A stretch of DNA of 64,000 nt from Candidatus Rokuibacteriota bacterium (GTDB lineage Bacteria; Methylomirabilota; Methylomirabilia; Rokubacteriales; CSP1-6): positions 1 through 64,000 of the forward strand of contig QHSP01000022.1 of NCBI GenBank assembly GCA_003220495.1, written 5' to 3'. How positions within the stretch are numbered: the stretch's first letter is position 1; every line of letters begins with the position of its first letter. Made by a program: the position numbers and the translations under genes. Shown here in pieces: positions 1-64,000 of the stretch. The notes below the pieces were generated by a model that worked only from the letters and a program-made list of their open reading frames with translations, was not told the origin of the DNA and did no database searches.

Positions 1-495
1 CTCGGCCGCGCGAATCCAGATGCTCTTCACCGCCTTGACGCCGGTCCACGTGTTGACGACGACCGGAAACGTCGCGGAGAATCCCACGAGCAACACGGCG
101 GGTAGATTGCCGAGACCGAACCAGAGAACGAACAGGGGCGCGTAGGCCAGACCGGGGATCGGGTTGCCCACGCTCATGACCGGGACCAGCAGATCCTCAG
201 CCCACCGATACCGTCCCATCAGCATCCCCATGGTCACACCTACGACCGAGCCCAGGAGGAAGCCCGCGGCCAGACGCAGCAACGTCTCGAGCGCGTGGAG
301 CGGCAGGATGCCCGTGACGACGAGGCGGACGAGCGCCGACGCGATCGTCTCGATCCGCGGAAAGAGGCGCGGGGGGAACGGGCCGAAGATCGCAAATCCT
401 TCCCAGAGGATCGCGACGACGACGAACGGCAGCGCAAGCTGCCCCAGCGCGAGCGTCGCGCGTCGCAGGTAGAGCGCCGCCGGCGTGCGAAACAA
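1..495 (-). CDS. ABC transporter permease, NitT/SsuC type (3' truncated by window edge)
   Basis: Inner-membrane permease of a nitrate/sulfonate/taurine-type ABC importer. The visible 165 residues contain an N-terminal hydrophobic helix, two more membrane segments and a region (GNPIPGLAYAPLFVLWFG) typical of the SsuC/TauC permease core; the C-terminal half lies beyond base 1. A TTG at 493-495 is the first plausible start. It lies two codons after, and in frame with, the stop of the binding protein gene at 502, so the two are almost certainly co-transcribed and coupled. No ATPase is visible in the window next to it. The substrate cannot be told from sequence. Confidence 0.85.
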   Translation of the reverse strand, partial: MFRTPAALYLRRATLALGQLALPFVVVAILWEGFAIFGPFPPRLFPRIETIASALVRLVVTGILPLHALETLLRLAAGFLLGSVVGVTMGMLMGRYRWAEDLLVPVMSVGNPIPGLAYAPLFVLWFGLGNLPAVLLVGFSATFPVVVNTWTGVKAVKSIWIRAAE

Positions 496-501
496 GGGCC
501 G

Positions 502-1503
502 CTAGCGCGCCGCCTTGGCCCTGGCCAGGAGATCCCGGTTCAGCGCCTTGGCGATGTCCGGCATGGTATTGATGCGCCCTTCGCCCGCGCCCGACAGGAG
601 ATCCTTCGCCTGATCGACGAGGTATTTCTCCATCTGCGGCGTGAGGTCGGGCTCCCACTTCATCCGCTGTAGCGCCTTGTCGATCACGGCGACCGGGATC
701 TCGCGGCCCAGGGACTTCTGCTCCTCGACGTACACCGCCGCCGCCTTCTGGGGCTCCTCCTTGAGGAACCTGACCGCGCGCAACCAACCGCGCAGGTACG
801 CCACCACGGCGTCGGGGTTGTCCTTGATCACCTTGTTGGTCGCCGTCAGCATGAACGGGAGCGGATCGTACTTGCAGAAGTCCTCGACGATCCGGAGCGT
901 CCCGTCGTGCTCGCCGATGGCGCTGTACGGCTCGCCGAGCGAGGCCATGTCGATCGCCTTCGCGATCAGGCTGGGCATCATGTCTTTCGGGTCCGGGATG
1001 TTCGCGACCTGGAAGTCGCCGGGCTTGAGACCAGAGCTTGGCGCGACGCGGGCCATGAAGACGTACTCGGTGATCGTCCCTTTCGGCAGGCCGATCCTCT
1101 TGCCGCGGAGCTGGCTCACGCTGTTGATGTCGGAGCTCTTGAGCGCCACGATGTGGGTGGCCGCGCAGATCATGGAGTTGACCGCCACCGAGGTGTACGG
1201 AACGCCCTTGTCCAGACCGATCAGGAACGGCGTGGGCGCGGTCGCGTTGATGTCGATCGCCCCGGCGATCATCGCGTCGCGTCCCTCCTTGCCGAGGAAG
1301 AACTTCCGGTGCTCCACATCGAGTCCCGCCTGCTTGAAGTACCCCTGCCGGATGGCGATGATGTCGGGCGCGCCCATGATCGACGCGTGAACGCCCAGCC
1401 GGATCTTGAGCGGCTTCGCTTGGGGAGACGCCGTTTCCGTGAATCCCACAAGGCATCCGAAAACGAGGATGCCGAGAATTCCGAGCCCGAGGGAGCGTTT
1501 CAT
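502..1503 (-). CDS. ABC transporter substrate-binding protein, SsuA/THI5 (NMT1) type
   Basis: Periplasmic solute-binding protein of a NitT-type ABC importer, 333 residues, close to the family norm. Residues 1-29 form a typical signal peptide (positive MKR, hydrophobic core, cleavage near TASPQA). The mature part has the periplasmic-binding fold pattern of NMT1/THI5 proteins, with the early motif RLGVHASIMGAPDIIAIRQG and a later DINATAPTPF ligand-site loop. The start ATG is preceded by GGAGGA at good distance. The permease at 1-495 follows directly. Substrate unknown; sulfonates, pyrimidine-like compounds and other small organics are all known for the family. Confidence 0.88.
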   Translation of the reverse strand: MKRSLGLGILGILVFGCLVGFTETASPQAKPLKIRLGVHASIMGAPDIIAIRQGYFKQAGLDVEHRKFFLGKEGRDAMIAGAIDINATAPTPFLIGLDKGVPYTSVAVNSMICAATHIVALKSSDINSVSQLRGKRIGLPKGTITEYVFMARVAPSSGLKPGDFQVANIPDPKDMMPSLIAKAIDMASLGEPYSAIGEHDGTLRIVEDFCKYDPLPFMLTATNKVIKDNPDAVVAYLRGWLRAVRFLKEEPQKAAAVYVEEQKSLGREIPVAVIDKALQRMKWEPDLTPQMEKYLVDQAKDLLSGAGEGRINTMPDIAKALNRDLLARAKAAR

Positions 1504-1545
1504 GGCTTCCTCCAGAGGGGACGGGGTTTCGCCGAGACTTGGCGG

Positions 1546-1578
1546 ACTCTAGACGGCCGCGCGAAGCCTTGTCAAGGC
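1546..1578 (-). promoter_or_regulatory. Sigma-70 promoter with palindrome over the -35 box
   Basis: On the minus strand TTGACA (1575-1570) and TAGAGT (1551-1546) are spaced by 18 bp, about 40 bp ahead of the binding protein start at 1503. The -35 box is embedded in a perfect palindrome, GCCTTGTCAAGGC (1566-1578), which could be an operator for a local repressor. Seen by eye only; no expression data. Confidence 0.5.
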
Positions 1579-1626
1579 GCGGGAGGGGCCGGAGATGCTA
1601 CGATCCCGGCCCGAGGGAGAACAGCC

Positions 1627-2847
1627 ATGACACAGAACGGTGCCCTGTCGAAGAACATGCGGCTCCTGGGCCACAACGATCTGGGCGGCTTCGGCAACTG
1701 CGGCGAGGGGATGGCCATCCAGCTCGCCCGCGACGGGCGGCGGGTGATCTGGCTCGGCCACGAGTCGGCGCCGAAGAACTTCACCGCCGTGGACGTGACC
1801 GATCCGGGCAAGCCGTCGGTCATCGTGCAGACCGATCTCCCCCACGGCGAGATGCGCTCGAACAACCTGGATCTGGTGGGCGATCTCCTGGTGGTGCCGT
1901 ATCAGACGGCGCGACCGGGCATGCAGCCGGCGGGCGTCGAGTTCTTCGACGTGGCCGATCCGGGCAAGCCGCGCTCGATCGCGTTCTTCGACGCCTCCGG
2001 GCCCCACTCGCGGGGCGTGCACCATCTGTGGTTCGTCGACGGATCCTATTTGCACCTGGCCAGCGGCGCGCCCGACTTCAAGCCGCGTAACCCGAAGGAC
2101 GATCAGTTCTACCGCATCATCGACGTCCGGCAGCCGACCCGTCCGACCGAGGTCGGGCGCTGGTGGCTTCCCGGCACGCGTGACGGCGACCCCGATTCGC
2201 CACCGGCCCGGCACCCGAAATTCGACGCCGGCTTTCGCGCCCACAACACGAACGTGTACCCGCGTCGGCCCGATCGGGCGTGGATCGGCTACATCGACGG
2301 CGGCGCGATCGTGCTCGACATCTCGGACATGGCGCGGCCGCGCATGCTGAGCCGGTGGGACTATCACCCGCCGTACCCGGGCTTCACGCACACCTTGCTG
2401 CCGCTCTTCGACCCGCAGCTCGTGATCGTCTCCGACGAAGCGACGGCCGAAGCCGGCAAGGACTGGCCGAAGCTCGTCTGGGTCGTCGACATCCGGGACG
2501 AGACGAATCCGGTGCCGCTCTCGACCTTCCCGATTCCCGCGGTGGCCGAGTTCGGGGGACGCGGCGGACGATACGGCGCCCACAACCTGCACGAGAACCG
2601 GCCCGTGGCGAGCAACCTGGTAACAGAGAAGCTCGTCTTCGGCACCTACTTCAACGGCGGCGTGCGCGTCCACGACGTCTCGAATCCGTTCCGGCCCGAA
2701 GAGGTCGCCTACTACGTGCCCGAGGCGCCTCGCGGGTCACGCGCCGGAGCCGTGCAGATCAACGACGTGCTGGTCGACGAGCGCCGTATCGTGTACGCGG
2801 TCGACCGCCTCATCGGCGGTCTTTATACGCTGGAGCTTCAGGTCTAG
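1627..2847 (+). CDS. LVIVD-repeat beta-propeller protein
   Basis: Protein of 406 residues made of repeats of the form D-[VI]-x-[DN]-P-x-[KR]-P: AVDVTDPGKP, FFDVADPGKP, IIDVRQPTRP, VLDISDMARP, VVDIRDETNP and VHDVSNPFRP. This is the pattern of LVIVD repeats, which fold as a beta propeller. There is no signal peptide, so it is probably cytoplasmic. The reading frame stays open far upstream, but GAGGGAGA before ATG 1627 fixes the start. It stands alone between the divergent NitT operon and the convergent superoxide dismutase, whose stop overlaps its own. The biochemical role is unknown; propellers of this kind are usually binding scaffolds. Confidence 0.8.
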   Translation: MTQNGALSKNMRLLGHNDLGGFGNCGEGMAIQLARDGRRVIWLGHESAPKNFTAVDVTDPGKPSVIVQTDLPHGEMRSNNLDLVGDLLVVPYQTARPGMQPAGVEFFDVADPGKPRSIAFFDASGPHSRGVHHLWFVDGSYLHLASGAPDFKPRNPKDDQFYRIIDVRQPTRPTEVGRWWLPGTRDGDPDSPPARHPKFDAGFRAHNTNVYPRRPDRAWIGYIDGGAIVLDISDMARPRMLSRWDYHPPYPGFTHTLLPLFDPQLVIVSDEATAEAGKDWPKLVWVVDIRDETNPVPLSTFPIPAVAEFGGRGGRYGAHNLHENRPVASNLVTEKLVFGTYFNGGVRVHDVSNPFRPEEVAYYVPEAPRGSRAGAVQINDVLVDERRIVYAVDRLIGGLYTLELQV

Positions 2848-3482
2848 GCCGCGGACCGAACGGTCGCCGCTTCGCGAAGCCGCTGGTCGACGGTCGACCA
2901 GTCGACGTTCTTGAAGAACGCGTCGACGTACTTCGCGCGCTCGGTCGCCTTGTAGTCGCGCATGAACGCGTGCTCCCACACGTCCATGACCAGAATCGGC
3001 TTCCACCGAGCCGGAATCCCGTCCTGATGGAGACTGATCCACTGGTTGACCAGGTGGCCATTGACGGGGTCCTGATAGAGGATCACCCAGCCGATCCCGC
3101 GCATGCCGCCGATTGCCCGGAAATTCGCCTGCCAGTGATCGATGGATCCGTAGGTCTCGGCGAACGCGCGCCCGACCGACTGCCGATCCGAGGGCCGGGC
3201 TTCGCCGCCCGGCTTCAGATTGGAGAAGTAGAGCTCGTGCAAGACCATGCCGTCGTACTCGTACGCGAGCCGGCGAGTTCCTTCCGCGAGGCTGAAGTCC
3301 TTTCCTGACTCGGCGTGGTCGGCACGCATCTCCGAGAGCTCCTGTACGAGCGAGTTCACCTGTTTCACGTATCCCGCATAGAGGTCGAGGTGCTCGGTGA
3401 TCTGAACGTCCGAGATCCCCGTGAGCCCTCTGAGGTGATCGTAGGATTTGGCGGTGTACAGAGCTCGGCCGTCATGTTTCAT
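2844..3482 (-). CDS. Superoxide dismutase, Fe/Mn family
   Basis: Converts superoxide to oxygen and hydrogen peroxide in the cytoplasm. About 212 residues from ATG 3482, the usual size. The C-terminal metal-site signature appears as DVWEHAFMRDY, giving the Asp and His ligands; the N-terminal domain has an EHLDLYAGYVKQVN helix and HELYFSN, supplying the other His ligands. The hydrophobic gate and second-shell residues differ from the textbook enzyme, so metal preference (Fe, Mn or either) cannot be called. AGGAGG lies 12 nt before the chosen ATG; a GTG three codons earlier is too close to it. No signal peptide. Confidence 0.9.
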   Translation of the reverse strand: MKHDGRALYTAKSYDHLRGLTGISDVQITEHLDLYAGYVKQVNSLVQELSEMRADHAESGKDFSLAEGTRRLAYEYDGMVLHELYFSNLKPGGEARPSDRQSVGRAFAETYGSIDHWQANFRAIGGMRGIGWVILYQDPVNGHLVNQWISLHQDGIPARWKPILVMDVWEHAFMRDYKATERAKYVDAFFKNVDWSTVDQRLREAATVRSAA

Positions 3483-3639
3483 CGTCTTCACGAACCTCCT
3501 ACCTCGCGAACGTGGAAGATCCGTGCCAGGCCGACGCGCGGGAAATTCCCGGGCACGAGCCATGCAACAGCTTGCCATGGCACGAACGCAGTTTCGATGC
3601 AGGTGGAGTAAACGCAACCGCAGACGGAGGGAGTTTACG

Positions 3640-3807
3640 ATGATCTACTACGCGCTTGTGTTCTTGATCGTCGGGCTCGTCGCCGGTGCGCTGGGATTAT
3701 TCGGCATCGCCGCGATCGCTGGGCAGATTTCGTGGATCCTGTTCCTCATCGGTATCGTCCTGCTCGTCATCCATCTGGCGAGCGGGCGAAGAGTGGAGAT
3801 GCGGTGA
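3640..3807 (+). CDS. DUF1328 small membrane protein (YtjA family)
   Basis: A 55-residue protein with two hydrophobic helices separated by a short glycine/alanine-rich turn, starting MIYYALVFLIVGLVAG and including a glycine-rich FGIAAIAG turn. Length and pattern match the DUF1328/YtjA family of tiny inner-membrane proteins, often induced by stress. GGAGG sits 8 nt before ATG 3640. It lies between superoxide dismutase (divergent) and an ABC binding protein (convergent), so it is a single-gene unit. Function unknown. Confidence 0.88.
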   Translation: MIYYALVFLIVGLVAGALGLFGIAAIAGQISWILFLIGIVLLVIHLASGRRVEMR

Positions 3808-3886
3808 CCGCGGGCAACCCTGTAGTTCTTTCCCGATAAACCTTCACGGATCGTGTAACAAGTACACGTGCCCGGGGTCGGCGCGC

Positions 3887-3917
3887 GGGACGGTGGCGTG
3901 GGTTGCGCCGCCGTCCC
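3887..3917. terminator. GC-rich hairpin between convergent genes
   Basis: GGGACGGTGGCG (3887-3898) pairs with CGCCGCCGTCCC (3906-3917) around a 7-nt loop: 12 base pairs including one wobble. It lies between the 3' ends of the DUF1328 gene and the binding protein gene, where a shared terminator is expected. There is no T-tract on either side, so intrinsic termination is uncertain. Confidence 0.4.
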
Positions 3918-3934
3918 GTCGGCGCCGTCCGAGC

Positions 3935-4942
3935 TTACTTCTTCCCGAGCTCGGCGACCGCCCGGTCGCGATAGGCAAAGTTGAAGAGGCGATTCGCCGG
4001 CAGGAGATCCTTGTACTTCAGGTAGCCTTGCTCGGAGCTCAGACGCTGCATCGAGTCGAGCACGGACATATCCATGTCAAGGTTCGGATCGAGCACGTGG
4101 GCGCGCGCCCGCCGAATCACGTCGGCCTTCGCGCCGGTGTACTTCACCATCAGGTCGATGTTCCGCTCCTGCTTCCAGCCGTTGTCCAGCGCGAGATCAC
4201 GCGCGGCCTTGAGGTAGGCGACCATCACCTTGTGGGCGAGGTCGGGATTCTTGGCCGCCCAGTCTTTGTTCCAGAAGATCGCCGTGATCGGTGTGGCCCT
4301 GGCGCCGGCGGGGCGCGGCAGCGGCCGGAGCGCGACGCCGCGCTCCTCGGCCAGGGTTGGGAAGGGCTCGGTGAGGATCGCCGCCTCGACCGCGCCGGAC
4401 TCGAGCGCCGGCACCATGTCGGGGAACGGCATGGTCTTGACCTGCACGTCCTTCAGCGCGAGACCGTCCCGTTTGAGGGCCTGGTCGAGCATCCACTCGA
4501 CGGCGGCGCCGCGAACGTTCAGCGCTACCGGCTTGCCCTTCAGGTCGCCGATGCGCTTGATCTCTTTTTCCCAGGACGCGCGGCGCACGGTGAAGTAGTC
4601 CTCGACGTAGCCCGAATGTAGCGGCGCGACGAACTCGACGGGCAGGGCCGATGCGACGGCGTTGAAGCCGGCCGCGCCCATCCCGGTGCCGCCCATGTTG
4701 AGCTGGCCGGTGGCGACCTGCGAGAGGATCTCGGGCCCGCCGCTCAGCTTCACGGTTTCCACGGCGATGTCGGCGGCCGGTAGATGCCGGTCGGCCATGA
4801 TGTACAGCGCCGCGAAGGAGTCTGAAGGAATGTAGCCGACCCGCACGACGGGCTTCGTCTGCGGGGAGACCGGCGGCGCGGCCGCGAGGCTCGCCAGGAC
4901 GAACATGGCCAACCAGACTCGCGTTCTACGCGTCACGCTCAT
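3935..4942 (-). CDS. ABC transporter substrate-binding protein, NitT/TauA type
   Basis: Periplasmic binding protein of 335 residues from ATG 4942, which has GGAGG 6 nt upstream. Residues 1-28 are a signal peptide ending near SPQTKP. The mature part shows the NMT1/SsuA pattern: VRVGYIPSDSFAALYIM at the start, GQLNMGGTGMGA as a ligand loop, and AAILTEPFPTLAEERG. No transport partner is adjacent on the same strand. The ATPase and two permeases at 6597-8929 lack a binding protein of their own and may use this one. It lies 44 bp downstream of the SelW-like gene and may be co-transcribed with it. Confidence 0.85.
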   Translation of the reverse strand: MSVTRRTRVWLAMFVLASLAAAPPVSPQTKPVVRVGYIPSDSFAALYIMADRHLPAADIAVETVKLSGGPEILSQVATGQLNMGGTGMGAAGFNAVASALPVEFVAPLHSGYVEDYFTVRRASWEKEIKRIGDLKGKPVALNVRGAAVEWMLDQALKRDGLALKDVQVKTMPFPDMVPALESGAVEAAILTEPFPTLAEERGVALRPLPRPAGARATPITAIFWNKDWAAKNPDLAHKVMVAYLKAARDLALDNGWKQERNIDLMVKYTGAKADVIRRARAHVLDPNLDMDMSVLDSMQRLSSEQGYLKYKDLLPANRLFNFAYRDRAVAELGKK

Positions 4943-4986
4943 CGACGCCTCCGTGTGTTCTACCGCGTTCGGGAGGGCTGCGCGGA

Positions 4987-5217
4987 CTAGCCGCGGGACC
5001 GGACGAGCCGGGATATCTCGCCGGGCTCCGGCGAGCGGCCGGCTTGGCGTCGGGAGAAGACCGTGTGGCCGTCGACGAGCACAGTCAGCTCTCGGAGGCC
5101 GCCCCAGCTGATCTTCGCGACCACCTGGAGCGTCGACTCGAGCTCGTCGCGGAGGCGTACCGCCTCTCGCCTCAGGTCCACTCAGAACGCGCAGCGCTTG
5201 ATCTCGACGTTCAACAC
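4987..5217 (-). CDS. SelW/Rdx-family protein, probable selenoprotein (in-frame UGA at 5182-5184)
   Basis: Read from GTG 5217 through the TGA at 5184-5182 to TAG 4987, this gives 76 residues beginning MLNVEIKRCAFU, where U is the TGA codon. The CxxU redox motif at residues 9-12, the following amphipathic helix and the late segment GGLRELTVLVDGHTVFSRR and PEPGEISRLV match the SelT/SelW/SelH (Rdx) thioredoxin-like family, whose members have CxxC or CxxU here. A conventional gene caller would start after the TGA and lose the active site. A promoter lies just upstream and a SECIS-like hairpin just downstream of the TGA. The partner and substrate of this family are unknown. Selenocysteine is an inference; the alternative is a nonsense mutation of a Cys codon. 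Confidence 0.7.
5152..5166 (-). other. Candidate bacterial SECIS hairpin
   Basis: On the minus strand GAGGCG and CGCCTC pair perfectly around a GTA triloop. The loop occupies +22 to +24 counted from the base after the TGA, and its first base is G. Bacterial SECIS elements are known to be short hairpins within the coding region, with the apical loop about 16-37 nt after the UGA and a guanosine at its start, so geometry fits. With a bulged A the stem can be extended by two more pairs. Confidence 0.55.
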
Positions 5218-5222
5218 TCGCG

Positions 5223-5251
5223 TTTCTAGACCACATCGCCGGTGAAGGCAA
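5223..5251 (-). promoter_or_regulatory. Promoter of the SelW-like gene
   Basis: TTGCCT (5251-5246) and TAGAAA (5228-5223) on the minus strand are spaced by exactly 17 bp. The -10 box ends 5 nt before GTG 5217, so the transcript should begin at or within a base or two of the start codon. No Shine-Dalgarno sequence precedes the GTG, which fits a leaderless mRNA. Confidence 0.5.
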
Positions 5252-5416
5252 GCGCCTTGACGAGCGATTGGCGCCGCTGTATATCCCTCGACACGACCGG
5301 CGGCTCGAGATGGCGGGAACCCGCGACGTCCTTGAGCGGTTACTGGCGCAGCATCCTGCGACGTCGGCAGTACAGGCGGCGTCGATCCCGGCGTTCAACC
5401 CACGAGGAGGAGACCC

Positions 5417-5929
5417 ATGAGAATGGAACGGCTCGTGTCCCTGGTCGTTGGCACCGCGCTGATCCTGGGCGCGTCGATGGCGAGCGCGCAACAACCAGCA
5501 GCGGCCCCGCCGCCACCGCCGCCGCCGTACGGCTCTCCGATCACGCTCGAGCAAGCGAAGAAGGTCATGACGGGGGCGGAGGCCGAGGCGAAGAAGAACA
5601 ACTGGAACGTCGTCATGGTCGTGCTCGACTCGGGCGGCAACCTCGTCATGCTCCAGCGGATGGACGGCGCCCAGTTCGGCAGTATCGAGGTCGCGAAGGA
5701 CAAGGCCTACTCGGCCGTGGCGTTCCGCCGTCCCACGAAGGCGTTCGACGATGCCCTCGCACAGGGTGGAGCGAACCTCCGGATCCTCAGGCTTCCCGGC
5801 GCGAGCCCGCTCGAAGGTGGGATCCCGATCGTCGTCGACGGCAAGCTGATCGGCGCAGTGGGTGTCTCGGGTGTCACCTCGGCTCAAGACGCCCAGATCG
5901 GTCGGGCCGGCATCGACAATCTGAAGTAG
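5417..5929 (+). CDS. Exported GlcG/HbpS-family (DUF336) protein
   Basis: 170 residues. A signal peptide (1-25, cleavage near ASAQQ) is followed by a proline-rich spacer (PPPPPPP) and then a complete GlcG/HbpS domain from ITLEQAKKVM to the end. Family hallmarks seen are VVMVVLDSGGNLVMLQRMDGA, DKAYSAVAFRRPT and GGIPIVVDGKLIGAVGVSG. Members bind haem or corrinoids, or accompany glycolate and propanediol metabolism; which applies here is not clear. AGGAGGAGACCC precedes the ATG. The neighbours are unrelated, so it is probably a single-gene unit acting in the periplasm. Confidence 0.88.
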   Translation: MRMERLVSLVVGTALILGASMASAQQPAAAPPPPPPPYGSPITLEQAKKVMTGAEAEAKKNNWNVVMVVLDSGGNLVMLQRMDGAQFGSIEVAKDKAYSAVAFRRPTKAFDDALAQGGANLRILRLPGASPLEGGIPIVVDGKLIGAVGVSGVTSAQDAQIGRAGIDNLK

Positions 5930-5942
5930 GCACGTCGCGGCG

Positions 5943-5974
5943 GCCGGCCGGGGGCGCCAGGGCTACCGGCCGGC
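5943..5974. terminator. GC-rich hairpin between convergent genes
   Basis: GCCGGCCGG (5943-5951) and CCGGCCGGC (5966-5974) form a perfect 9-bp stem with a 14-nt loop, between the stop of the GlcG-like gene and the stop of the FMN reductase gene. No T-tract on either strand; it could serve as a bidirectional barrier. Confidence 0.4.
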
Positions 5975-5994
5975 TCCGTCACCGTTGGCCCCGA

Positions 5995-6564
5995 TCAGAT
6001 CTGCGCGCGCGCGTCACCAAGACGCTCGTCGCTCCTGATCGCCCGCCCCAGCGCGACCAACGCGCGCCCGAAGCGCGCCGCATCCTCCACGAGGCTCGGC
6101 TCCAGGGTGGTGTCCCCGCCCGAGCGAATCACGCCGTAGAGCACCGGGGGCACGACGTACGCGCCGAAGTACCGCACGAGCACGTCGATCAGCGGATCGG
6201 CGCCGAGGAAGTGGTGATGCGAGCCGCCAGTCGCCACGATCCCGACGGCCTTCGCTCGCAGGGGCCCGTCGAACCGGTCGGGCGGCCCTCCCCGCGGCAC
6301 ACGCTCGAGAAACTCCTTCAGCACGGCCGCATACGTCGAGCGGAACATCGGCGTGCCGAGCACGACGGCGTCGGCGGCGGCCAGGCTCCGCATGTCGCTC
6401 TCGACGCGAGCCTGATCCAGTGGCCCGGCGCCGAGGTGCACCGTCGACGACGAGACCCCCGTGTGCGTCTCGCTCGCCGCCTTCAGTACCAGGCCGACGA
6501 GGCGATCGGTATTGCCACCGGCCTGCGAAGCCACTACCGCGAGAACGTGGATCGGCTTGTCCAA
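5995..6564 (-). CDS. NAD(P)H-dependent FMN reductase, flavodoxin fold
   Basis: 189 residues from a TTG start at 6564, chosen because GGGAGG lies at the right distance and the flavodoxin fold begins immediately (KPIHVLAVVASQAGGNTDRLVG, the FMN phosphate loop). Further family features are VVLGTPMFRSTYAAVLKEFLERVP and GIVATGGSHHHFLGADPLIDVLVRYFG, as in SsuE/MsuE-type reductases. It should reduce free FMN with NAD(P)H, often for a partner monooxygenase in sulfonate use, which would suit the neighbouring NitT transporters, but no monooxygenase is next to it. Confidence 0.85.
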   Translation of the reverse strand: MDKPIHVLAVVASQAGGNTDRLVGLVLKAASETHTGVSSSTVHLGAGPLDQARVESDMRSLAAADAVVLGTPMFRSTYAAVLKEFLERVPRGGPPDRFDGPLRAKAVGIVATGGSHHHFLGADPLIDVLVRYFGAYVVPPVLYGVIRSGGDTTLEPSLVEDAARFGRALVALGRAIRSDERLGDARAQI

Positions 6565-6589
6565 GTCGTGAGCCTCCCGGCGGTAAGGA

Positions 6590-6595
6590 TATAAT
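6590..6595 (+). promoter_or_regulatory. Consensus -10 hexamer (TATAAT)
   Basis: A perfect TATAAT precedes the ABC ATPase gene and overlaps the only spacing that would suit its start. The -35 region is weak. Transcription would begin near 6602, which complicates the CTG start proposed at 6597 (see that gene). Confidence 0.4.
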
Positions 6596-6596
6596 C

Positions 6597-7412
6597 CTGC
6601 CCACGCACGCACCCAAAGTCCTCGTCAACGAAGTCAGCGTGACATTCGAGAGCCGCGGCCGCTCGGTCATGGCGCTCGATCGGATCTCGCTCCAGGCCCA
6701 CGCCGGCGAGTTCCTCTGCATCGTCGGCCCGAGCGGCAGCGGCAAGTCGACCCTGCTGCGTGTCCTGGCCGGTCTGCATCGCCAGAGCGCCGGCGACGTC
6801 CACATCCAGGCCGACCGTCCGGGAACGCCGCTCACGGCGATGGTATTCCAGGAGCACGCGCTGCTGCCATGGCGCACGGTCCGCGACAACGTCACGTTCG
6901 GCCTCGAGAATCGCGGGGTCGGGCGCGCCGAGCGGGAAGCGCGGGCGCGCGAGATGCTGGCGATGGTCGGGCTCGCGCGATTCGCCCAGCACTATCCTCA
7001 TCAGCTCTCGGGCGGCATGAAGCAGCGCGTGGGCATCGCGCGGGCGCTCGCGAACGACCCGGAAGTGCTCCTGATGGACGAGCCACTCGCGGCGCTCGAC
7101 GCCCAGACGCGCACGATCATGCAGGAAGAGCTCCTTCGCATCTGGGCGACACTCGGCAAGACCGTCGTGTACGTGACCCACTCGCTCGAGGAAGCGCTGC
7201 TCCTGGGCGACCGCGTGGTCCTGCTGACGGCGCGGCCCGGGCGCGTGAGCCAGATCTATCCGGTGGATCTCGGCCGGCCGCGCGCGCTCGAGGTGAGGGC
7301 CTCGCCGGCGTATGGCGCGCTGCTCGAGAAAATCTGGTCGCGACTGCGCGAAGAAGTCGTGCGCGCGATGGAGGCCGACCGCGGCGTCGATCCCGAGGCG
7401 ATCGGCGGATGA
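6597..7412 (+). CDS. ABC transporter ATP-binding protein, NitT/Tau type
   Basis: Cytoplasmic ATPase that powers the two permeases that follow. Walker A is GPSGSGKST, the Q-loop MVFQEHALLPWRT, the signature LSGGMKQRV and Walker B LLMDEPLAALDAQ, then the H-loop THS; all intact. The start is uncertain. Homology clearly includes KVLVNEVSVTFES at the N-terminus, but the first ATG/GTG/TTG in that stretch is GTG 6639, which would cut the first beta strand. CTG 6597 with AAGGA 7 nt upstream is the best candidate. The downstream permease overlaps by ATGA. Confidence 0.88.
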   Translation: MPTHAPKVLVNEVSVTFESRGRSVMALDRISLQAHAGEFLCIVGPSGSGKSTLLRVLAGLHRQSAGDVHIQADRPGTPLTAMVFQEHALLPWRTVRDNVTFGLENRGVGRAEREARAREMLAMVGLARFAQHYPHQLSGGMKQRVGIARALANDPEVLLMDEPLAALDAQTRTIMQEELLRIWATLGKTVVYVTHSLEEALLLGDRVVLLTARPGRVSQIYPVDLGRPRALEVRASPAYGALLEKIWSRLREEVVRAMEADRGVDPEAIGG

Positions 7413-8188
7413 GAGCGGTGGGCCGCTGGCTCGGCGAGCGCTGGATCACGATCGGCTCGCCGCTCACGGTTCTCGTCCTGTGGGAGTGGGCGAGCGCCAC
7501 CGGGCTCCTGCGCGCGGTCTTCTTCCCGCGCCCCTCCACGATTGCCGGGCATCTCCGCGATCTCGCCATGGATGGGACTCTGTGGGGCCACGCCGCCACG
7601 ACGCTCGTTCGGATCGGCTGGTCCTTCTCGCTGGCCGCGATCCTCGGCGTGGCGATCGGCCTCGCGATGGGGCTCTGGCGACGGCTGCGCGAGGGGCTCG
7701 ATCCCGTGTTCGCGGTGATCTACCCGATCCCGAGCGTCCTCTTCCTGCCGCTCGTGAGCTTCTTGGTCCCGCCCGGCGAGATCGCTCTGGTGGTGACGAC
7801 GGCGGTGACGTCGTTCTTCCTGATCGCGTTCACGACGACTCACGGTGTGCGACAGATCGACCGGCTCGTGGTCGAGGCGGCGCGGCACTACGGGGCCAGG
7901 GGCTGGCGACTCTTCGCGGCGGTGCTCCTGCCCGGCGCGCTCCCGTTCATCTTCACCGGGCTCCGCCTCGGGCTCGGCTTTGCCCTGATCGTCGTCGTGG
8001 CCGTGGAGATCGTCTCGGCGAGCCGCGGGCTCGGCGCGCTCCTGTGGCTGTCGTGGCAGGTCCTCAAGGTCGAGGACATGTACGCGACGTTCTTCGTGAT
8101 CGCGCTGCTCGGCGCGCTCCTCTCCTACGGTCTGGCCGCGCTCCGCGCGCGACTCTTACCCTGGGTTCCGGACGCGGGGGATCGCTAG
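7409..8188 (+). CDS. ABC transporter permease, SsuC/TauC type (first of two)
   Basis: 259 residues with about six membrane helices, starting at an ATG that overlaps the ATPase stop (ATGA). The EAA-type cytoplasmic loop, EAARHYGARGWRLFAAVLLPGALPF, is the ATPase contact site of this family. It resembles the next gene at the level of topology and motif but is clearly diverged, so the pair probably assembles as a heterodimer rather than being a recent duplication. Confidence 0.88.
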   Translation: MRAVGRWLGERWITIGSPLTVLVLWEWASATGLLRAVFFPRPSTIAGHLRDLAMDGTLWGHAATTLVRIGWSFSLAAILGVAIGLAMGLWRRLREGLDPVFAVIYPIPSVLFLPLVSFLVPPGEIALVVTTAVTSFFLIAFTTTHGVRQIDRLVVEAARHYGARGWRLFAAVLLPGALPFIFTGLRLGLGFALIVVVAVEIVSASRGLGALLWLSWQVLKVEDMYATFFVIALLGALLSYGLAALRARLLPWVPDAGDR

Positions 8189-8929
8189 GTGGGCGTCGCG
8201 GTCCCGACGGCAGTGCTGGTGCTCTGGGAGATCTTTTCGAGGCTCGGGATCGTGTCGCCGCGCTACTTCCCGGCGCCCACGACGGTCGCCTGGACCCTGG
8301 CGGATCGCCTGGTCGCCGGGGATCTCGCCGGGGACCTGCTCGTCACCCTGACCCGCCTGGCGCTCGCCTTCGCGCTCGCGGCCCTCCCGGCGGTTCCGCT
8401 CGGGCTCCTCATGGGGATCGCGCGTCCGGTGCGCGATCTCGTCGAGCCCTACCTCGCGTTCGTCTTTCCGGTGCCGAAGATCACCCTGCTCCCGTTTCTC
8501 CTGATCATCCTCGGCGTCGGCGAGCCTGCCTTCGTGCTGACCGGAGCGAGCTCGGCGTTCTTCCAGATCGTCATCAGCACGCTCGCGGGAGTGCAGACGA
8601 TGGATCCGCGTCTCGTCGAGGTCGGGCGCAATTACGGCGCGCACGGGCCACGCCTCTTCTGGAAGGTGATCCTCCCGGCCGCCCTCCCGGCGATCTTCAC
8701 CGGTCTGCGCCTCGGCCTCGGGCTGTCGCTCGTCACGCTCGTTGCCGTCGAGTTCGTCGCCGCGAAGTCGGGCCTCGGCCATCTCGTCTATCGCCACTGG
8801 CAGATGCTGAGCACGCCCGAGATGTACGCCGCCTTCGCGCTCGTCGGCGCGCTCGGCCTCGTGCTCACGCGGGGGCTCCGCGCCCTTCAGGCGCGGGTGC
8901 TGACCTGGCAGGAAGACATCGGGGTGTAG
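8189..8929 (+). CDS. ABC transporter permease, SsuC/TauC type (second of two)
   Basis: 246 residues beginning with GTG directly after the TAG of the first permease. Membrane helices and the loop VGRNYGAHGPRLFWKVILPAALPAIFTG identify it as a NitT-family permease. It completes an ATPase-permease-permease operon that has no binding protein of its own; the orphan binding protein at 3935-4942 is a possible partner. The N-terminus is short compared with the first permease, so a cytoplasmic leader may be missing. Confidence 0.85.
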   Translation: MGVAVPTAVLVLWEIFSRLGIVSPRYFPAPTTVAWTLADRLVAGDLAGDLLVTLTRLALAFALAALPAVPLGLLMGIARPVRDLVEPYLAFVFPVPKITLLPFLLIILGVGEPAFVLTGASSAFFQIVISTLAGVQTMDPRLVEVGRNYGAHGPRLFWKVILPAALPAIFTGLRLGLGLSLVTLVAVEFVAAKSGLGHLVYRHWQMLSTPEMYAAFALVGALGLVLTRGLRALQARVLTWQEDIGV

Positions 8930-8937
8930 CGGCGCGA

Positions 8938-9618
8938 TCAGGCGGAGAGCACGCGATGCTGCTCGACGACGAGGGTCGGAGAAAACAGTCGGACATTCTC
9001 TTCGATCTTCCGCAACTGCGCGCCGACGATCTCCGCCGGAACACCGGCCGGTGCGTAGGCGACATAGAGGACGTGCGCGGTCTCCGATGAGATGGGGGAC
9101 CGATTGTCCTGCCCGTAGATGATCGAACAACACACACCGTTCGCGTCCCGCATGATCATGTCGCCGGCAAGGAGCGGCTTGAGGCCGCCGCTCATCTGCG
9201 TCATCTGGTCGCCGTCACGCGACACGTCGATCGAGACGGCGCCCTGCAACTTCGCGGCATCATGCCCGGCGGTCAGGACTAGAGTCTCCACTTCCGCAAT
9301 GAAGTTGGCGTCGACCAGGGCGGTCACGTTCGGCAGGCTCTTGCCCTTCGCCACGATCGACTCGACCTGAAGCTGCACGTGATACGTCTTGCCGAACCGC
9401 TTGTAGTACCGCACGTAGGCCGACATCACCGGGAGCGACGAGAAGTCTTGTCGCGTCAGGCCTTGGTAGCGTTGTCTCAGATGCGCTTCCGCTTCGCGCT
9501 TTCGACCGTCCAGCTGGGCAGGCGGATGAGCGTTCTCTATCCGCGAGAGCTCCAGAAGACCTATCGCCGCTCCGGGGTGCGTGGTTCGCCATTGGTCCGT
9601 TGCCGATATCGAGAGCAT
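8938..9618 (-). CDS. B3/4 domain protein (PheT B3/B4-like)
   Basis: 226 residues. From about residue 40 the sequence follows the B3/4 domain known from the beta subunit of phenylalanyl-tRNA synthetase: MSAYVRYYKRFGKTYHVQLQ, then GKSLPNVTALVDANFIAEVETL and later LLAGDMIMRDANGV. Stand-alone copies are common and may edit or bind mischarged tRNA or amino-acid derivatives; their role is not settled. ATG 9618 has GGAG 8 nt upstream. The gene converges on the ABC operon with only 8 bp between stops. Confidence 0.75.
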   Translation of the reverse strand: MLSISATDQWRTTHPGAAIGLLELSRIENAHPPAQLDGRKREAEAHLRQRYQGLTRQDFSSLPVMSAYVRYYKRFGKTYHVQLQVESIVAKGKSLPNVTALVDANFIAEVETLVLTAGHDAAKLQGAVSIDVSRDGDQMTQMSGGLKPLLAGDMIMRDANGVCCSIIYGQDNRSPISSETAHVLYVAYAPAGVPAEIVGAQLRKIEENVRLFSPTLVVEQHRVLSA

Positions 9619-9765
9619 GGAAATCTCCGCGATCGCGCGTTTCCGACGTCAGGCTAACGCTCGCGGTCAGCGGCCGCGGCGAGCGACTGCGAACGAGCGG
9701 TCGGGCCCGTCGGGGCGTCGGCCGGCCCGCGAGCATCCGTGGCACGTGCGAAGGAGGCCCGGATT

Positions 9766-10353
9766 TCAAAGAACCGTGCAGGCCTCCGCGAACTCGAGCC
9801 GCGGCAGCTTCGCCATCACCTTCGACGGATCGCCGTGGCCCACGTTGCACAGGAAGTTCGACTTGATCCGGCCGTCCGGGAAGAACTCGGCGTCCACCTT
9901 CGCGTTGTCGAACCCGGACATCCCGCCGACATCGAGGCCGACGGCGCGCGCCGCGATCATGAAGTAGGCGCCCTGGAGCGTGCCATTGCGGAACGCGACC
10001 GTCTCGGCCAGCTTCGCGTTCGCCTCGTAGGGGTTCTTCATGTCGAGACGGTGAGGGAAGAGCTTGGGGAGCAGCTCGAAGAAGCGCGTGTCGTAGCCGA
10101 TGATCGCGGTGACCGGCGCCGCTTTGGTCTTGTCGACGTTGCCCGGGCTCAGCGCCGGGAGCAGTCGCGCCTTGGCCTCCGGCGTCCGCACGAAGAAGAT
10201 CCGCGCCGGACACGAGTTCGCGCTCGTCGGCCCCGACCGCATGATTTGATAGATGGCCCGAAGCTGATCGTCGGTGACCGGCGTCGGCAGCCAGCCATTC
10301 TGCGTTCGGGCCTCGAGGAAGATGAGGTCGAGAGACTTCTCGTCCAGGGTCAC
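9766..10353 (-). CDS. RutE-like nitroreductase (malonic semialdehyde reductase family)
   Basis: 195 residues from GTG 10353 with AGGAGG ideally placed. The sequence tracks RutE closely: FLEARTQNGW, MRSGPTSANSCPARI, TAIIGYDTRFFELLPKLFPH, AETVAFRNGTLQGAYFMIAARA, GLDVGGMSGFDN and SNFLCNVGHGDPSK. RutE reduces malonic semialdehyde to 3-hydroxypropionate in uracil breakdown, using FMN and NADPH. No other rut genes are present; instead it closes an operon with a CoxL-like hydroxylase and an amino-acid-type binding protein, so its substrate here may be another aldehyde or nitro compound. Confidence 0.85.
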   Translation of the reverse strand: MTLDEKSLDLIFLEARTQNGWLPTPVTDDQLRAIYQIMRSGPTSANSCPARIFFVRTPEAKARLLPALSPGNVDKTKAAPVTAIIGYDTRFFELLPKLFPHRLDMKNPYEANAKLAETVAFRNGTLQGAYFMIAARAVGLDVGGMSGFDNAKVDAEFFPDGRIKSNFLCNVGHGDPSKVMAKLPRLEFAEACTVL

Positions 10354-10373
10354 GTCGCGCCTCCTGCTGGTCG

Positions 10374-12698
10374 TCAGTTCTTCTTGGCGTCCTGGATGGC
10401 CCGCCACACGCGCTCGGGCGAAGCGGGCATGTCGAGCTGGCGAACGCCGACCGAGGCGAGCGCGTCGATGACCGCGTTCATCACGGCGGGCAGGGCGCCC
10501 ACGGTTCCCGCCTCGCCGGCGCCCTTGGCGCCCAGCGGGTTCAGCTTCGTCGGCACCGGATTGCTCTCGATGTGCATCTCGGGGAACGTGTCACCGCGCG
10601 GGATCGCGTAGTCCATGAACGATGCGGTCAGCAGCTGACCCGACTCGCGGTCGTATACGACCTGCTCCATGAGCGCTTGCCCCACGCCTTGCGCCACGCC
10701 GCCGTGGATCTGGCCCTTCAGGGTCACCGGATTGATGACGGTCCCGACGTCGTCGACGATCACGTAGCTCACGATCGCCACGGCGCCGGAGTCGGGATCG
10801 ACTTCCACCTCGCACACGTGGCAGCCGTTCGGCCACGTGGCCTGCTTGGGCGAGAACGTGCCGGTCTCGTAGAGCCCGGGCTCGACGCCGGGCGGGAGCT
10901 GGTTGGGCTGGAAGGCCGCGCGCGCGACCTCCTTCAGCCCCACGGCGCGATCGGTCCCGACGACGCCGAACTTGCCGTCGCTGAACGTGACGTCCGCCTC
11001 GGCCGCTTCGAGCAGGCGCGCCGCGATCTTCCTGCCCTTGGTGAGGACCTTGTCGGCCGCCATCCACAGCGCGGTGCCGCCGATCACGGTCGACCGCGAG
11101 CCCATCGTGCCCATGCCGAACGCGACCCGGTCCGTGTCGCCATCGACGTACAGCACGTCGGCCGGATCGAGGCCGAGTCGCTCGTTCAGGATCTGCTTGA
11201 ACGTGGTCTCGTGGCCCTGGCCCTGGTTCTTCGAGCCCATCAGCACCGTCGCGCTCCCGCTCGGCGCGAACCGGATCTCGGCGAACTCGGGCTGAGGACC
11301 GGCCGCCTGCTCGATCGGGTTGACGATGGCCAAGCCGCGCAACTTGCCGCGCCGACGGGATTCGTCGCGACGCAGCGCGAAGCCGGCGACATCGCCGAGC
11401 TTCAGCCCCTTGTCCATGTTCGTCGTGAAATCGCCAGAGTCGTAGGTGGCGCCCAGCGGGTTCTTGTACGGCAGGGCGGAGGAAGGAATCAGGTTCTTCC
11501 GTCGGAGCTCGATCGGATCCACGCCGAGCTCGCGGGCCGTGTCGTCGATCAGCCGCTCCAGGACGTACGTCGCCTCCGGCCGGCCAGCCCCGCGGTACGG
11601 CGCGGTCGAGTTCGTGTGGGTCATGACGCTGGTGACGTGGACGTACGCGGCCTGGAACTTGTAGACACCGACCAGGGTGACCACGTTGCTGAACGTGGCG
11701 AGGAGATTTCGGTCCGAGGAGACGTACGCACCGACGTTCGCGAGCGTGCGGACGCGCAGCGCGAGGAACCGGCCGTCCGCGTCCAGCGCGATCTCCGCCT
11801 CGCTCACGTTGTCCCGAGCGTGCTCGTCGGCCAGGATCGCCTCGCGCCGCTCGCACTGCCACCGCACCGGCCGGCCCAGCTTGCGCGCCGCCCACAGCAC
11901 CAGCTTGTGCTCCGGGTACTGCCAGCCTTTGGTGCCGAAGGCGCCGCCGACGTCACCCGCGACGACCCGGATCTTGTGCTCGGGGATCTTGAAGATGTTG
12001 CTCGCCAGCGCGTTGCGGACGCGATGCGGGTACTGGACGTCGGCGTAGAGCGTGTAGCGGTCCTCGTGCGGGTCGTAGACGCCGAGCGAGCCCCGCGGCT
12101 CCATGAACTGGGCATGAACCCGCGTGATGACGTAGCGGCGGCCGACGACACGATGCGCCGTCGCGAACGCCGCCTCGGTCGCGCCCTTGTCACCCGACTC
12201 GAAGATGTTGCTGATGTTGTCGGGACACTCCTCCCACACGGGCGCCGCTCCGGGCTGCGTCGCATCCGCCGTCGCCGTCACCGAGGGCAAGGGCTCGTAG
12301 TCGATCTGGACGAGGTCGGCCGCGTCCTCGGCCTGGGCGCGCGTCTCGGCGACGACGAGCGCGATCGGGTCGCCCACGTACCGCGCGCGATCGCGGCTGA
12401 GACCGTGATGCGGTCGGGCGAACATCGGGCCGCCGTCGGGGCGCTTGCGCTTCAGGGTCATGCTCATCGTGCCGAGACCGGCGACGTCGGCGCCGGTGAA
12501 CACGGCGAGAACGCCGGGCGCGCGCAGCGCCGCCGCGGAATCGATCGCGCGGATCCGGGCGTGCGCGTGCACCGAGCGCACGATGACGGCGTGCGTCTGG
12601 CCCGGAACATTGACGTCGTCGAGGTAGCGGCCGGCGCCGCGCAGGAGCCGGACGTCCTCGACCCGCTTGATTCCCTGTCCGATTCCGAACTGGCCCAT
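10374..12698 (-). CDS. Molybdenum hydroxylase large subunit, form II CoxL-like
   Basis: 774 residues, full length for the xanthine dehydrogenase/CO dehydrogenase large-subunit family. The N-terminal a/b hammerhead domain (GRYLDDVNVPGQ, YVGDPIALVVAETRAQAEDA) is followed by the molybdopterin-binding domains (FMEPRGSLGVYD, GGAFGTKG, VLMGSKNQGQGHETTF, GAKGAGEAGT with the catalytic Glu). The active-site loop reads PYRGAGR, the form II signature, not the AYxCSFR of true CO dehydrogenase, so carbon monoxide is unlikely to be the substrate. The FAD and 2Fe-2S subunits are absent nearby. It sits 19 bp after a LivK-type gene and 20 bp before the RutE-like gene. Confidence 0.9.
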   Translation of the reverse strand: MGQFGIGQGIKRVEDVRLLRGAGRYLDDVNVPGQTHAVIVRSVHAHARIRAIDSAAALRAPGVLAVFTGADVAGLGTMSMTLKRKRPDGGPMFARPHHGLSRDRARYVGDPIALVVAETRAQAEDAADLVQIDYEPLPSVTATADATQPGAAPVWEECPDNISNIFESGDKGATEAAFATAHRVVGRRYVITRVHAQFMEPRGSLGVYDPHEDRYTLYADVQYPHRVRNALASNIFKIPEHKIRVVAGDVGGAFGTKGWQYPEHKLVLWAARKLGRPVRWQCERREAILADEHARDNVSEAEIALDADGRFLALRVRTLANVGAYVSSDRNLLATFSNVVTLVGVYKFQAAYVHVTSVMTHTNSTAPYRGAGRPEATYVLERLIDDTARELGVDPIELRRKNLIPSSALPYKNPLGATYDSGDFTTNMDKGLKLGDVAGFALRRDESRRRGKLRGLAIVNPIEQAAGPQPEFAEIRFAPSGSATVLMGSKNQGQGHETTFKQILNERLGLDPADVLYVDGDTDRVAFGMGTMGSRSTVIGGTALWMAADKVLTKGRKIAARLLEAAEADVTFSDGKFGVVGTDRAVGLKEVARAAFQPNQLPPGVEPGLYETGTFSPKQATWPNGCHVCEVEVDPDSGAVAIVSYVIVDDVGTVINPVTLKGQIHGGVAQGVGQALMEQVVYDRESGQLLTASFMDYAIPRGDTFPEMHIESNPVPTKLNPLGAKGAGEAGTVGALPAVMNAVIDALASVGVRQLDMPASPERVWRAIQDAKKN

Positions 12699-12717
12699 CA
12701 GCGGATGCCTCCTCGCG

Positions 12718-13926
12718 CTACTGCGGGAGCAAGCGGGCGGCGGGCGCCGCGAACTCCTTCGGCCAGACCACCACCCACTTACCGTCCTGCACTTGCTTCA
12801 CCCTGGAGAGATCGTCACCGTAGTTGTTGGGGCCGTCGAAGCGGAAGCGGCCGACGATCGTCTGGACCTGGTTCTTCCTGAGCCACTGGGACAGCACCTT
12901 GTCGTCGAGGCTCTTGGTCGCGGTCACCGACGCCTCGAGCATCTGCCACGCGGCGTAGGAGCCGGCCGCCTGCGTGTCGACGTTCGTGTAGGGCACGCCC
13001 GCCTTGGCCGCGCGCTCGTGGTAGAGCGTCGCGAACTTGGCCGCGGCGGGATTGTTCACGAACGGCGGGTGCTCCTCGAAGAACGTGTTCGAGAGCGCGA
13101 GCTTCGCCTCGGGTGCCATGGCCATCGGTCCCGGCGCCGGGAACAGGTGGTAGTGGCGGGGCGGACTGTAGTCGAGCCGTTTGAGCTCCTCCAGGACGAG
13201 GTTGCCGTCGAGGCCGAGCGCGCCGACCCACAGGAGGTCAGGGTTGGCGTCCTTGATGCGCGCGGCGATCGGACCGAAGTCGCGCGTCCCGAACTCGTAC
13301 TCGAGGTAGAGCACCACCTTGAGCCCACGCTGCGGCGCGACGTCGCGCGCGCCCGCGGACTGGAACTGGGCCGACGGGAACTTGCTGGTGACGATCGCGA
13401 TCGTCTTCGGCGGGTTGGCGGTCGCGGCCAGCGCGTCGAAGACGATGCCGGGCACCGTTTTGTTGGGCTCGGGCCCGAAGGGCGCCGCCGGGAACTGCAT
13501 GTCGTACTTCGCCAGGTGTGGCATGCCGAAGCTGTGGTGGATGAGCATCTTCTGGTAACGCTGCGCCACGCCCATCGCGGCGATGATCGCGCCCGTCGCG
13601 TAGGGCCCCATCAGCAAGTCGACCTTGTCGACGGTGATGAGCCTCTCGTAGAGGCTGCGCGTCACCTCGGCCTTGGACTGGTCGTCGAGCACGATCCACT
13701 CGACCGGGCGACCGAGCAGCCCGTTGGCGCGATTCAGCTCCTCGACGTAGATCTCGGCGGTGATCTTGTGCAGGAGGGCGGTCGCGGCGAGAGGGCCCGT
13801 GAGGGCGAGGGTGCCGCCGATCCTGATCGGCGGGCCCGCGGGGGCCGCGAACGCTCTCAGGACGAACGCCAGGAGGACGACGGCGGAGAGCGCGCCGATG
13901 AGAGCCCGAGTCTTTCGCGAGAGCAT
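12718..13926 (-). CDS. Branched-chain amino-acid type ABC substrate-binding protein (LivK-like)
   Basis: 402 residues with an N-terminal signal anchor (residues 1-27, cleaved near AFAAPAG) and the type I periplasmic-binding fold: IRIGGTLALTGPLAATAL, EELNRANGLLGRPVEWIVLDD, DKVDLLMGPYATGAIIAA. This family binds amino acids and, in many soil bacteria, aromatic or other small acids. No LivHMGF genes are nearby. It is the first gene of an operon with a CoxL-like hydroxylase and a nitroreductase, suggesting that the bound solute is imported and then oxidised or reduced. Confidence 0.88.
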   Translation of the reverse strand: MLSRKTRALIGALSAVVLLAFVLRAFAAPAGPPIRIGGTLALTGPLAATALLHKITAEIYVEELNRANGLLGRPVEWIVLDDQSKAEVTRSLYERLITVDKVDLLMGPYATGAIIAAMGVAQRYQKMLIHHSFGMPHLAKYDMQFPAAPFGPEPNKTVPGIVFDALAATANPPKTIAIVTSKFPSAQFQSAGARDVAPQRGLKVVLYLEYEFGTRDFGPIAARIKDANPDLLWVGALGLDGNLVLEELKRLDYSPPRHYHLFPAPGPMAMAPEAKLALSNTFFEEHPPFVNNPAAAKFATLYHERAAKAGVPYTNVDTQAAGSYAAWQMLEASVTATKSLDDKVLSQWLRKNQVQTIVGRFRFDGPNNYGDDLSRVKQVQDGKWVVVWPKEFAAPAARLLPQ

Positions 13927-14095
13927 CGTCTGCCTCCTCCGCAGCGTGGAGAGTTCGCGCCGGATCAGCCGTCGTCGCGCCGATCGGGAGCTACGTCAGA
14001 CGGGCGAGCGGGCGATATCCGCGAGCGATCGCCGCGAGCCTAACCGGGCGGGGAGTCGCGAGTCAAGGGGACGGGGCGCAGCGCTCCGCGAGCTT

Positions 14096-14467
14096 CTAGC
14101 GCGAGCGCGCTTCGAGCTCGCCCCGGAGCTGGGTGAGCTCGACCGGCTTCCGGAGCACGGCCACCACGCCCTCTTCCATCCGGTAGCCGAGCATGCTCTC
14201 GTCGAAGCTCGTGATGACGATCGCGGACGTGTTGGGTTCGTAGCGCCGCGCGACGCGCAACAGGTCCAGCACGTTCAGGGTGACGTGCCGCTCGGACTGG
14301 ACGTTGTCGTCCAGCAGGAGAAGGTCGTACCGCCGCGAGAAGATCGACGCGAACCCCGCCCACATGTCCTGGGCCACCTTCACGTCGTGACCGTCGGCGG
14401 ACAGGATGGCCCGCAGCCCCTCCCCGGCGTGGCGCTCTCTCTCGACCACGAGGATGTTCAGCGACAT
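14096..14467 (-). CDS. Stand-alone receiver-domain protein
   Basis: 123 residues from ATG 14467, chosen over two in-frame upstream ATGs because CAGGAG lies 6 nt ahead. The CheY-like fold is recognisable: MSLNILVVERERHAGEGL, DLLLLDDN with the likely phospho-acceptor Asp, SAIVITSFDES and VLRKPVELTQL with the conserved Lys-Pro. The N-terminal acidic pair normally written DD is replaced by ER, so metal binding and phosphorylation may be altered. No output domain. It follows the lipoprotein and kinase genes after a gap of about 145 bp and may belong to the same signalling unit. Confidence 0.72.
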   Translation of the reverse strand: MSLNILVVERERHAGEGLRAILSADGHDVKVAQDMWAGFASIFSRRYDLLLLDDNVQSERHVTLNVLDLLRVARRYEPNTSAIVITSFDESMLGYRMEEGVVAVLRKPVELTQLRGELEARSR

Positions 14468-14612
14468 GTCGAGCTCCTGAGCCATGAAAGGAGCAACGAC
14501 CATGCCCGGATCCCGCGCGGCCAGCAGTGCGCCAAACAGCGGAAACCGCGAGCCACGGGCCGACGTGGGAACGGCTCGGCCCGGGCGGTGTGAAAAAAGT
14601 ACTTCGTATGAG

Positions 14613-15044
14613 TTACCTGGTCGCGCTGGTGAGATCGTCGGTCAGCGCACGAGCCTTGCTGGCGAGGTTCGCCGCGCGCTGATAGTCCCGCTGGTCGAGG
14701 GCGCTGCGGGCCTGGTCCAGGAAATTCTTCGCGGTCCGCAGCGCTTCTTGCTGGGGCGGCTTCATCGGGCGCCCTTCGAGCTCGCCCACGGCCCGGGTGA
14801 CGTCGCCGATGCTCTGCCACGTGCTCTCGAGCAGCCGTTGCTCTTCCGCGGCTGGCATCTCCGGCCGCAGTGCGCCCGACGGTGAGGTTGCGCCGGACTT
14901 CGGCGCGGGCGCGGCCGGCGGCGGCGTGGGGCTGGCCGTGGTCGTGGGTGCGGTCGGAGCGGGCGGCTTCGTGGCGACCGTCTCCGTCGCGCAGCCGGAC
15001 AGGAGCAGCAACGCCGAGGCCGGCAGAAGAATCCGCCAGCTCAC
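14613..15044 (-). CDS. Small lipoprotein with helical C-terminus
   Basis: 143 residues. The N-terminus is a lipoprotein signal with lipobox LLSGC (lipidated Cys 18), followed by a Pro/Thr/Ala-rich low-complexity linker (about 20-60) and a helical C-terminal half, LDQARSALDQRDYQRAANLASKARAL, reminiscent of DUF4398/TPR-like helical hairpins. Its start overlaps the histidine kinase stop by 4 nt, so it is translated with the sensor. An outer-membrane or periplasmic accessory to the kinase is a reasonable guess. No family is recognised with confidence. Confidence 0.75.
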   Translation of the reverse strand: MSWRILLPASALLLLSGCATETVATKPPAPTAPTTTASPTPPPAAPAPKSGATSPSGALRPEMPAAEEQRLLESTWQSIGDVTRAVGELEGRPMKPPQQEALRTAKNFLDQARSALDQRDYQRAANLASKARALTDDLTSATR

Positions 15045-16858
15045 ATCTTCACGCCTTTCGGCGCCACTGGAAGGGTCAGGACCATCACCGTGCCGCGATC
15101 CACTTCGGACTCGACGTCGATTCGGCCGTCGTGCATCTGCACGATGCGATAGACCATCGAGAGCCCGATCCCCGAGCCCTGGGGCTTCGTCGTGTAGTAG
15201 AGGCGAAAGATCCTCTCGAGATCCTGCGCTGGAATGCCGACGCCCTCGTCCGCGACGCGGATCTCGACCGCGCCATCGGGTCCAATGCGGGCGCCGAGCG
15301 TGACGGTCCCGCCCTTCGGCATCGCCTGGATCGCGTTGGTCACGAGATTCGTGAGCGCCTGCTGGAGCAGCTCCGCGTCGCCGGCGACGGGCGGCAGCTC
15401 GGGCACCACGTCTTCGACGATGCGCGCGCCGGCGCGCACCGCTTCGGGCGCCATGAGCCGCGCGACCTCCGAGAGCAGCGCTTCCACCTGGACCGGCGCC
15501 AGCTTAATCTCCTCGGGGCGCACGAACTTCAGAAAGCCCTGTACGACACGATCCAGCCGCACGATCTCCTGAGCGATCACCTCCAGGTTTTCGCGGACCG
15601 CCGGTTGGCTGCCGCCCAGGCGCGCCTTCAAGAGCTCGAGGTGGATCCGCATAGCGTTGAGCGGGTTCTTGACCTCGTGGGCCACGCCCGACGTCAGCCG
15701 GCCGAGGGCCGCGAGCTTCTGCGAGTACGTCACGAGCGAGTGCACGGCGCGGACCGGCTCGAGATTCCGCAGCGCGAGCACGCCGCCGCCCGCTCGCTCG
15801 CCGTCGGGAATGCGGTAGCTCGACACCGCCAGCTCGCGGGACTGTCCGTCGGGACAACGGACTTTCACGGCGGCGTTTCGACGCTCGATGGAGGCGTCGA
15901 ACAGCTCGGTGACCACCGGCGCCAGCGGATGGTCGGGCGGCAGGAGACCGGCGAGGCCGCCCTCGCCAGAGTCGAGCGATTGGCCGAGCAGCCCTTCCGC
16001 CGCCTGGTTGCAGAACACGACCTCACGCTCCGGATTCAGCACGACCATCGCGTCCTCGAGGCTGTCGAGGATCCCTTCCATCCGCGCCCGGTCGTTCTGC
16101 CAGTGCGATTGATCGGCGTGCACCCGCTCGCCCAGCTGGTTCACTCGCGCCGCGAGCTCTCCGAGCTCGTCGTCCCGCGTCAGCTCGACGGTGGCGCCGT
16201 ACTCGCCGCGGGCCAGCCGGTCCATTCCCTGGGCGATCTTGCGCAGCGACTGCAGCATGAGGTGGCCGACGACGAGCCCGACCGCGACGGCGATGCCGAG
16301 CGCGACGAGCGCGACCGCAAGGCTGTAGAGCGCGGCCTGGGTCAGCTCCTGCTTGAGGAGGCTGGTGGAGACACCGACCCGTACGCCGCCGAAGGGGCGC
16401 TCGCCCAGCTTCATCGCCACCTGCGCCTCGTACACCTCCGGTTCCCCGAAGAGCGCGGCGACGATCGCGAGCGTCGACCGCGTCTTCAACCGCTCGAGGC
16501 TCTCGCGCGGCGGCAAGGTCTCACCCGCGAGCTTGGGGTTACTGTGGACGAGGATCCGATCGGCTGGATCGACGACGGCCGCGTAGACGACCGTGTGCGA
16601 GTAGCCGACCACCCCCTCGAGCAGAGCGCGGATGCCCGGGTCCTGCTGCAGGAGGGCGGGTGAGGGCGTCGGCGAGGCGGCGACGACGCGCGAGCTCTGA
16701 TGATAGAGCTGCCGCGCCATAACCTCGCCCTCGTCCACCGCGGCCCCCAGCGCCAACCGGGCCACGTTCGCGAGATGGGCGACCGTCGACGCCACGACGA
16801 CCAGCAGGACCACGACGGCGAGCGCCAGGACCTGCCGCGCGCGAAGCGTCAGACGCAT
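15041..16858 (-). CDS. Membrane sensor histidine kinase (HAMP-PAS-HisKA-HATPase)
   Basis: 605 residues. Transmembrane helix 1 (about 8-30), a periplasmic sensor region (31-175), helix 2 (about 176-203), a HAMP domain (204-255), a PAS domain (260-365), then the H-box GVAHEVKNPLNAM with phosphorylated His 394, the N-box NLVTNAIQAM, G1 DEGVGIP and G2 GSGIGLSM. All catalytic boxes are intact. It overlaps the lipoprotein gene and ends up 5 bp from the NtrC-type regulator, its certain partner. The layout resembles NtrB/ZraS/AtoS kinases. The signal sensed by the periplasmic loop is unknown. Confidence 0.93.
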   Translation of the reverse strand: MRLTLRARQVLALAVVVLLVVVASTVAHLANVARLALGAAVDEGEVMARQLYHQSSRVVAASPTPSPALLQQDPGIRALLEGVVGYSHTVVYAAVVDPADRILVHSNPKLAGETLPPRESLERLKTRSTLAIVAALFGEPEVYEAQVAMKLGERPFGGVRVGVSTSLLKQELTQAALYSLAVALVALGIAVAVGLVVGHLMLQSLRKIAQGMDRLARGEYGATVELTRDDELGELAARVNQLGERVHADQSHWQNDRARMEGILDSLEDAMVVLNPEREVVFCNQAAEGLLGQSLDSGEGGLAGLLPPDHPLAPVVTELFDASIERRNAAVKVRCPDGQSRELAVSSYRIPDGERAGGGVLALRNLEPVRAVHSLVTYSQKLAALGRLTSGVAHEVKNPLNAMRIHLELLKARLGGSQPAVRENLEVIAQEIVRLDRVVQGFLKFVRPEEIKLAPVQVEALLSEVARLMAPEAVRAGARIVEDVVPELPPVAGDAELLQQALTNLVTNAIQAMPKGGTVTLGARIGPDGAVEIRVADEGVGIPAQDLERIFRLYYTTKPQGSGIGLSMVYRIVQMHDGRIDVESEVDRGTVMVLTLPVAPKGVKM

Positions 16859-16863
16859 GCGCC

Positions 16864-18371
<1,508 letters not shown>

Positions 18372-18375
<4 letters not shown>

Positions 18376-18593
18376 GACGTCGCGATACCGGCGCGCGCTG
18401 GCCTAGCGTGAACGAGCCGCACCTCGGGGTCTGGCCACGACGGGATCGTCCATTCGAGCCGTGCCCGAAGCTCGACCCGATGACCACAGGGACCGAGCAT
18501 GACCGACATCATCTCGTCCCGATTCTCTCTCCAGTCTTCGACCCACCGCAGGGCGTGACAACGTCCGCACATCATGGTCTTTGTCGGGTTCAT
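18372..18593 (-). CDS. Small Cys-rich protein in two-component operon
   Basis: 73 residues with CGRCH near the N-terminus and GPCGH in the middle, which could bind one zinc ion or another metal. Coupled on both sides by ATGA overlaps: its ATG overlaps the stop of the exported small protein, and its TGA overlaps the start of the NtrC-type regulator. GAGGGA precedes the ATG. The double overlap is good evidence that it is translated. No family recognised; a metal or redox accessory to the signalling system is possible. Confidence 0.65.
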
Positions 18594-18892
18594 TGGTCCC
18601 TCGCGTTGTCAGGAGCCTCGTCATCGTCGTCCCCATCCGTCGCGACTGTCGCCAGAACCACCGTGTCCTGTAGGACCTGGATCGCGTCCACCTGAATGCG
18701 CGAGAAGCCCATCGCGACAGCGCCGCGCAGCGAGGTATCGAACGCTTCCCTAACGGCCTGCTTGATTGCCGGATCGGAGCGATCGGTCAGGCCCACCACG
18801 GTCTGCATGCGGACGACGCGAGCCGAGGCCGGCGAGACGGCGACGACCGTCGCCATTGCCAACGCCGCCACGAGCCCGGCCAGTACGCGCAT
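18590..18892 (-). CDS. Small exported protein heading the two-component operon
   Basis: 100 residues from ATG 18892, with GGAGGG 4 nt ahead. Residues 1-24 are a signal peptide (VLAGLVAALAMATVVAVSPASA). The mature part, VVGLTDRSDPAIKQAVREAFDTSLRGAVAMGFSRIQVDAIQVLQD, is soluble and mixed alpha/beta, with an acidic tail (DGDDDDE). First gene behind a sigma-54 promoter and followed without gap by the Cys-rich protein, regulator, kinase and lipoprotein. Possibly the ligand or modulator of the periplasmic sensor domain. No family recognised. Confidence 0.7.
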   Translation of the reverse strand: MRVLAGLVAALAMATVVAVSPASARVVRMQTVVGLTDRSDPAIKQAVREAFDTSLRGAVAMGFSRIQVDAIQVLQDTVVLATVATDGDDDDEAPDNARDQ

Positions 18893-18938
18893 GGTGCCCT
18901 CCCGGTCGCCAAATTCTTCGCTGGGTGTCGCCCGGGTG

Positions 18939-18954
18939 AGCATCGGTCGTGCCA
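18939..18954 (-). promoter_or_regulatory. Sigma-54 (RpoN) promoter
   Basis: On the minus strand TGGCACGACCGATGCT matches the sigma-54 consensus TGGCACGnnnnTTGCW at every fixed position except one (A for T before the -12 TGC), with GG and GC at the required spacing. Transcription should start near 18928, about 36 nt before the first gene of the operon that encodes the NtrC-type, sigma-54-dependent regulator itself. Confidence 0.65.
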
Positions 18955-18981
18955 GGGGTCCGACGCACGATGCTAACTACC

Positions 18982-19004
18982 TGAGTCTGCGGCGATTCGA
19001 CTCA
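18982..19004. promoter_or_regulatory. Candidate enhancer site for the NtrC-type regulator
   Basis: TGAGTC (18982-18987) and GACTCA (18999-19004) form a perfect inverted repeat with an 11-bp spacer, centred about 65 bp upstream of the predicted sigma-54 start site. Fis-type regulators bind dyads of this size upstream of sigma-54 promoters. A single site, rather than the usual pair, is visible. Confidence 0.4.
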
Positions 19005-19105
19005 ATCGATGCCTGCTGACTGAGCAAGTCTGACACAGGTTCAGGCAAGAAATACCTTGTAAGATTTACACGAACGTCGGCGACCCGTCAGGATCGCGAC
19101 AGCGC

Positions 19106-21457
19106 TCAGCGATCTCCCTGAGGTAGGCTTTCTTTGGGCTCGCGGGCTGGACGCCGGAACCAGTCCGTCAGGCGATTCCAGCCGTCGACGACGTGATCGA
19201 TGACCCCGCGGTGCTCGTCGCACAGCGGGGGCTCGGTCCCCGCGAGGAACGCTTCTCGAACAACGACTGGGCAGGCTCGAGCCGCCCGCTTGCCGTTGGT
19301 GGCGTCGACGTCCGAGAACGAGATGCCCTCGGGCACTTCGAAATCCGACTGCGGATAGGCGTCGATCGCCTGCTTCATGAAGTCCAGCCAGATCGGGAGC
19401 GCCGCCTTGGCCCCGCTCATGCCGTGCGGCTCGCCGCTGTCGAAGCCCACCCACACCAGCGCGAGAAGTCGCGGCGTGTAGCCGACGAACCACGCGTCGC
19501 GGCCGTCGTTGGTCGTGCCGGTCTTGCCCGCGACGACATCGGGAAGCCCGCTCGCGCGCACCGCGCTGCCGGTCCCTGACGTCACGACCCCCTTGAGAAG
19601 CGACGTCACCAGCCAGGCTTCGGCCGCCGAGACCACGCGCACCGATTCCTCCGCGGCCGCCGGCTTGACCTCCTCCTCGCCGAATTGGACCGTGCGGATC
19701 CCCGAGACGGCGGCGGGTCGGACTCCGCTGTTCGCCAGGGGAATATACGCGCGAGCCAGCTCGAGCGGCGTGACCTCGAACGCGCCGAGCGCCATCGCGG
19801 GCACCGGCGCGAGCTGGCCCTGGAGGCCGAGGGTTCGCGCCATCTCGATCACACTCGGGAGCCCGACGGTCTGGGCGATGCGAACGGTGGCCGAGTTGAG
19901 CGATTGCTCGAGGGCCTGCCGCACGGTCACGATGCCTTCGTACCGATCGTCGGCGTTTCGCGGGCTCCACGGCTGTCCGTTGGACTCCAGCGTGATCGGC
20001 AGATCCTCGACACGTGACGCCGCCGTGAAGAACGGCGCACCATCGCCGGCACGGAGGGCGGCGAGATAGACGATCGGCTTGAAGGCCGAACCGGGCTGGC
20101 GGCGAGCGGACGTGACGCGATTGAACTGGCTGGCAAGATAGTCCCGGCCGCCGACGAGCGCTCGGATCTCGCCCGTCGCCGGCTCGACGACGAGCACCGC
20201 CACTTGAAGTCGCCGGCCGAGAGCCCGGCGATAGCTCGGCGAAAGGCTCGATTCCAGCCGATCGAGTCCGCGGACGGCCGCCGCCTCCGCGAATCGCTGG
20301 AGCGACAGGTCGAGCGTGGTCACGATGCGCACGCCGCGCACGCGCGACACTCCGGTGTCGAATCGCTGCTCGAGCTCCTGGCGCACGGAGTCGACGAAAT
20401 ACGGGGCCGACTGCCCGGGGCTCACCAGCGAGCGCACGTGCACGGGCGCGCGACGCGCACGCTCGAATTCTTCGGGCGTGATCATTTTCAGATCGCGCAT
20501 CTGGGCGAGCACGACGTTGCGATGCTCGCGCGCGCGATCCGGGTCGACGGCCGGCGAGTAGATGTTCGGGCCGCGGATGATCGCGGCGATCAGGGCCGCC
20601 TCGGGCATCGTCAGCTGATGGACTTCCTTGCCGAAATACGCGCGCGCCGCCGAGCCGACGCCCCGGATCGCGATCGGCCCGCGCTGCCCCAGGTAGATCT
20701 CGTTCAGGTAGGCCTCGAGGATCCGCTCCTTCGAATAGCGGGACTCGACCAGCGCCGCCAGCCACGCCTCGCGCAGCTTGCGGAAGAACGTCCGCTGCGG
20801 ACTCAGGAGCCTGACCTTGACGAGCTGCTGCGTGATCGTGCTGCCGCCTTCCTTGACTCGACCGGCCCGGAGATTGGCCCACGCGGCGCGGAGCAGCGCC
20901 CGGACGTCGACGCCGCCGTGCTCGAAGAACCGATGGTCCTCAGCCGCCAGCACCGCGTTGATCAACACTCGCGGGGTCTCGTCGATGCGGACGGGCTTGT
21001 GCTCTTCACCCGGGCGGTCCGTCGCGCTCGCGAGCACTTCGGGCTCGAGCGCGACACCGGAGACGTCCTCGCCCCCTCGCGTGACCTTCGTGATTCGATC
21101 GTCGACGACCTGCAGTCTGACGAGCCCAGCGCCACCAGCGCCGATTTCGTCGCTCCCGCGAAGATAGATGTCCCAGTTTCCCCCGGAACGCCGGAAGAGT
21201 CCGGGCGAGGGCGGAGTCGCGCGCGTCTCCGTGTATCCGAGACGGGCGAGGGTGGCCGACAGCCCGACGTGCTGGACGTGAACGCCCGGAGCGAGCGATT
21301 GTCCCGAGGCGTAGATGAACGTCGCGCGACGGGCGTCGGCGCGCTCGAATCGGCTGAGCTCGATCGCGGAGTAGACGAACGGAGCGCAGACCGCAGAGGC
21401 GATCGCCACGCCCAGAACCAGTCGTCTCCAGCGGCGGAATTGCGCGATCAATTTCAC
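19106..21457 (-). CDS. Bifunctional penicillin-binding protein 1 (class A PBP)
   Basis: 783 residues. A short cytoplasmic tail and one membrane anchor (about 12-32) lead into a periplasmic part with a UB2H-like region (about 45-125, as in PBP1B), a GT51 glycosyltransferase domain (EDHRFFEHGG with catalytic Glu 173, and EGGSTITQQLVK) and a transpeptidase domain (Ser 457 in PGSAFKP, SLN at 519-521, KTGTT at 645-649). All active-site motifs are intact, so it should both polymerise and cross-link peptidoglycan. PBP1B subtype is suggested by the UB2H-like region. Single-gene unit. Confidence 0.93.
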   Translation of the reverse strand: MKLIAQFRRWRRLVLGVAIASAVCAPFVYSAIELSRFERADARRATFIYASGQSLAPGVHVQHVGLSATLARLGYTETRATPPSPGLFRRSGGNWDIYLRGSDEIGAGGAGLVRLQVVDDRITKVTRGGEDVSGVALEPEVLASATDRPGEEHKPVRIDETPRVLINAVLAAEDHRFFEHGGVDVRALLRAAWANLRAGRVKEGGSTITQQLVKVRLLSPQRTFFRKLREAWLAALVESRYSKERILEAYLNEIYLGQRGPIAIRGVGSAARAYFGKEVHQLTMPEAALIAAIIRGPNIYSPAVDPDRAREHRNVVLAQMRDLKMITPEEFERARRAPVHVRSLVSPGQSAPYFVDSVRQELEQRFDTGVSRVRGVRIVTTLDLSLQRFAEAAAVRGLDRLESSLSPSYRRALGRRLQVAVLVVEPATGEIRALVGGRDYLASQFNRVTSARRQPGSAFKPIVYLAALRAGDGAPFFTAASRVEDLPITLESNGQPWSPRNADDRYEGIVTVRQALEQSLNSATVRIAQTVGLPSVIEMARTLGLQGQLAPVPAMALGAFEVTPLELARAYIPLANSGVRPAAVSGIRTVQFGEEEVKPAAAEESVRVVSAAEAWLVTSLLKGVVTSGTGSAVRASGLPDVVAGKTGTTNDGRDAWFVGYTPRLLALVWVGFDSGEPHGMSGAKAALPIWLDFMKQAIDAYPQSDFEVPEGISFSDVDATNGKRAARACPVVVREAFLAGTEPPLCDEHRGVIDHVVDGWNRLTDWFRRPAREPKESLPQGDR

Positions 21458-21577
21458 TCTGAGTCTATCAGGCTCGACGGTCTACGACGGCTGACGAGTC
21501 GTGCACCGGATGTGCCATGTGTCCGTGGTCCATGTTGGAAGGACTTACGGCGAGTGCGGAGTCGAGAGAATCGAGGC

Positions 21578-21597
21578 ACCGTCACGCCGGTGACGGT
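21578..21597 (-). terminator. Hairpin after the CheY-like gene
   Basis: ACCGTCAC and GTGACGGT pair perfectly (8 bp) around a 4-nt loop, 8 bp beyond the stop codon of the receiver gene read on the minus strand. What follows on that strand is pyrimidine-rich but not a clean T-tract. Confidence 0.45.
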
Positions 21598-21604
21598 CTG
21601 GCGA

Positions 21605-22015
21605 CTAGGAACGGGGCGGAGCGAGCGGATCCGGTTTGCCGAGGGCCGCGGCCACAGTCTGGTGCAGTTTGCCGAGGCCCACCGGCTTCGCCACGTACGC
21701 GAAGGCTCCCATCTCCATGGCCCTGGGCCGGAGCGTCGCGTCGGGGCTGCCCGAAATCATGATGACCCGGATCGCCGGATCGAGGGCCCGAATGCGCTCG
21801 AGCACCTGGACGCCGTTGAGGCCTTCCATCATGACGTCCAGCACCACGACATCCGGACGGTACTGCGACACGGCGATGAGCGCATCGCCGCCGTGAGCCG
21901 CGGCATCGACCGCGTAACCCGCCTCGGAGAAGTACTTCGTCAGGATCGTGACGAGGTCCGGCTCGTCGTCCACCACGAGAATGCGGCCGGTAGTCCGAGC
22001 GTCGCGCATGTCCAT
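21605..22015 (-). CDS. CheY-like response regulator
   Basis: 136 residues, a receiver domain only: RILVVDDEPDLVTIL, phospho-Asp in VVVLDVMMEG, VIMISGSPD and YVAKPVGLGKL with the conserved Lys. Two ATGs lie two codons apart (22015 and 22009). A GATAAT hexamer at 22024-22019 lies 3 nt before the first and 9 nt before the second, with no Shine-Dalgarno, so the mRNA is probably leaderless and the second ATG may be the real start. No kinase is adjacent; it may be served by a distant or shared kinase. Confidence 0.9.
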   Translation of the reverse strand: MDMRDARTTGRILVVDDEPDLVTILTKYFSEAGYAVDAAAHGGDALIAVSQYRPDVVVLDVMMEGLNGVQVLERIRALDPAIRVIMISGSPDATLRPRAMEMGAFAYVAKPVGLGKLHQTVAAALGKPDPLAPPRS

Positions 22016-22158
22016 ACGATTATCCCTCTTGCCGGCTCGCCGTCGTAAGGGGATTGCTGGGGGCCGGCGCGGCGCATCAGGGGGCTTCGGCAGGGCTCAG
22101 CAAATGGGCGAAGCGGTAGAATCCAGATGCGTGAGGCCGCCCGAAATCAGGCAGCGAC

Positions 22159-22356
22159 CTATGCGACCGTCTTCGCCTCGGCTTCGACGGGGGAGCTCCG
22201 CTCATCAGTGATGATCGTCTGGTCGCGCCAGAGCGAATGGCCGCAGAGGCAGCACTTCCACAGCAGCCGGGTCGTGGCGAGGCATGCGAACCGGCGCGCC
22301 TCGGAGATGTGGGACTTGTCCAGAGTGAGTGGACCACCGCATCGGCACGTCATCAT
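22159..22356 (-). CDS. Small Cys-rich protein
   Basis: 65 residues with CRC near the N-terminus, a single Cys in RRFACLATT and CCLCGH in the middle, a spacing suited to a small zinc ribbon. GGAGGT sits 6 nt before the ATG at 22356, which supports translation. It resembles in size and cysteine layout, but not in detailed sequence, the small protein at 18372-18593. It is followed by about 145 bp in which I see no gene. Function unknown. Confidence 0.6.
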   Translation of the reverse strand: MMTCRCGGPLTLDKSHISEARRFACLATTRLLWKCCLCGHSLWRDQTIITDERSSPVEAEAKTVA

Positions 22357-22509
22357 GGGTGCACCTCCGCTGGGTGGGATAGGTGCATGCTTCGGGCCAG
22401 TGATAAGACTACGATTCCATTGGGGTCTCGGCCGATTTGTGCCGGGCGGATTGGCAACGTCGAGAAGGGCGGGTGACCGTCCCCGTCACGCCGCAATCGG
22501 CGTCTGGCC

Positions 22510-23343
22510 ATGACCGCGACTCGGCTCATCGAGCGACTGCAGGCGCTCTACCCCGAGGCCTCACGTCGCAGCCTCAAGCAGTGGCTCAACGGTTCCCGGG
22601 TTCGGGTCAACGGCGCCGTTATCGTCCGAGGCGACGTCGCGATCGCCCCCGCGGACCGGGTGGAACTGGCCTCGCCCACAGCCCCAGGATGCCCCGCGCC
22701 CCTTCGGCTCGTCCACGAGGACGATGACATCCTGGTCGTCGACAAGCCCTCGGGGCTCCTCACGATCGCCACCGAGAGCGAGCGTGAGCGCACCGCCTAC
22801 CGGCTCCTCCGCGACTGGGTCGCGAGTCGCGGCGCGCGCTCGTCACGGCTCTTCATCGTCCATCGGCTCGATCGCGAGACCTCGGGCCTGATCGTGTTCG
22901 CCAAGTCGGTGGCCGCGAAACAGCACCTGCAGGCACAGTTCGCGGCGCGCACGGTCGAGCGCGTCTACGTCGCCCTCGCTGAAGGCGTGATGCGGCGCGA
23001 CGCGGGCTCGCTGATCTCGCGCCTCGTCGAGGATCGCGCGCTGCGCGTGAGGATCGCCGAGCGCGGGGGCGGCCACGAGGCGATCACGCGTTATCGCGTC
23101 CTCGAGCGCCGACGAGCCGCGACGTTGCTCGAGCTCCATCTGGTGACCGGCCGGCGCGCTCAGATCCGGGTCCAGCTCGCCGCGGCTGGCCATCCGATCG
23201 CGGGCGATGCTCAGTACGGCGGTCGGACGGACCCGATGAGGCGACTGGCGCTCCACGCGACCCGGCTCGCGTTCCTGCATCCCGGAGGCGGCCGCGTGAG
23301 CTTCGAGAGCCCACCGCCGCCCCCATTCGGCCGCCGCGCATGA
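22510..23343 (+). CDS. RluA-family RNA pseudouridine synthase
   Basis: 277 residues. The N-terminal S4 RNA-binding domain (RRSLKQWLNGSRVRVNG) is followed by the catalytic domain with HEDDDILVVDKPSGLLT, the active-site motif HRLDRETSG containing the nucleophilic Asp, and the C-terminal motif TGRRAQIRVQLAAAGHPIAGD. It should convert one or more uridines in 23S rRNA or tRNA to pseudouridine; the exact site cannot be told from sequence. It starts a plus-strand run that continues through the amidase, CPBP and Nudix genes. Confidence 0.92.
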   Translation: MTATRLIERLQALYPEASRRSLKQWLNGSRVRVNGAVIVRGDVAIAPADRVELASPTAPGCPAPLRLVHEDDDILVVDKPSGLLTIATESERERTAYRLLRDWVASRGARSSRLFIVHRLDRETSGLIVFAKSVAAKQHLQAQFAARTVERVYVALAEGVMRRDAGSLISRLVEDRALRVRIAERGGGHEAITRYRVLERRRAATLLELHLVTGRRAQIRVQLAAAGHPIAGDAQYGGRTDPMRRLALHATRLAFLHPGGGRVSFESPPPPPFGRRA

Positions 23344-23403
23344 CTCGGTGCTATGATCCGCTGGCAACGCGTCTGTCGGTCCATGAATGCCCCGGAGAGC
23401 CGA

Positions 23404-23529
23404 GTGAGCGCTGACGTCGCAGGACTCGCGGCCGCCGTCGAGCGGGTCGCGGCCGACCTCGCAATCGCCGAGGAGCCGGCCGGCTTCGTGCTGGCGCTCG
23501 AGGGCGAGAGCCCCACCGAAACCGCGTGA
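23404..23529 (+). CDS. Short GatC/AtzG-like partner of amidase
   Basis: A 41-residue protein, VSADVAGLAAAVERVAADLAI followed by an acidic tail, whose TGA overlaps the GTG start of the amidase. GGAG lies 6 nt before the GTG at 23404; an in-frame ATG at 23383 is an alternative start. Small helical proteins of this kind (GatC in the tRNA amidotransferase, AtzG with the AtzE hydrolase) wrap around amidase-family enzymes and stabilise them. A second such pair is found at 50499-52092. Assignment rests on position and helical pattern rather than on close similarity. Confidence 0.5.
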   Translation: MSADVAGLAAAVERVAADLAIAEEPAGFVLALEGESPTETA

Positions 23530-24926
23530 CTGGCTGGACGATCCAGACCCTGGCGCGCGCGATCGCCGCGCGCAAGATCTCGCCCGTCGAGGCGACACAG
23601 GCCTGTCTCGATCGTATCGCGCGACTCGACGGGCGTGTCCATGCGTTCATCACGGTCGACGCCGACGGGGCCCTGGCGGCGGCGCGAGCCCTCGAAGCCG
23701 AGCTCGCGGCCGGTCGAAGTCGCGGCTCGCTGCACGGCGTGCCGCTCGCGTACAAGGACCTCTGCCACGTGCCAGGCCTGCCGACCTCGTGCGGCACGAA
23801 GACTCGCGAATACTTCACCTCGCCGGTCGAATGCACCGCGGTGGCGCGGCTGCGCGAAGCCGGCGCCGTCACCCTGGGCAAGCTGAACATGACGGAGCTG
23901 GCGATGGGCCCGTTCGGGGACAACGCCCACCACGGCGATGTCCACAACCCGTGGAAGACCGGCCACTGCGCCGGGGGCTCGAGCAGCGGCTCGGCCGCCG
24001 CGGTGGCCGCCGGATTCGCGTTCGCGACGCTCGGCAGCGACACCGGCGGCTCCATCAGGCTGCCGGCCGCGTGTTGCGGCGTCGCCGGTCTCAAGCCGAC
24101 GTACGGTCGCGTGAGCCGCGCCGGGGCGATGCCGCTGTCGTGGTCGATGGACCACCTGGGTCCGCTGACGCGAACGGTCGCCGACGCGGCGCTGATCCTC
24201 GAGATCGTGGCGGGGCACGACCCGCGCGACGCGACGTCGAGCCGCCGCGGCGTTCCGTACTACCTGCGCATGCTCGAGAGCCCGATCGCCGGGCTGCGGG
24301 TGGGCGTTCCGGAGAACCATTACTTCGACGGGATCGACACCGAGATGGCCGCGGCGGTCCGTGCGGCCGCGGAGATTCTCGCCGGCCTCGGCGCACTGGT
24401 CGCGCCGGTCCGCGTCCCCGATCCGCGGACGCTCACCGATGTCGGCAACGTCATCTCGCGCTCGGAGGCCGCGGCGCTCCATGCGCGTCTGGCCCGCGAG
24501 CGGCCACACGAGCTTCAGCCCGCGGTTCGCGCGCGCCTCGAGATCGGATTCCACATCTCGGCCCACGACTATCTGCAGGCGCTCCGCCTGCGGTCTCGCC
24601 TCGCGCGGGAGTTCATCACCGAGGTGTTCGCCGACGTCGACGCGCTGGTCGCCCCCGTGATCCCCGAGCCGGCGCCGGCTCTGGAGGCCGTGAAGTCCGG
24701 CTCCGTCGACGAGTTCGTCGCCCGGATGGGACGATTCTCGAGGCTCACGCGGCCGTTCAACACCCTCGGGCTTCCCGCCCTGACCGTGCCGTGCGGATTT
24801 TCTTCGGACGGCCGGCCGCTGGCGCTGCAGATCGTCGGGCGCGCGTTCGACGAGGCGACGACCTTGCGCCTCGGCCACGCATACCAGCAGGCGACCGCGT
24901 GGCACCTCGAGGGTCCGCGGCTCTGA
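23526..24926 (+). CDS. Amidase-signature hydrolase (AtzE/GatA-like)
   Basis: 466 residues with the full amidase signature: catalytic Lys in YKDLCHVPG, the glycine/serine-rich stretch [16 protein letters not shown] with cis-Ser, and [16 protein letters not shown] with the nucleophilic Ser. It hydrolyses an amide bond in a small molecule; the substrate is not predictable. GTG start overlaps the stop of the small GatC-like gene, and its stop overlaps the ATG of the CPBP protease. A paralogue lies at 50677-52092. No other gat genes are present, so it is not the tRNA amidotransferase. Confidence 0.9.
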   Translation: MTGWTIQTLARAIAARKISPVEATQACLDRIARLDGRVHAFITVDADGALAAARALEAELAAGRSRGSLHGVPLAYKDLCHVPGLPTSCGTKTREYFTSPVECTAVARLREAGAVTLGKLNMTELAMGPFGDNAHHGDVHNPWKTGHCAGGSSSGSAAAVAAGFAFATLGSDTGGSIRLPAACCGVAGLKPTYGRVSRAGAMPLSWSMDHLGPLTRTVADAALILEIVAGHDPRDATSSRRGVPYYLRMLESPIAGLRVGVPENHYFDGIDTEMAAAVRAAAEILAGLGALVAPVRVPDPRTLTDVGNVISRSEAAALHARLARERPHELQPAVRARLEIGFHISAHDYLQALRLRSRLAREFITEVFADVDALVAPVIPEPAPALEAVKSGSVDEFVARMGRFSRLTRPFNTLGLPALTVPCGFSSDGRPLALQIVGRAFDEATTLRLGHAYQQATAWHLEGPRL

Positions 24927-25792
24927 TGGACGTGGAAAAGGGCCTCGTCGAGCGTCCCCGGCTCTGGCCGGTGTTGCTGTCGTGCGTCGCCGCCTTCGTG
25001 ACGATCGTCGCGTTCTCGTTCTTGGCGGTCGCGGTCGTTCGGTCCCTCTATCCCGATCTGCCGGAGCGCGCCGCGCTCGAGGGCCTTCCGGGCCTCCTCG
25101 CCGGAAGCATCGCCTCGTCCGCGGCGTTCGTTCTGACCGCGCTGATCGCCAGCGGGAGTGCGGCGCCGACGGCGCTCCGTCTGGCGCCGGGACGCGAGAC
25201 GGGCCGCACACTCCTGCTGATGGTCGCCGGGATGCTCGCGCTCGGCCAGACGCTCGATTCGCTGACCGTGCTCGCCGGACTGGCGCAGCAGGGCAACATG
25301 GTGATGATCCGCCAGGCGCTCGCCCAGGCCGTCGGCCCCGACCTCTTCCTCGCCGTGCTGATCGTCGGCGTCCTCGCGGGCACCGCCGAGGAGATCTTTT
25401 TCCGGGGGTACATGCAGACTCGGCTCGTCCAGCGCCTGCCGCGTGGCGTGGGCGTGTTCGTCACGAGCTTCTGCTTCGGCGTCTTTCATCTGGACTGGCT
25501 GCACGGGCTGCTGGCGCTGGTGCTCGGTCTGTACCTCGGCTGGATCACGGAGCTGACGGGCAGCGCGCTCCCCGCGGTGGTGTGTCACGTCGTCAACAAC
25601 GCGCTGTTCACGATACTCACGGCTTCGTGGGGCGCGGTCGATGGGTTCGCGATCAACGTCTGGCTGGGCGCGGCCGGCGCCGTCGTGTTCGTCGGAACCG
25701 TGCTGTGCCTGCGCGCGGCTTCGACCTCGCCAGCCGAGAGCGCCTGGCTCATGAGCGTGGCGCTGCGCGTCTGGAAGCGGCGCCGCCGGTGA
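24926..25792 (+). CDS. CPBP-family intramembrane metalloprotease
   Basis: 288 residues, about eight membrane helices. The CPBP/Abi motifs are present: EEIFFRGY (motif 1, catalytic Glu pair and Arg), FCFGVFHLDW (motif 2 with His) and CHVVNN (motif 3). Related to eukaryotic Rce1 CAAX protease; bacterial members have varied roles including bacteriocin immunity. ATG overlaps the amidase stop, and its stop overlaps the start of a decayed sirtuin gene. Confidence 0.88.
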   Translation: MDVEKGLVERPRLWPVLLSCVAAFVTIVAFSFLAVAVVRSLYPDLPERAALEGLPGLLAGSIASSAAFVLTALIASGSAAPTALRLAPGRETGRTLLLMVAGMLALGQTLDSLTVLAGLAQQGNMVMIRQALAQAVGPDLFLAVLIVGVLAGTAEEIFFRGYMQTRLVQRLPRGVGVFVTSFCFGVFHLDWLHGLLALVLGLYLGWITELTGSALPAVVCHVVNNALFTILTASWGAVDGFAINVWLGAAGAVVFVGTVLCLRAASTSPAESAWLMSVALRVWKRRRR

Positions 25793-26141
25793 GCGACGAC
25801 CTCCGTCGGCTGGCGGAGCTGTTCCACCGCGCCCGGCGTCCTGTCGCCTTCACGGGCGCCGGGGTGAGCACCGAGTCGGACGCCGCGCACCTGGCGCTGG
25901 CCGGGCTGCATCGCCTCGAGCGCCTCGACTGCCGCATCACGCAGAACATCGACGACCTTCACCAGCGCGCCGGGCTCCCGGCGGACGAAGTCCACGCGTG
26001 GCTCCGCAGGCCGATCTCGTGATCCGCGAAAGGGCCGGCGCCGCGATGGCGGCGGTCGTCGCGCACATCCGCGCGCGAGCCGTCCAGGGGCAAGAGTCGA
26101 CCGAGCGGCACGAGGCACTCGCACAGCGCTCGGCTCCGTGA
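25789..26141 (+). pseudogene. Sirtuin (NAD-dependent deacetylase) pseudogene with internal deletions
   Basis: From GTG 25789 the frame encodes FTGAGVSTES (the sirtuin NAD-binding motif), then jumps at once to AHLALAGLHRLERL and ITQNIDDLHQRAGL, omitting about 50 residues including the DFR segment. After ADEVHAW the zinc site, the catalytic His environment and the rest are missing. The sirtuin C-terminus, ADLVIRERAGAAMAAVV, then appears in a different frame at about 26009-26090. So both ends survive while the middle has been lost and shifted. GTGA overlaps on both sides preserve the operon. The 77-residue product would not be an enzyme. Confidence 0.75.
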
Positions 26142-26713
26142 CGCTCGATGAGCTCGCGGCGCTCACGCGGCAGCGGCTCGCGGCGCGAGAGCGCCGCGTC
26201 GTTCCCCAGGGCCCACTCGTGCGCGCGGCGGTCCTGGTCCCGCTCATCGACCGCGGCGAGCCTTGTCTGGTGTTCGCCAAGCGCACCGACACGGTAGGAA
26301 CCCATCGAGGCCAGATCGGCTTCCCGGGCGGGACCGTCGATTCCGGAGACGCCTCGCTCCTCGAGGCGGCCCTGCGCGAATGCGAGGAAGAGATCGGGCT
26401 TCCGCGGGCGGCGGTCGAGCCGTTGGGCGCGCTCGACGACACCGAGACGTTCGCGACGAACTTCGTCATCACGCCGTGGGTCGGCGTGGTCCGCGCGCCC
26501 GTCGCGTGGCGGCCGGACGGCGAGGAGATCGAGCGCGTGATCGAGGTACCGTTCGCGGCGCTCGTCGAGCCGGGCGGGCTGCGGGTCGAGCAGTGGGAGC
26601 GTGACGGCGTGCGGCGGCCGGTCTACTTCTTCGACTACAACGGCGACACGATCTGGGGAGCCACCGCCCGGATCGTCAAGCACTACCTCGATCTCGTCGT
26701 CGACACCCCGTGA
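26138..26713 (+). CDS. Nudix hydrolase, CoA pyrophosphatase (NudL) type
   Basis: 191 residues. The Nudix box starts at GGTVDSGDASLLEAALRE and ends CEEEIGL, matching GX5EX7REUXEEXGU, and the preceding KRTDTVGTHRGQIGFPGG is the extra NuCoA motif found in CoA diphosphatases. Likely splits CoA derivatives into phosphopantetheine and 3',5'-ADP. GTG start overlaps the remnant sirtuin C-terminal frame, and its stop overlaps the next small gene by GTGA. Confidence 0.9.
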   Translation: MTLDELAALTRQRLAARERRVVPQGPLVRAAVLVPLIDRGEPCLVFAKRTDTVGTHRGQIGFPGGTVDSGDASLLEAALRECEEEIGLPRAAVEPLGALDDTETFATNFVITPWVGVVRAPVAWRPDGEEIERVIEVPFAALVEPGGLRVEQWERDGVRRPVYFFDYNGDTIWGATARIVKHYLDLVVDTP

Positions 26714-26907
26714 CAGATCAGCGAGGCCTCTGCGCCGGCTGCACGCATGCGCGCGTCGTCACGTCCGCGCGGGGCGCCTCGTTCGTGCTGTGCGGCCGGA
26801 GCCGCACCGACGAGCGCTTCGCGAAGTACCCGCGGCTCCCGGTGCTCGCCTGTGTCGGCTTCGAGGCGCCCGAGCAGCCGCGAGAGGCTCAGGGCCACCA
26901 GAGGTAG
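26710..26907 (+). CDS. Small CxxC protein
   Basis: 65 residues, with CAGCTHARVV, VLCGRS, FAKYPRLPVLACVG. The four cysteines and the KYPRLPVLxCxG ending are those of a widespread uncharacterised small protein that probably binds zinc. GTG start overlaps the Nudix stop, making it the last gene of a five-gene coupled run. Its 3' end overlaps that of the convergent sppA gene by 19 bp. Confidence 0.72.
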   Translation: MTDQRGLCAGCTHARVVTSARGASFVLCGRSRTDERFAKYPRLPVLACVGFEAPEQPREAQGHQR

Positions 26908-27854
26908 AAGAAGCCCGGACCAGAGCCGACAACCGATGCGAGGCGCGAGATGGTCAGGTCGAGGCTCCCGGCCGGCGCCTCGGACCGGGCGTAGTAGGTC
27001 GCGCGATATTCCGATGGCCGGTGATAGACGACCACCTTGGCCTGGTCGACCCCGATCGCCTTGCGCGTGAGCTCGAGCGCGTCGTCCATGTAGCCGATCC
27101 GGTCGACCAGCTTGAGGTCGAGCGCCTGCTGCGCGGTGAAGACGCGCCCGTCGGCGAGTTGCTTGGCGATGTCCATCGGGAGCTTGCGCGATTCGACGAG
27201 CCGCGCGAGGAACTGGCCCTGGAGCCCGTCGATGACGGACTGGAAGATCTGCCGCTCCTCGCGCGTCAGCGCCCGGAACGGGCTGCCCATGTCCTTGCGC
27301 TCGCCCGACTTGATCGCGCCGGCGGCGATCCCGAGCTTCTGCATGAGCCCTTCGGCGTTCACGGTCACCATGATGACGCCGATCGAGCCGGTCACGGTCG
27401 TCGGGTGGGCGACGATCGTGTCGGCCCCCAGCGCGACGTAGTACCCGCCCGAGGCCGCGACGTCCATCATCACGGCGACCACGGGAACCTTGGTGGTGCG
27501 CTTGAACATCTGCAGCTCTTTGAACATGATGTCGGACGCCGTCACCGTCCCGCCCGGGCTGTTGATGCGGACGATGAGCGCCTTCACGTCCGAGTCCTCC
27601 GCGGCCTTCTTCAGCTCCTCGCGAAAGCGCACGAGCAGGCCGACGCGCGGGGTCGGCGCGCCGATGACCAGAGTCTGGGACTGACCTTCCTCGGAGAGAA
27701 ATCCCGAGATGTCCGTCAACAAGATCTTCGTCCGGCCGTGTCCTTCGACGGTCCGCTCCTCGAGCGGCTTGATCCGTGGCGTGAGATCGACCGAGATCAA
27801 CGAGCAGCCAGCCGCGAGAAGCAAGGGAACGACCACGGTCAGGGGCGTGCGCAT
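26889..27854 (-). CDS. sppA: Signal peptide peptidase SppA-like serine protease
   Basis: 321 residues. The N-terminus is a lipoprotein-like signal (LLLAAGC, Cys 17). The S49 protease core has INSPGGTVTAS, the nucleophile in MDVAASGGYY (Ser 135) and the general base in SGERKDMGSPF (Lys 187), with the usual spacing. Length is that of the short, one-domain SppA (about 300 residues). It degrades cleaved signal peptides or membrane protein fragments. The frame stays open upstream, but homology begins at ATG 27854. Divergent from the threonine dehydratase gene. Confidence 0.9.
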   Translation of the reverse strand: MRTPLTVVVPLLLAAGCSLISVDLTPRIKPLEERTVEGHGRTKILLTDISGFLSEEGQSQTLVIGAPTPRVGLLVRFREELKKAAEDSDVKALIVRINSPGGTVTASDIMFKELQMFKRTTKVPVVAVMMDVAASGGYYVALGADTIVAHPTTVTGSIGVIMVTVNAEGLMQKLGIAAGAIKSGERKDMGSPFRALTREERQIFQSVIDGLQGQFLARLVESRKLPMDIAKQLADGRVFTAQQALDLKLVDRIGYMDDALELTRKAIGVDQAKVVVYHRPSEYRATYYARSEAPAGSLDLTISRLASVVGSGPGFFYLWWP

Positions 27855-27875
27855 GCGGCGAGTATACCGCGAGGG

Positions 27876-27905
27876 TTGATCCGGGCTTGCCCGCTCTGTG
27901 ATAAT
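27876..27905 (+). promoter_or_regulatory. Promoter of the threonine dehydratase-like gene
   Basis: TTGATC (27876-27881) and GATAAT (27900-27905) are separated by 18 bp. The -10 box ends 9 nt before GTG 27915, and there is no Shine-Dalgarno, so the mRNA is probably leaderless or nearly so. Confidence 0.5.
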
Positions 27906-27914
27906 CGCCGCGAC

Positions 27915-28904
27915 GTGACCGCGGACTCCCGGCTGACGATCGAGGACGTGCGGGCGGCCGCCCAGCGGCTCGCCGGCCGCATCCACCGCACCCCGGTCAT
28001 CTCCTCGGCGGCGTTCGACGACGCGAGCGGCTGCCACGTCTTCTTCAAGTGCGAGAATCTCCAGCGCGCCGGCTCGTTCAAGATTCGCGGCGCGCTGAAC
28101 AAGCTCCTGTTGCTCACCGCGACGGAGCGCGCCCGCGGCGTCGTCGCGTACTCGTCGGGGAACCACGCGCAGGGCGTCGCGCTCGCGGCGCGGATGGTCG
28201 GGACGACCGCCATCATCTGCATGCCGACGGACGCGCCGGCCCTCAAGGTCGAGGCGACCCGGGGCTACGGGGCCGAGATCGTCTTCTACGATCGGCTCAA
28301 GGACGACCGCGCCGCGGTCGCCCGACGCCTCGTCGACGAAACAGGGCGGGTGCTCGTGCCTCCGTACGACGATCCCGCGATCATGGCCGGGCAGGGAACC
28401 GCCGCGCTCGAGCTCTTCCAGGAGGTTTCGGCGCTGGACGCGATCGTGACCCCGGTCGGGGGCGGCGGCCTCATGGCCGGCTGCAGCACGGTGGCGCGAG
28501 GCCTGTCCCCGGGAATCACGGTCGTCGGCGTCGAGGCCGACACCGCGAACGACACCTACCTCTCGCTGCAGAAGGGCGAGCGCGTCACGATCCCGCCGCC
28601 GCCGACGATCGCCGACGGGATTCGGCCGCAGTGCCCGGGCGAGCTCACGTTCCCGATCCTGCGCGAGAACCTGAGCGAGGTCGCGCTGGTCAGCGACGAC
28701 GCGATCCTCGCCGCGGTTCGCTTTCTGGCGCTCCGCGTCCGCGTGATCACGGAGCCGACCGGCGCGGTCGGCGCCGCGGCGGTTCTGAGCGGGAAGCTCG
28801 CTCGTGGGGCTCGGGTCGGCGTGGTGCTCTCCGGCGGGAACGTCGACCCCGAGCTGCTGATCGAAATCCTACAGACTCGCCGAGCCGACGCTCAGCGGGT
28901 GTGA
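27915..28904 (+). CDS. Threonine dehydratase / serine racemase family PLP enzyme
   Basis: 329 residues, fold type II PLP enzyme without the ACT regulatory domain. PLP-binding Lys in RAGSFKIRGALNK, the Asn loop SSGNHAQGVALAA, the phosphate-binding glycine loop VGGGGLMAG and the C-terminal VLSGGNVD are all present. Catabolic threonine dehydratase, serine racemase and L-threo-3-hydroxyaspartate ammonia-lyase share this architecture, and sequence alone does not separate them. GTG start with promoter immediately upstream. Its 3' end overlaps the convergent LLM oxidoreductase gene by 13 bp. Confidence 0.9.
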   Translation: MTADSRLTIEDVRAAAQRLAGRIHRTPVISSAAFDDASGCHVFFKCENLQRAGSFKIRGALNKLLLLTATERARGVVAYSSGNHAQGVALAARMVGTTAIICMPTDAPALKVEATRGYGAEIVFYDRLKDDRAAVARRLVDETGRVLVPPYDDPAIMAGQGTAALELFQEVSALDAIVTPVGGGGLMAGCSTVARGLSPGITVVGVEADTANDTYLSLQKGERVTIPPPPTIADGIRPQCPGELTFPILRENLSEVALVSDDAILAAVRFLALRVRVITEPTGAVGAAAVLSGKLARGARVGVVLSGGNVDPELLIEILQTRRADAQRV

Positions 28905-29833
28905 AAGGCCGGAATCACCTCGGTGGCGAGCCGCGCGAGCTGCTCGAGCATCCGCTCGGGTGGGCACATCGGCCGCAGAATGAACTTCGACCCGCCGCCC
29001 TTCACGTATTGCTCCAGCCGCTCGCCGACGAGGTCGGCTGGGCCGAAGGCGGTGCAGGCGTCGAGCGTGGGCGCGTCGACCCTCGCGCGCGGGATGAAGG
29101 GGAGCGCCAGCGCGCGCGCGGTCTCCGGGCTGGCGTCGAGGCAGTAGTTCACGAGCGTCCCGAAGTGGTCGCCCGGCACCTCGCGCCCGGCCTCGGCGGC
29201 GAAGGTCAGCGTCTTGTCGACGCCGACACGGAACTGATCGGGCGTGATGAACGACGGGATCCAGCCGTCTCCCATCCGGCCGGCGCGACGCATCGCGGCC
29301 TCGCTGTTGCCGCCGATCCACAGCGGCATGGGCTGCTGGATCGGGCGCGGCAGGACCGTAATGCGATCGAGGCGCCAGAACTCGCCCGCGAACGTCACCT
29401 CGGACTCCTCCCAGCACCGCCGCATGACCTGGATCGCTTCGTCCGTCCGGCGCCCGCGCTCGCGGAACGGCACGCCGGCGGCGAGGAACTCGCGCTCCTG
29501 CTCGACACCGATGCCGACCGCCGGAAGAACCCGGCCCCCCGAGAGATAGTCGAGCATCGCGAGCTGACGTGCGGCAAGGACGGGCGACCTGAACGGGGCA
29601 ATCAACACGCTCGGCCCGAACTTGAGCCGCCGGGTGCGCGCGGCGACGGCCGCCATGGTCGTCATCGGCTCGAGGATGGGCAGCGGTGACGACAGCCGGT
29701 CCGAGAACCAGACCGAGTCGATCTCGGTCCGCTCGCAGAGATCGATGAGCCGCCAGAAGAAGTCCACGCCCTCGCCGGGCGAGCCGGCGGGCCACGGTCC
29801 GGGCATGATGCCGATCCGGTACTTGATCTGCAT
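28892..29833 (-). CDS. LLM-class (luciferase-like) flavin/F420 oxidoreductase
   Basis: 313 residues with the bacterial luciferase TIM-barrel pattern: RIGIMPGPWP, DSVWFSDRL, MTTMAAVAARTRRLKFGPSVLI, LDYLSGGRVLPAVGIG, and PLWIGGNSEAAMRRAGRMGDGWIP. Members use FMN or F420; the subfamily here cannot be fixed by eye. It starts 6 bp after the TPP-dependent enzyme gene and so shares its mRNA, suggesting consecutive steps in breakdown of a small acid or xenobiotic. Confidence 0.87.
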   Translation of the reverse strand: MQIKYRIGIMPGPWPAGSPGEGVDFFWRLIDLCERTEIDSVWFSDRLSSPLPILEPMTTMAAVAARTRRLKFGPSVLIAPFRSPVLAARQLAMLDYLSGGRVLPAVGIGVEQEREFLAAGVPFRERGRRTDEAIQVMRRCWEESEVTFAGEFWRLDRITVLPRPIQQPMPLWIGGNSEAAMRRAGRMGDGWIPSFITPDQFRVGVDKTLTFAAEAGREVPGDHFGTLVNYCLDASPETARALALPFIPRARVDAPTLDACTAFGPADLVGERLEQYVKGGGSKFILRPMCPPERMLEQLARLATEVIPAFHTR

Positions 29834-29839
29834 GGCGGC

Positions 29840-31474
29840 CTAGAACATCGAGAAGTCTTCGGCCTTCTCGGTGAGGAACTCGAGGAGCGCCGGCGTTCCC
29901 TCCTGCGTCTTCTTGATGGCGCGGCGGATGGCCGGCACGATCTCGCTCGGCTCGGACACGCGCTCGCCGTGGCCGCCGAAGGCCCGGGCCATGGCCGCGT
30001 AGTCGCCGCTGATGTCGGTCGAGCGGTACTTGGCCGTCGCCGTCTTCATGATCTTCAGCTCGATCGCCATCGAGAAGTTGTTGAGCAGGATCGAGAGAAT
30101 CGGGATCCGCTCCCGCACGGCCGTCTCGAAGTCCATCCCGGTGAAGCCGATCGCGGCATCACCCCAGACGTTCACGCAGAGCTTCTCGGGCGCCGCGAGC
30201 TTCGCCCCCATTGCGAGGCCCAGACCGTAGCCGAGCTGCGTCGTCTTGCCCCAGCCGATGTAGCTCAGCGGCGCGATCGGCTCCCAGAACGGCGAGATCT
30301 GATCGCGCGGGCTGCCGGCGTCGTGCGTGATGATCGTGTTGGCGACGTCCACCGTGTGCATGAGATCCCACAGCACGCGGTACGGGGACAAGGGCTTGGT
30401 GTCCTGCGTGAGCCGCGGGGTCCACTTCGCCAGCCACTCGCTCTTGAGGTTCTTGATCTCCTGCGTGACGGCGGAGAAGCGGCCGCGCGGCCCACCCTTG
30501 AGACGATCCTTTACCTCGACCAGAAGCGCCTGGAGCGTGAGGCCGGCGTCGCCGACCAGCGCGAGCTCAGCGGGCACGTCCTTGTTGATGTCGGTCGGGT
30601 CCAGGGTCGCGTGGGCGATGCGCGTGCCCTTCGGCATCGCGACTCCGTAGTTCGTCGTGGCGAAACTGCAGCCGATTCCGAAGATAAGGTCGGCGTTCGT
30701 GAGGAAGTGGTGGAGCTGCTTCGAGATCGAGCGGCCGCCCGAGCCGAGCGACAGCGGATGGTTCTCGGGAAACGCGCTCTTGCCCTGGAGGCTGGTCGTC
30801 ACCGGCGCTTCGAGGAGCTCGGCCAGGTCGCGGAGCACCTGCCACGCCCGCGCGTAGTGCACCCCCTGACCCGCGTAGATCACCGGGCGCTGGGCGGCGA
30901 CGAGCGCTTCGGCCACCCTGGAGACGTCGCGCGGATCCGGCGCCGAGCGCAGCCGCGGCGTCGGCGTGTAATTGATCGGCTCCGGCACGTCCTCGCGGAG
31001 CAGATCGACCGGGAACTCGATCAGGACGGGCCGCGGGCGGCCGTTCTTCACCTGGGTGAACGCACGGCGCATGGCGTCGACCACCGCGTCGGGGACGATG
31101 ACCTGCTCGCACCACTTCGTTACGTGCTGGAAGTTCAGAAACGAGTTGAAGTTGGGCTGAATGTTCGTGATCCGCCGCGGATAGCCTCCGGGCAGCACCA
31201 CGATCGGCACCGAGTCGCCGTAGGCCTGGGCGACCCCGCCGAACGCGTTCTCCGAGCCCGGGCCGTGCTGCATCGCGAACACGCCGACCCGCTCGCCCGA
31301 CGAGATACGGCTGACGGCATCGGCCATGTGAAGGCCGGTCCGCTCCTGGCGGACGATGATCGTGCGGATGTCGGCTTCCGCCGCGGCTTCGATGATCGGG
31401 TTGACGGGATAGCCGATGAGAAACTTCACGCCCTCACGCTTGAGGATTTCCGCGACGGCCGCCGCTGCCTTCAT
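29840..31474 (-). CDS. Thiamine pyrophosphate-dependent enzyme, acetolactate synthase-like
   Basis: 544 residues from ATG 31474, which has GGGAG upstream; an in-frame ATG 22 codons earlier lacks one. Pyr domain with catalytic Glu in IIVRQERTGLHMADA, central domain (RPVIYAGQGVHYARA) and PP domain with the TPP/Mg motif GDAAIGFTGMDFETAVRERI ending in LNN. The usual GDG is GDA here. It belongs to the acetolactate synthase/benzoylformate decarboxylase/oxalyl-CoA decarboxylase superfamily, but no small regulatory subunit or ilvC is near, so a role in branched-chain synthesis is unlikely. Co-transcribed with the LLM oxidoreductase. Confidence 0.88.
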   Translation of the reverse strand: MKAAAAVAEILKREGVKFLIGYPVNPIIEAAAEADIRTIIVRQERTGLHMADAVSRISSGERVGVFAMQHGPGSENAFGGVAQAYGDSVPIVVLPGGYPRRITNIQPNFNSFLNFQHVTKWCEQVIVPDAVVDAMRRAFTQVKNGRPRPVLIEFPVDLLREDVPEPINYTPTPRLRSAPDPRDVSRVAEALVAAQRPVIYAGQGVHYARAWQVLRDLAELLEAPVTTSLQGKSAFPENHPLSLGSGGRSISKQLHHFLTNADLIFGIGCSFATTNYGVAMPKGTRIAHATLDPTDINKDVPAELALVGDAGLTLQALLVEVKDRLKGGPRGRFSAVTQEIKNLKSEWLAKWTPRLTQDTKPLSPYRVLWDLMHTVDVANTIITHDAGSPRDQISPFWEPIAPLSYIGWGKTTQLGYGLGLAMGAKLAAPEKLCVNVWGDAAIGFTGMDFETAVRERIPILSILLNNFSMAIELKIMKTATAKYRSTDISGDYAAMARAFGGHGERVSEPSEIVPAIRRAIKKTQEGTPALLEFLTEKAEDFSMF

Positions 31475-31576
31475 GGTCCACTCTCCCGGGTCGAGGTCAG
31501 AAGCTCGAGATTGCCCCGCGTCGGGGCGCAAGTCCGTCATATCCTACGCCAGGCCCGCAAGCGGGGGAGGATTAAG

Positions 31577-32908
31577 GTGACTCGGGACGAGCTCAAGCGA
31601 CGCGTCGACGAAGCGATCGAGCGCCACGCCGAGGAGATCATCGAGGTCGGCGAGACGATCCGCCGCCACCCGGAGCTCGGCTTCAAGGAGTCGCGCACCG
31701 CGGCTCTCGTCGAGTCGAAGTTCCGCAAGCTCGGCCTGACTCCGCGGACGGGGCTCGCGCTCACGGGTGTGCGGGCCGACGTGGTCGGCGGCCGAGGCCC
31801 CGGCCCCACGTTCGCGCTCCTCGGCGAGCTCGATGCGCTCGTGGTCGCCGGCCATCCCGAAGCTGATCCCGCAACGGGCGCGGTCCATGCCTGTGGCCAC
31901 AACGCCCAGATCGCCGGGCTGATCGGCGCGGCGATCGGTCTGGTGACCACGAAGGCGTTCGAGCACCTGCCGGGCCGCGTGGCGTTGCTGGCCGTCCCGG
32001 CCGAAGAGGGGGGCGACCTCCAGTGGCGTCTCAACGAGGTCAACGAGGGACGACTCGAATTCCTCGGCGGAAAGTGCGAGCTGCTGCGGCTCGGCCAGCT
32101 GGACGACGTCGACATGGCCATGATGATCCACACGACGTCGCGCCCGGAGGACGGCCCGGCGTGCGTGCCGGGCTCGAACAACGGGCGCTTCGGCAAGACG
32201 GCGCGCTTCATCGGCCGCGCGGCGCACGCGGGCGGCGCGCCCCACATGGGCGTCAACGCGCTCTACGCAGCCCAGATCGCGCTCGCCGGGATCAATGCGG
32301 TGCGCGAAACCTTCCGGGACGACGACACGATCCGCGTCCACCCGATCCTGACTCACGGCGGCTCGCAGGTGAACGTCATTCCGGGCGAGGCGCGCATCGA
32401 GACGTACGTTCGCGGCCGCACGCTCGAGGGCATCCGCGATGCCAACCAGAAGGTCGACCGCGCGCTCCGGGCCGGCGCCCTGGCCCTCGGCGCCAGTGTC
32501 GAGATCGAGACCCTGCCGGGTTATCTCCCGCTGCGAACCGACCAGACGATGGCGCGCGCGTTCCGGCGAAACGCCGACACGCTCTTCGGCCCCGGCGAAT
32601 GCCGCGAGGCCGGCCATCGCGCCGGCTCGACGGACATGGGAGACCTGAGCCAGGTGATTCCGGTGCTCCATCCCTATATGGGCGGCGCTCGCGGCACCGG
32701 CCACGCGGCCGACTACGAGATCGTCGACCTCCATCTCGCCTACGTGATGCCGGCGCGCGCGATGGCGGCCATGGCGGTCGACCTCCTCTGGGACGGCGCC
32801 GCCGAAGCGAAAGAGGTAGCCGCGAAGGCGGCCCCGGGAATGACGCGCCAGGCGTACGTCGAGTTCCAGCGAAGTGTGCGCCGGCGCGAGGTCTATCGCG
32901 GGATCTGA
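31577..32908 (+). CDS. M20-family amidohydrolase (AbgA/AbgB-like)
   Basis: 443 residues from GTG 31577, with GGAGG 6 nt ahead. Zinc-peptidase motifs: RRHPELGFKES, HACGHNAQIAGLIGAA (metal ligands), VPAEEGG (catalytic Glu), the dimerisation-domain motif GRAAHAGGAPHMGVNAL, and the late GSTDMGDLSQ plus GTGHAADYE. Hydrolyses an amide such as an N-acyl amino acid or aminobenzoyl-glutamate-type substrate. Divergent from the TPP enzyme operon with about 100 bp between starts. Confidence 0.9.
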   Translation: MTRDELKRRVDEAIERHAEEIIEVGETIRRHPELGFKESRTAALVESKFRKLGLTPRTGLALTGVRADVVGGRGPGPTFALLGELDALVVAGHPEADPATGAVHACGHNAQIAGLIGAAIGLVTTKAFEHLPGRVALLAVPAEEGGDLQWRLNEVNEGRLEFLGGKCELLRLGQLDDVDMAMMIHTTSRPEDGPACVPGSNNGRFGKTARFIGRAAHAGGAPHMGVNALYAAQIALAGINAVRETFRDDDTIRVHPILTHGGSQVNVIPGEARIETYVRGRTLEGIRDANQKVDRALRAGALALGASVEIETLPGYLPLRTDQTMARAFRRNADTLFGPGECREAGHRAGSTDMGDLSQVIPVLHPYMGGARGTGHAADYEIVDLHLAYVMPARAMAAMAVDLLWDGAAEAKEVAAKAAPGMTRQAYVEFQRSVRRREVYRGI

Positions 32909-32931
32909 GCCCCAGGGGTGGGGACGCTCGG

Positions 32932-32985
32932 GTTGATTCTCGGCCGGAGCGCCCGTAGGTTGATTCTCGGCCGGAGCGCCCGTAG
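32932..32985 (+). repeat. Perfect 27-bp tandem duplication upstream of the TetR regulator
   Basis: Bases 32932-32958 and 32959-32985 are identical and abut. Each unit contains TTGATT and a central CGGCCG palindrome and ends in CCCGTAG. The duplication creates two overlapping promoters (see next entry). Confidence 0.85.
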
Positions 32986-32988
32986 AAT
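32960..32988 (+). promoter_or_regulatory. Promoter of the FadR-like gene, one of two created by the repeat
   Basis: TTGATT (32960-32965) and TAGAAT (32983-32988) are spaced by 17 bp. The upstream repeat unit gives TTGATT (32933-32938), 17 bp, TAGGTT (32956-32961), a weaker copy in tandem. The spacer carries the CGGCCG palindrome, a possible autoregulatory operator. Transcription would start near 32996, about 16 nt before the ATG at 33012. Confidence 0.5.
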
Positions 32989-33011
32989 GAACGGCGGTTC
33001 AGTCAGAATTC

Positions 33012-33599
33012 ATGCGCGACCCCGACAAGCCCCAACAGATCATCGACGCCGCGATTCGCGTCTTCGCGCGGAACGGCTACTACAACTCGCGCGTTTCGGA
33101 CATCGCCCGCGAGGCCGGCATCGCGAGCGGCACGATCTATCTCTACTTCAAGACCAAGGACGAGATCCTCGTCACGCTCTTCCGCGAGAAGATGGCGGAG
33201 TGGGTCGCGTCGGTACGGCGGGAAGTCGCCGCCGAGCGCGATCCCCTGGCGAAGGTTCGGAAGATCGTGGCCCTCCACTTCAGGGTCCTGGAGGAGAACC
33301 CCGAGCTCGCCGAGGTTCTCCAGGTCGAGCTGCGACAAGGGCAGAAGTTCTTCAGAGGCGCCTCGGCGCACGAAGTTTCGGCCTACTTCGGCGTGATCAA
33401 CGACGTGCTCGAAGAGGGTGCGGCCTCGGGGCAGATCCGCCGCGACCTGCCGGTGAAGATCGCGACCAAGATGCTCTTCGGCGCGATGGATCAGCTGGCG
33501 ACCTCCTGGGTCCTCGGCAAGCGCGCCTATCGCCTGACCGAGGCGGCCGAACCGGTCGCGACCATCTTTCTCCAGGGAGTTTGCGCCCATGGCGTATGA
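33012..33599 (+). CDS. TetR-family transcriptional regulator, FadR (Bacillus)-like
   Basis: 195 residues. The N-terminal helix-turn-helix (QQIIDAAIRVFARNGYYNSRV, GIASGTIYLYFKTKDEILV) is typical TetR, and the C-terminal ligand domain resembles the acyl-CoA-responsive FadR of Bacillus subtilis (VLQVELRQGQKFF, ATKMLFGAMDQLATSWV). It probably represses the fatty-acid and PHA genes that follow and is released by long-chain acyl-CoA. The enoyl-CoA hydratase start overlaps its 3' end by 11 bp. Two tandem promoters precede it. Confidence 0.87.
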   Translation: MRDPDKPQQIIDAAIRVFARNGYYNSRVSDIAREAGIASGTIYLYFKTKDEILVTLFREKMAEWVASVRREVAAERDPLAKVRKIVALHFRVLEENPELAEVLQVELRQGQKFFRGASAHEVSAYFGVINDVLEEGAASGQIRRDLPVKIATKMLFGAMDQLATSWVLGKRAYRLTEAAEPVATIFLQGVCAHGV

Positions 33600-34362
33600 G
33601 ACCCTGCTCTTCGCGCGTGAGGAGAGCTTCGCAGTCATCACGCTCAATCGTCCGCCGGCCAACGCCATCAGCGTCGAGCTCGTCCGGGACCTCAACGCCG
33701 CGCTCAACTCGGTGGAGAGCGACGAGTCGGTTCGCTCGGTCATCATCACCGGAGCCGGCGATCGCATCTTCTGCGCCGGCGCCGACCTCGGATCGGCCTT
33801 TTCCGGCGACGACGTCGACACGTTCATCCGGTTCGGCAACAGCGTGATGCGGAAGATCGAGCGGTTCCCGAAGCCCGTCATCGCCGCCATCAACGGCCAC
33901 GCCCTCGGCGGCGGCTGCGAGATCGCGATGGCCTGCCACTTCCGGCTCGTCAAGGAGAGCGCGCGGATGGGGCAGACCGAGTCGAACCTCGGCATCACGC
34001 CCGGCTTCGGCGGCTCGCAGCGGATGCCGCGCCTCATCGGCCGGACCAAGGCCCTCGAGTTCCTGATCCTCGGCACGCAGGTGCCGGCGCCGGAGTGCCT
34101 GGCGCTCGGCCTCGCCAACCGGCTCACGAAGGAGGGCGAGACGCTGAACGACGCCAAGGCGCTGGCGCGCATGATCGCCAAGCGCCCGCCGATCGCGACC
34201 CGGCTCATCATCGAGGCAGTGGACGAAGGGCTCGAGGCGCCGATCGACAAGGCGATCGACATCGAGGTCCGCGCGTTCCTCAAGACGCTCAAGACCGAGG
34301 ACGCCTCGGAAGGCATCCAGGCGTTCTTCGCCAAGCGCGAGCCGAACTTCAAGGGCAAGTAG
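33589..34362 (+). CDS. Enoyl-CoA hydratase/isomerase
   Basis: 257 residues, crotonase fold. Oxyanion-hole segments ITGAGDRIFCAGADLG and GHALGGGCEIAMACHFRL, followed by GQTESNLGITPGFGGSQRMPR, which places Glu at the expected catalytic position. Catalyses hydration of trans-2-enoyl-CoA in beta-oxidation; a single catalytic Glu-type variant could also be an isomerase. Overlaps the regulator gene and abuts the SDR gene, so all are one operon. Confidence 0.9.
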   Translation: MAYETLLFAREESFAVITLNRPPANAISVELVRDLNAALNSVESDESVRSVIITGAGDRIFCAGADLGSAFSGDDVDTFIRFGNSVMRKIERFPKPVIAAINGHALGGGCEIAMACHFRLVKESARMGQTESNLGITPGFGGSQRMPRLIGRTKALEFLILGTQVPAPECLALGLANRLTKEGETLNDAKALARMIAKRPPIATRLIIEAVDEGLEAPIDKAIDIEVRAFLKTLKTEDASEGIQAFFAKREPNFKGK

Positions 34363-35112
34363 ATGGACCTCGGCATCCGCGGCAAGGTCGCGCTCGTGAC
34401 GGGCGCCGCGCGGAGCCTCGGCAAGGCCGACGCCCTCGGGCTGGCCGGCGAAGGCTGCGCGATCGCGATCCTGGACCTCGACGGGGACGGCGCCGCCGGG
34501 GCCGCCGGCGAGATCGAGGCTTCGGGCGGCCGGGCTCGCGGCTACGCGTGCGACATCCGCGAATCGGCTCAGATCCAGGACGTCGTGAGCCGGATCGAGC
34601 GCGACCTCGGCCCGGTCGACATCTGCGTGAACAACGCCGGGCTGATCTATACGGTGGCGCAGCTCAAGGACATGAAGGACGAAGACTGGGAGCTCAATCT
34701 CGCCGTGAACGTCACCGGGACGTACAAGGTGACGAAGGCGGTGTTCCCGGGAATGCGCGAACGGCGCTGGGGCCGGATCGTCTGCATGGCGTCGATCGCC
34801 GGCCTCATGGGGGGCTTCGGCCAGACCGCCTACGCGACGAGCAAGATCGGGTTGATCGGCTTCGCCAAGTCCGTCGCCCTCGAGGGCGCCCGATACAATG
34901 TGACGTGTAACGCGATCGCGCCCGGGATCATCGCGCCGAACGCGAAGCTGAGCCCGCTCTACGAGCGGATGGTCAAGCGGGTCGCGATGCAGCGGGAAGG
35001 GGAGCCCGAGGACGTGGCCAACGCCGTGGCCTTCCTGTGCTCCGAGCGCGCCCGCTACATCACCGGCGCGGTGCTCACGGTGACCGGCGGGATGGACCTC
35101 TTCACGTTTTGA
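34363..35112 (+). CDS. SDR-family oxidoreductase, 3-hydroxyacyl-CoA dehydrogenase/FabG type
   Basis: 249 residues, begins directly after the enoyl-CoA hydratase stop. Cofactor loop TGAARSLGKADALG (Leu-Gly where Gly-Ile-Gly is more usual), NNAGLI, catalytic Ser in CMASIAG and YATSK with Tyr and Lys. Position between an enoyl-CoA hydratase and PHA synthase suggests oxidation of 3-hydroxyacyl-CoA or reduction of 3-ketoacyl-CoA. Confidence 0.9.
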   Translation: MDLGIRGKVALVTGAARSLGKADALGLAGEGCAIAILDLDGDGAAGAAGEIEASGGRARGYACDIRESAQIQDVVSRIERDLGPVDICVNNAGLIYTVAQLKDMKDEDWELNLAVNVTGTYKVTKAVFPGMRERRWGRIVCMASIAGLMGGFGQTAYATSKIGLIGFAKSVALEGARYNVTCNAIAPGIIAPNAKLSPLYERMVKRVAMQREGEPEDVANAVAFLCSERARYITGAVLTVTGGMDLFTF

Positions 35113-35131
35113 TGGAACCAAGGAGGATGCG

Positions 35132-35452
35132 ATGCCCACGGTGAAAGAGACCTTCGACGCGATGGCTTCGCGGTTCCGCACCGACAAGGCTGCCGGGACC
35201 AACGCCGTGATCCAGTACGACGTGAGCGGCGACGGTGGGGGCACCTGGCATGCCGTCATCAAGGACGGCGCATGCACCGTCAAGTCGGGAGCCGGCACGA
35301 ACCCGAACCTGACCTTGCAGATCTCGGCGCAGGACTGGCTCGACATGCTCTCGGGCAAGCAGTCGGGTCAAATGCTCTTCATGTCAGGCAAGCTGAAGGT
35401 GAAGGGCGACATGGGGCTCGCGATGAAGCTCGGCTCGATGTTCCAGATGTGA
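35132..35452 (+). CDS. SCP2 sterol-carrier domain protein
   Basis: 106 residues forming one SCP2 domain: AVIQYDVSGDGGGTWHAVIKD, NPNLTLQISAQDWLDMLSGK and FMSGKLKVKGDMGLAMKL. Small SCP2 proteins bind acyl-CoA or lipids and often sit in fatty-acid clusters. AGGAGG precedes the ATG. It lies between the SDR and PHA synthase genes on the same mRNA and may present fatty acyl chains to these enzymes. Confidence 0.9.
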   Translation: MPTVKETFDAMASRFRTDKAAGTNAVIQYDVSGDGGGTWHAVIKDGACTVKSGAGTNPNLTLQISAQDWLDMLSGKQSGQMLFMSGKLKVKGDMGLAMKLGSMFQM

Positions 35453-35488
35453 CGCGACCAACTCCAGACTAGCAAGGAGCTCTCTCAT

Positions 35489-36607
35489 ATGGCGCAGGAA
35501 CGCTTCGCAGACGTCGTCGAGCGGTTCACCGGGGGATTCGCCGCGGATGTGCCGGCCGAGACGATCAAGCAGTGGCAGGAAGAGCTCGAGCGGGGATTCC
35601 GTCGGCTCCGGAATCTGCACGGACTCGTGACGAACCCGGTCGAGCCGAAAACCGGCCAGACGCCGCGCGTGGAGATCTACAAGCGGAACAAGTCGCGGCT
35701 CTACCGCTACGAGTCGGCGCGCACCCATCGCACGCCGGTGCTCTTCGTGCCGAACCTCGGCATCAGCCGCCCGTACATTTTCGACCTCCTGCCCGGCGGC
35801 AGCTTCATCGAGCACATGACGCGACAGGGTTTCGACTTCTACCTGCTGGACTGGGGCGTGTTCGGGCCGGAGGACAACGACCTCTCGGTGGACGAGTGCG
35901 TGACCAAAATCCTGCCGCGGATGGCCCGGCGGGTGCTCGAGACGTCCGAGACCGACGAGCTCTCGGTGCTCGGCTATTGCATGGGCGCCCCTATCTCGGC
36001 GTCGTTCGTCGCCTCGCACCCGGAGGTGCAGGTGAAGAACTTCGTCAACATGGCCGGTCCCATCGACTTCGCGAAGGTCGGCCTCTTCGGGCTCTGGCTC
36101 GACAAAGAGAACTTCAACGTGGACCGCTTCGTCGACACGCTCGGCTCGGTTCCGGCGGACATGGTCAGGGCCGGCTTCAAGCTGCTCAAGCCCACCATGG
36201 ACCTGTCGACCAATCTGAATCTCTGGTGGAACATGTGGAACGACAAGTACCTCGAGGGCTTTCAGGCCCTGAACAAGTGGGCCAACGAGTACGTGGCCTT
36301 CCCGGGGGAATTCTTCCGGCAGTGGGTTCGCGACTTCTACCAGGACAACAAGCTCTACCGCGGCGAGCTCGTCATGGGAGGCCGGCCCATCTGCCTCGAG
36401 CGCATCACGTGCCCGGTCTTCGTCGTCGGCGCGAAGGAGGACTACATCGCGCCCCCTGAATGCGTCCGCGCGCTCATCGACAAGGTCGGGAGCCGCGAGA
36501 AAGAGTACATCGAGCTACCCGGCGGGCACATCTCGCTCATCGCGGGGCGGGGTGCCGCCGTCCACTGCTGGCCGAAGGTCTCGGCCTGGTTGGGACCGCG
36601 CTCGTAG
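35489..36607 (+). CDS. phaC: Polyhydroxyalkanoate synthase, class III PhaC
   Basis: 372 residues, the short length of class III PhaC rather than the about 590 of class I. Alpha/beta hydrolase fold; lipase-like box GYCMGA with the catalytic Cys 164, Asp 318 in GAKEDYIAPP and His 347 in PGGHIS. Polymerises 3-hydroxyacyl-CoA into storage polyester on granules. Class III enzymes need PhaE, and a short PhaE-like protein follows 120 bp downstream. AAGGAG is 11 nt before the ATG. Confidence 0.93.
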   Translation: MAQERFADVVERFTGGFAADVPAETIKQWQEELERGFRRLRNLHGLVTNPVEPKTGQTPRVEIYKRNKSRLYRYESARTHRTPVLFVPNLGISRPYIFDLLPGGSFIEHMTRQGFDFYLLDWGVFGPEDNDLSVDECVTKILPRMARRVLETSETDELSVLGYCMGAPISASFVASHPEVQVKNFVNMAGPIDFAKVGLFGLWLDKENFNVDRFVDTLGSVPADMVRAGFKLLKPTMDLSTNLNLWWNMWNDKYLEGFQALNKWANEYVAFPGEFFRQWVRDFYQDNKLYRGELVMGGRPICLERITCPVFVVGAKEDYIAPPECVRALIDKVGSREKEYIELPGGHISLIAGRGAAVHCWPKVSAWLGPRS

Positions 36608-36689
36608 CGCGTGGTGCGCGCTGCAGGCCGTCGCCGGGCTCGGCCCCGAGCGGCCGCGGCGCGCCATGAATTCCGGTTCGATGCTTTCG

Positions 36690-36719
36690 TTGACGCGCGG
36701 CGTCACGAGAGCGTAACAT
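36690..36719 (+). promoter_or_regulatory. Promoter of the PhaE-like gene
   Basis: TTGACG (36690-36695), an 18-bp spacer and TAACAT (36714-36719). The ATG at 36728 is 8 nt after the -10 box with no Shine-Dalgarno, so a leaderless mRNA is expected. It would allow PhaE and PhaJ to be made independently of PhaC. Confidence 0.5.
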
Positions 36720-36727
36720 CTAGCATC

Positions 36728-37249
36728 ATGACTGACACTCCCGGACCGAGCCAGCTCTTCGATCAGTGGCGCAAGCAGTTCGAGGAAGGCGCGCAGACCT
36801 GGTCACGCCTGATCACGCAAACCGCTGCCGCCTCGCCGAGCCCGACGCCGGATCCGAGCGCGTTCTGGCGTCCTGTGTTGGACCAGGGCGTTCAGACCTG
36901 GGCCCAGCTCTTCGCCCAGACGCCGGCGAGCCCCGAGCTCGTGACGCAGTGGAAGCAGTTCCTCGACCAGTGGATCGAGGCGTGGTCGAAAGTCCTCGGC
37001 CAGGCCATGGGCACCGAGCAGTTCGCGAAGCTGATGGGGCAGTCGCTCGACCAGATGCTCGTGACCGCCGCGCCCGCAAAGAAGGTCGTCGATCAGCAGA
37101 TCGAACAGACGCTGCAGGCGCTGAACTTGCCGTCGCGCAGCCAGCTGATCGGGATCGCGAAGCAGCTCGTCGAGCTCGAGGACCGCATCGACCGGCTCGA
37201 GGACTCGATCACCAAGCTGCGCCGACTCGCGGAGCGGGAGCCCAAGTGA
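36728..37249 (+). CDS. Short PhaE-like PHA synthase subunit
   Basis: 173 residues. Trp-rich amphipathic helices recur (QLFDQWRKQFEEGAQTWSRL, QGVQTWAQLFAQ, QWKQFLDQWIEAWSKVLGQA), and the C-terminus LNLPSRSQLIGIAKQLVELE followed by a coiled coil resembles the end of PhaE, the partner of class III PhaC. Typical PhaE is about 350 residues, so this is about half length. Directly after phaC and overlapping phaJ. A phasin-like granule protein is the alternative. Confidence 0.62.
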   Translation: MTDTPGPSQLFDQWRKQFEEGAQTWSRLITQTAAASPSPTPDPSAFWRPVLDQGVQTWAQLFAQTPASPELVTQWKQFLDQWIEAWSKVLGQAMGTEQFAKLMGQSLDQMLVTAAPAKKVVDQQIEQTLQALNLPSRSQLIGIAKQLVELEDRIDRLEDSITKLRRLAEREPK

Positions 37250-37791
37250 TCGGCCGGACGATCGCCGAGCTTGCTGCGGGTGACCACGCCGAGCTGGTGC
37301 GGCAGGTCGAAGAGGACGACATCGCCGGCTTCATCGACGCCGTGGGCGATCTGAATCCGGTCCACAGCGACGCCGACTACGCGGCGACGACTCCGTTCAA
37401 GGAGCCCATCGCGCCGGGCATCTTTACCGCCGGGCTGATCTCGGCGGTCATCGGCACCCGGCTCCCGGGGCCCGGCGCGATCTACCTCTCGCAGAGCCTC
37501 AAGTTCATCAAGCCCGTCAAGGCGCGAGACACGATCACCGCGCGGGTGCACGTGCTCGAGGTGGTTCGCGAGCGCAATCGCGTCCGGCTCCAGACCGTCT
37601 GCGTGAATCAGCGCGGCGAAGAGGTCCTGTCGGGCGAGGCGTGGGTGATGCCGTCGAAAGCCCATGTGGTCTACGACGAGCGGCGGCGCCGCGCCGGGTC
37701 GCTCGCGGCGCTCGCGCTCCAGCCCTGGGCGATGGCGGCCCACACCATGCGGCTGTGGGCCACCGCGGTCACATCAGCAGTCCGCCGTTGA
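37246..37791 (+). CDS. MaoC-type (R)-specific enoyl-CoA hydratase (PhaJ-like)
   Basis: 181 residues from GTG 37246, which overlaps the PhaE-like stop. Hot-dog hydratase motif DLNPVHSDADYAATTPFKEPIAPGIFTAGLISAVIGTRLPG contains the catalytic Asp and His. It makes (R)-3-hydroxyacyl-CoA from beta-oxidation intermediates and so feeds PhaC. A C-terminal stretch of about 40 residues (from YDERRRRAG) exceeds the usual length of about 140. Its 3' end overlaps that of phaB by 23 bp on the other strand. Confidence 0.87.
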   Translation: MIGRTIAELAAGDHAELVRQVEEDDIAGFIDAVGDLNPVHSDADYAATTPFKEPIAPGIFTAGLISAVIGTRLPGPGAIYLSQSLKFIKPVKARDTITARVHVLEVVRERNRVRLQTVCVNQRGEEVLSGEAWVMPSKAHVVYDERRRRAGSLAALALQPWAMAAHTMRLWATAVTSAVRR

Positions 37792-38512
37792 TCGACAGCT
37801 CGGCGCCGGTGATGTAGTCGCCGTCGGACGAGACGAGATAGACGACGGCGCGGCCGACTTCCTCCACCGTCCCGAATCGCTTCAGGGGAATCTGGCTCAA
37901 GAGCCTTTCGCGGACCTTGTCCGGAATGCCCCGAACCATGTCCGTCTCGATGAACCCCGGCGCGACTGCGTTCACCGTGACGCCCTTGCCGGCGAGCTCC
38001 TTGGCGAGCGACTTGGTGAACGCCGCGACCCCGGCTTTCGAGGCGGCGTAGTTGGCCTGACCGAAGTTCCCGATCTGGCCGATCACCGAGGTGATGTTGA
38101 CCACGCGCCCCCACTCCTGCTTGAGCATCTGATCGACGAAGACCTTGGTGCAGTTGAAGACACCGTCGAGATTGATCGCGAGCACCTTGCGCCAGGACGC
38201 GTGATCCATCCTGACGAACGTCTTGTCCGAGCTGATCCCGGCGTTGTTGACGAGGATGTCGAGGTGGCCGAACTCCTTCAACACGTCCTGCGCCATCCGG
38301 AACGTATCGGGGTAGTCGCCGACGTCGGCTTGCGCGAGGGTCGAATGCCGCCCGATCTTCCTGATCTGCTCGGCAACCTCCTTGGCGGCGGGCTCGCTCG
38401 AGACGTAGTTGATGGCGACGTCGGCGCCTTCCGCGGCGAGAGCCAGCGCGATGGCGCGCCCGATACCGCGAGAGCCTCCGGTCACGAGCGCAGTGCGCCC
38501 TTTGAGCTTCAT
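37769..38512 (-). CDS. phaB: Acetoacetyl-CoA reductase / FabG-like SDR (PhaB)
   Basis: 247 residues from ATG 38512, with AGGAGG 8 nt before it. Classical [27 protein letters not shown], catalytic Ser in [14 protein letters not shown], then NYAASKAG with Tyr and Lys, and the [12 protein letters not shown] segment. It reduces 3-ketoacyl-CoA, probably acetoacetyl-CoA, with NADPH for PHA synthesis; FabG is the alternative reading but the setting among PHA genes favours PhaB. Divergent from phaR. Confidence 0.82.
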
Positions 38513-38572
38513 GGAAGCCACCTCCTGTCCGGGTGAAGCGCCAGTCTAGCACGGCGCGATCGGGCCAGGGTC

Positions 38573-38601
38573 TTGACGCGGGGTGTTACGCGATTCATAG
38601 T
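38573..38601 (+). promoter_or_regulatory. phaR promoter
   Basis: TTGACG (38573-38578), a 17-bp spacer and CATAGT (38596-38601), about 33 bp before the phaR start at 38634. The spacer contains TTACGCGA. A Shine-Dalgarno (GAGGGA) precedes the ATG, so this mRNA has a normal leader. Confidence 0.5.
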
Positions 38602-38633
38602 GACCCTCGAAGCCACCCCGTAGAGGGAGTGCG

Positions 38634-39128
38634 ATGGCGTACGTCATCAAACGGTACTCGAACAGAAAGCTCTACGACACGCAGGAGAGTCGCTACGTCA
38701 CGCTCGAGGAGATCGAGGAGATGATTCGCGCCGGCAAGGAGATCGCGGTGGTCGACGCCGCCTCCGGCGAAGACCTGACGTCGGTCACCCTCGCCCAGAT
38801 CATCCTCGAGAACGAGCGCAATCACCGCGCCGCACTTCCCACCGCGTTCCTTCACCAGCTCATCAAGCACGGCGAGGCCTGGCAGGACTTCGTTCAGCGA
38901 TCGATGAAGTCGAGTCTCGAGGGTATCGTCTCGAGCCAGCGGGAGATGGAGCGCATCTTCCAGGACTGGGCCTCGAGGGCGGGGTGGGGGATATCGGGCC
39001 CGCGCGTCGAGCCGCGCCGTGACGGCGCCGAGCCAGATTCGGAGCAGCTCCGCGAGGAAGTGTCGACCTTGCGAGAGCGCCTACGCTCCCTCGAGGAGCG
39101 GCTCGAAAAACGCAAGAACCAGAAGTAG
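38634..39128 (+). CDS. phaR: PHA synthesis repressor PhaR
   Basis: 164 residues. The PHB accumulation regulator N-domain is unmistakable: VIKRYSNRKLYDTQESRYVTLEEIEEMIRAGKEI and VVDAASGEDLTSVTLAQIILE. The C-terminus is a charged coiled coil. In other bacteria PhaR binds DNA near phasin and phaR promoters and is titrated off by nascent PHA granules. The next gene, convergent, is a phasin, and palindromes at 39631-39664 over the phasin promoter are natural candidate targets. Confidence 0.93.
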   Translation: MAYVIKRYSNRKLYDTQESRYVTLEEIEEMIRAGKEIAVVDAASGEDLTSVTLAQIILENERNHRAALPTAFLHQLIKHGEAWQDFVQRSMKSSLEGIVSSQREMERIFQDWASRAGWGISGPRVEPRRDGAEPDSEQLREEVSTLRERLRSLEERLEKRKNQK

Positions 39129-39132
39129 CCGT

Positions 39133-39576
39133 CTAGATCTGGTAGACGCCCTTCATCTTCTCGACGACCGCCGCATAGGTCTCCTGGATGCCCTTGCCGG
39201 CCTGCTCCGCCGACGTCTGGAGTCGCTCGGCCGAGCGTGTGATCGCCTGGGCTTGCCCTTCCATCAGCTTGACCGCCTTCTCGACGGTGTCGACGCCGCT
39301 CAGGAGCGCCTTCTGGTAGAGCTGCGCCGGATCCTTGGCGCCGTCCGACCAGGCGCCCTGCCACCGCACGGCGGCCGACTGAGAGCTCCGCAGCGTCTCG
39401 ATCGCACCCTGTTGCAGCTCGCCGCAGAGTTTCACACCTTCCTTCGCCGTCGCCGTCGAGAGCTCGACGAGCTCGTGAAACACCCGCTGGTTGGCGTCGG
39501 CCCACACGGTCATCGTCTCGACCATCTTGCCGGTAAGCTGACCGAACATCTCTTCCGTTTTCTTCTGATCGCTCAT
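39133..39576 (-). CDS. Phasin-family granule protein
   Basis: 147 residues, wholly helical and amphipathic with no signal peptide: LTGKMVETMTVWADANQRVFHELVELSTATAKEG and AEQAGKGIQETYAAVVEKMK. The pattern fits phasins, which coat PHA granules. Its stop lies 4 bp from that of phaR. A promoter (TTGACG-16-TATACT) with two perfect palindromes precedes it. Confidence 0.8.
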   Translation of the reverse strand: MSDQKKTEEMFGQLTGKMVETMTVWADANQRVFHELVELSTATAKEGVKLCGELQQGAIETLRSSQSAAVRWQGAWSDGAKDPAQLYQKALLSGVDTVEKAVKLMEGQAQAITRSAERLQTSAEQAGKGIQETYAAVVEKMKGVYQI

Positions 39577-39630
39577 GTCTTCCTCCTGCCTTTCTCTCTC
39601 GCTTCGTTGTGACTTCGCTTCGATACGACG

Positions 39631-39664
39631 CTCGAAACGATTTCGAGTATAACGCGCCGCGTTA
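39631..39664. promoter_or_regulatory. Two perfect palindromes over the phasin promoter
   Basis: CTCGAAACGATTTCGAG (39631-39647) and TAACGCGCCGCGTTA (39650-39664) are each perfectly symmetrical. The second fills the space between the phasin -35 and -10 boxes and the first covers the -10 and start region. A further near-palindrome, CGCGTTATAGCGCG (39691-39704), lies on the acyl-CoA synthetase side. They look like operators; PhaR or the TetR regulator could be the binder. Confidence 0.6.
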
Positions 39665-39673
39665 GGCCGTCAA
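39646..39673 (-). promoter_or_regulatory. Phasin promoter
   Basis: On the minus strand TTGACG (39673-39668), 16 bp, TATACT (39651-39646). The ATG at 39576 lies about 70 bp downstream and is preceded by AGGAGGAAGAC. Confidence 0.55.
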
Positions 39674-39757
39674 CCAAATATTTCACGCATCGCGTTATAG
39701 CGCGTGTGCTACCGTCGGTTATCCCTTTCAGATTGATGCTTTAGACGGAGGATCCTT

Positions 39758-41554
39758 ATGGCCGCCGACACCCTCGCTCGGATGTTCTGGGATCGCGTCG
39801 AGCGCAGTGGTGCTCGTCCCGCGCAGCAATTCAAGCGGGGCGCCGACTGGAAGACGATCACGTGGCGCGAGGTCGGCGACATCGCGCGCGAGGTGGCGCT
39901 CGGCCTCATCGCTCTCGGTCGCGAGAAGGGCGACATGGTGGCGCTCTTGTCGGCGAGCCGGGCCGAATGGGTACAGGCCGACTTCGCGATCTTCAGCGCC
40001 GGATGCGTGACGGTTCCCGTCTACCCGACGTATCCGCCTGATCTGATCGCGTACGTGGTGAACGACTCGGGCGCAAAGACGATGTTCGTCGACGACCCCG
40101 CGCAGCTCGCGAAAGTCTTGCAGGCGCGCGACAAGATGCCCGGGCTCCAGCAGATCGTGGTCTTCGCCGGCTACGACGCGCCACATCCGCCGAAGATGGT
40201 GATGACCTGGGAGTCGCTCAGGCGGCTGGGCCGGGACAACGCCGAAGCGCACAAGAGCACGCTCGCCGAGCGCGTCGCCACGACCCGCCCGACCGATCTG
40301 GCGACGATCGTGTACACGTCAGGCACCACCGGGCCGCCGAAGGGCGTGATGCAAACCCACGGCAACCACGTCGCCGCCGTGACGGCGTCGAAGCAGGCGA
40401 CCCCGGTCCAGGAAGGGTGGGTGCACCTCTTGTTCCTGCCGCTCGCGCATTCGTTCGCGCGGCTCGAGTCGTTCCTGGGCGTCACGCACGGGCTCACGAC
40501 GGCGTTCGCGGAGAACCTCGACAAGGTCGGGGATAACCTCAAAGAGACGCGGCCCCACTTCATCTGCAGCGTGCCGCGCGTGTTCGAGAAGGTGTACGGA
40601 AGGATCCTCGCCGGCGTCGAGGCGGGCTCGCCCGCGAAGAAGAAGATCTTCGGCTGGGCGGTCTCGGTCGGCCGGGACGTCAGCCGCCACCAGCAGCGCG
40701 GCCAGCCCGTGCCGGCCACGCTGGAGCTGAAGCGAAAGCTCGCCCACAAGCTCGTGTTCTCGAAGCTCCACGCGGCGCTCGGCGGGCGTCTGCAGTGGGC
40801 CGTGTCGGGCGGCGCTCCGCTCTCGCGCGACATCGCAGAGTTCTTCCACGCCGCAGGTATCCTCCTCCTCGAGGGCTACGGCCTGACCGAGACCTGTCCC
40901 GCTCTCACGTTCAACCGGCCCGATCGCTTCAAGTTCGGCTCCGTCGGCCAGAGCCTGCCGGGGGTGCAGCTGAGGATCGCCGCGGACGGCGAAATCCTGG
41001 CGCGGGGACCCAACATCGCCACGCTCGGCTACTACAAGCAGCCGGAGGCGACCAACGAGGTCTTCGATACGGAAGGCTGGTTCCACACAGGCGACATCGG
41101 CGCGATCGACCAGGATGGATTCCTCGTGATCACCGATCGGAAGAAGGATCTGATCGTGACGGCGGGCGGCATGAACATCGCGCCCCAGAACATCGAGAAC
41201 CTCTTGAAGGCCGATCCGTTCATCAGCCAGGTGATGGTCTACGGCGATCGGCGCCCGTACCCCGTGGCGCTCATCACGATCAACCCCGAAGAGCTGTCGA
41301 AGTTCGCGCGCGAGCAGGGGATCCTGACCAGTGAGACCGCCGCCATCGTGAAGCACCCGAAGGTGGCCGAGCGCGTCGGGCGCACGGTCGAGGAAAAGAA
41401 CACGCAGCTGCAGTCGTACGCCAAGATCAAGCGCTTCACGGTCCTGCCCACCGACTTCACGCTCGACGGCGGCGAGCTGACGCCAACCCTGAAGGTGAAG
41501 CGGAAGGTCGTCTCGCAGAAGTACAAGGACGCGATCGAGGAGCTCTACCGCTGA
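39758..41554 (+). CDS. Long-chain acyl-CoA synthetase (AMP-forming)
   Basis: 598 residues, a complete FadD15/ACSL-type enzyme. P-loop TIVYTSGTTGPPKGVMQTH, GYGLTETCPALTF, the adenylate motif GWFHTGDIGAIDQDGFLVITDRKKDLIV and the C-terminal Lys in GELTPTLKVKRKVV. It activates fatty acids with ATP and CoA, supplying beta-oxidation and, through PhaJ, PHA. GGAGGA precedes the ATG. Divergent from the phasin gene across an operator-rich region; followed by an SDR whose CTG start overlaps its stop. Confidence 0.92.
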   Translation: MAADTLARMFWDRVERSGARPAQQFKRGADWKTITWREVGDIAREVALGLIALGREKGDMVALLSASRAEWVQADFAIFSAGCVTVPVYPTYPPDLIAYVVNDSGAKTMFVDDPAQLAKVLQARDKMPGLQQIVVFAGYDAPHPPKMVMTWESLRRLGRDNAEAHKSTLAERVATTRPTDLATIVYTSGTTGPPKGVMQTHGNHVAAVTASKQATPVQEGWVHLLFLPLAHSFARLESFLGVTHGLTTAFAENLDKVGDNLKETRPHFICSVPRVFEKVYGRILAGVEAGSPAKKKIFGWAVSVGRDVSRHQQRGQPVPATLELKRKLAHKLVFSKLHAALGGRLQWAVSGGAPLSRDIAEFFHAAGILLLEGYGLTETCPALTFNRPDRFKFGSVGQSLPGVQLRIAADGEILARGPNIATLGYYKQPEATNEVFDTEGWFHTGDIGAIDQDGFLVITDRKKDLIVTAGGMNIAPQNIENLLKADPFISQVMVYGDRRPYPVALITINPEELSKFAREQGILTSETAAIVKHPKVAERVGRTVEEKNTQLQSYAKIKRFTVLPTDFTLDGGELTPTLKVKRKVVSQKYKDAIEELYR

Positions 41555-42315
41555 CCACGACGCCGGGGCTCCTCGCCGGCAAGGTGGCGATGATCACCGG
41601 CGCCAGCCGAGGCCTCGGGCGCGCGATCGCGGTGGCGCTGGCGGGGGCCGGCGCCGACGTGGCGCTCGCCGCGCGATCGAAGGCGGCGCTCGAGGAAACC
41701 GCCCACCTGGCCGCACCGGGCGGCCGCCGAGTGCTCGTCGCGCCCACCGACGTCTCGAGCTACGCCGAGGTCGACGCGCTGGTGCAGCGGACGATCCGAG
41801 AGCTCGGCGGCCTCGACATCGTCGTCAACAACTCGGGCGTGGCCAAGGTCGCGCCCCTCGTCGAGATGGCGCCGGAGGACTGGCGCTTCATGCTCGACGT
41901 GAACCTGACCGGCGTCTTCAACGGCTGCCGTGCCGCGGCGCCTCACCTGATCGCGCAGAAGTCCGGCAAGGTGATCAACGTCGCCTCCGTGCTCGGCCAG
42001 GTCGGCCTGCCGGGTTACACGGTGTACGGCGCGACGAAGGGCGGGATCATCGCGCTCACGCGGACGCTCGGCGTGGAGTGGGCGCGGCACAACGTCCAGG
42101 TGAACGCGATCGCCCCGGGCTGGTTCGCGACCGACATGACCAACGAGGCGTTCGCGGTGCCCGCGATCAACCAGCGTCTGACCCGCGACATCCCGGCCCG
42201 GCGGATCGGGCGGCCCGAGGAGATCGGGCCGCTGGCCGTCTACCTCGCGTCGGCGAGCTCGGACTTCATGACGGGCCAGACGCTCTTCCTCGACGGCGGC
42301 CACTCGGCCGCGTAG
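41551..42315 (+). CDS. SDR-family oxidoreductase with likely CTG start
   Basis: 254 residues when read from CTG 41551. The cofactor loop ITGASRGLGRAIAVAL, NNSGVAKV, Ser in NVASVLGQ and YGATKGG are all intact; the end TGQTLFLDGG is typical of FabG-like enzymes. The first ATG/GTG/TTG is GTG 41584, which would remove the conserved L-x-G-K that precedes the first beta strand. CTG 41551 lies 8 nt after GAGGAG and overlaps the synthetase stop as CTGA, so it is the likely start. Confidence 0.87.
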   Translation: MTTTPGLLAGKVAMITGASRGLGRAIAVALAGAGADVALAARSKAALEETAHLAAPGGRRVLVAPTDVSSYAEVDALVQRTIRELGGLDIVVNNSGVAKVAPLVEMAPEDWRFMLDVNLTGVFNGCRAAAPHLIAQKSGKVINVASVLGQVGLPGYTVYGATKGGIIALTRTLGVEWARHNVQVNAIAPGWFATDMTNEAFAVPAINQRLTRDIPARRIGRPEEIGPLAVYLASASSDFMTGQTLFLDGGHSAA

Positions 42316-42316
42316 G

Positions 42317-42345
42317 TTGCTGGACGGAAGACCGTCGAGTAGATT
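42317..42345 (+). promoter_or_regulatory. Promoter of the zinc dehydrogenase gene
   Basis: TTGCTG (42317-42322), 17 bp, TAGATT (42340-42345); the ATG at 42352 follows 6 nt after the -10 box and has no Shine-Dalgarno. A leaderless mRNA is predicted. Confidence 0.5.
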
Positions 42346-42351
42346 GTCGCC

Positions 42352-43356
42352 ATGAAAGCGGCGATTCTCCACGGTCCGCGCGATCTTCGGGTCGAGAGCA
42401 TGCGGGATCCTCGACCCGAGCCCGGAGAGGTCGTCGTCCGGATGGTCGCCGCGGGTCTGTGCGGTACGGACTACGAGATCTGGTCCGGCGCGAGGCCGGT
42501 CGCCTATCCGCGCGTGATGGGGCACGAGCTCGTCGGCCGCGTCGAGGCCGCCGCTGCCGACGTCACGCGCGTCGGCCCGGGTGACCCGGTGGTCGTCGAG
42601 CCCAACTATTCGTGCGGGCACTGCCCGCTCTGCCGCGAAGGCAATCGCAACCTGTGCCTGTCGCGAACGACGATCGGCATCAACGCCGACGGCGGCTTCG
42701 CCGAGCTGGTCCGGGTCCCGGCGCAGTGCTGCTGGCGAGCCGCGGCGAGCGCCCGCTCCGACACGCTGCTGCTCGCGGAGCCACTCGCCGTCGTCGTCCG
42801 CGCCGTGGGGCGTGGCGCGCCGAAGCCCGGCGAGAGCGCCGCGATCGTCGGCGCCGGCACGCTCGGGCTCCTGGCCCTGCAGGTGCTTCGCGCGCGCGGC
42901 ACGAGGGTGATGGTCACGAGCCGCTCGCGGCGACGCTTTGCCCTCGCGACCGAGCTCGGGGCCGACGCGACGCACGCGACCGTCGACGGCCCGCTCGCCG
43001 ACGCCGCGCGCCGGTTTTCCGGGCGCGAGGGCGTGGACCTCGTCGTCGAGACCGCCGGCACCGCCGAGGCGGTCACGCACGCGCTCGAGCTCGTGCGTCC
43101 GGGCGGACGGGTCGTGCTGACCGGGCTGCCCCACGAGCCCACGTCCGTGTCGTTCTTCTCGGTCGTGCGTCGCGAGGTCACGCTGACCGGCTCGATGATC
43201 TACCAGGACGAGTTCCCCGAGGCGCTGCGGCTCGTCGACAGCGGCGCGGTGAGAACGGCGCCGCTGATCACACATCGATTCGGCCTCGACCAGATCGGCG
43301 AGGCGTTCACCGCGCACGCGGATCCGAGCTCCATCAAGGTCGCCCTGGACCTCTAG
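42352..43356 (+). CDS. Zinc-dependent alcohol/polyol dehydrogenase (MDR family)
   Basis: 334 residues. Catalytic zinc site GLCGTDYEIW and GHELVGRVE; structural zinc cysteines in SCGHCPLCREGNRNLC; Rossmann loop AAIVGAGTLGLLALQVL. NAD(P)-dependent oxidation of an alcohol or polyol, related to threonine and sorbitol dehydrogenases. A complete, ordinary member; substrate unknown. Confidence 0.9.
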   Translation: MKAAILHGPRDLRVESMRDPRPEPGEVVVRMVAAGLCGTDYEIWSGARPVAYPRVMGHELVGRVEAAAADVTRVGPGDPVVVEPNYSCGHCPLCREGNRNLCLSRTTIGINADGGFAELVRVPAQCCWRAAASARSDTLLLAEPLAVVVRAVGRGAPKPGESAAIVGAGTLGLLALQVLRARGTRVMVTSRSRRRFALATELGADATHATVDGPLADAARRFSGREGVDLVVETAGTAEAVTHALELVRPGGRVVLTGLPHEPTSVSFFSVVRREVTLTGSMIYQDEFPEALRLVDSGAVRTAPLITHRFGLDQIGEAFTAHADPSSIKVALDL

Positions 43357-43406
43357 ATCGCCGTCGCGCCCCGTGGTGCGGCGCGGTTCGGGCTGGACTC
43401 GCGGGA

Positions 43407-43412
43407 TACAAT
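43407..43412 (+). promoter_or_regulatory. -10 hexamer TACAAT, leaderless start
   Basis: TACAAT lies 7 nt before ATG 43420 with no Shine-Dalgarno between. The -35 region is weak. Confidence 0.4.
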
Positions 43413-43419
43413 CGCGCGC

Positions 43420-44283
43420 ATGTGGCTACTCCTTTCGCTGGCGGCCGCGCTGTTCCAGGTCCTGCGCAACACGACGATGAAGCGTCTCGGCCACGCGCTC
43501 GACGAGTACATCAACGTCTGGGGTCGCTTCACGTTCCTGTTGCCGTTCGCCTTCGTCGCCTGCGTGCTCGGCGGCTGGCCGGAGATCAAGCCCGGCTTCT
43601 ATCTCTGGTGCCTGGCGTTCGGGCTCTGCCAGACGCTCTCGACCCTCGCGCTGTCGAAGGCGCTCAAGCTGTCGCAGATCTCGCTGGTCACCGCGCTCTG
43701 GAAGGTGAGCCTCCTGATCCTGCTCGGCATGGGGGTGACGATCGGCGAGCAGCCGAGCGCCCTCGGCGTGGCGGGCGTGCTGCTGAGCGCGTCCGGCGTC
43801 TACCTCCTGAACGTCCGGAGCGCGCGGGTCTCGCCGCTGGCGCCGCTGCGCGTGCTCTTCACCGACCGCGGCCAGCGCTACACGCTTCTGGCGGCGCTCC
43901 TCTACGCGCCGTCGGTCATCACGATCAAGAAGGCGATCCTCGCCTCGAACACCGCCGTCGGCACGTTCGGCACCTACCTCGCGGCGAGCCTGGTCGTGAC
44001 GCCGCTGGCGCTGACCACGTCGGCGCGCCATTTCAAGGCGGTCCCGCGGTACTGGAAGGAGTTCGTCGCGCTGGGCCTCTTCGCGGCGCTCACCACCTTG
44101 AGCCAGGGCAAGGCGTACACGCTCACGCTCTCCTCGTATGTCGAAGCGGTCAAGCAGATCGAGATCCTGTTCGCGATGGCGATCGGGGTCCTGGCGTTCG
44201 GTGAGGGGCAGAAGGTGAGGGAGTCGGCGCTGGGCGCGGTCGTGATGCTGCTGGGGATGGTGCTGCTGGCGCTCGCGACGTAG
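43420..44283 (+). CDS. EamA/DMT-superfamily transporter
   Basis: 287 residues, ten predicted membrane helices in two five-helix halves, as usual for drug/metabolite exporters. It starts MWLLLSLAAALFQVLRNTTM; the C-terminal half includes VEAVKQIEILFAMAIGVLAFGEG, the typical EamA end. Transported solute unknown. A second EamA protein, of different sequence, lies at 44685-45545. Confidence 0.85.
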   Translation: MWLLLSLAAALFQVLRNTTMKRLGHALDEYINVWGRFTFLLPFAFVACVLGGWPEIKPGFYLWCLAFGLCQTLSTLALSKALKLSQISLVTALWKVSLLILLGMGVTIGEQPSALGVAGVLLSASGVYLLNVRSARVSPLAPLRVLFTDRGQRYTLLAALLYAPSVITIKKAILASNTAVGTFGTYLAASLVVTPLALTTSARHFKAVPRYWKEFVALGLFAALTTLSQGKAYTLTLSSYVEAVKQIEILFAMAIGVLAFGEGQKVRESALGAVVMLLGMVLLALAT

Positions 44284-44306
44284 CGCCCCCGGACGAGCTC
44301 CGCCGA

Positions 44307-44672
44307 CTAGATCTCCGGCCGCTTGCCGTGCGTCACGCGGATTTCGGTCTTGATGCCGCCGCGCACGTTGAAGTCGCCCGTCACCTCGAGCCAGCGCGGG
44401 CTGGCGACGGCCACAAAGTCGTTCAGGATCCGGTTGGTCACGTCCTCGTGAAACGCCCCTTCCTGCCGGAACGACCAGAGATAGAGCTTCAGCGACTTCA
44501 GCTCGACCAGGTGCTCGTCGGGCACGTACCGGATGCGGATCGTGGCGAAGTCCGGCTGGCCGGTCATGGGGCAGAGGCAGGTGAACTCCGGCACGGTCAT
44601 CGTGACTTCGTAGTCGCGGTCCGGGTGCGGATTCGGCACGATCTCGAGGGTCTTCGACGGGGCGGACGGCAT
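44307..44672 (-). CDS. queF: 7-cyano-7-deazaguanine reductase QueF
   Basis: 121 residues, the short single-domain (type I, YkvM-like) form. Catalytic Cys 34 in [15 protein letters not shown] with the conserved Asp after it, [13 protein letters not shown] for substrate Glu/Lys contacts and [12 protein letters not shown]. It reduces preQ0 to preQ1 with NADPH in queuosine synthesis. A TATAAT box lies 6 nt before its ATG, so it has its own leaderless promoter although it lies only 12 bp after the EamA gene. Confidence 0.94.
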
Positions 44673-44678
44673 GCCACG

Positions 44679-44684
44679 ATTATA
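44679..44684 (-). promoter_or_regulatory. -10 hexamer TATAAT of queF
   Basis: A perfect TATAAT on the minus strand, directly after the EamA stop codon and 6 nt before the queF ATG; no Shine-Dalgarno. The -35 region is not clear. Confidence 0.5.
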
Positions 44685-45545
44685 TCAGCGGCTCGTGAGG
44701 CCGATGCCCACCGCGACGGCGGCGCAGGCGATCAAGAGGTCGGGCGTGAGCGGGTCTCCGGCGACCAGGGCCGCGGCGATCACGCCGAAGATCGGCTGGG
44801 TGAGGAAGAACGCCGAGAGCGCGCTCGGCCGATAGCGGCGCAGCAGGGCCAGGTTCACCACGAAGTTGAATCCGGAGATCAGCACGCCCTGGTAGGCGAT
44901 CGAGCCGGCGAGCCGCATCGTCCAGCGGGTCGGCGCGGGCTCGACGAGAGCGGAGACCACGATGAAGACCGCGGTGCCGACGATGGCCTGAGTCAGGAGG
45001 AGCTTCACCGGGTCCAGTCGCTGAACCGCGCGCGCCAGATAGATCGTCCGCTCGGCGAGCAAGACGCCGGCGATCGTCACGACCACATCGCCCAGCAGAG
45101 TCGGCGAGCCGCGCGCGATCTGGCGCGCGCCGAGCAGGACGATCCCCGAGTAGGCGACGAGGACACCCGTGAGCTTCCTGACCGTGAGCCGATCACCGGG
45201 GATCAGGAAGTGGGCGAGGACGACCGTGTGAACGGCGTAGAGGTTGAGCAGGATCGCCGCGTGCGCCGCGCTGGTGAGCCAGGTCCCGACGTTCGTGGCC
45301 GCCATCTGGATGCTGAACAGCAGGCCGAGCAGCACGAGCGGGCGCCATTCGGCGGGCTCGACCCGAAAGCCGACGAAGCGGCCCGTGGCCCAGGCCCAGA
45401 GGCAGATCACGACGCCGCCGACGACGAGCCGCATGCACGCCAGGCGAAGCGGCGGGGCGTCCTCGAGGCCCATCTTGATCACGACGGTATTGGCGCCCCA
45501 GAGGACCGAGATGAGCACGGCCATGGCCGCGCCCTTGAGGTCCAT
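44685..45545 (-). CDS. EamA/DMT-superfamily transporter
   Basis: 286 residues from ATG 45545 (MDLKGAAMAVLISVLWGANTVVIK), a typical EamA beginning; an ATG 12 codons upstream is possible. About ten membrane helices in two repeats. Exports or imports a metabolite of unknown identity. Divergent from ychF. Confidence 0.85.
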   Translation of the reverse strand: MDLKGAAMAVLISVLWGANTVVIKMGLEDAPPLRLACMRLVVGGVVICLWAWATGRFVGFRVEPAEWRPLVLLGLLFSIQMAATNVGTWLTSAAHAAILLNLYAVHTVVLAHFLIPGDRLTVRKLTGVLVAYSGIVLLGARQIARGSPTLLGDVVVTIAGVLLAERTIYLARAVQRLDPVKLLLTQAIVGTAVFIVVSALVEPAPTRWTMRLAGSIAYQGVLISGFNFVVNLALLRRYRPSALSAFFLTQPIFGVIAAALVAGDPLTPDLLIACAAVAVGIGLTSR

Positions 45546-45604
45546 GTCTTTCGAAGGATGGCTCAGAACGCTCCCGAGCATACGACACCTGGCATAATCG
45601 GCCC

Positions 45605-46684
45605 ATGAAGATCGGCCTGATCGGGCTCCCCAAATCCGGCAAGACGACGCTGTTCAACCTGCTCACTGGGTCTAAGGTCGCGACCGCGCGCTACGACTCC
45701 GGGCGCGCCGAGCTCCATACGGGCGTCGCACGGGTGCCCGACACGCGCGTCGATCGGCTCTCCGGCATCTTCAAGCCGAAGAAGACGACGTACGCGACGT
45801 TCGAGGTCGTCGATCTGGCGGGCATCGAGCGCGGCGAGCGAGCCGGGCTCGACACGAAGGAGTTCAGGAACGCCGATGCCCTGCTGCACGTCGTCCGGGC
45901 CTTCACCGACGAAGCGCTCGGCGCGCCGGCGCCGAAGCGCGACATCGAGGATCTCGACACCGAGCTGATCCTGGCCGATCTCGAGGTGGTCGACCGGCGC
46001 CTCGAGCGATTGGAGGCCTCGATCAAGAAGCAGCGCAAGGACGCCGAGGTGAAGGAGCAGGCGATCCTGGCGCGGCTCAAGAACGATCTCGAGCGCGAGA
46101 CGCCGCTCCGGGCGGTCACGCTCACGCCCGACGAGGCGCGGGCGATCCGCGGCTACACCTTCCTCTCCCAGAAGCCGATCCTGCACTGCGTGAATCTCGA
46201 CGAGAAAGCGATCGGCGACGCACCGAAAGCGAGCCAGAAGCTCGGACTGGAGCTGGCGGCGCAGCGCGCGCGAACCCGGATCGGCTGGGTCTCGGCGGTG
46301 ATCGAGGCCGAGGTGGCCGAGCTCGCCGGAGACGAGCAGCGAGCGTTCCTGGCCGATCTAGGTCTGAAGGAGCCGGCGATCCATCGCGTGCTCAGCGACT
46401 GCTACGCGCTGCTCGGGCTCGTCTCCTTCTTCACGGTCGGCGAGGACGAGGTGCGCGCGTGGCCTATTGCCGAGGGCACGCGGGCCCAGGCCGCCGCCGG
46501 CACCGTGCACTCCGACATCGAGCGAGGCTTCATCCGCGCCGAGGTGGCGAGCTACGACGATCTCGTGGCGGTGGAGGGATCGTTCGCCGAGCTCCGGGCC
46601 CGCGGCCAGCAGCGGCTCGAGGGCAAGGACTACATCGTGCGCGACGGCGAGATCTGCCACTTCCGCTTCAACGTCGCGAAGTGA
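45605..46684 (+). CDS. ychF: Ribosome-binding ATPase YchF (OLA1 family)
   Basis: 359 residues. P-loop GLPKSGKTTLFNLLTG, switch region VVDLAGIERGERAGLD, a coiled-coil insertion (about 120-165, LEVVDRRLERLEASIKKQRKDAEV) and the C-terminal TGS domain ending YIVRDGEICHFRFNVAK. YchF binds ribosomes and hydrolyses ATP. CATAAT (45593-45598) lies 6 nt before the ATG, with no Shine-Dalgarno, so it is likely leaderless. Confidence 0.94.
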   Translation: MKIGLIGLPKSGKTTLFNLLTGSKVATARYDSGRAELHTGVARVPDTRVDRLSGIFKPKKTTYATFEVVDLAGIERGERAGLDTKEFRNADALLHVVRAFTDEALGAPAPKRDIEDLDTELILADLEVVDRRLERLEASIKKQRKDAEVKEQAILARLKNDLERETPLRAVTLTPDEARAIRGYTFLSQKPILHCVNLDEKAIGDAPKASQKLGLELAAQRARTRIGWVSAVIEAEVAELAGDEQRAFLADLGLKEPAIHRVLSDCYALLGLVSFFTVGEDEVRAWPIAEGTRAQAAAGTVHSDIERGFIRAEVASYDDLVAVEGSFAELRARGQQRLEGKDYIVRDGEICHFRFNVAK

Positions 46685-46689
46685 GCGCG

Positions 46690-47712
46690 CTACGCGGTCA
46701 CTCCCGGAATCTTCCTCAGCGGGCCGCCGAGCGCCTGGACGACGGCCGCGACGTTCGCGTCGGGCGTGTTCATCGGTAGCACGCAGCCCGGCCCGACGAT
46801 GAGCCCCGTGCCGTCGGTCTGCGCGATCGCGTCGCGGGCTTCGCCGACGGCCTGCTCCGCGGTGCCGTCGCGGAGGGTCTTCCACTGGTGGAGGCCGCCG
46901 ATCACGGCTCCCGGCACCGTGGCGTGCGCCTCCCGCAAGGAGGGCGGCGTCGCGCGGTCGTCCCAGTTCCAGGCGTGGCCCGGGAGACTCGCCAGCCGGT
47001 CGAACATCAGCTGGGTCCCATGGCAGTGGATGATCGTCAGGGCCGACTGCGACTCGATCGACTCGAGAAACCGCCGGTCGTAGGGCTCGCCGAACCGGGC
47101 GTAATCCTCCTCCGAGTTGGCCGATCGGCTGGCCGCCTGGATCGAGTAGAAGATGCCCGACACGCCCTCGGTGAGCGCCAGCTGGGCGAACTTGATGAGC
47201 GTCTCGGTGATCGCCTCGAGGGCGCCCGAGACCTCGTCGGGATGCTCGCGCAGGTCGTGCGGCAACCGGTCGCCCGACAGCTTCTTCGCGAGCGACAGCG
47301 GCGAGAAGAGCGTCGGCACGACCGGCGCGTCGCCGATCCGGCGATCGAAGCCGAGGCGGATGATCGTCTCGATCTCCTCCGTGTAACCGGGCGCGGCGCC
47401 GGGGTCCAGGGCACGGATCTTTTTCCAGTCATCATGCGCGCGCACCGCGCAGCTGGCGCAGGGGCGATGCCCGTCCTCACGGACGGCGTCACCCTCGACG
47501 CACCCCCACGCTTCCACGGCATAGCCCCCGCGCGGAGTGATCTTCAGGAAGTCCGAGCCGTATCGCTCGTGGAAGCGCAGCGTCGCCTGCGCCAGGCCCG
47601 CTGGAGAGCGATCCACGCTCGGGAAGTGACGCCACACCGCGTACGGCACGCGGTCGACGGGCTGTCGATTGACCGCGGCGAGAACCCGTTCGCGTCGACT
47701 CATCTGCTTCAT
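46690..47712 (-). CDS. Uroporphyrinogen decarboxylase-family protein (corrinoid methyltransferase type)
   Basis: 340 residues with a TIM-barrel URO-D fold: RRERVLAAVNRQPVDRVPYAVWRHF at the start, SDFLKITPRGGY, IHCHGTQLMFDRLASLPGHAWNWDD and GLIVGPGCVLPMNTPDANV. True HemE has a different N-terminus, so this belongs to the MtaA/CmuA-like branch that handles methyl groups on corrinoids. It overlaps the MaoC-type gene (ATGA) and shares an operon with a RACE protein, which fits a corrinoid role. The His-Cys zinc site of MtaA is only partly visible (IHCHG). Confidence 0.8.
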   Translation of the reverse strand: MKQMSRRERVLAAVNRQPVDRVPYAVWRHFPSVDRSPAGLAQATLRFHERYGSDFLKITPRGGYAVEAWGCVEGDAVREDGHRPCASCAVRAHDDWKKIRALDPGAAPGYTEEIETIIRLGFDRRIGDAPVVPTLFSPLSLAKKLSGDRLPHDLREHPDEVSGALEAITETLIKFAQLALTEGVSGIFYSIQAASRSANSEEDYARFGEPYDRRFLESIESQSALTIIHCHGTQLMFDRLASLPGHAWNWDDRATPPSLREAHATVPGAVIGGLHQWKTLRDGTAEQAVGEARDAIAQTDGTGLIVGPGCVLPMNTPDANVAAVVQALGGPLRKIPGVTA

Positions 47713-48578
47713 GCTCGGAGCACTCCATCGGTCAGGACCGACTCGCCGCGCTCGTCGACGGCGTCGAACGCGAGCAGATCGCGCACGCGCCCGCGGCCGC
47801 GGACCGTGAAGGTCGATGGCATGAACACCAACCCGGTGAAGCGGACGGCGATCTCCCTGACGCGCGCCGGGTCGCCGTCGAGGTCCTGCTCGATCACCCG
47901 CGACACCGCCAGCGCCAAGGTCGCCGAGCCGTGAAGGATCGGGGCCGCCAGCCCGGCCGAACGGGCGACGGCGATGTCGGTGTGAATCGGGTTCCAGATG
48001 CGCGCGCACTCCGAGTAGACGTGGGACACCCGCGGGCCGACGGGAACGGGCGCGCTCCAGCGCACCTCGGTCGAGGGCGGCGGCGAGGGTCGCACGAGGG
48101 ACTCGGTCTGCACGCGCGCTTCGCCCTCGGTCACGACGCCGCGGTAGACCGAGCCGTAGTCGGTCGTCGTCACCGGTCGCCCGTTTCTGTCCACGGTCGA
48201 GAGGCGCGCGACGACGAGCGTGCCGGCGCGGCTCGGCCGCACCTCGATGATCTGCGCGCGGGTCAGAAGTCGGTCGGCCGCCGAGGGAAGACGGTGGATG
48301 ATCACGTGGTGCGTCGAGTGGACGCCCAGGAGCGCCCACGACTCGCGGACGGCCTTGGCCCGTAGCGCGAGGACAGCCGGCCACTCGTAGCACACCGAGA
48401 AGAGCGGGTGGGCGATCGGCCCGTCCTTGGCGAGCGTGTCGTAATACCGCGGGTCCTCCACACCGAGCGCGGCCGAGTAGGCCATCATCCAGCGCGCGTC
48501 GAGCGAGGTGCTGAGGGCGCCGACCTCGGTCCCGGCCACGGACGCTGGGATCGTGCGCACCTCGTCGCGCTCGATCAT
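47709..48578 (-). CDS. Two-domain MaoC-like hydratase
   Basis: 289 residues as two hot-dog domains. The N-terminal domain (MMAYSAALGVEDPRYYD) lacks catalytic residues; the C-terminal domain has YSECARIWNPIHTDIAVARSAGLAAPILHG with the MaoC Asp-His pair. This is the architecture of hydratase 2 of multifunctional enzyme type 2 and of HTD2. It likely hydrates an enoyl-CoA. Overlaps both neighbours by ATGA, in an operon with a RACE protein and a URO-D-family protein, an unusual combination. Confidence 0.8.
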   Translation of the reverse strand: MIERDEVRTIPASVAGTEVGALSTSLDARWMMAYSAALGVEDPRYYDTLAKDGPIAHPLFSVCYEWPAVLALRAKAVRESWALLGVHSTHHVIIHRLPSAADRLLTRAQIIEVRPSRAGTLVVARLSTVDRNGRPVTTTDYGSVYRGVVTEGEARVQTESLVRPSPPPSTEVRWSAPVPVGPRVSHVYSECARIWNPIHTDIAVARSAGLAAPILHGSATLALAVSRVIEQDLDGDPARVREIAVRFTGLVFMPSTFTVRGRGRVRDLLAFDAVDERGESVLTDGVLRA

Positions 48579-50467
48579 CGCCCGCGCGGGAAGTTCATGC
48601 AGTCCACGAAGATCCCCTCGAAATCCGGGTGCGACGCGAGGGACACGTGCTCGATTCGCGCCGCCACGGTCTCGGCGCGGGCGCGCTCGATCTCTGACAC
48701 CAGGCAGAGCTGCGCGCCGAGCGAGGCGGCGTTGCCGACGTAGCGGATCCGCTCGCGGGGGAGCGGCGGAATCAATCCGATCCGCAAGGCACTCTCGATC
48801 GACACGTAGTTGCCGAAGCCGCCGGCCAGCATTAGCTCCGCAACCCTGTCGGCGGGGACGCCGGCGACGTGCTGGAGCATCATCACGCCCGAGGCGATCG
48901 CGCCCTTCGCCAGCTGGACCTGGCGCACGTCGTCCTGGGTCAGCACGATCTCCTGTCGCGCGCCGGCTTCGCCCGGCCGGAGCACGATGACCTGACGCTC
49001 CTCGCCGCGCATCACGACCCGTTCGGCGAGCTTGGGCGGCAGCGCGTCGCGTCGGTCGACCTGGATCAGCCCCGTCCAGTCGATGACCCCGCGGTCCAGC
49101 AGGCCCGCCAGCAGATCGATGATCCCGGAGCCGCAGATGCCGAGCGCGTCGACCTCGCCGATCGTGTGGACGTGAATGTCGTCGTCGACGGCGACGCGAT
49201 CGACGGCGCCGAGCGCGCCGCGCATGCCGTGACGGATCTGGCCGCCCTCCAGCGCCGGGCCGGCGGGCGCCGAGCACGCCCAGAGGCGGTCGCGCGAGCC
49301 GAGCAGCACCTCGCCGTTGGTCCCGATGTCCACGGCGATGCGGATCTCGGCGCTGTCGTAGATCCGCGTCGCGAGCGCGACGCCGACCGCGTCGGCGCCG
49401 ACGAAGCCGGCCACGAGAGGCAGGAGACACACGCGCGCCTCGGGCGCGACCTTCAGGAAGAGCTCGCGCGCCGAGAGGGTCAGCGCGTGGCGCATCACCG
49501 GCGCATAGGGGGCAAGGCCGACGTGCGAGGGATCGATGCCGAGCAGGATGTGGTGCATGCACGTATTGCCGACGACGACGACCTTGTAGATCCACTTCGC
49601 GAGCACCCCGGATTCGCGGCAGATCTGCTCGATGTGCTGGTTCAGCAGGCCGATGATCCGGGTGTGGAGCTTCCGCAGATTGCCGGGATTGAACTGCGCG
49701 AAAGCGATACGCGACATGAGATCGCCACCGAACACGGTCTGCGGATTCAGGCTCGAGACCGACGCGAGCTGCTCGCCCGACTCGAGCTCGACCAAGGTGG
49801 TGACGACGCTCGTCGTCCCGATGTCGATGGCGAGACCGAATTTCATGACGGCGGTGTCGCCGCGCTCCACCGCGAGGATCCGCTGGCGTCCGCCCGAAGC
49901 GGTTCCCGACGCGAACGTCGTCACGGTCACGCCCGCCGGGTCGTCGCGGAGCGCCGACGGCAACCCCTGGACCACCGACGGACCGACGTCGGCGGTGGTG
50001 AGCCCGACCGCCTCGAGAAGCTGCTCGAGGTCGGACGTCTGGTGGTGCTCCTCGCGCGGCACGGTGACCTTGACGAGCTGCTTGGCGACGCCCGAGTCGA
50101 GCGCGACCCGGCCGAGCTGCCGCACGCCGGGCCCGGCGCCGAGGATCTGGAACGCGCGCTCGTCGAGCGGCGGCGCCGGCTGGACGGTGACGGCTTCGTG
50201 AAGAACGCACTGGCAGGCGAGGCGATAGCCGTCGCGGACGAGGTCATCGCCGAGCTGGACCTCGTCCATGATCGTCGGCGGCGGCGGCAGGCCGGCCAGG
50301 AACTTGACCCGACACGACGTGCACCGCCCGCGCCCACCGCAGGTTGCCGTGATGTCGACGCCGGCCGCGTGCGCCGCCTTGAGGATGGTGGTGCCCGGCG
50401 CGACCGCCAGCGTCCGGCGCCCGGCGGGATCGTGCGGATCGGCGACGATGGTCAGCGGGACGGCCAT
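48575..50467 (-). CDS. RACE protein: ferredoxin-ASKHA reductive activator of corrinoid enzymes
   Basis: 630 residues. The N-terminal 2Fe-2S ferredoxin domain has cysteines in ATCGGRGRCTSC and ACQCV; a linker and a middle domain lead to the ASKHA ATPase-like domain (DUF4445) with FGLAIDIGTTSVVTTLVELESG, GNTCMHHILLGID, IAVDIGTNGEVLLG and GICGSGIIDLLAGLL. RamA/RACE proteins use ATP to drive reduction of inactive Co(II) corrinoids to Co(I). Start at ATG 50467, where homology begins. First gene of an operon with the MaoC-type and URO-D-family genes; no corrinoid-binding protein is encoded nearby. Confidence 0.9.
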   Translation of the reverse strand: MAVPLTIVADPHDPAGRRTLAVAPGTTILKAAHAAGVDITATCGGRGRCTSCRVKFLAGLPPPPTIMDEVQLGDDLVRDGYRLACQCVLHEAVTVQPAPPLDERAFQILGAGPGVRQLGRVALDSGVAKQLVKVTVPREEHHQTSDLEQLLEAVGLTTADVGPSVVQGLPSALRDDPAGVTVTTFASGTASGGRQRILAVERGDTAVMKFGLAIDIGTTSVVTTLVELESGEQLASVSSLNPQTVFGGDLMSRIAFAQFNPGNLRKLHTRIIGLLNQHIEQICRESGVLAKWIYKVVVVGNTCMHHILLGIDPSHVGLAPYAPVMRHALTLSARELFLKVAPEARVCLLPLVAGFVGADAVGVALATRIYDSAEIRIAVDIGTNGEVLLGSRDRLWACSAPAGPALEGGQIRHGMRGALGAVDRVAVDDDIHVHTIGEVDALGICGSGIIDLLAGLLDRGVIDWTGLIQVDRRDALPPKLAERVVMRGEERQVIVLRPGEAGARQEIVLTQDDVRQVQLAKGAIASGVMMLQHVAGVPADRVAELMLAGGFGNYVSIESALRIGLIPPLPRERIRYVGNAASLGAQLCLVSEIERARAETVAARIEHVSLASHPDFEGIFVDCMNFPRGR

Positions 50468-50498
50468 GGCCTCACATTCTAGTGGTATGCTCGCGCGC

Positions 50499-50675
50499 AT
50501 GGAAATAAGCGTCGAGTCGTTGAAGCGCACCGCGGCGCTCGGCGGGTTCGCCTGGACCGACGCCGAGCTGGAGGCGATCCGCCCCGCCGTCCAGCGACTT
50601 CTCGAGGCGCTGGAGCAGCTGGAGCGCGTGCCGCTCGGGAACGTCGAGCCGACAACCCAGTACCGGGTGCTCTGA
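50499..50675 (+). CDS. GatC/AtzG-like partner of amidase
   Basis: 58 residues: ISVESLKRTAALGGFAWTDAELEAI, a second helix LLEALEQLERVPLGNVEP and a short tail TTQYRVL. This matches the GatC pattern (two helices, then a proline-containing tail that wraps around the amidase subunit) though it is shorter than GatC (about 95). It ends 1 bp before the amidase start. TATGCT lies 7 nt before the ATG and no Shine-Dalgarno is seen, so it is probably leaderless. Confidence 0.68.
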   Translation: MEISVESLKRTAALGGFAWTDAELEAIRPAVQRLLEALEQLERVPLGNVEPTTQYRVL

Positions 50676-50676
50676 G

Positions 50677-52092
50677 GTGAGCGACCTCTGCTGGACGTCT
50701 ATGGCCGACCTCGGCCGGATGATCGCGACCAAGCAGGTCTCGCCCGTCGAGGTCGTGCGCGGCCATCTCGACCGCATCGCGGCCCTGGATCCCAAGCTTC
50801 GCGCCTTCATCACGGTCTGCTCGGACGCGGCGCTCGAGTCGGCGCGCTCGGCCGAGGCGGATCTGATGGCCGGGCGAGCCGTCGGACCGCTCCATGGGGT
50901 GCCGTGGGCGCCGAAGGACCTCTACTCGACCAAGGGCGTCCGCACGACCGGCGGCTCGAAGATCCTGGCCGATTCGGTGCCGAGCGACGACGCGACGGTC
51001 GTGGCGCGCCTGGCGCGCGCCGGCGCGATCCTGCTCGGCAAGCTCAACATGCACGAGTTCGCGTACGGGCCCGAGGGCATCAACGCCCACTACGGTGACA
51101 CGCGCAATCCCTGGAGCGCCGACGCGCACCGGATCGCCGGCGGATCGTCCTCGGGTTCGGGCGCAGCCGTCGCGGCCGGGCTGACGCCCGGCTCGCTCGG
51201 CTCCGACACCGGCGGGTCGATTCGGATCCCGGCTTCGCTCTGTGGCATCACCGGGCTCAAGCCGACCTACGGCCGCGTGAGCCGCGCGGGTGTGCTGCCG
51301 CTTGCGTGGTCGATGGATCACGTGGGCCCGATGACCCGCTCCGCGCGCGACTGCGCGCTGATGCTGGCCGCGATCGCGGGCTACGATCCGGCCGACCCGA
51401 CGACCAGCGTTCTGCCCGTGCCCGACTACGTCGCGGCGCTCACCGGCGACGTCAAAGGGCTCAGGGTGGGACTCCTGCGCGCGCACTTCACGGACGCCGC
51501 GGCGCCCGACGTACGGGCCTCCGTGGAAGCGGCGGCGAAGCAGCTCGAGCAGGCCGGCGCGGTCGTCGACGAGGTGAACCTGACCCAGGTGACGCACGTG
51601 GCCACGGCCTCCGCGGCGATCGTCGCGGCGGAGGCGCTCGCCTATCACGCCCCGTGGATGCGCTCGCGGCCGCAGGACTATCAGCCCGACGTGCGGGAAC
51701 GGCTCCGCGTGGGGGCCTTCGTCAACGGCGCGCACTACGTCCGCAGCCAACAGATCCGCGCGCTGCTGACCCGCGAAGTCGACGACGTGCTCGCCCGACG
51801 CGACGTGCTCCTGGCGCCGGCGACGCCGCTCGCGGCGCCCGTGCTGGGGGAGCGCGAGACGACGCTCGGCGACGGCCCTTCGGATGTGCGCGCGGCGCTG
51901 CTCCGCTGCACGCGCCCCTTCAACTTCTCCGGTCACCCCGCGTGCGCGGCGCCGTGCGGCTTCACCGCGGGCGGCTTGCCCGTCGGCCTGCAGGTCGTGG
52001 GACGGCCGTTCGACGAGGCGACCGTGCTGCGTGTCGTCGACGCCTATCAGCGCCTCACCGACTGGCATACTCGCCGCCCGGCGGCCGCGTGA
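50677..52092 (+). CDS. Amidase-signature hydrolase (AtzE/GatA-like)
   Basis: 471 residues from GTG 50677. Catalytic Lys in [41 protein letters not shown] with nucleophilic Ser; C-terminal region [18 protein letters not shown]. Closely similar in layout to the amidase at 23526-24926 and, like it, preceded by a GatC-like small protein. A small-molecule amide hydrolase such as AtzE-type biuret or carboxybiuret enzymes is more likely than a tRNA amidotransferase, since gatB is not here. Confidence 0.9.
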
Positions 52093-52118
52093 GCGACCCC
52101 GGGCGCCCGGAGGATTCG

Positions 52119-52529
52119 ATGAGCGACGCGAACGTGGACGCCCGGCTCGCCGCGCTCGAGTCGAAGCTCGGCCGGCTGGAGCAGCTCCTGAGCGCGGTCT
52201 TCGACAAGCTCGACCGGCCCGCGCCGAGCGCCGACGAGGCGCGCCGGGGAATTCAGGCCTGGGTGACCGAGTACGTGTCCCTGCGGCTGCAGCAGCTCGT
52301 GCCCGAGACGTGCGAGCACCCCCAGCGCGAAGCCGACGCGGTCGTCGCGGAGGGGCCGGTCCTGCCCGGTACCCGGATTCGCTGCACGGACGAGGTCCTC
52401 CATCGGCTCGGCCGGATCCCGATTCCGTTCGTTCGCCAGATGGTGGCCGAGAAAGTCGCCGAGACCGCGCGCGCCGAGAAGGTGGGCGTGGTGGACGTGA
52501 CCTTCTTCGAGCGCGCGGCAACCTTCTGA
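52119..52529 (+). CDS. PCP_red-domain protein with an in-frame UGA end
   Basis: 136 residues from ATG 52119, with GGAGGA close ahead; a GTG at 52089 overlapping the amidase stop is an alternative start. A coiled-coil N-terminus (LAALESKLGRLEQLLSAVFDKL) precedes a C-terminal domain (DEVLHRLGRIPIPFVRQMVAEKV, ETARAEKVGVVDVTF) that resembles the PCP_red domain of protochlorophyllide reductase subunits, also found as an independent domain. The stop at 52527 is TGA and the frame continues with coding-like sequence for another 25 codons to TAG 52605. Selenocysteine readthrough or a nonsense mutation is possible. Confidence 0.7.
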   Translation: MSDANVDARLAALESKLGRLEQLLSAVFDKLDRPAPSADEARRGIQAWVTEYVSLRLQQLVPETCEHPQREADAVVAEGPVLPGTRIRCTDEVLHRLGRIPIPFVRQMVAEKVAETARAEKVGVVDVTFFERAATF

Positions 52530-52607
52530 CAGTGCAAGCTCTCGGGGGAGGATCTCCTGACGTTTGACCACTGGAAGGAGCACGTGCTCGGAGGGCCGCG
52601 GCTGTAG
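52527..52607 (+). other. Coding-like continuation of the PCP_red gene after UGA
   Basis: In the same frame after the TGA, 25 codons give QCKLSGEDLLTFDHWKEHVL and a short end, then TAG at 52605-52607. Codon third positions are G or C in 22 of 25, as in real genes here. A hairpin (GGGAG, loop GAT, CTCCT at 52546-52558) places a G-first triloop at +22 to +24 after the TGA, the same offset as in the SelW-like gene. Confidence 0.4.
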
Positions 52608-52885
52608 TCGACGAGCCTGTCCGCATCCCGATCGAGGATGCGCTGGACCTTCACGCCTTCGCGCCACGCGACGTGGCGTCGGTCGTCGCCGAGTACCTTG
52701 ACGCCGCGCAGGCCAAAGGGTTCGTCGAGGTGCGCCTGATCCACGGTCGAGGGGTCGGCGTCCAGCGGAAGATCGTGCAGGGAGTGCTCGCCCGGCATCC
52801 TCTCGTCGCCGGCTACGCCGACGCGCCGCCCGAGCGCGGAGGCGCCGGCGCGACGATCGTCCGCCTGCGGCCTCGCGCGCGCTGA
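52604..52885 (+). CDS. Smr-domain protein
   Basis: Conserved sequence begins VDEPVRIPIEDALDLHAFAPRD and continues VVAEYLDAAQAKGFVEVRLIHGRGVGVQ to ERGGAGATIVRL, a small MutS-related (Smr) nuclease domain with the HGRG motif. No ATG, GTG or TTG occurs between the in-frame TGA at 52565 and GTG 52673; starting at that GTG would remove the conserved DLHAF region. The GTAG at 52604-52607 overlaps the possible end of the PCP_red reading frame, so a coupled, non-standard start is plausible. Smr domains nick branched DNA or RNA. About 93 residues. Confidence 0.7.
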   Translation, partial: VVDEPVRIPIEDALDLHAFAPRDVASVVAEYLDAAQAKGFVEVRLIHGRGVGVQRKIVQGVLARHPLVAGYADAPPERGGAGATIVRLRPRAR

Positions 52886-52914
52886 CCCGGGGCGGCGACG
52901 CACGCGGAAAGGAT

Positions 52915-53691
52915 TCAGTCCCGGTCGGCGCGAATCAGGACCTGGCGATCGTTGAAGGAAACGACGGCATCGCGGGTGAGCTGGAAGTCGAAGGCGGCCC
53001 GGCACCGCTCCGGAGCGCGGCGCACGAAATCCTCGAGGTCCCGCCGCGCCTCGGTCGTCATCCGCGTCCGGCCGGTCCACTCGTTCCACTCCCGCAGCTT
53101 CCAGATGACGGAGTCGTCCATCACCGTGAGCCCGGCCGCGCGCAGAAACGCCTTCCACTCCGCCGCGCGGTAGCTCCGCACGTGCGACGGATCGCGGCGC
53201 TTCTCGACCTCGAGGATGAACGCGCTGGCGTCGGCCTCGTCGTGGCCGAGAATGTCCTGGAGCAGCAGCGAGCCGCCCGGGCGGAGGACCCGATGGATCT
53301 GTCGCACGGCGCCGGCGACGTCGGCGAAGTGGTGCGCGGCGGTCCGGCAGGCGACGACGTCGAAGGCTTCGTCGCGAAAGGGCAGGGCCCCTGCGTCGCC
53401 CGCGACGAACTCGACGCTCGCCCCGCCACGGCTCCGCACGTGCGCCCGCGCCGCGGCCAGCATCGGCTCGGTGAGATCGCAGGCGACCACCCGGTGCGCG
53501 ATGGACGCGAAGGCGAGCGCCGTGTGGCCGCCGCCCGTCGCAACGTCGAGCACGCGGTCGGCACGCCGGGCGGCGCCCCAGGCCAGGAGCCGATCGAGGT
53601 CCTCGCCGGCCGCGTGGAGGGGGCTCGTCACGTACGCCGCCGCGCTCGCGCCGAACTGCGCCTGGATGCGCCGCGCGTGGGCGTCGGTCAC
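52915..53691 (-). CDS. SAM-dependent methyltransferase (UbiE/type 11 fold)
   Basis: 258 residues from GTG 53691. SAM-binding motif I VLDVATGGGHTALAFA, motif II ACDLTEPMLAAARAH, motif III FDVVACRTAAHHFADV and LRPGGSLLLQDIL. The C-terminal part (WNEWTGRTRMTTEARRDLEDFV) is typical of small-molecule methyltransferases. The GTG overlaps the stop of the small gene at 53688-53867. Substrate not predictable. Confidence 0.9.
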   Translation of the reverse strand: MTDAHARRIQAQFGASAAAYVTSPLHAAGEDLDRLLAWGAARRADRVLDVATGGGHTALAFASIAHRVVACDLTEPMLAAARAHVRSRGGASVEFVAGDAGALPFRDEAFDVVACRTAAHHFADVAGAVRQIHRVLRPGGSLLLQDILGHDEADASAFILEVEKRRDPSHVRSYRAAEWKAFLRAAGLTVMDDSVIWKLREWNEWTGRTRMTTEARRDLEDFVRRAPERCRAAFDFQLTRDAVVSFNDRQVLIRADRD

Positions 53692-53867
53692 TTCTTCGGC
53701 GTCCGCTCGGCGAGGTGACGGAACAGGAAGTCGGCGTCGAGCGGCGACAGATCGAAGCGCCGCGACGCCTCGTCGACGAGCTTCACCCGGTCCACGCCGG
53801 GATTGTCATGGAGCTGATCGTCGATCCACCTCACGGCCTGCTTGATGGGCGCTTCCCCTGCCGCCAT
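53688..53867 (-). CDS. Small helical protein coupled to methyltransferase
   Basis: 59 residues, MAAGEAPIKQAVRWIDDQLH followed by KLVDEASRRFDLSPLDADFLFRHLAERTPKK. Helical, basic end, no signal peptide. The TGA overlaps the GTG of the methyltransferase gene, and a purine-rich AGAGGGGG precedes the ATG. The overlap and third-position GC argue that it is real. I do not recognise the family; a substrate-binding or regulatory partner of the methyltransferase is possible. Confidence 0.62.
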   Translation of the reverse strand: MAAGEAPIKQAVRWIDDQLHDNPGVDRVKLVDEASRRFDLSPLDADFLFRHLAERTPKK

Positions 53868-53978
53868 GCGCGTGCCCCCTCTTTCGAGGCTCGGCCGCCG
53901 AGGGCTCGAGACCCAGGGCCATTGTACTCGGGCGCCCGGCGCCCGGAATGATCCGACGGAAATGGCCTGGCGGAATCA

Positions 53979-54022
53979 GGCCAATTGGCCCTTGACGCGA
54001 ACCCGAATCAAGCCAAAATGGC
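53979..54022 (+). promoter_or_regulatory. Palindromic operators and promoter of the pdxR-like gene
   Basis: GGCCAATTGGCC (53979-53990) is a perfect palindrome and GCCAAAATGGC (54012-54022) is a second, with the same GCCA/TGGC arms. TTGACG (53992-53997) lies between them, so a repressor on both sites would block the promoter. GGCCTG/CAGGCC (53964-53969 and 53977-53982) is a third dyad. These are natural candidates for PdxR autoregulation. Confidence 0.55.
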
Positions 54023-54040
54023 TTGGCGGGGCACAACCCG

Positions 54041-55570
54041 ATGAACATTCCACTCGATCGCGACAAGCCCACGGCGCTGCCGCGCCAGATCCAGGCGCAC
54101 CTGGAGCGGCTCATCCACGAGCGCCTCTTGACGCCCGGCACGAAGCTGCCGGCCACGCGCGAGCTTGCCCGGCAGCTCGGCGTGAACCGAGGAACCGTCG
54201 CGCTCGCGTACGAAGAGCTGGTCGCGACCGGCTGGGCCCGCGCGCACGTGGGGCAGGGCACCTTCGTCGCCGAGCGGCCGGCCAGCGGCGCGGCGCCGGT
54301 CGCGTCGTCCGTCGCGGCGCCCGTCGCGCTCGATTGGTCCGGCCTGTTCTCGCGCAGCGCGCAGATTCTCGGCGCCGACGACGAGCGCTCGCGCGCGGTG
54401 ACACCGATCCCGTCGAGCGGCGCCGTCGTCTCGTTCGCGGGCGGCATGCCGGACAGCGGGCTCTTTCCGACCGACGCCTTCCGCCGCGTGCTGAACCAGG
54501 TGATCCGTGACGAGGGCCCCGCGCTGCTGCAGTACTACCCGGCCGGCGGCTATCCGCCGCTGCGGCGATATCTCTCGACCTACCTGCTGCGGTTCGGCCT
54601 CGAGGCGCGCCCGGAAGAGATCCTGATCGTCAACGGGTCGCAGCAGGGGTTCGACCTGATCGCGCGCACCCTGATCGATCCGGGCGACTTCGTGGCGATC
54701 GAGCAGCCGACCTACCCGCGCGCGATGCAGGTCTTCCGGTCGTTCGGCGCCCAGCTCCTGAGCGTGCCCTGGGACGCGACGGGACCCCGCGCCGACGTGT
54801 TCGAGCGGCTCCTCGAGCGCCACACGCCGAAGCTCTTCTATTGTCAGCCGAGCGCCCACAATCCGACCGGGCTGGCGGTGGCGCCCGAGACGGCGCGGCG
54901 ACTGCTCGGCGCCGCCGCCCGCCACCAGGTGCCGATCGTCGAGGACGGGTTCGACGGCAGCCTGTTCTACGGCGACGCGCCGACCTTGCCGCTCAAGGCG
55001 GTCGATCGCTCGGGGGTGGTCATCTACATCGGCACGTTCTCGAAGATTCTGTTCCCGGGGCTGAGGCTCGGCTGGCTCGTCGGACCGCCGCCGATCCTCG
55101 AGCGGCTCCAGGCGGCCAAGCAGCTCGCCGACCTCCACACGAGCGCGCTCATCCAGGCGGCGGTCCACCGGTTCTGCGAGCGCAAGCTCCTCGACCGCCA
55201 TGCCACGCGTGTCGCGACGGAATACGCTCGGCGCCGCTCGCTGCTGTTGACGGCGCTGCGCCGCCGCATGCCGTCCGAGGTCACGTGGACCGAGCCTCAG
55301 GGAGGGTTCTCGTTACTTGTCACCCTGCCGGCCGGCATGGACGCGGGGCCGCTGTTGCCGCAGGCGATCGAGCGGGGCGTCGCCTTCGCGCCCGGCGCGC
55401 CCTTCTTTGTGGACGGCGGCGGCCAGCGTACGCTACGGCTCTCGTTTTCGTCGGTGGCGGCCAACCGCATCGACGAGGGAATCCGGCGCCTCGCCGAAAC
55501 CATCAAGGCTGCGCGCGGCCGGCTTCGCGGCCGGGAACGAGTGGAGCGCGGCGCGGTACCAGTCGTATAG
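54041..55570 (+). CDS. pdxR: MocR/PdxR-type regulator (GntR helix-turn-helix fused to aminotransferase)
   Basis: 509 residues from ATG 54041; a TTG at 54023 is possible. An N-terminal GntR helix-turn-helix ([40 protein letters not shown]) and a Gln/Ala-rich linker lead to a fold type I aminotransferase domain ([28 protein letters not shown], and [15 protein letters not shown] with the PLP Lys). PdxR binds PLP and controls pdxST, and here pdxS and pdxT follow on the same strand. Palindromes precede it and a tandem repeat follows it. Confidence 0.88.
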
Positions 55571-55589
55571 CAAACTCGTATAGCCAAAC
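55563..55589 (+). repeat. Tandem direct repeat at the pdxR-pdxS junction
   Basis: TCGTATAGCAAAC (55563-55575) and TCGTATAGCCAAAC (55576-55589) are adjacent near-identical copies; the first includes the pdxR stop codon. They lie just before the pdxS Shine-Dalgarno (AGGAGAG). PdxR proteins in other bacteria bind direct repeats near pdxST, so this could be a binding site, or an incidental duplication. Confidence 0.6.
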
Positions 55590-55602
55590 AAGGAGAGATG
55601 AC

Positions 55603-56499
55603 ATGGCGGATCTGAACGGACTGCGAATCGCTGACCGCAAGCACATCGGCCTCGCCGAGATGCTCAAGGGCGGGGTCATCATGGACGTCACCAACGCGGA
55701 GCAGGCGAAGATCGCCGAGGACGCCGGCGCCGCGGCCGTCATGGCGCTCGAGCGCGTGCCCTCCGACATCCGCCGGGACGGCGGGGTCGCGCGGATGTCC
55801 CCGGTGAAGAAGATCCAGGAGATCCAGAAGGCGGTGACGATCCCGGTGATGGCGAAGGCCCGCATCGGCCATTTCGTGGAGGCGCAGATCCTCGAAGCGC
55901 TCGCGGTCGACTACATCGACGAGTCCGAGGTGCTGACACCCGCCGACGAGCACTTCCACATCGACAAGTTCGCGTTCCGCATTCCCTTCGTGTGCGGCTG
56001 TCGCGATCTCGGCGAGGCCCTCCGGCGGATCGGTGAGGGCGCGGCGATGATCCGCACCAAGGGCGAGGCCGGCTCCGGCAACATCGTCGAGGCCGTCCGC
56101 CACATGCGCGCCGTCATCTCCGGCATGCGGCGCCTGACCACGCTGGGCCCCGAAGAGCTGATGACCGAGGCGAAGACGCTCGGCGCGCCGTACGACCTCG
56201 TGCGCTGGGTCGCGAAGGCCGGCAAGCTGCCGGTGCCGAACTTCTCCGCGGGCGGCATCGCGACACCCGCCGACGCGGCGCTCATGATGCAGCTCGGCGC
56301 GGAAGCGGTCTTCGTCGGATCCGGAATTTTCAAGTCGAGCGATCCCGCCAAGCGCGCGCGCGCGATCGTGCAGGCGACGACGCACTTCAAGGATCCTGAC
56401 GTGCTCGCGCGGGTGAGCGAGGATCTCGGCGACGCCATGGTCGGGATCGAGACCTCGAAGCTGGCGGAGAAGGATCTGCTCCAGACCCGGGGGTGGTAG
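55603..56499 (+). CDS. pdxS: Pyridoxal 5'-phosphate synthase lyase subunit PdxS
   Basis: 298 residues, full length. [24 protein letters not shown] at the start, [20 protein letters not shown] with the catalytic Lys, [20 protein letters not shown] with the second Lys, and [21 protein letters not shown]. With PdxT it makes PLP from ribose 5-phosphate, glyceraldehyde 3-phosphate and ammonia. AGGAGAG is 6 nt before the ATG. Same operon as pdxR and pdxT. Confidence 0.95.
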
Positions 56500-56557
56500 G
56501 GCGAGCCGCAGCTGCAGGCGAGGCGAGTCTATGATCAGATCGGGGCGAGCCGACACG

Positions 56558-57145
56558 ATGCGGATCGGCGTGCTCGCCCTCCAGGGTGACTTCGCGCTCC
56601 ACGCTCGGGCGCTCGAGAAGTGCGGCGTCGAGGCGGTCGAGGTGCGCAAGCCGGTCGAGCTCGACGAGGTCGATGGGCTCATCATGCCAGGTGGTGAGTC
56701 CACGACCTTGCTCAAGCTCATCGACGCGTGGGACTTCGTGCCGGCGCTCGAAAAGTTCAACAGCGCCGGCAAGCCGATCTTTGGAACGTGCGCGGGCCTC
56801 ATCCTGCTGGCGCGAGAGGTCGAGAGCCCCAAGCAGCTCTCGCTCGGGCTCATCGACGTCACCGTCGTGCGCAACGCCTACGGCCGCCAGCGAGAGTCGT
56901 TCGAGGCCTCCGGAACGGCGAAGCTCGGCCCGGATCCGAGTCAACTCGAGATGGTCTTCATCCGGGCGCCCCGCATCAAGCGGGTAGGGCCGGGCGTCCA
57001 GGTGCTGGCCGAGCACGGCGGCGAGCCGGTGATGGCCCGACAGGATCGGGTGCTGGTGGCGACGTTTCACCCCGAGCTGACCGACAGCACGAAGGTGCAC
57101 CGGTACTTCTGCGACTTGGTGGAACGGTCCAGGGCCGGCGCGTGA
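56558..57145 (+). CDS. pdxT: PdxT glutaminase subunit of PLP synthase
   Basis: 195 residues from ATG 56558, the family start (MRIGVLALQGDFALHARALE); an upstream ATG at 56531 would add nine residues. Class I glutaminase: LIMPGGESTTLLKLID, catalytic Cys in FGTCAGLILLA and the late FHPELTDST with His-Glu. It supplies ammonia to PdxS. TATGAT (56529-56534) could be an internal promoter. The PaiB-like gene overlaps its stop by GTGA. Confidence 0.94.
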   Translation: MRIGVLALQGDFALHARALEKCGVEAVEVRKPVELDEVDGLIMPGGESTTLLKLIDAWDFVPALEKFNSAGKPIFGTCAGLILLAREVESPKQLSLGLIDVTVVRNAYGRQRESFEASGTAKLGPDPSQLEMVFIRAPRIKRVGPGVQVLAEHGGEPVMARQDRVLVATFHPELTDSTKVHRYFCDLVERSRAGA

Positions 57146-57762
57146 TCTTTCACGACATCTACTCGGACGTCCCGCGCGACGAGGTCGACCGCCTCGTCCA
57201 GTCCCAGGAGCTGGCCCGGCTCATCACCGTGGGCGACGACTCGATCCCGCACGTGGGGCTCTATCCGTTCGTCTACGACGGAAACACCATCGATCTGCAC
57301 CTCGTGAGATCCGACGAGCAGATCAAGGACTTGAAGGCTCGTCCCCGCTGCGTGCTCGAGGTCGACGAGATCCTCGCGGTGATCCCGTCGTACTGGGTCT
57401 CCCGCGAGTACGCGGGCGCGGCAACCGCCTACCACCGGACCGTGATCTTCGAGTGCGAGGCGAGGGTCGTGGAGGATCCGGTGGCGGTCGCGGCCCAGCA
57501 GGAGCGTCTCCTGGCACGATATCAGCCCGAAGGCGGGTTCCGCCCTCTCGACCCGGAGAGCCCTCTCTATCGCGCGGCGATGGCTCAACTCGCCGCCGTG
57601 AGGCTCGAGATCAAGCGCTGGCGCGCAAAGTTCAAGCTGGGGCAGAATCGGCCAGCCGAGGCTCGGCGACAGGTGATCGCCGAGCTCCGCAAGCGCGGCA
57701 GGCCGAACGACGGCCGCGCCGCCGACGCGCTCCAGTGGACGATCGACCTCGCTGAACGGTGA
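57142..57762 (+). CDS. PaiB-like FMN-binding split-barrel protein
   Basis: 206 residues from GTG 57142, which overlaps the pdxT stop. The split-barrel pattern (ELARLITVGDDSIPHVGLYPFVYDG, IDLHLVRSDEQIKDLKARPRCVLEVDE, IPSYWV) and the C-terminal KFKLGQNRPAEARRQVIAEL resemble PaiB, an FMN-binding protein of the pyridoxine phosphate oxidase superfamily, reported as a negative regulator in Bacillus. Coupling to pdxT suggests a link to vitamin B6 or flavin use; oxidation of pyridoxamine phosphate is possible but not proven. Confidence 0.7.
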   Translation: MIFHDIYSDVPRDEVDRLVQSQELARLITVGDDSIPHVGLYPFVYDGNTIDLHLVRSDEQIKDLKARPRCVLEVDEILAVIPSYWVSREYAGAATAYHRTVIFECEARVVEDPVAVAAQQERLLARYQPEGGFRPLDPESPLYRAAMAQLAAVRLEIKRWRAKFKLGQNRPAEARRQVIAELRKRGRPNDGRAADALQWTIDLAER

Positions 57763-57799
57763 AGGCCCTGGGAAGCCCGTGGGCCCGGAGGATGACCCG

Positions 57800-58591
57800 A
57801 TGAAGATCACGGCGAACGGAATCTCGATGAACTACACCCTCGACGGTCCGGCCGGCGCGCCGGTCGTCACGTTGAGCCACTCCCTTGCGACAACGCTCGA
57901 GATGTGGCAGCCGCAGCTCAAAGCGCTCACCGCGCGCTGGCGTGTGCTGGCTTACGACACGCGGGGCCACGGCGGGACCGACGCGCCCAAGGCCGCGTAC
58001 GCGCTCGACCAGCTCGCCGACGACGCCCAGGCCCTCCTGCGCGCCCTCGGGATCCGGCGCACGCACTGGGTCGGTCTCTCGATGGGAGGCATGATCGGCC
58101 AGACGCTCGCGCTCAAGGCGCCGGAGCTGTTCGCGAGCCTCTCGCTCTGCGACACGTCGAGCCGCATTCCGCCCGAGGCGAAGCCCCTGTGGGACGAGCG
58201 CATCCACACCGCCGAAACGAAGGGAATGGAGCCGCTCGTGGAAGGCACGCTCAGCCGCTGGTTCACCGCGCCGTTCAAGGAGAAGGGCGGCTCCGTCGTC
58301 GAGACGGTGCGGGGGATGATCCGCTCGACCCCTCCGGCCGGCTACATCGGCTGCTGCCAGGCCATCTCGGGTCTCAATCTCACGGACCGCATCAGCGCCA
58401 TCAAAGCGCCGACATTGATCATTGTCGGTGAGGACGACCAGGGCACACCCGTCGCGGCCTCGAAGGTCATGAACGAGCGGATCCAGGGCTCCCAGCTGGT
58501 CATCCTGAAATCGGCCGCTCATCTGTCGAACATGGAGCAGCCCGAGGCGTTCACCAACGCCCTGACCGGCTTCCTGAGCAAGGCTAACTAG
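57800..58591 (+). CDS. Alpha/beta hydrolase, 3-oxoadipate enol-lactonase (PcaD)-like
   Basis: 263 residues from ATG 57800, with GGAGGA 7 nt ahead. HSLATTLEMWQPQLKAL (oxyanion region), YDTRGHGGTDAP, nucleophile elbow GLSMGG, Asp in VGEDDQGTPVAAS and His in SAAHLSNMEQP: the catalytic triad is complete. PcaD-type lactonases act in protocatechuate breakdown, but no other pca genes are here, so a general esterase is possible. 37 bp after the PaiB-like gene; may share its mRNA. Confidence 0.87.
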   Translation: MKITANGISMNYTLDGPAGAPVVTLSHSLATTLEMWQPQLKALTARWRVLAYDTRGHGGTDAPKAAYALDQLADDAQALLRALGIRRTHWVGLSMGGMIGQTLALKAPELFASLSLCDTSSRIPPEAKPLWDERIHTAETKGMEPLVEGTLSRWFTAPFKEKGGSVVETVRGMIRSTPPAGYIGCCQAISGLNLTDRISAIKAPTLIIVGEDDQGTPVAASKVMNERIQGSQLVILKSAAHLSNMEQPEAFTNALTGFLSKAN

Positions 58592-58643
58592 CCCCGACAC
58601 AAGGGTTTCCGGACAGACGGAGCCATCGTGAGAATCCCCGGTC

Positions 58644-58684
58644 TTGACAGGGTCAGGAGGGGGCCGTAGGCTCTGGTCAGACCA
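58644..58684 (+). promoter_or_regulatory. Strong sigma-70 promoter of the 2-oxoacid oxidoreductase operon
   Basis: A perfect TTGACA (58644-58649), exactly 17 bp, then TAGGCT (58667-58672). Transcription would start near 58679, inside TGGTCAGACCA (58674-58684), an odd-length palindrome that could be an operator. A leader of about 60 nt with GAGGAGGA leads to the first ATG at 58739. Confidence 0.62.
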
Positions 58685-58738
58685 TCCGACCGCGATGAAA
58701 CCCTCACGACGGAGCGAGAGCGAGCCGAGGAGGACCGA

Positions 58739-59947
58739 ATGGCAGCCCTGATCTGTGAAGTCGTCTATCGCGGCATTTTTCAGAAGAACCTCGCCGCCCG
58801 CATCACGCGCGGCATCGTGCTGTCGGCGCGCAAGTCGGGCCGGTGGGGCATCGCATTCGGCCGCTACGGCGACAGCCCGCAGCGGAACGGAATCCCCGCG
58901 AAAGACTTCGCCATCGTCGCTGACACGAAGGAAGAGCTCGAGCAGAACATGGCGCGCTACGAGCCCAAGCACGTCGACGTGACGATCGCGGTCGACGATA
59001 CGCTCTCGAAGGGCGTCGAGTCGTGGGCGTGGTACGGGCTCCAGCCGATCAACCGCCTGACGGTGCCCGACGGCACCCTCCTGATGACGTCGCTCCAGAG
59101 CTACGACAGCCTGCTGCAGGACATTCACAAGAAGGACGCGCCCTACAAGCTGGCGCTGATCCGCGCCAAGGCGTCGTTCTCGGGGCTCTGGGTCTACCGC
59201 GAGGACCACACCGAAGTTCGGATCCTCGGCGCGCTCGCGAAGATCGCCCCGTCGTTCCTGACCTTGCAGGGCGTGGGCGAGGCGATCCGCGAGAGCGAGT
59301 GGGGCTCCGACCTCAAGGTCGATTCGGCGAAGAAGGCGTACGAGCGCCTGGAATCCCGTGACGTCACGATGACCGAGGGCAACGCCGAGATCCCGTACTC
59401 GTTCGAGATGCCGAAGTGGTGGGAGATGCGCGAGGGCGTGACCATCCCGGCGATCCCCGTGGGCAAGCCCAAGGAGGCCGGCAAGGGGTACGTCCCCGAG
59501 CGGAACCCCTACTTCAAGAAGTTCACCACGCGGACCATGCGCCCGGTGGTCAACTTCGACACGTGCGTGAAGTGCACGCTCTGCTGGATCCAGTGCCCCG
59601 ACTCCTGCTTCGACGTGATGCCGGATGGCACGTACGACGCGAACATGGAGGCGTGCTGCGGCTGCGGCGTCTGCGAGGCGGTGTGCCCCGTCGAGAACTG
59701 CATCACGATGGTCAACGAGTCGGTGTTCGACGACAACGCGAGCCAGTGGGAGATGTGGCGCAAGGACAAGCAGACGTATCAAGCCTGGATGGCTGAGAAG
59801 ATCGGCGACAAGAACGCGACCGTCCGCTCGCACGGGTTCCGGTTCCGCGGCCAGTACGAGAAGGAGCTTGAGAAGAACTTCGAGGGCGGTGGCGCCGAGA
59901 TCACCGCAGGCATCCCGGGCGAGAACGCGCAGCACAAGGAGGGCTAG
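58739..59947 (+). CDS. 2-oxoacid:ferredoxin oxidoreductase, fused gamma-delta subunit
   Basis: 402 residues. The N-terminal part is the gamma subunit, starting ICEVVYRGIFQKNLAARITR and including MTSLQSYDSLLQDI; the C-terminal part (from about 270) is a delta-type ferredoxin with two 4Fe-4S motifs, CVKCTLCWIQCPDSC and CCGCGVCEAVCPVENC. Both are often separate genes (porG and porD); here they are fused. It carries electrons from the TPP subunit to ferredoxin. Followed by the alpha gene (3 bp) and the beta gene. Confidence 0.9.
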   Translation: MAALICEVVYRGIFQKNLAARITRGIVLSARKSGRWGIAFGRYGDSPQRNGIPAKDFAIVADTKEELEQNMARYEPKHVDVTIAVDDTLSKGVESWAWYGLQPINRLTVPDGTLLMTSLQSYDSLLQDIHKKDAPYKLALIRAKASFSGLWVYREDHTEVRILGALAKIAPSFLTLQGVGEAIRESEWGSDLKVDSAKKAYERLESRDVTMTEGNAEIPYSFEMPKWWEMREGVTIPAIPVGKPKEAGKGYVPERNPYFKKFTTRTMRPVVNFDTCVKCTLCWIQCPDSCFDVMPDGTYDANMEACCGCGVCEAVCPVENCITMVNESVFDDNASQWEMWRKDKQTYQAWMAEKIGDKNATVRSHGFRFRGQYEKELEKNFEGGGAEITAGIPGENAQHKEG

Positions 59948-59950
59948 CAC

Positions 59951-61183
59951 ATGGCGGTTGTCACCCCGGCGGCTCCAGCCGCGACCGAAGAGGACAAGGA
60001 GCTCCTGATCTCCGGGAGCGAGGCCGTCGCCGAAGCTCTCACTCTCGCCGATCTGGACGTCGTCACGGCGTATCCGATCCGGCCATACGACACCGTCATG
60101 CAGGCGATCGCCAAGAAGATCTCGGGCGGCCAGCTGGTGGCCGAGTATATCGTCGCCGAGGGCGAGCACAGCCAGTTCGAGATCGTCAAGCACGCCTCGA
60201 CCGTCGGCGCGCGTGTCTTCTGTGGCTCGTCCGGCGTCGGCTGGATGTACGCGATGGAGTGCCTCGTGGTCACGCCGCCCCTGCGCGTGCCCATGGTCGC
60301 GCTCGTCGGCAACCGCGCCCTCGACGATCCCGGCGCCTTCGGCGTCGAGCACAACGATGCCCTGGTGGTCCGCGACGTCGGCTGGATGCTCTGCTGGATC
60401 GACACCTCGCAAGAGGCGCTCGACACCACCTTGATCGCCTATCGGGTGGCCGAGGACCGGCGCGTGTTCCTCCCACTCGCGATCTCGGCGGACGGCGCGT
60501 TCCTCACGCACTCGCAGGCGCTGACGATGGTGCCGCCCAAGTCGAAGGTCGACCGGTTCCTGCCGCGCTACGACCGCGGCGATCTCTTGCTGCATCCCGA
60601 CAACCCGATCACGGTCGCACCGCAGGCGAACGAGGACTGGGTCATCGAGATCCGGCGCCAGAACTACGAGGCGATGGCCCGCGCGGTCACCGTGATCGAC
60701 GAGGCGTACGCCGATTTCCGGCGCGTCTTCGGCCGCGGTCCGGAGAATCCGTGGTTCGAGGAGTACATGGCCGATGACGCCGACGTGATCCTGGTGGGCA
60801 TGGGGACGATCTCGCTGCCGATCAAGGTCGCGATCCGCGAGCTGCGCGCGAAAGGCAAAAAAGTCGGACTGGTTCGACTGCGGTGGTTCAGACCATTTCC
60901 GACGGAGAGGCTCGTGGCCGCGCTCTCCAGGGCGAAGGCGGTGGGTGTCATCGACCGCGATTACTCGTTCGGCTCGCCGTTCGGCTCGGGGGTGGTCGCC
61001 AACGAGATCCGCGCGGCGCTGTACAATGCCGAGCGGAGGCCGCCGCTGCTGTCGTTCATCTGCGGGCTGGGCGGCCGCGAGGTGACGCTCGAGGACGTCT
61101 ACAAGGCGACCGATCTCTGCTACGCGGCCGCGACGTCCGGGAAGTCCGACCCCAAGACCCATTGGCTGGGCGTGCGGGAATAG
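59951..61183 (+). CDS. 2-oxoacid:ferredoxin oxidoreductase alpha subunit
   Basis: 410 residues. SGSEAVAEALTLADLDVVTAYPIRPYDTVMQAI, VAEYIVAEGEHSQFEIVKHASTVGARVFCGSSGVG and MGTISLPIKVAIREL are the pyrimidine-domain and core motifs of PorA/VorB. Substrate specificity (pyruvate, 2-oxoisovalerate or other) is not clear; the YPIRPYD motif in place of YPITPST hints at an unusual substrate. Central gene of the operon with intact partners. Confidence 0.92.
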   Translation: MAVVTPAAPAATEEDKELLISGSEAVAEALTLADLDVVTAYPIRPYDTVMQAIAKKISGGQLVAEYIVAEGEHSQFEIVKHASTVGARVFCGSSGVGWMYAMECLVVTPPLRVPMVALVGNRALDDPGAFGVEHNDALVVRDVGWMLCWIDTSQEALDTTLIAYRVAEDRRVFLPLAISADGAFLTHSQALTMVPPKSKVDRFLPRYDRGDLLLHPDNPITVAPQANEDWVIEIRRQNYEAMARAVTVIDEAYADFRRVFGRGPENPWFEEYMADDADVILVGMGTISLPIKVAIRELRAKGKKVGLVRLRWFRPFPTERLVAALSRAKAVGVIDRDYSFGSPFGSGVVANEIRAALYNAERRPPLLSFICGLGGREVTLEDVYKATDLCYAAATSGKSDPKTHWLGVRE

Positions 61184-61194
61184 GAGAAGCCACC

Positions 61195-62226
61195 ATGGCC
61201 GAGACGACGACCTTCGGCAACGCGACGCAGATCCTCGAGCCCTTCCGCGGGGTCAAGCGGGTCACGATCGAGGAGTATTTCACCTCCGGGCACCGGACGT
61301 GCCAGGGGTGCGAGTCCGCGCTGGTCATGAAGCTCATGGTCAAGGCATCCGGCCCGCGCACGATCGTGCTCGGCTCGACCGGCTGCATGTACGTCGCGAA
61401 CACGACGTACTACACCACGCCCTGGGTGGTGCCGTGGATGCACACGCAGCTCGGATCGTCCGGCTCAGCGGCCCTCGGCACAGCGGCCGGGCTCAAGGCC
61501 CTCATGCGCAAAGGCAAGATGAAGTCCGAGCCGATCAACGTCATCGCCTTCTGCGGCGACGGCGGCGGGGCCGACATGGGGCTGGGCGCGATCTCGGCCA
61601 CGTTGACCCACAAGGAGTACAACTCGTTGATCCTCCTCTACGACAACGAGTCGTACGCCAACACCGACATCCAGCTCTCCGGGATGACGCCGTACGGGGC
61701 CAACACCACGTTCAGCCCGCCCGGCAAGGTGAAGCGCCTCATCCACACGCGGTGGAAGAAGAACATGGCCGGCTTGATGGCGGCCGGGCATCCGGAGTGC
61801 CGTTACGTGGCGACGGTCTGCGCCTCGTACGCGGTGGAGATGATGAACAAGGTGCGGCGCGCGCTGACAATCGGCGGCCCGACGTTCATCCATTCGCTCG
61901 ATCCATGCCCGAAGGGCTGGGACTACGACCCGATGCTGTCGCACGAGCTGGGCGAGCTGGCCATCGAGACCGGGATCTTCCCGCTCTATGAGGTCGAAGA
62001 CGGCCAGGTGAAGTACTACGGCAAGACCAAGGCGATCGTCGAGGGGCGCGCCAGGAAGCCGGTGCGCGAGTACCTCCTGAAGCAGGGGCGGTTCGCCCAC
62101 TTCGTCGAGGAGGACCTCGATTACTTCCAGGCGAAGGTCGACGAGATGTGGGAGAAGTGGGAGATTCCGGCGGTGGTGCCGTTCCGTCGCCTCGACGCGA
62201 CGCGCGCGGCGCTGTCGGCGAAGTAG
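61195..62226 (+). CDS. 2-oxoacid:ferredoxin oxidoreductase beta (TPP-binding) subunit
   Basis: 343 residues from ATG 61195, AGGAGAA ahead. GHRTCQGCESALVMKLMVKA and STGCMYVANTTYYTTPWVVPWMHTQ give the conserved Cys ligands; the TPP/Mg motif is FCGDGGGADMGLGAISATLTH, followed by YDNESYANTDIQLSG. PorB-type. Together with the alpha and gamma-delta genes it makes a three-gene, complete oxidoreductase. A clear terminator follows. Confidence 0.93.
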   Translation: MAETTTFGNATQILEPFRGVKRVTIEEYFTSGHRTCQGCESALVMKLMVKASGPRTIVLGSTGCMYVANTTYYTTPWVVPWMHTQLGSSGSAALGTAAGLKALMRKGKMKSEPINVIAFCGDGGGADMGLGAISATLTHKEYNSLILLYDNESYANTDIQLSGMTPYGANTTFSPPGKVKRLIHTRWKKNMAGLMAAGHPECRYVATVCASYAVEMMNKVRRALTIGGPTFIHSLDPCPKGWDYDPMLSHELGELAIETGIFPLYEVEDGQVKYYGKTKAIVEGRARKPVREYLLKQGRFAHFVEEDLDYFQAKVDEMWEKWEIPAVVPFRRLDATRAALSAK

Positions 62227-62270
62227 CCCCCGAATCGCCCTTGGCTCCTCCTCGGCGCTCTTAGCAGGGC

Positions 62271-62305
62271 AGGGCCGGGCTCCCGGAAACGGGACCCGGC
62301 CCTTT
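62271..62305 (+). terminator. Rho-independent terminator after the beta subunit gene
   Basis: AGGGCCGGG (one bulged C) TCCCG, loop GAAA, CGGGACCCGGCCCT, then TTT: a 14-bp stem capped by a GNRA tetraloop with a short T run. It lies 45 bp after the stop of the beta gene and before the tct operon. Confidence 0.8.
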
Positions 62306-62430
62306 CGTGTCCATAAGCGTCTCCATGGATTACAGGCGCGCCTCGGCCGGCGGGGCCCAGCCCGCGACGGCCTGCAACGCGTACCGCACGACATGGACTC
62401 GGGGCCTGGCCTCGAGCAAAGGAGCGAGCG

Positions 62431-63423
62431 ATGAAGCTCGACAGAGTCGTCGTACTCGTCCTCACGCTGCTGGTCGCGGCTCCCGCCTCCGCCGTCGCAT
62501 GGGAGCCGACCAGGCCGATCGACTTCGTGGTGCCAGCCGGGACCGGTGGCGGCGCCGATCAGATGGCGCGCCTGATCGCCGGTATCTCCGAGAAACACAG
62601 GCTCTCGCCACGCCCGCTCATCGTCATCAACAAGTCGGGCGCCGCCGGCGCCGAGGGCTTCCTCGACGTCAAGGGCAGGAAGGGCGATCCCCACACCATC
62701 ATCATCACGCTCTCGAATCTCTTCACGACGCCGCTACACAACAATCTCCCGTTCAACTGGCGCGACTACACGCCGCTCGCCCGCATGGCGCTCGACGAGT
62801 TCATCCTGTGGGTGAATGCCGATACCCCCTACAAGACCGCCAAAGAGTACCTGGCCGCCGTCAAGGACAAGCAGTGCAAGGAGCGCCAGGGCGGTCAGTG
62901 CCTGATGGGCGGGACAGGCTCGGCCCAGGAAGACCAGATCCTGACCATCCAGCTCGAGCAGGCGCTGCCCGGGACCAAGTTCTCTTACGTGCCGTTCAAA
63001 GGCGGCGGCGAGGTCTGCGTGAACCTGGTCGGCAAGCATGTCGACTCGACCGTGAACAACCCCATCGAGTGCGTGAGCCACTGGAAGGCCGGGCGCGTCC
63101 GTCCGCTGGCGGTCTTCGACACCGCGCGCATCACGGTCGGTGAGTGGAAGGACGTCCCGACCGTCAAGGAGGCGCTCGGCGTCGACGTGAGCTACCTGAT
63201 GCTCCGCGGCATCTTCGGCGCACCGGGCATGTCGAAGGACGCGGTCGACTGGTACGTCGCCTTTTTGAAGAAGGTCACCGAGACGCCAGAATGGAAGAAG
63301 TACACGGAGGACGGCGCGCTGAAGCCGGCCTTCGCGACCGGCGCCGAGTACGTGAAGTGGGTGGAGGACAACGAGCAGCTCCACAAGGAGCTGATGGCCA
63401 AGGGCGGGTTGTTGAAAAAGTAG
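62431..63423 (+). CDS. tctC: Tripartite tricarboxylate transporter substrate-binding protein TctC
   Basis: 330 residues, signal peptide 1-23 (ending ASAVA). Bug/TctC family: IDFVVPAGTGGGADQMARL, IVINKSGAAGAEGFLDV, FVPFKGG-like segment YVPFKGGGEVCVNLVGKH and the C-terminal helix. It has an extra cysteine-bearing insertion (DKQCKERQGGQCLMG) that could form a disulfide. AAGGAG is 6 nt before the ATG. First gene of the operon with tctB and tctA. Confidence 0.92.
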   Translation: MKLDRVVVLVLTLLVAAPASAVAWEPTRPIDFVVPAGTGGGADQMARLIAGISEKHRLSPRPLIVINKSGAAGAEGFLDVKGRKGDPHTIIITLSNLFTTPLHNNLPFNWRDYTPLARMALDEFILWVNADTPYKTAKEYLAAVKDKQCKERQGGQCLMGGTGSAQEDQILTIQLEQALPGTKFSYVPFKGGGEVCVNLVGKHVDSTVNNPIECVSHWKAGRVRPLAVFDTARITVGEWKDVPTVKEALGVDVSYLMLRGIFGAPGMSKDAVDWYVAFLKKVTETPEWKKYTEDGALKPAFATGAEYVKWVEDNEQLHKELMAKGGLLKK

Positions 63424-63424
63424 G

Positions 63425-63886
63425 ATGCGCGCCGCCGACCTCGCCACCGCATCGATCCTGATCTTGCTGGGGGGAGTCGTCGTCCTCGATTCCCTGCGGA
63501 TCGGCATCGGCTGGGGGACCGATGGCCCCCGGGCCGGATTCTTCCCGTTCTGGCTCGGCGTGATCCTGATCTTCGCATCGGTCACGATCGGCATGCAGGC
63601 GTGGCACCGTGCGACGGACAAGCCGTTCGTCACGCGCGCGCGGCTCGGTCCGGTGCTCAAGGTGCTGTGGCCGGCCACGCTGATGGTCGTCCTGATCACG
63701 CCGCTCGGCCTCTACGTCGCGTCGGCGCTCTACCTGGGCTTCTACATGCGCTGGGTCGGGCGGCACAGCTGGCTCGCCGTGATTCTGTGCGCGATCGGCG
63801 TGCCGCTGGTCACGTTCGTCGTGTTCGAGCTATGGTTCCTGGTGCCGATGCCCAAGGGCCCGCTCGAGACGTGGCTCGGGTACTGA
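63425..63886 (+). CDS. tctB: Tripartite tricarboxylate transporter small membrane subunit TctB
   Basis: 153 residues with four membrane helices, including ATASILILLGGVVVLDSL at the start and LWPATLMVVLITPLGLYVAS in the middle. Small and variable but placed between tctC and tctA as usual. ATG at 63425 follows the tctC stop by 1 bp. Confidence 0.88.
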   Translation: MRAADLATASILILLGGVVVLDSLRIGIGWGTDGPRAGFFPFWLGVILIFASVTIGMQAWHRATDKPFVTRARLGPVLKVLWPATLMVVLITPLGLYVASALYLGFYMRWVGRHSWLAVILCAIGVPLVTFVVFELWFLVPMPKGPLETWLGY

Positions 63887-63890
63887 GCCC

Positions 63891-64000
63891 ATGGGCCTCG
63901 AGAACCTCCTCCACGGCTTTCAGATCGCCGTCACGCCGTTCAACCTGTTCGTCGCGGTCCTCGGCATCACGCTCGGGACCATCATCGGCGTCCTGCCCGG
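63891..64000 (+). CDS. tctA: Tripartite tricarboxylate transporter large membrane subunit TctA (5' part, cut by window edge)
   Basis: Only the first 36 codons are present: GLENLLHGFQIAVTPFNL followed by GITLGTIIGVLPG, the conserved opening of the TctA family. ATG 63891 lies 4 bp after the tctB stop. The large subunit carries the transport path with about 12 helices; the rest lies beyond the window. Confidence 0.9.
   Translation, partial: MGLENLLHGFQIAVTPFNLFVAVLGITLGTIIGVLP

Follow-up and report, generated by a model that had tools for sequence, protein, structure and literature searches.

A conserved Rdx-family gene with an in-frame TGA in Candidatus Rokuibacteriota, almost certainly a selenoprotein gene overlooked by ordinary gene calling

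The closest described relatives of the gene reported here are the bacterial SELENOW-like selenoproteins (PF10262), in which selenocysteine (Sec) occupies the last position of a CxxU motif in an Rdx domain and the SECIS element lies directly after the UGA (PMC13188914, PMC9312934, PMC2398784). In two reviews, CxxU is the sole motif given for SelW-like proteins of prokaryotes, and the one from 2026 assigns them a single Sec. SELENOW proteins with UxxU have been described in amphioxus and in the alga Ostreococcus lucimarinus (PMC7539508, PMC3473315), and UxxU also occurs elsewhere in bacteria, for instance in the Prx-like family. The published model of the bacterial SECIS (bSECIS) requires a 4-16 bp stem, a 3-9 nt loop with a G in the first two bases, a UGA-to-loop distance of 16-37 nt and an energy of at most -7.5 kcal/mol (PMC13188914, figure 2 legend).

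The window analysed here is the whole stretch of 64,000 nucleotides from one Candidatus Rokuibacteriota contig. On its reverse strand, a frame that ends at TAG 4989-4987 is open from GTG 5217-5215 except for a TGA at 5184-5182 (Table 1). As the original prediction had proposed, reading through this TGA yields KRCAFU followed by an Rdx domain; the product, VLNVEIKRCAFUVDLRREAVRLRDELESTLQVVAKISWGGLRELTVLVDGHTVFSRRQAGRSPEPGEISRLVRSRG, has the motif CAFU and is 75-76 residues long, depending on whether translation starts at 5214 or 5217. The start may be TTG 5214-5212 rather than GTG 5217, since most relatives start at an ATG that lines up with the TTG. In one relative, the codon aligned with the start (L026:1501-1503) is none of ATG, GTG and TTG but ATC, which could reflect a rare start, another nearby start or an assembly error. 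The plain list of open reading frames holds only a 64-residue remnant without the active site (4987-5181), just what a gene caller had been expected to report. All the elements that had been described for this locus were confirmed at their positions, and its interpretation as a selenoprotein locus is supported. We conclude that it is almost certainly a genuine, conserved selenoprotein gene that ordinary gene calling overlooks.

Table 1. Features of the locus, in window coordinates
Feature	Position	Strand	Evidence or remarks
SelW/Rdx-like selenoprotein CDS, read-through	4987..5217	-	Translation, Pfam Rdx, 17-member alignment, AlphaFold
TGA read as Sec, second position of CxxU	5182..5184	-	TGA in 17/17 subfamily members; Sec machinery in genome
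TGC, resolving Cys of CxxU	5191..5193	-	Sequence; TGA here in four relatives (UxxU)
SECIS-like hairpin GAGGCG-GTA-CGCCTC	5152..5166	-	6 bp, loop GUA, -8.2 kcal/mol, loop 21 nt after TGA
Possible lower stem, GCG 5170-5168 with CGC 5151-5149, one-base bulge A5167	5149..5170	-	Pairs kept in 13, 13 and 6 of 17
-35-like TTGCCT	5246..5251	-	Precedes the gene in all eight genus members that carry it
-10-like TAGAAA	5223..5228	-	5 nt before GTG, 8 nt before TTG 5214
NMT1-like ABC-transporter substrate-binding protein	3935..4942	-	Pfam NMT1_2, E=1.4e-14

Membership in the known Rdx family is clear, and the subfamily is a divergent one that falls below the NCBI naming cut-offs. The read-through product matches Pfam Rdx (PF10262) with E=5.5e-6 and 26.9 bits, against a gathering cut-off of 22.6, over positions 1-73 of the 74-position profile. 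Two NCBIfam models of the SelW type scored below their cut-offs, CXXU_selWTH (TIGR02174) with 17.4 bits against 34.2 and SelTWH_Campy (NF041051) with 34.6 bits against 88, so that NCBI annotation would probably not name the protein. Profile comparison with an approximate human SELENOW sequence gave a probability of 15%, and this value was not used as evidence. An AlphaFold2 model built on the 17-member alignment described below (pLDDT 93.7) has a strand at 3-7, a helix at 12-29, strands at 34-37, 43-47 and 50-54, and a C-terminal helix. The redox motif C8-A-F-U11 falls between the first strand and the first helix in both alignment and model, with Cys8 and Sec11 placed where the helix begins, as is usual for the family. 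The best Foldseek matches of the model were the SelW-related bacterial structures 3dex, 2fa8 and 2p0g (TM 0.82-0.87 by query), followed by MIEN1 and mouse SelW. The first three structures and 2oka, all Cys-containing and presumably not selenoproteins as solved, share the fold at TM 0.82-0.87 with 21-36% identity over the aligned part. The Rdx domain, the place of the CxxU motif, the predicted fold and a SECIS-like element directly after the UGA are common to the window gene and the described bacterial SELENOW-like selenoproteins, whereas the window subfamily diverges from them in its basic RC-x-x-U-x-D-x-R-x-E-A motif and, in the genus of the window, in an mRNA that is probably leaderless.

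Of 95 genomes of the same class that were searched, 18 have the gene, the window's own included. Seventeen belong to this subfamily, whose members form a single clade in the tree (support 98/97) and are 40-83% identical to the window protein, and the 18th (G008) carries a Cys protein from another branch. The original prediction had placed the TGA at the redox Cys/Sec position and had called for a comparison with homologues there: all 17 members have TGA at the identical codon, the 16 relatives spanning several genera and two families, and Cys is found only in forms of the other branch (L041, L043, L044), so that the subfamily itself offers no direct Cys/Sec pair. A scan of a collection of contigs returned one relative, from Candidatus Rokuibacteriota, with a gene 80% identical; viral contigs and plasmids were scanned as well and no relatives were found in them. 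If the TGA were simply a Cys codon TGC mutated to a stop, with the remainder a pseudogene, a single such change in one genome would look just like the window gene. However, the same TGA recurs in the 16 other genomes, and neither a Cys codon, another stop nor a frameshift was found at this position in any of the 17 members, whose reading frames are also free of frameshifts and further internal stops elsewhere. Nor does the sequence behave like a pseudogene: dN/dS downstream of the TGA, between the window and seven relatives of its genus, is about 0.23-0.38, well below 1, and marks purifying selection on this part of the gene. Decay of the gene is therefore exceedingly improbable.

Conservation on the other side of the TGA bears on a second alternative, namely that the real gene consists only of the part after the TGA, 64 residues from GTG 5181 (ATG in several relatives). 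Gene callers would pick this start, seven of eight genus members on the alignment have ATG or GTG right behind the TGA (CTG and ATT cases apart), and the remnant still passes Pfam Rdx by itself, though by only 0.4 bits. Beyond the closest relatives, however, the codon in question is TCC, GGC, GCC, CGC, CTG or GGG, none of which is a start, and the part ahead of the TGA is conserved as protein (I5, R7 and C8 are invariant in the 17-member alignment) and holds the first strand and half of the active site. We regard the shorter gene as very improbable, and the full-length, read-through gene remains the preferred reading.

Whether the organism could decode the TGA was examined in the window's genome, a draft of 5.98 Mb that is 98.4% complete. 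The genes that the original prediction had asked for, including the selB and tRNA-Sec whose absence would have refuted it, are there: selA, selB, selD and a tRNA-Sec with anticodon UCA all score above cut-off, with selB and selA adjacent on contig C152 together with the tRNA-Sec gene. The selD gene (L019:1501-2445) has itself an in-frame TGA at the usual SCAGU position, followed by a hairpin. Counting selD, at least three genes of the genome besides the window gene have a Sec-type TGA. Apart from selD, there are two matches to formate dehydrogenase alpha with one in-frame TGA each (L108, G000:C41; L109, G000:C38) and two further Rdx genes, also with one TGA each, of the CGEU type (L072, G000:C120:55163-55372) and the CVVU type (L073, G000:C97:51327-51527). 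These paralogues resemble the window gene in their CxxU motif and the hairpin after the TGA, but they lie on tree branches separate from its clade; the CGEU type occurs in most genomes of the family. Given this machinery and the other in-frame TGA genes, Sec insertion is expected to work in the organism. As a test of co-occurrence the machinery is uninformative, since selA is present in 84 of the 95 genomes of the class. The dedicated tRNA-Sec, SelA and SelB also argue against a reassignment of TGA to an ordinary amino acid, for which no support was found in the organism. TGA terminates ordinary genes of the window (e.g., 10374-12698 and 5995-6612) and, in several relatives, the selenoprotein gene itself. 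General reassignment is thereby excluded, and we assign it a negligible probability.

The hairpin that had been predicted after the TGA, with G as the first loop base, lies at 5166-5152, with its loop starting 21 nt after the TGA, and it satisfies all the published bSECIS constraints (PMC13188914). Taken alone it is weak evidence and not independent of coding. In our own version of the bSECIS test, 192 of the 1501 TGA trinucleotides of the window (12.8%) are followed by an equally model-compliant hairpin. The 5-bp core survives in about 29% of synonymous recodings of the stretch because E-A-V-R-L in the local codon usage tends to spell the stem; the core is therefore largely dictated by the amino-acid sequence. 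The weight of the hairpin rests instead on its conservation. All 17 sequences retain the core, with a G-C pair swapped for C-G in L040 and G-U replacing a pair in two cases, and covariation of this kind was matched by none of 500 shuffles (one shuffle control ignores the relatedness of the sequences). The product of the single-sequence core rates is ~1e-10, a figure that the relatedness makes far too small as a probability. Furthermore, five of the nine closest members use GTA for the Val in the loop, a codon that accounts for 1% of the Val codons of five genes in the window; this preference suggests that the RNA itself is under selection. For the 57 bases that follow the TGA, free-energy z-scores relative to synonymous recodings ranged from -2.3 to +1.1, and overall RNA stability was not used as evidence because these values are mixed. 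The possible lower stem with its one-base bulge (Table 1) recalls the SECIS elements of E. coli, but it is poorly conserved among the relatives. Another possibility is that the selenoprotein is real and SelB recognises some other or longer structure than hairpin 5166-5152. The high chance rate of the hairpin would fit this, as would the minimum-energy folds of the longer region, which vary between members, with a shifted hairpin favoured in L040. Yet the position of the hairpin, its loop consensus G[GU] and its core are constant in all 17 members, and we consider a different SelB element unlikely, although it deserves some weight; hairpin 5166-5152 is the candidate carried forward here.

The promoter-like sequence that had been noted 5 nt before the GTG, TTGCCT and TAGAAA with a 17-nt spacer, is also present and is conserved in the genus. 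Among the eight genus members the spacer is 17 or 18 nt, and the -10 hexamer reads TAGAAA, TAAAAA, TAAAAC or TAAAGC. In the window, this hexamer matches four of six consensus positions, and its weight comes from the conservation in the genus. The original prediction had spoken of four independent signals. Their independence was overstated, for the hairpin is frequent by chance and tied to the coding sequence, and the promoter is weak alone. No Shine-Dalgarno motif is visible before the gene in the eight genus members, and the short distance from promoter to start codon makes a leaderless mRNA probable. The more distant L034 and L039 have a purine-rich AGGAGG or GGGAGG ahead of the ATG instead. 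Downstream, the NMT1-like gene starts 44 nt after the selenoprotein stop, and the two genes are neighbours in seven of eight genus members. Its arrangement suggests that the two are possibly co-transcribed; the neighbour does not reveal the substrate. The divergent upstream gene encodes an HbpS-like haem-degrading protein, and an iron/manganese superoxide dismutase gene is found nearby in the window (2844-3617, minus strand).

In four relatives, the first position of the redox motif is TGA as well, giving UxxU. Neither these relatives nor the two Rdx paralogues of the genome had figured in the original prediction. Three of them (L033, L037, L038) come from three genomes of one genus and the fourth (L040) from another family of the order. 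The two in-frame TGAs are six bases apart (L033:1522-1533, L037:1522-1533, L038:1135-1146, L040:1522-1533). The tree indicates two changes to UxxU, one in L033/L037/L038 and one in L040, although a single origin is not strictly excluded. From the second UGA to the hairpin loop the distance is about 17-20 nt and from the first UGA 26-29 nt, and the bSECIS model accepts both. We lean towards the view that a Sec-x-x-Sec pair arose at least twice in the bacterial SelW branch, that both UGAs are decoded through one hairpin to give a diselenide product, and that the CxxU protein of the window is a single-Sec sister. The amphioxus and Ostreococcus SELENOW proteins likewise have two Sec in UxxU, but they are eukaryotic, with the SECIS in the 3' UTR (PMC13188914), and the window gene itself is CxxU. 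As far as the open literature goes, no earlier listing of UxxU among bacterial SelW proteins appears to exist. A separate observation in two of the genomes with a UxxU gene is a Cys-only Rdx protein with the motif CTQC (L043, G043:C15; L044, G044:C92), which most other family members lack.

Taken together, it is highly probable that the product of the locus is a small selenoprotein of the Rdx (SelW/SelT/SelH) type, with a thioredoxin fold and with Sec inserted at the UGA. By homology with the known bacterial pathway, the probably leaderless mRNA (judging by the promoter spacing) would be bound by SelB carrying Sec-tRNA-Sec at the hairpin just 3' of UGA 5184-5182, and Sec would be inserted there. 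In the predicted product, a Cys-x-x-Sec redox pair would lie where the first strand of the modelled fold leads into the first helix. As in the family, it would most likely act as a thiol/selenol oxidoreductase, its selenolate attacking a disulfide, a peroxide or another oxidised substrate and its Cys resolving the intermediate via a selenenylsulfide.

With these genes, a phylum already noted for very large selenoproteomes gains a conserved selenoprotein subfamily that lacks annotation; for example, 63 selenoprotein genes have been predicted in one Methylomirabilota genome (cited in PMC13188914). Standard gene calling strips such genes of their active site. The occurrence of CxxU and UxxU within the same fold provides natural pairs for studying the effect of a second Sec and the bacterial decoding of two nearby UGAs.
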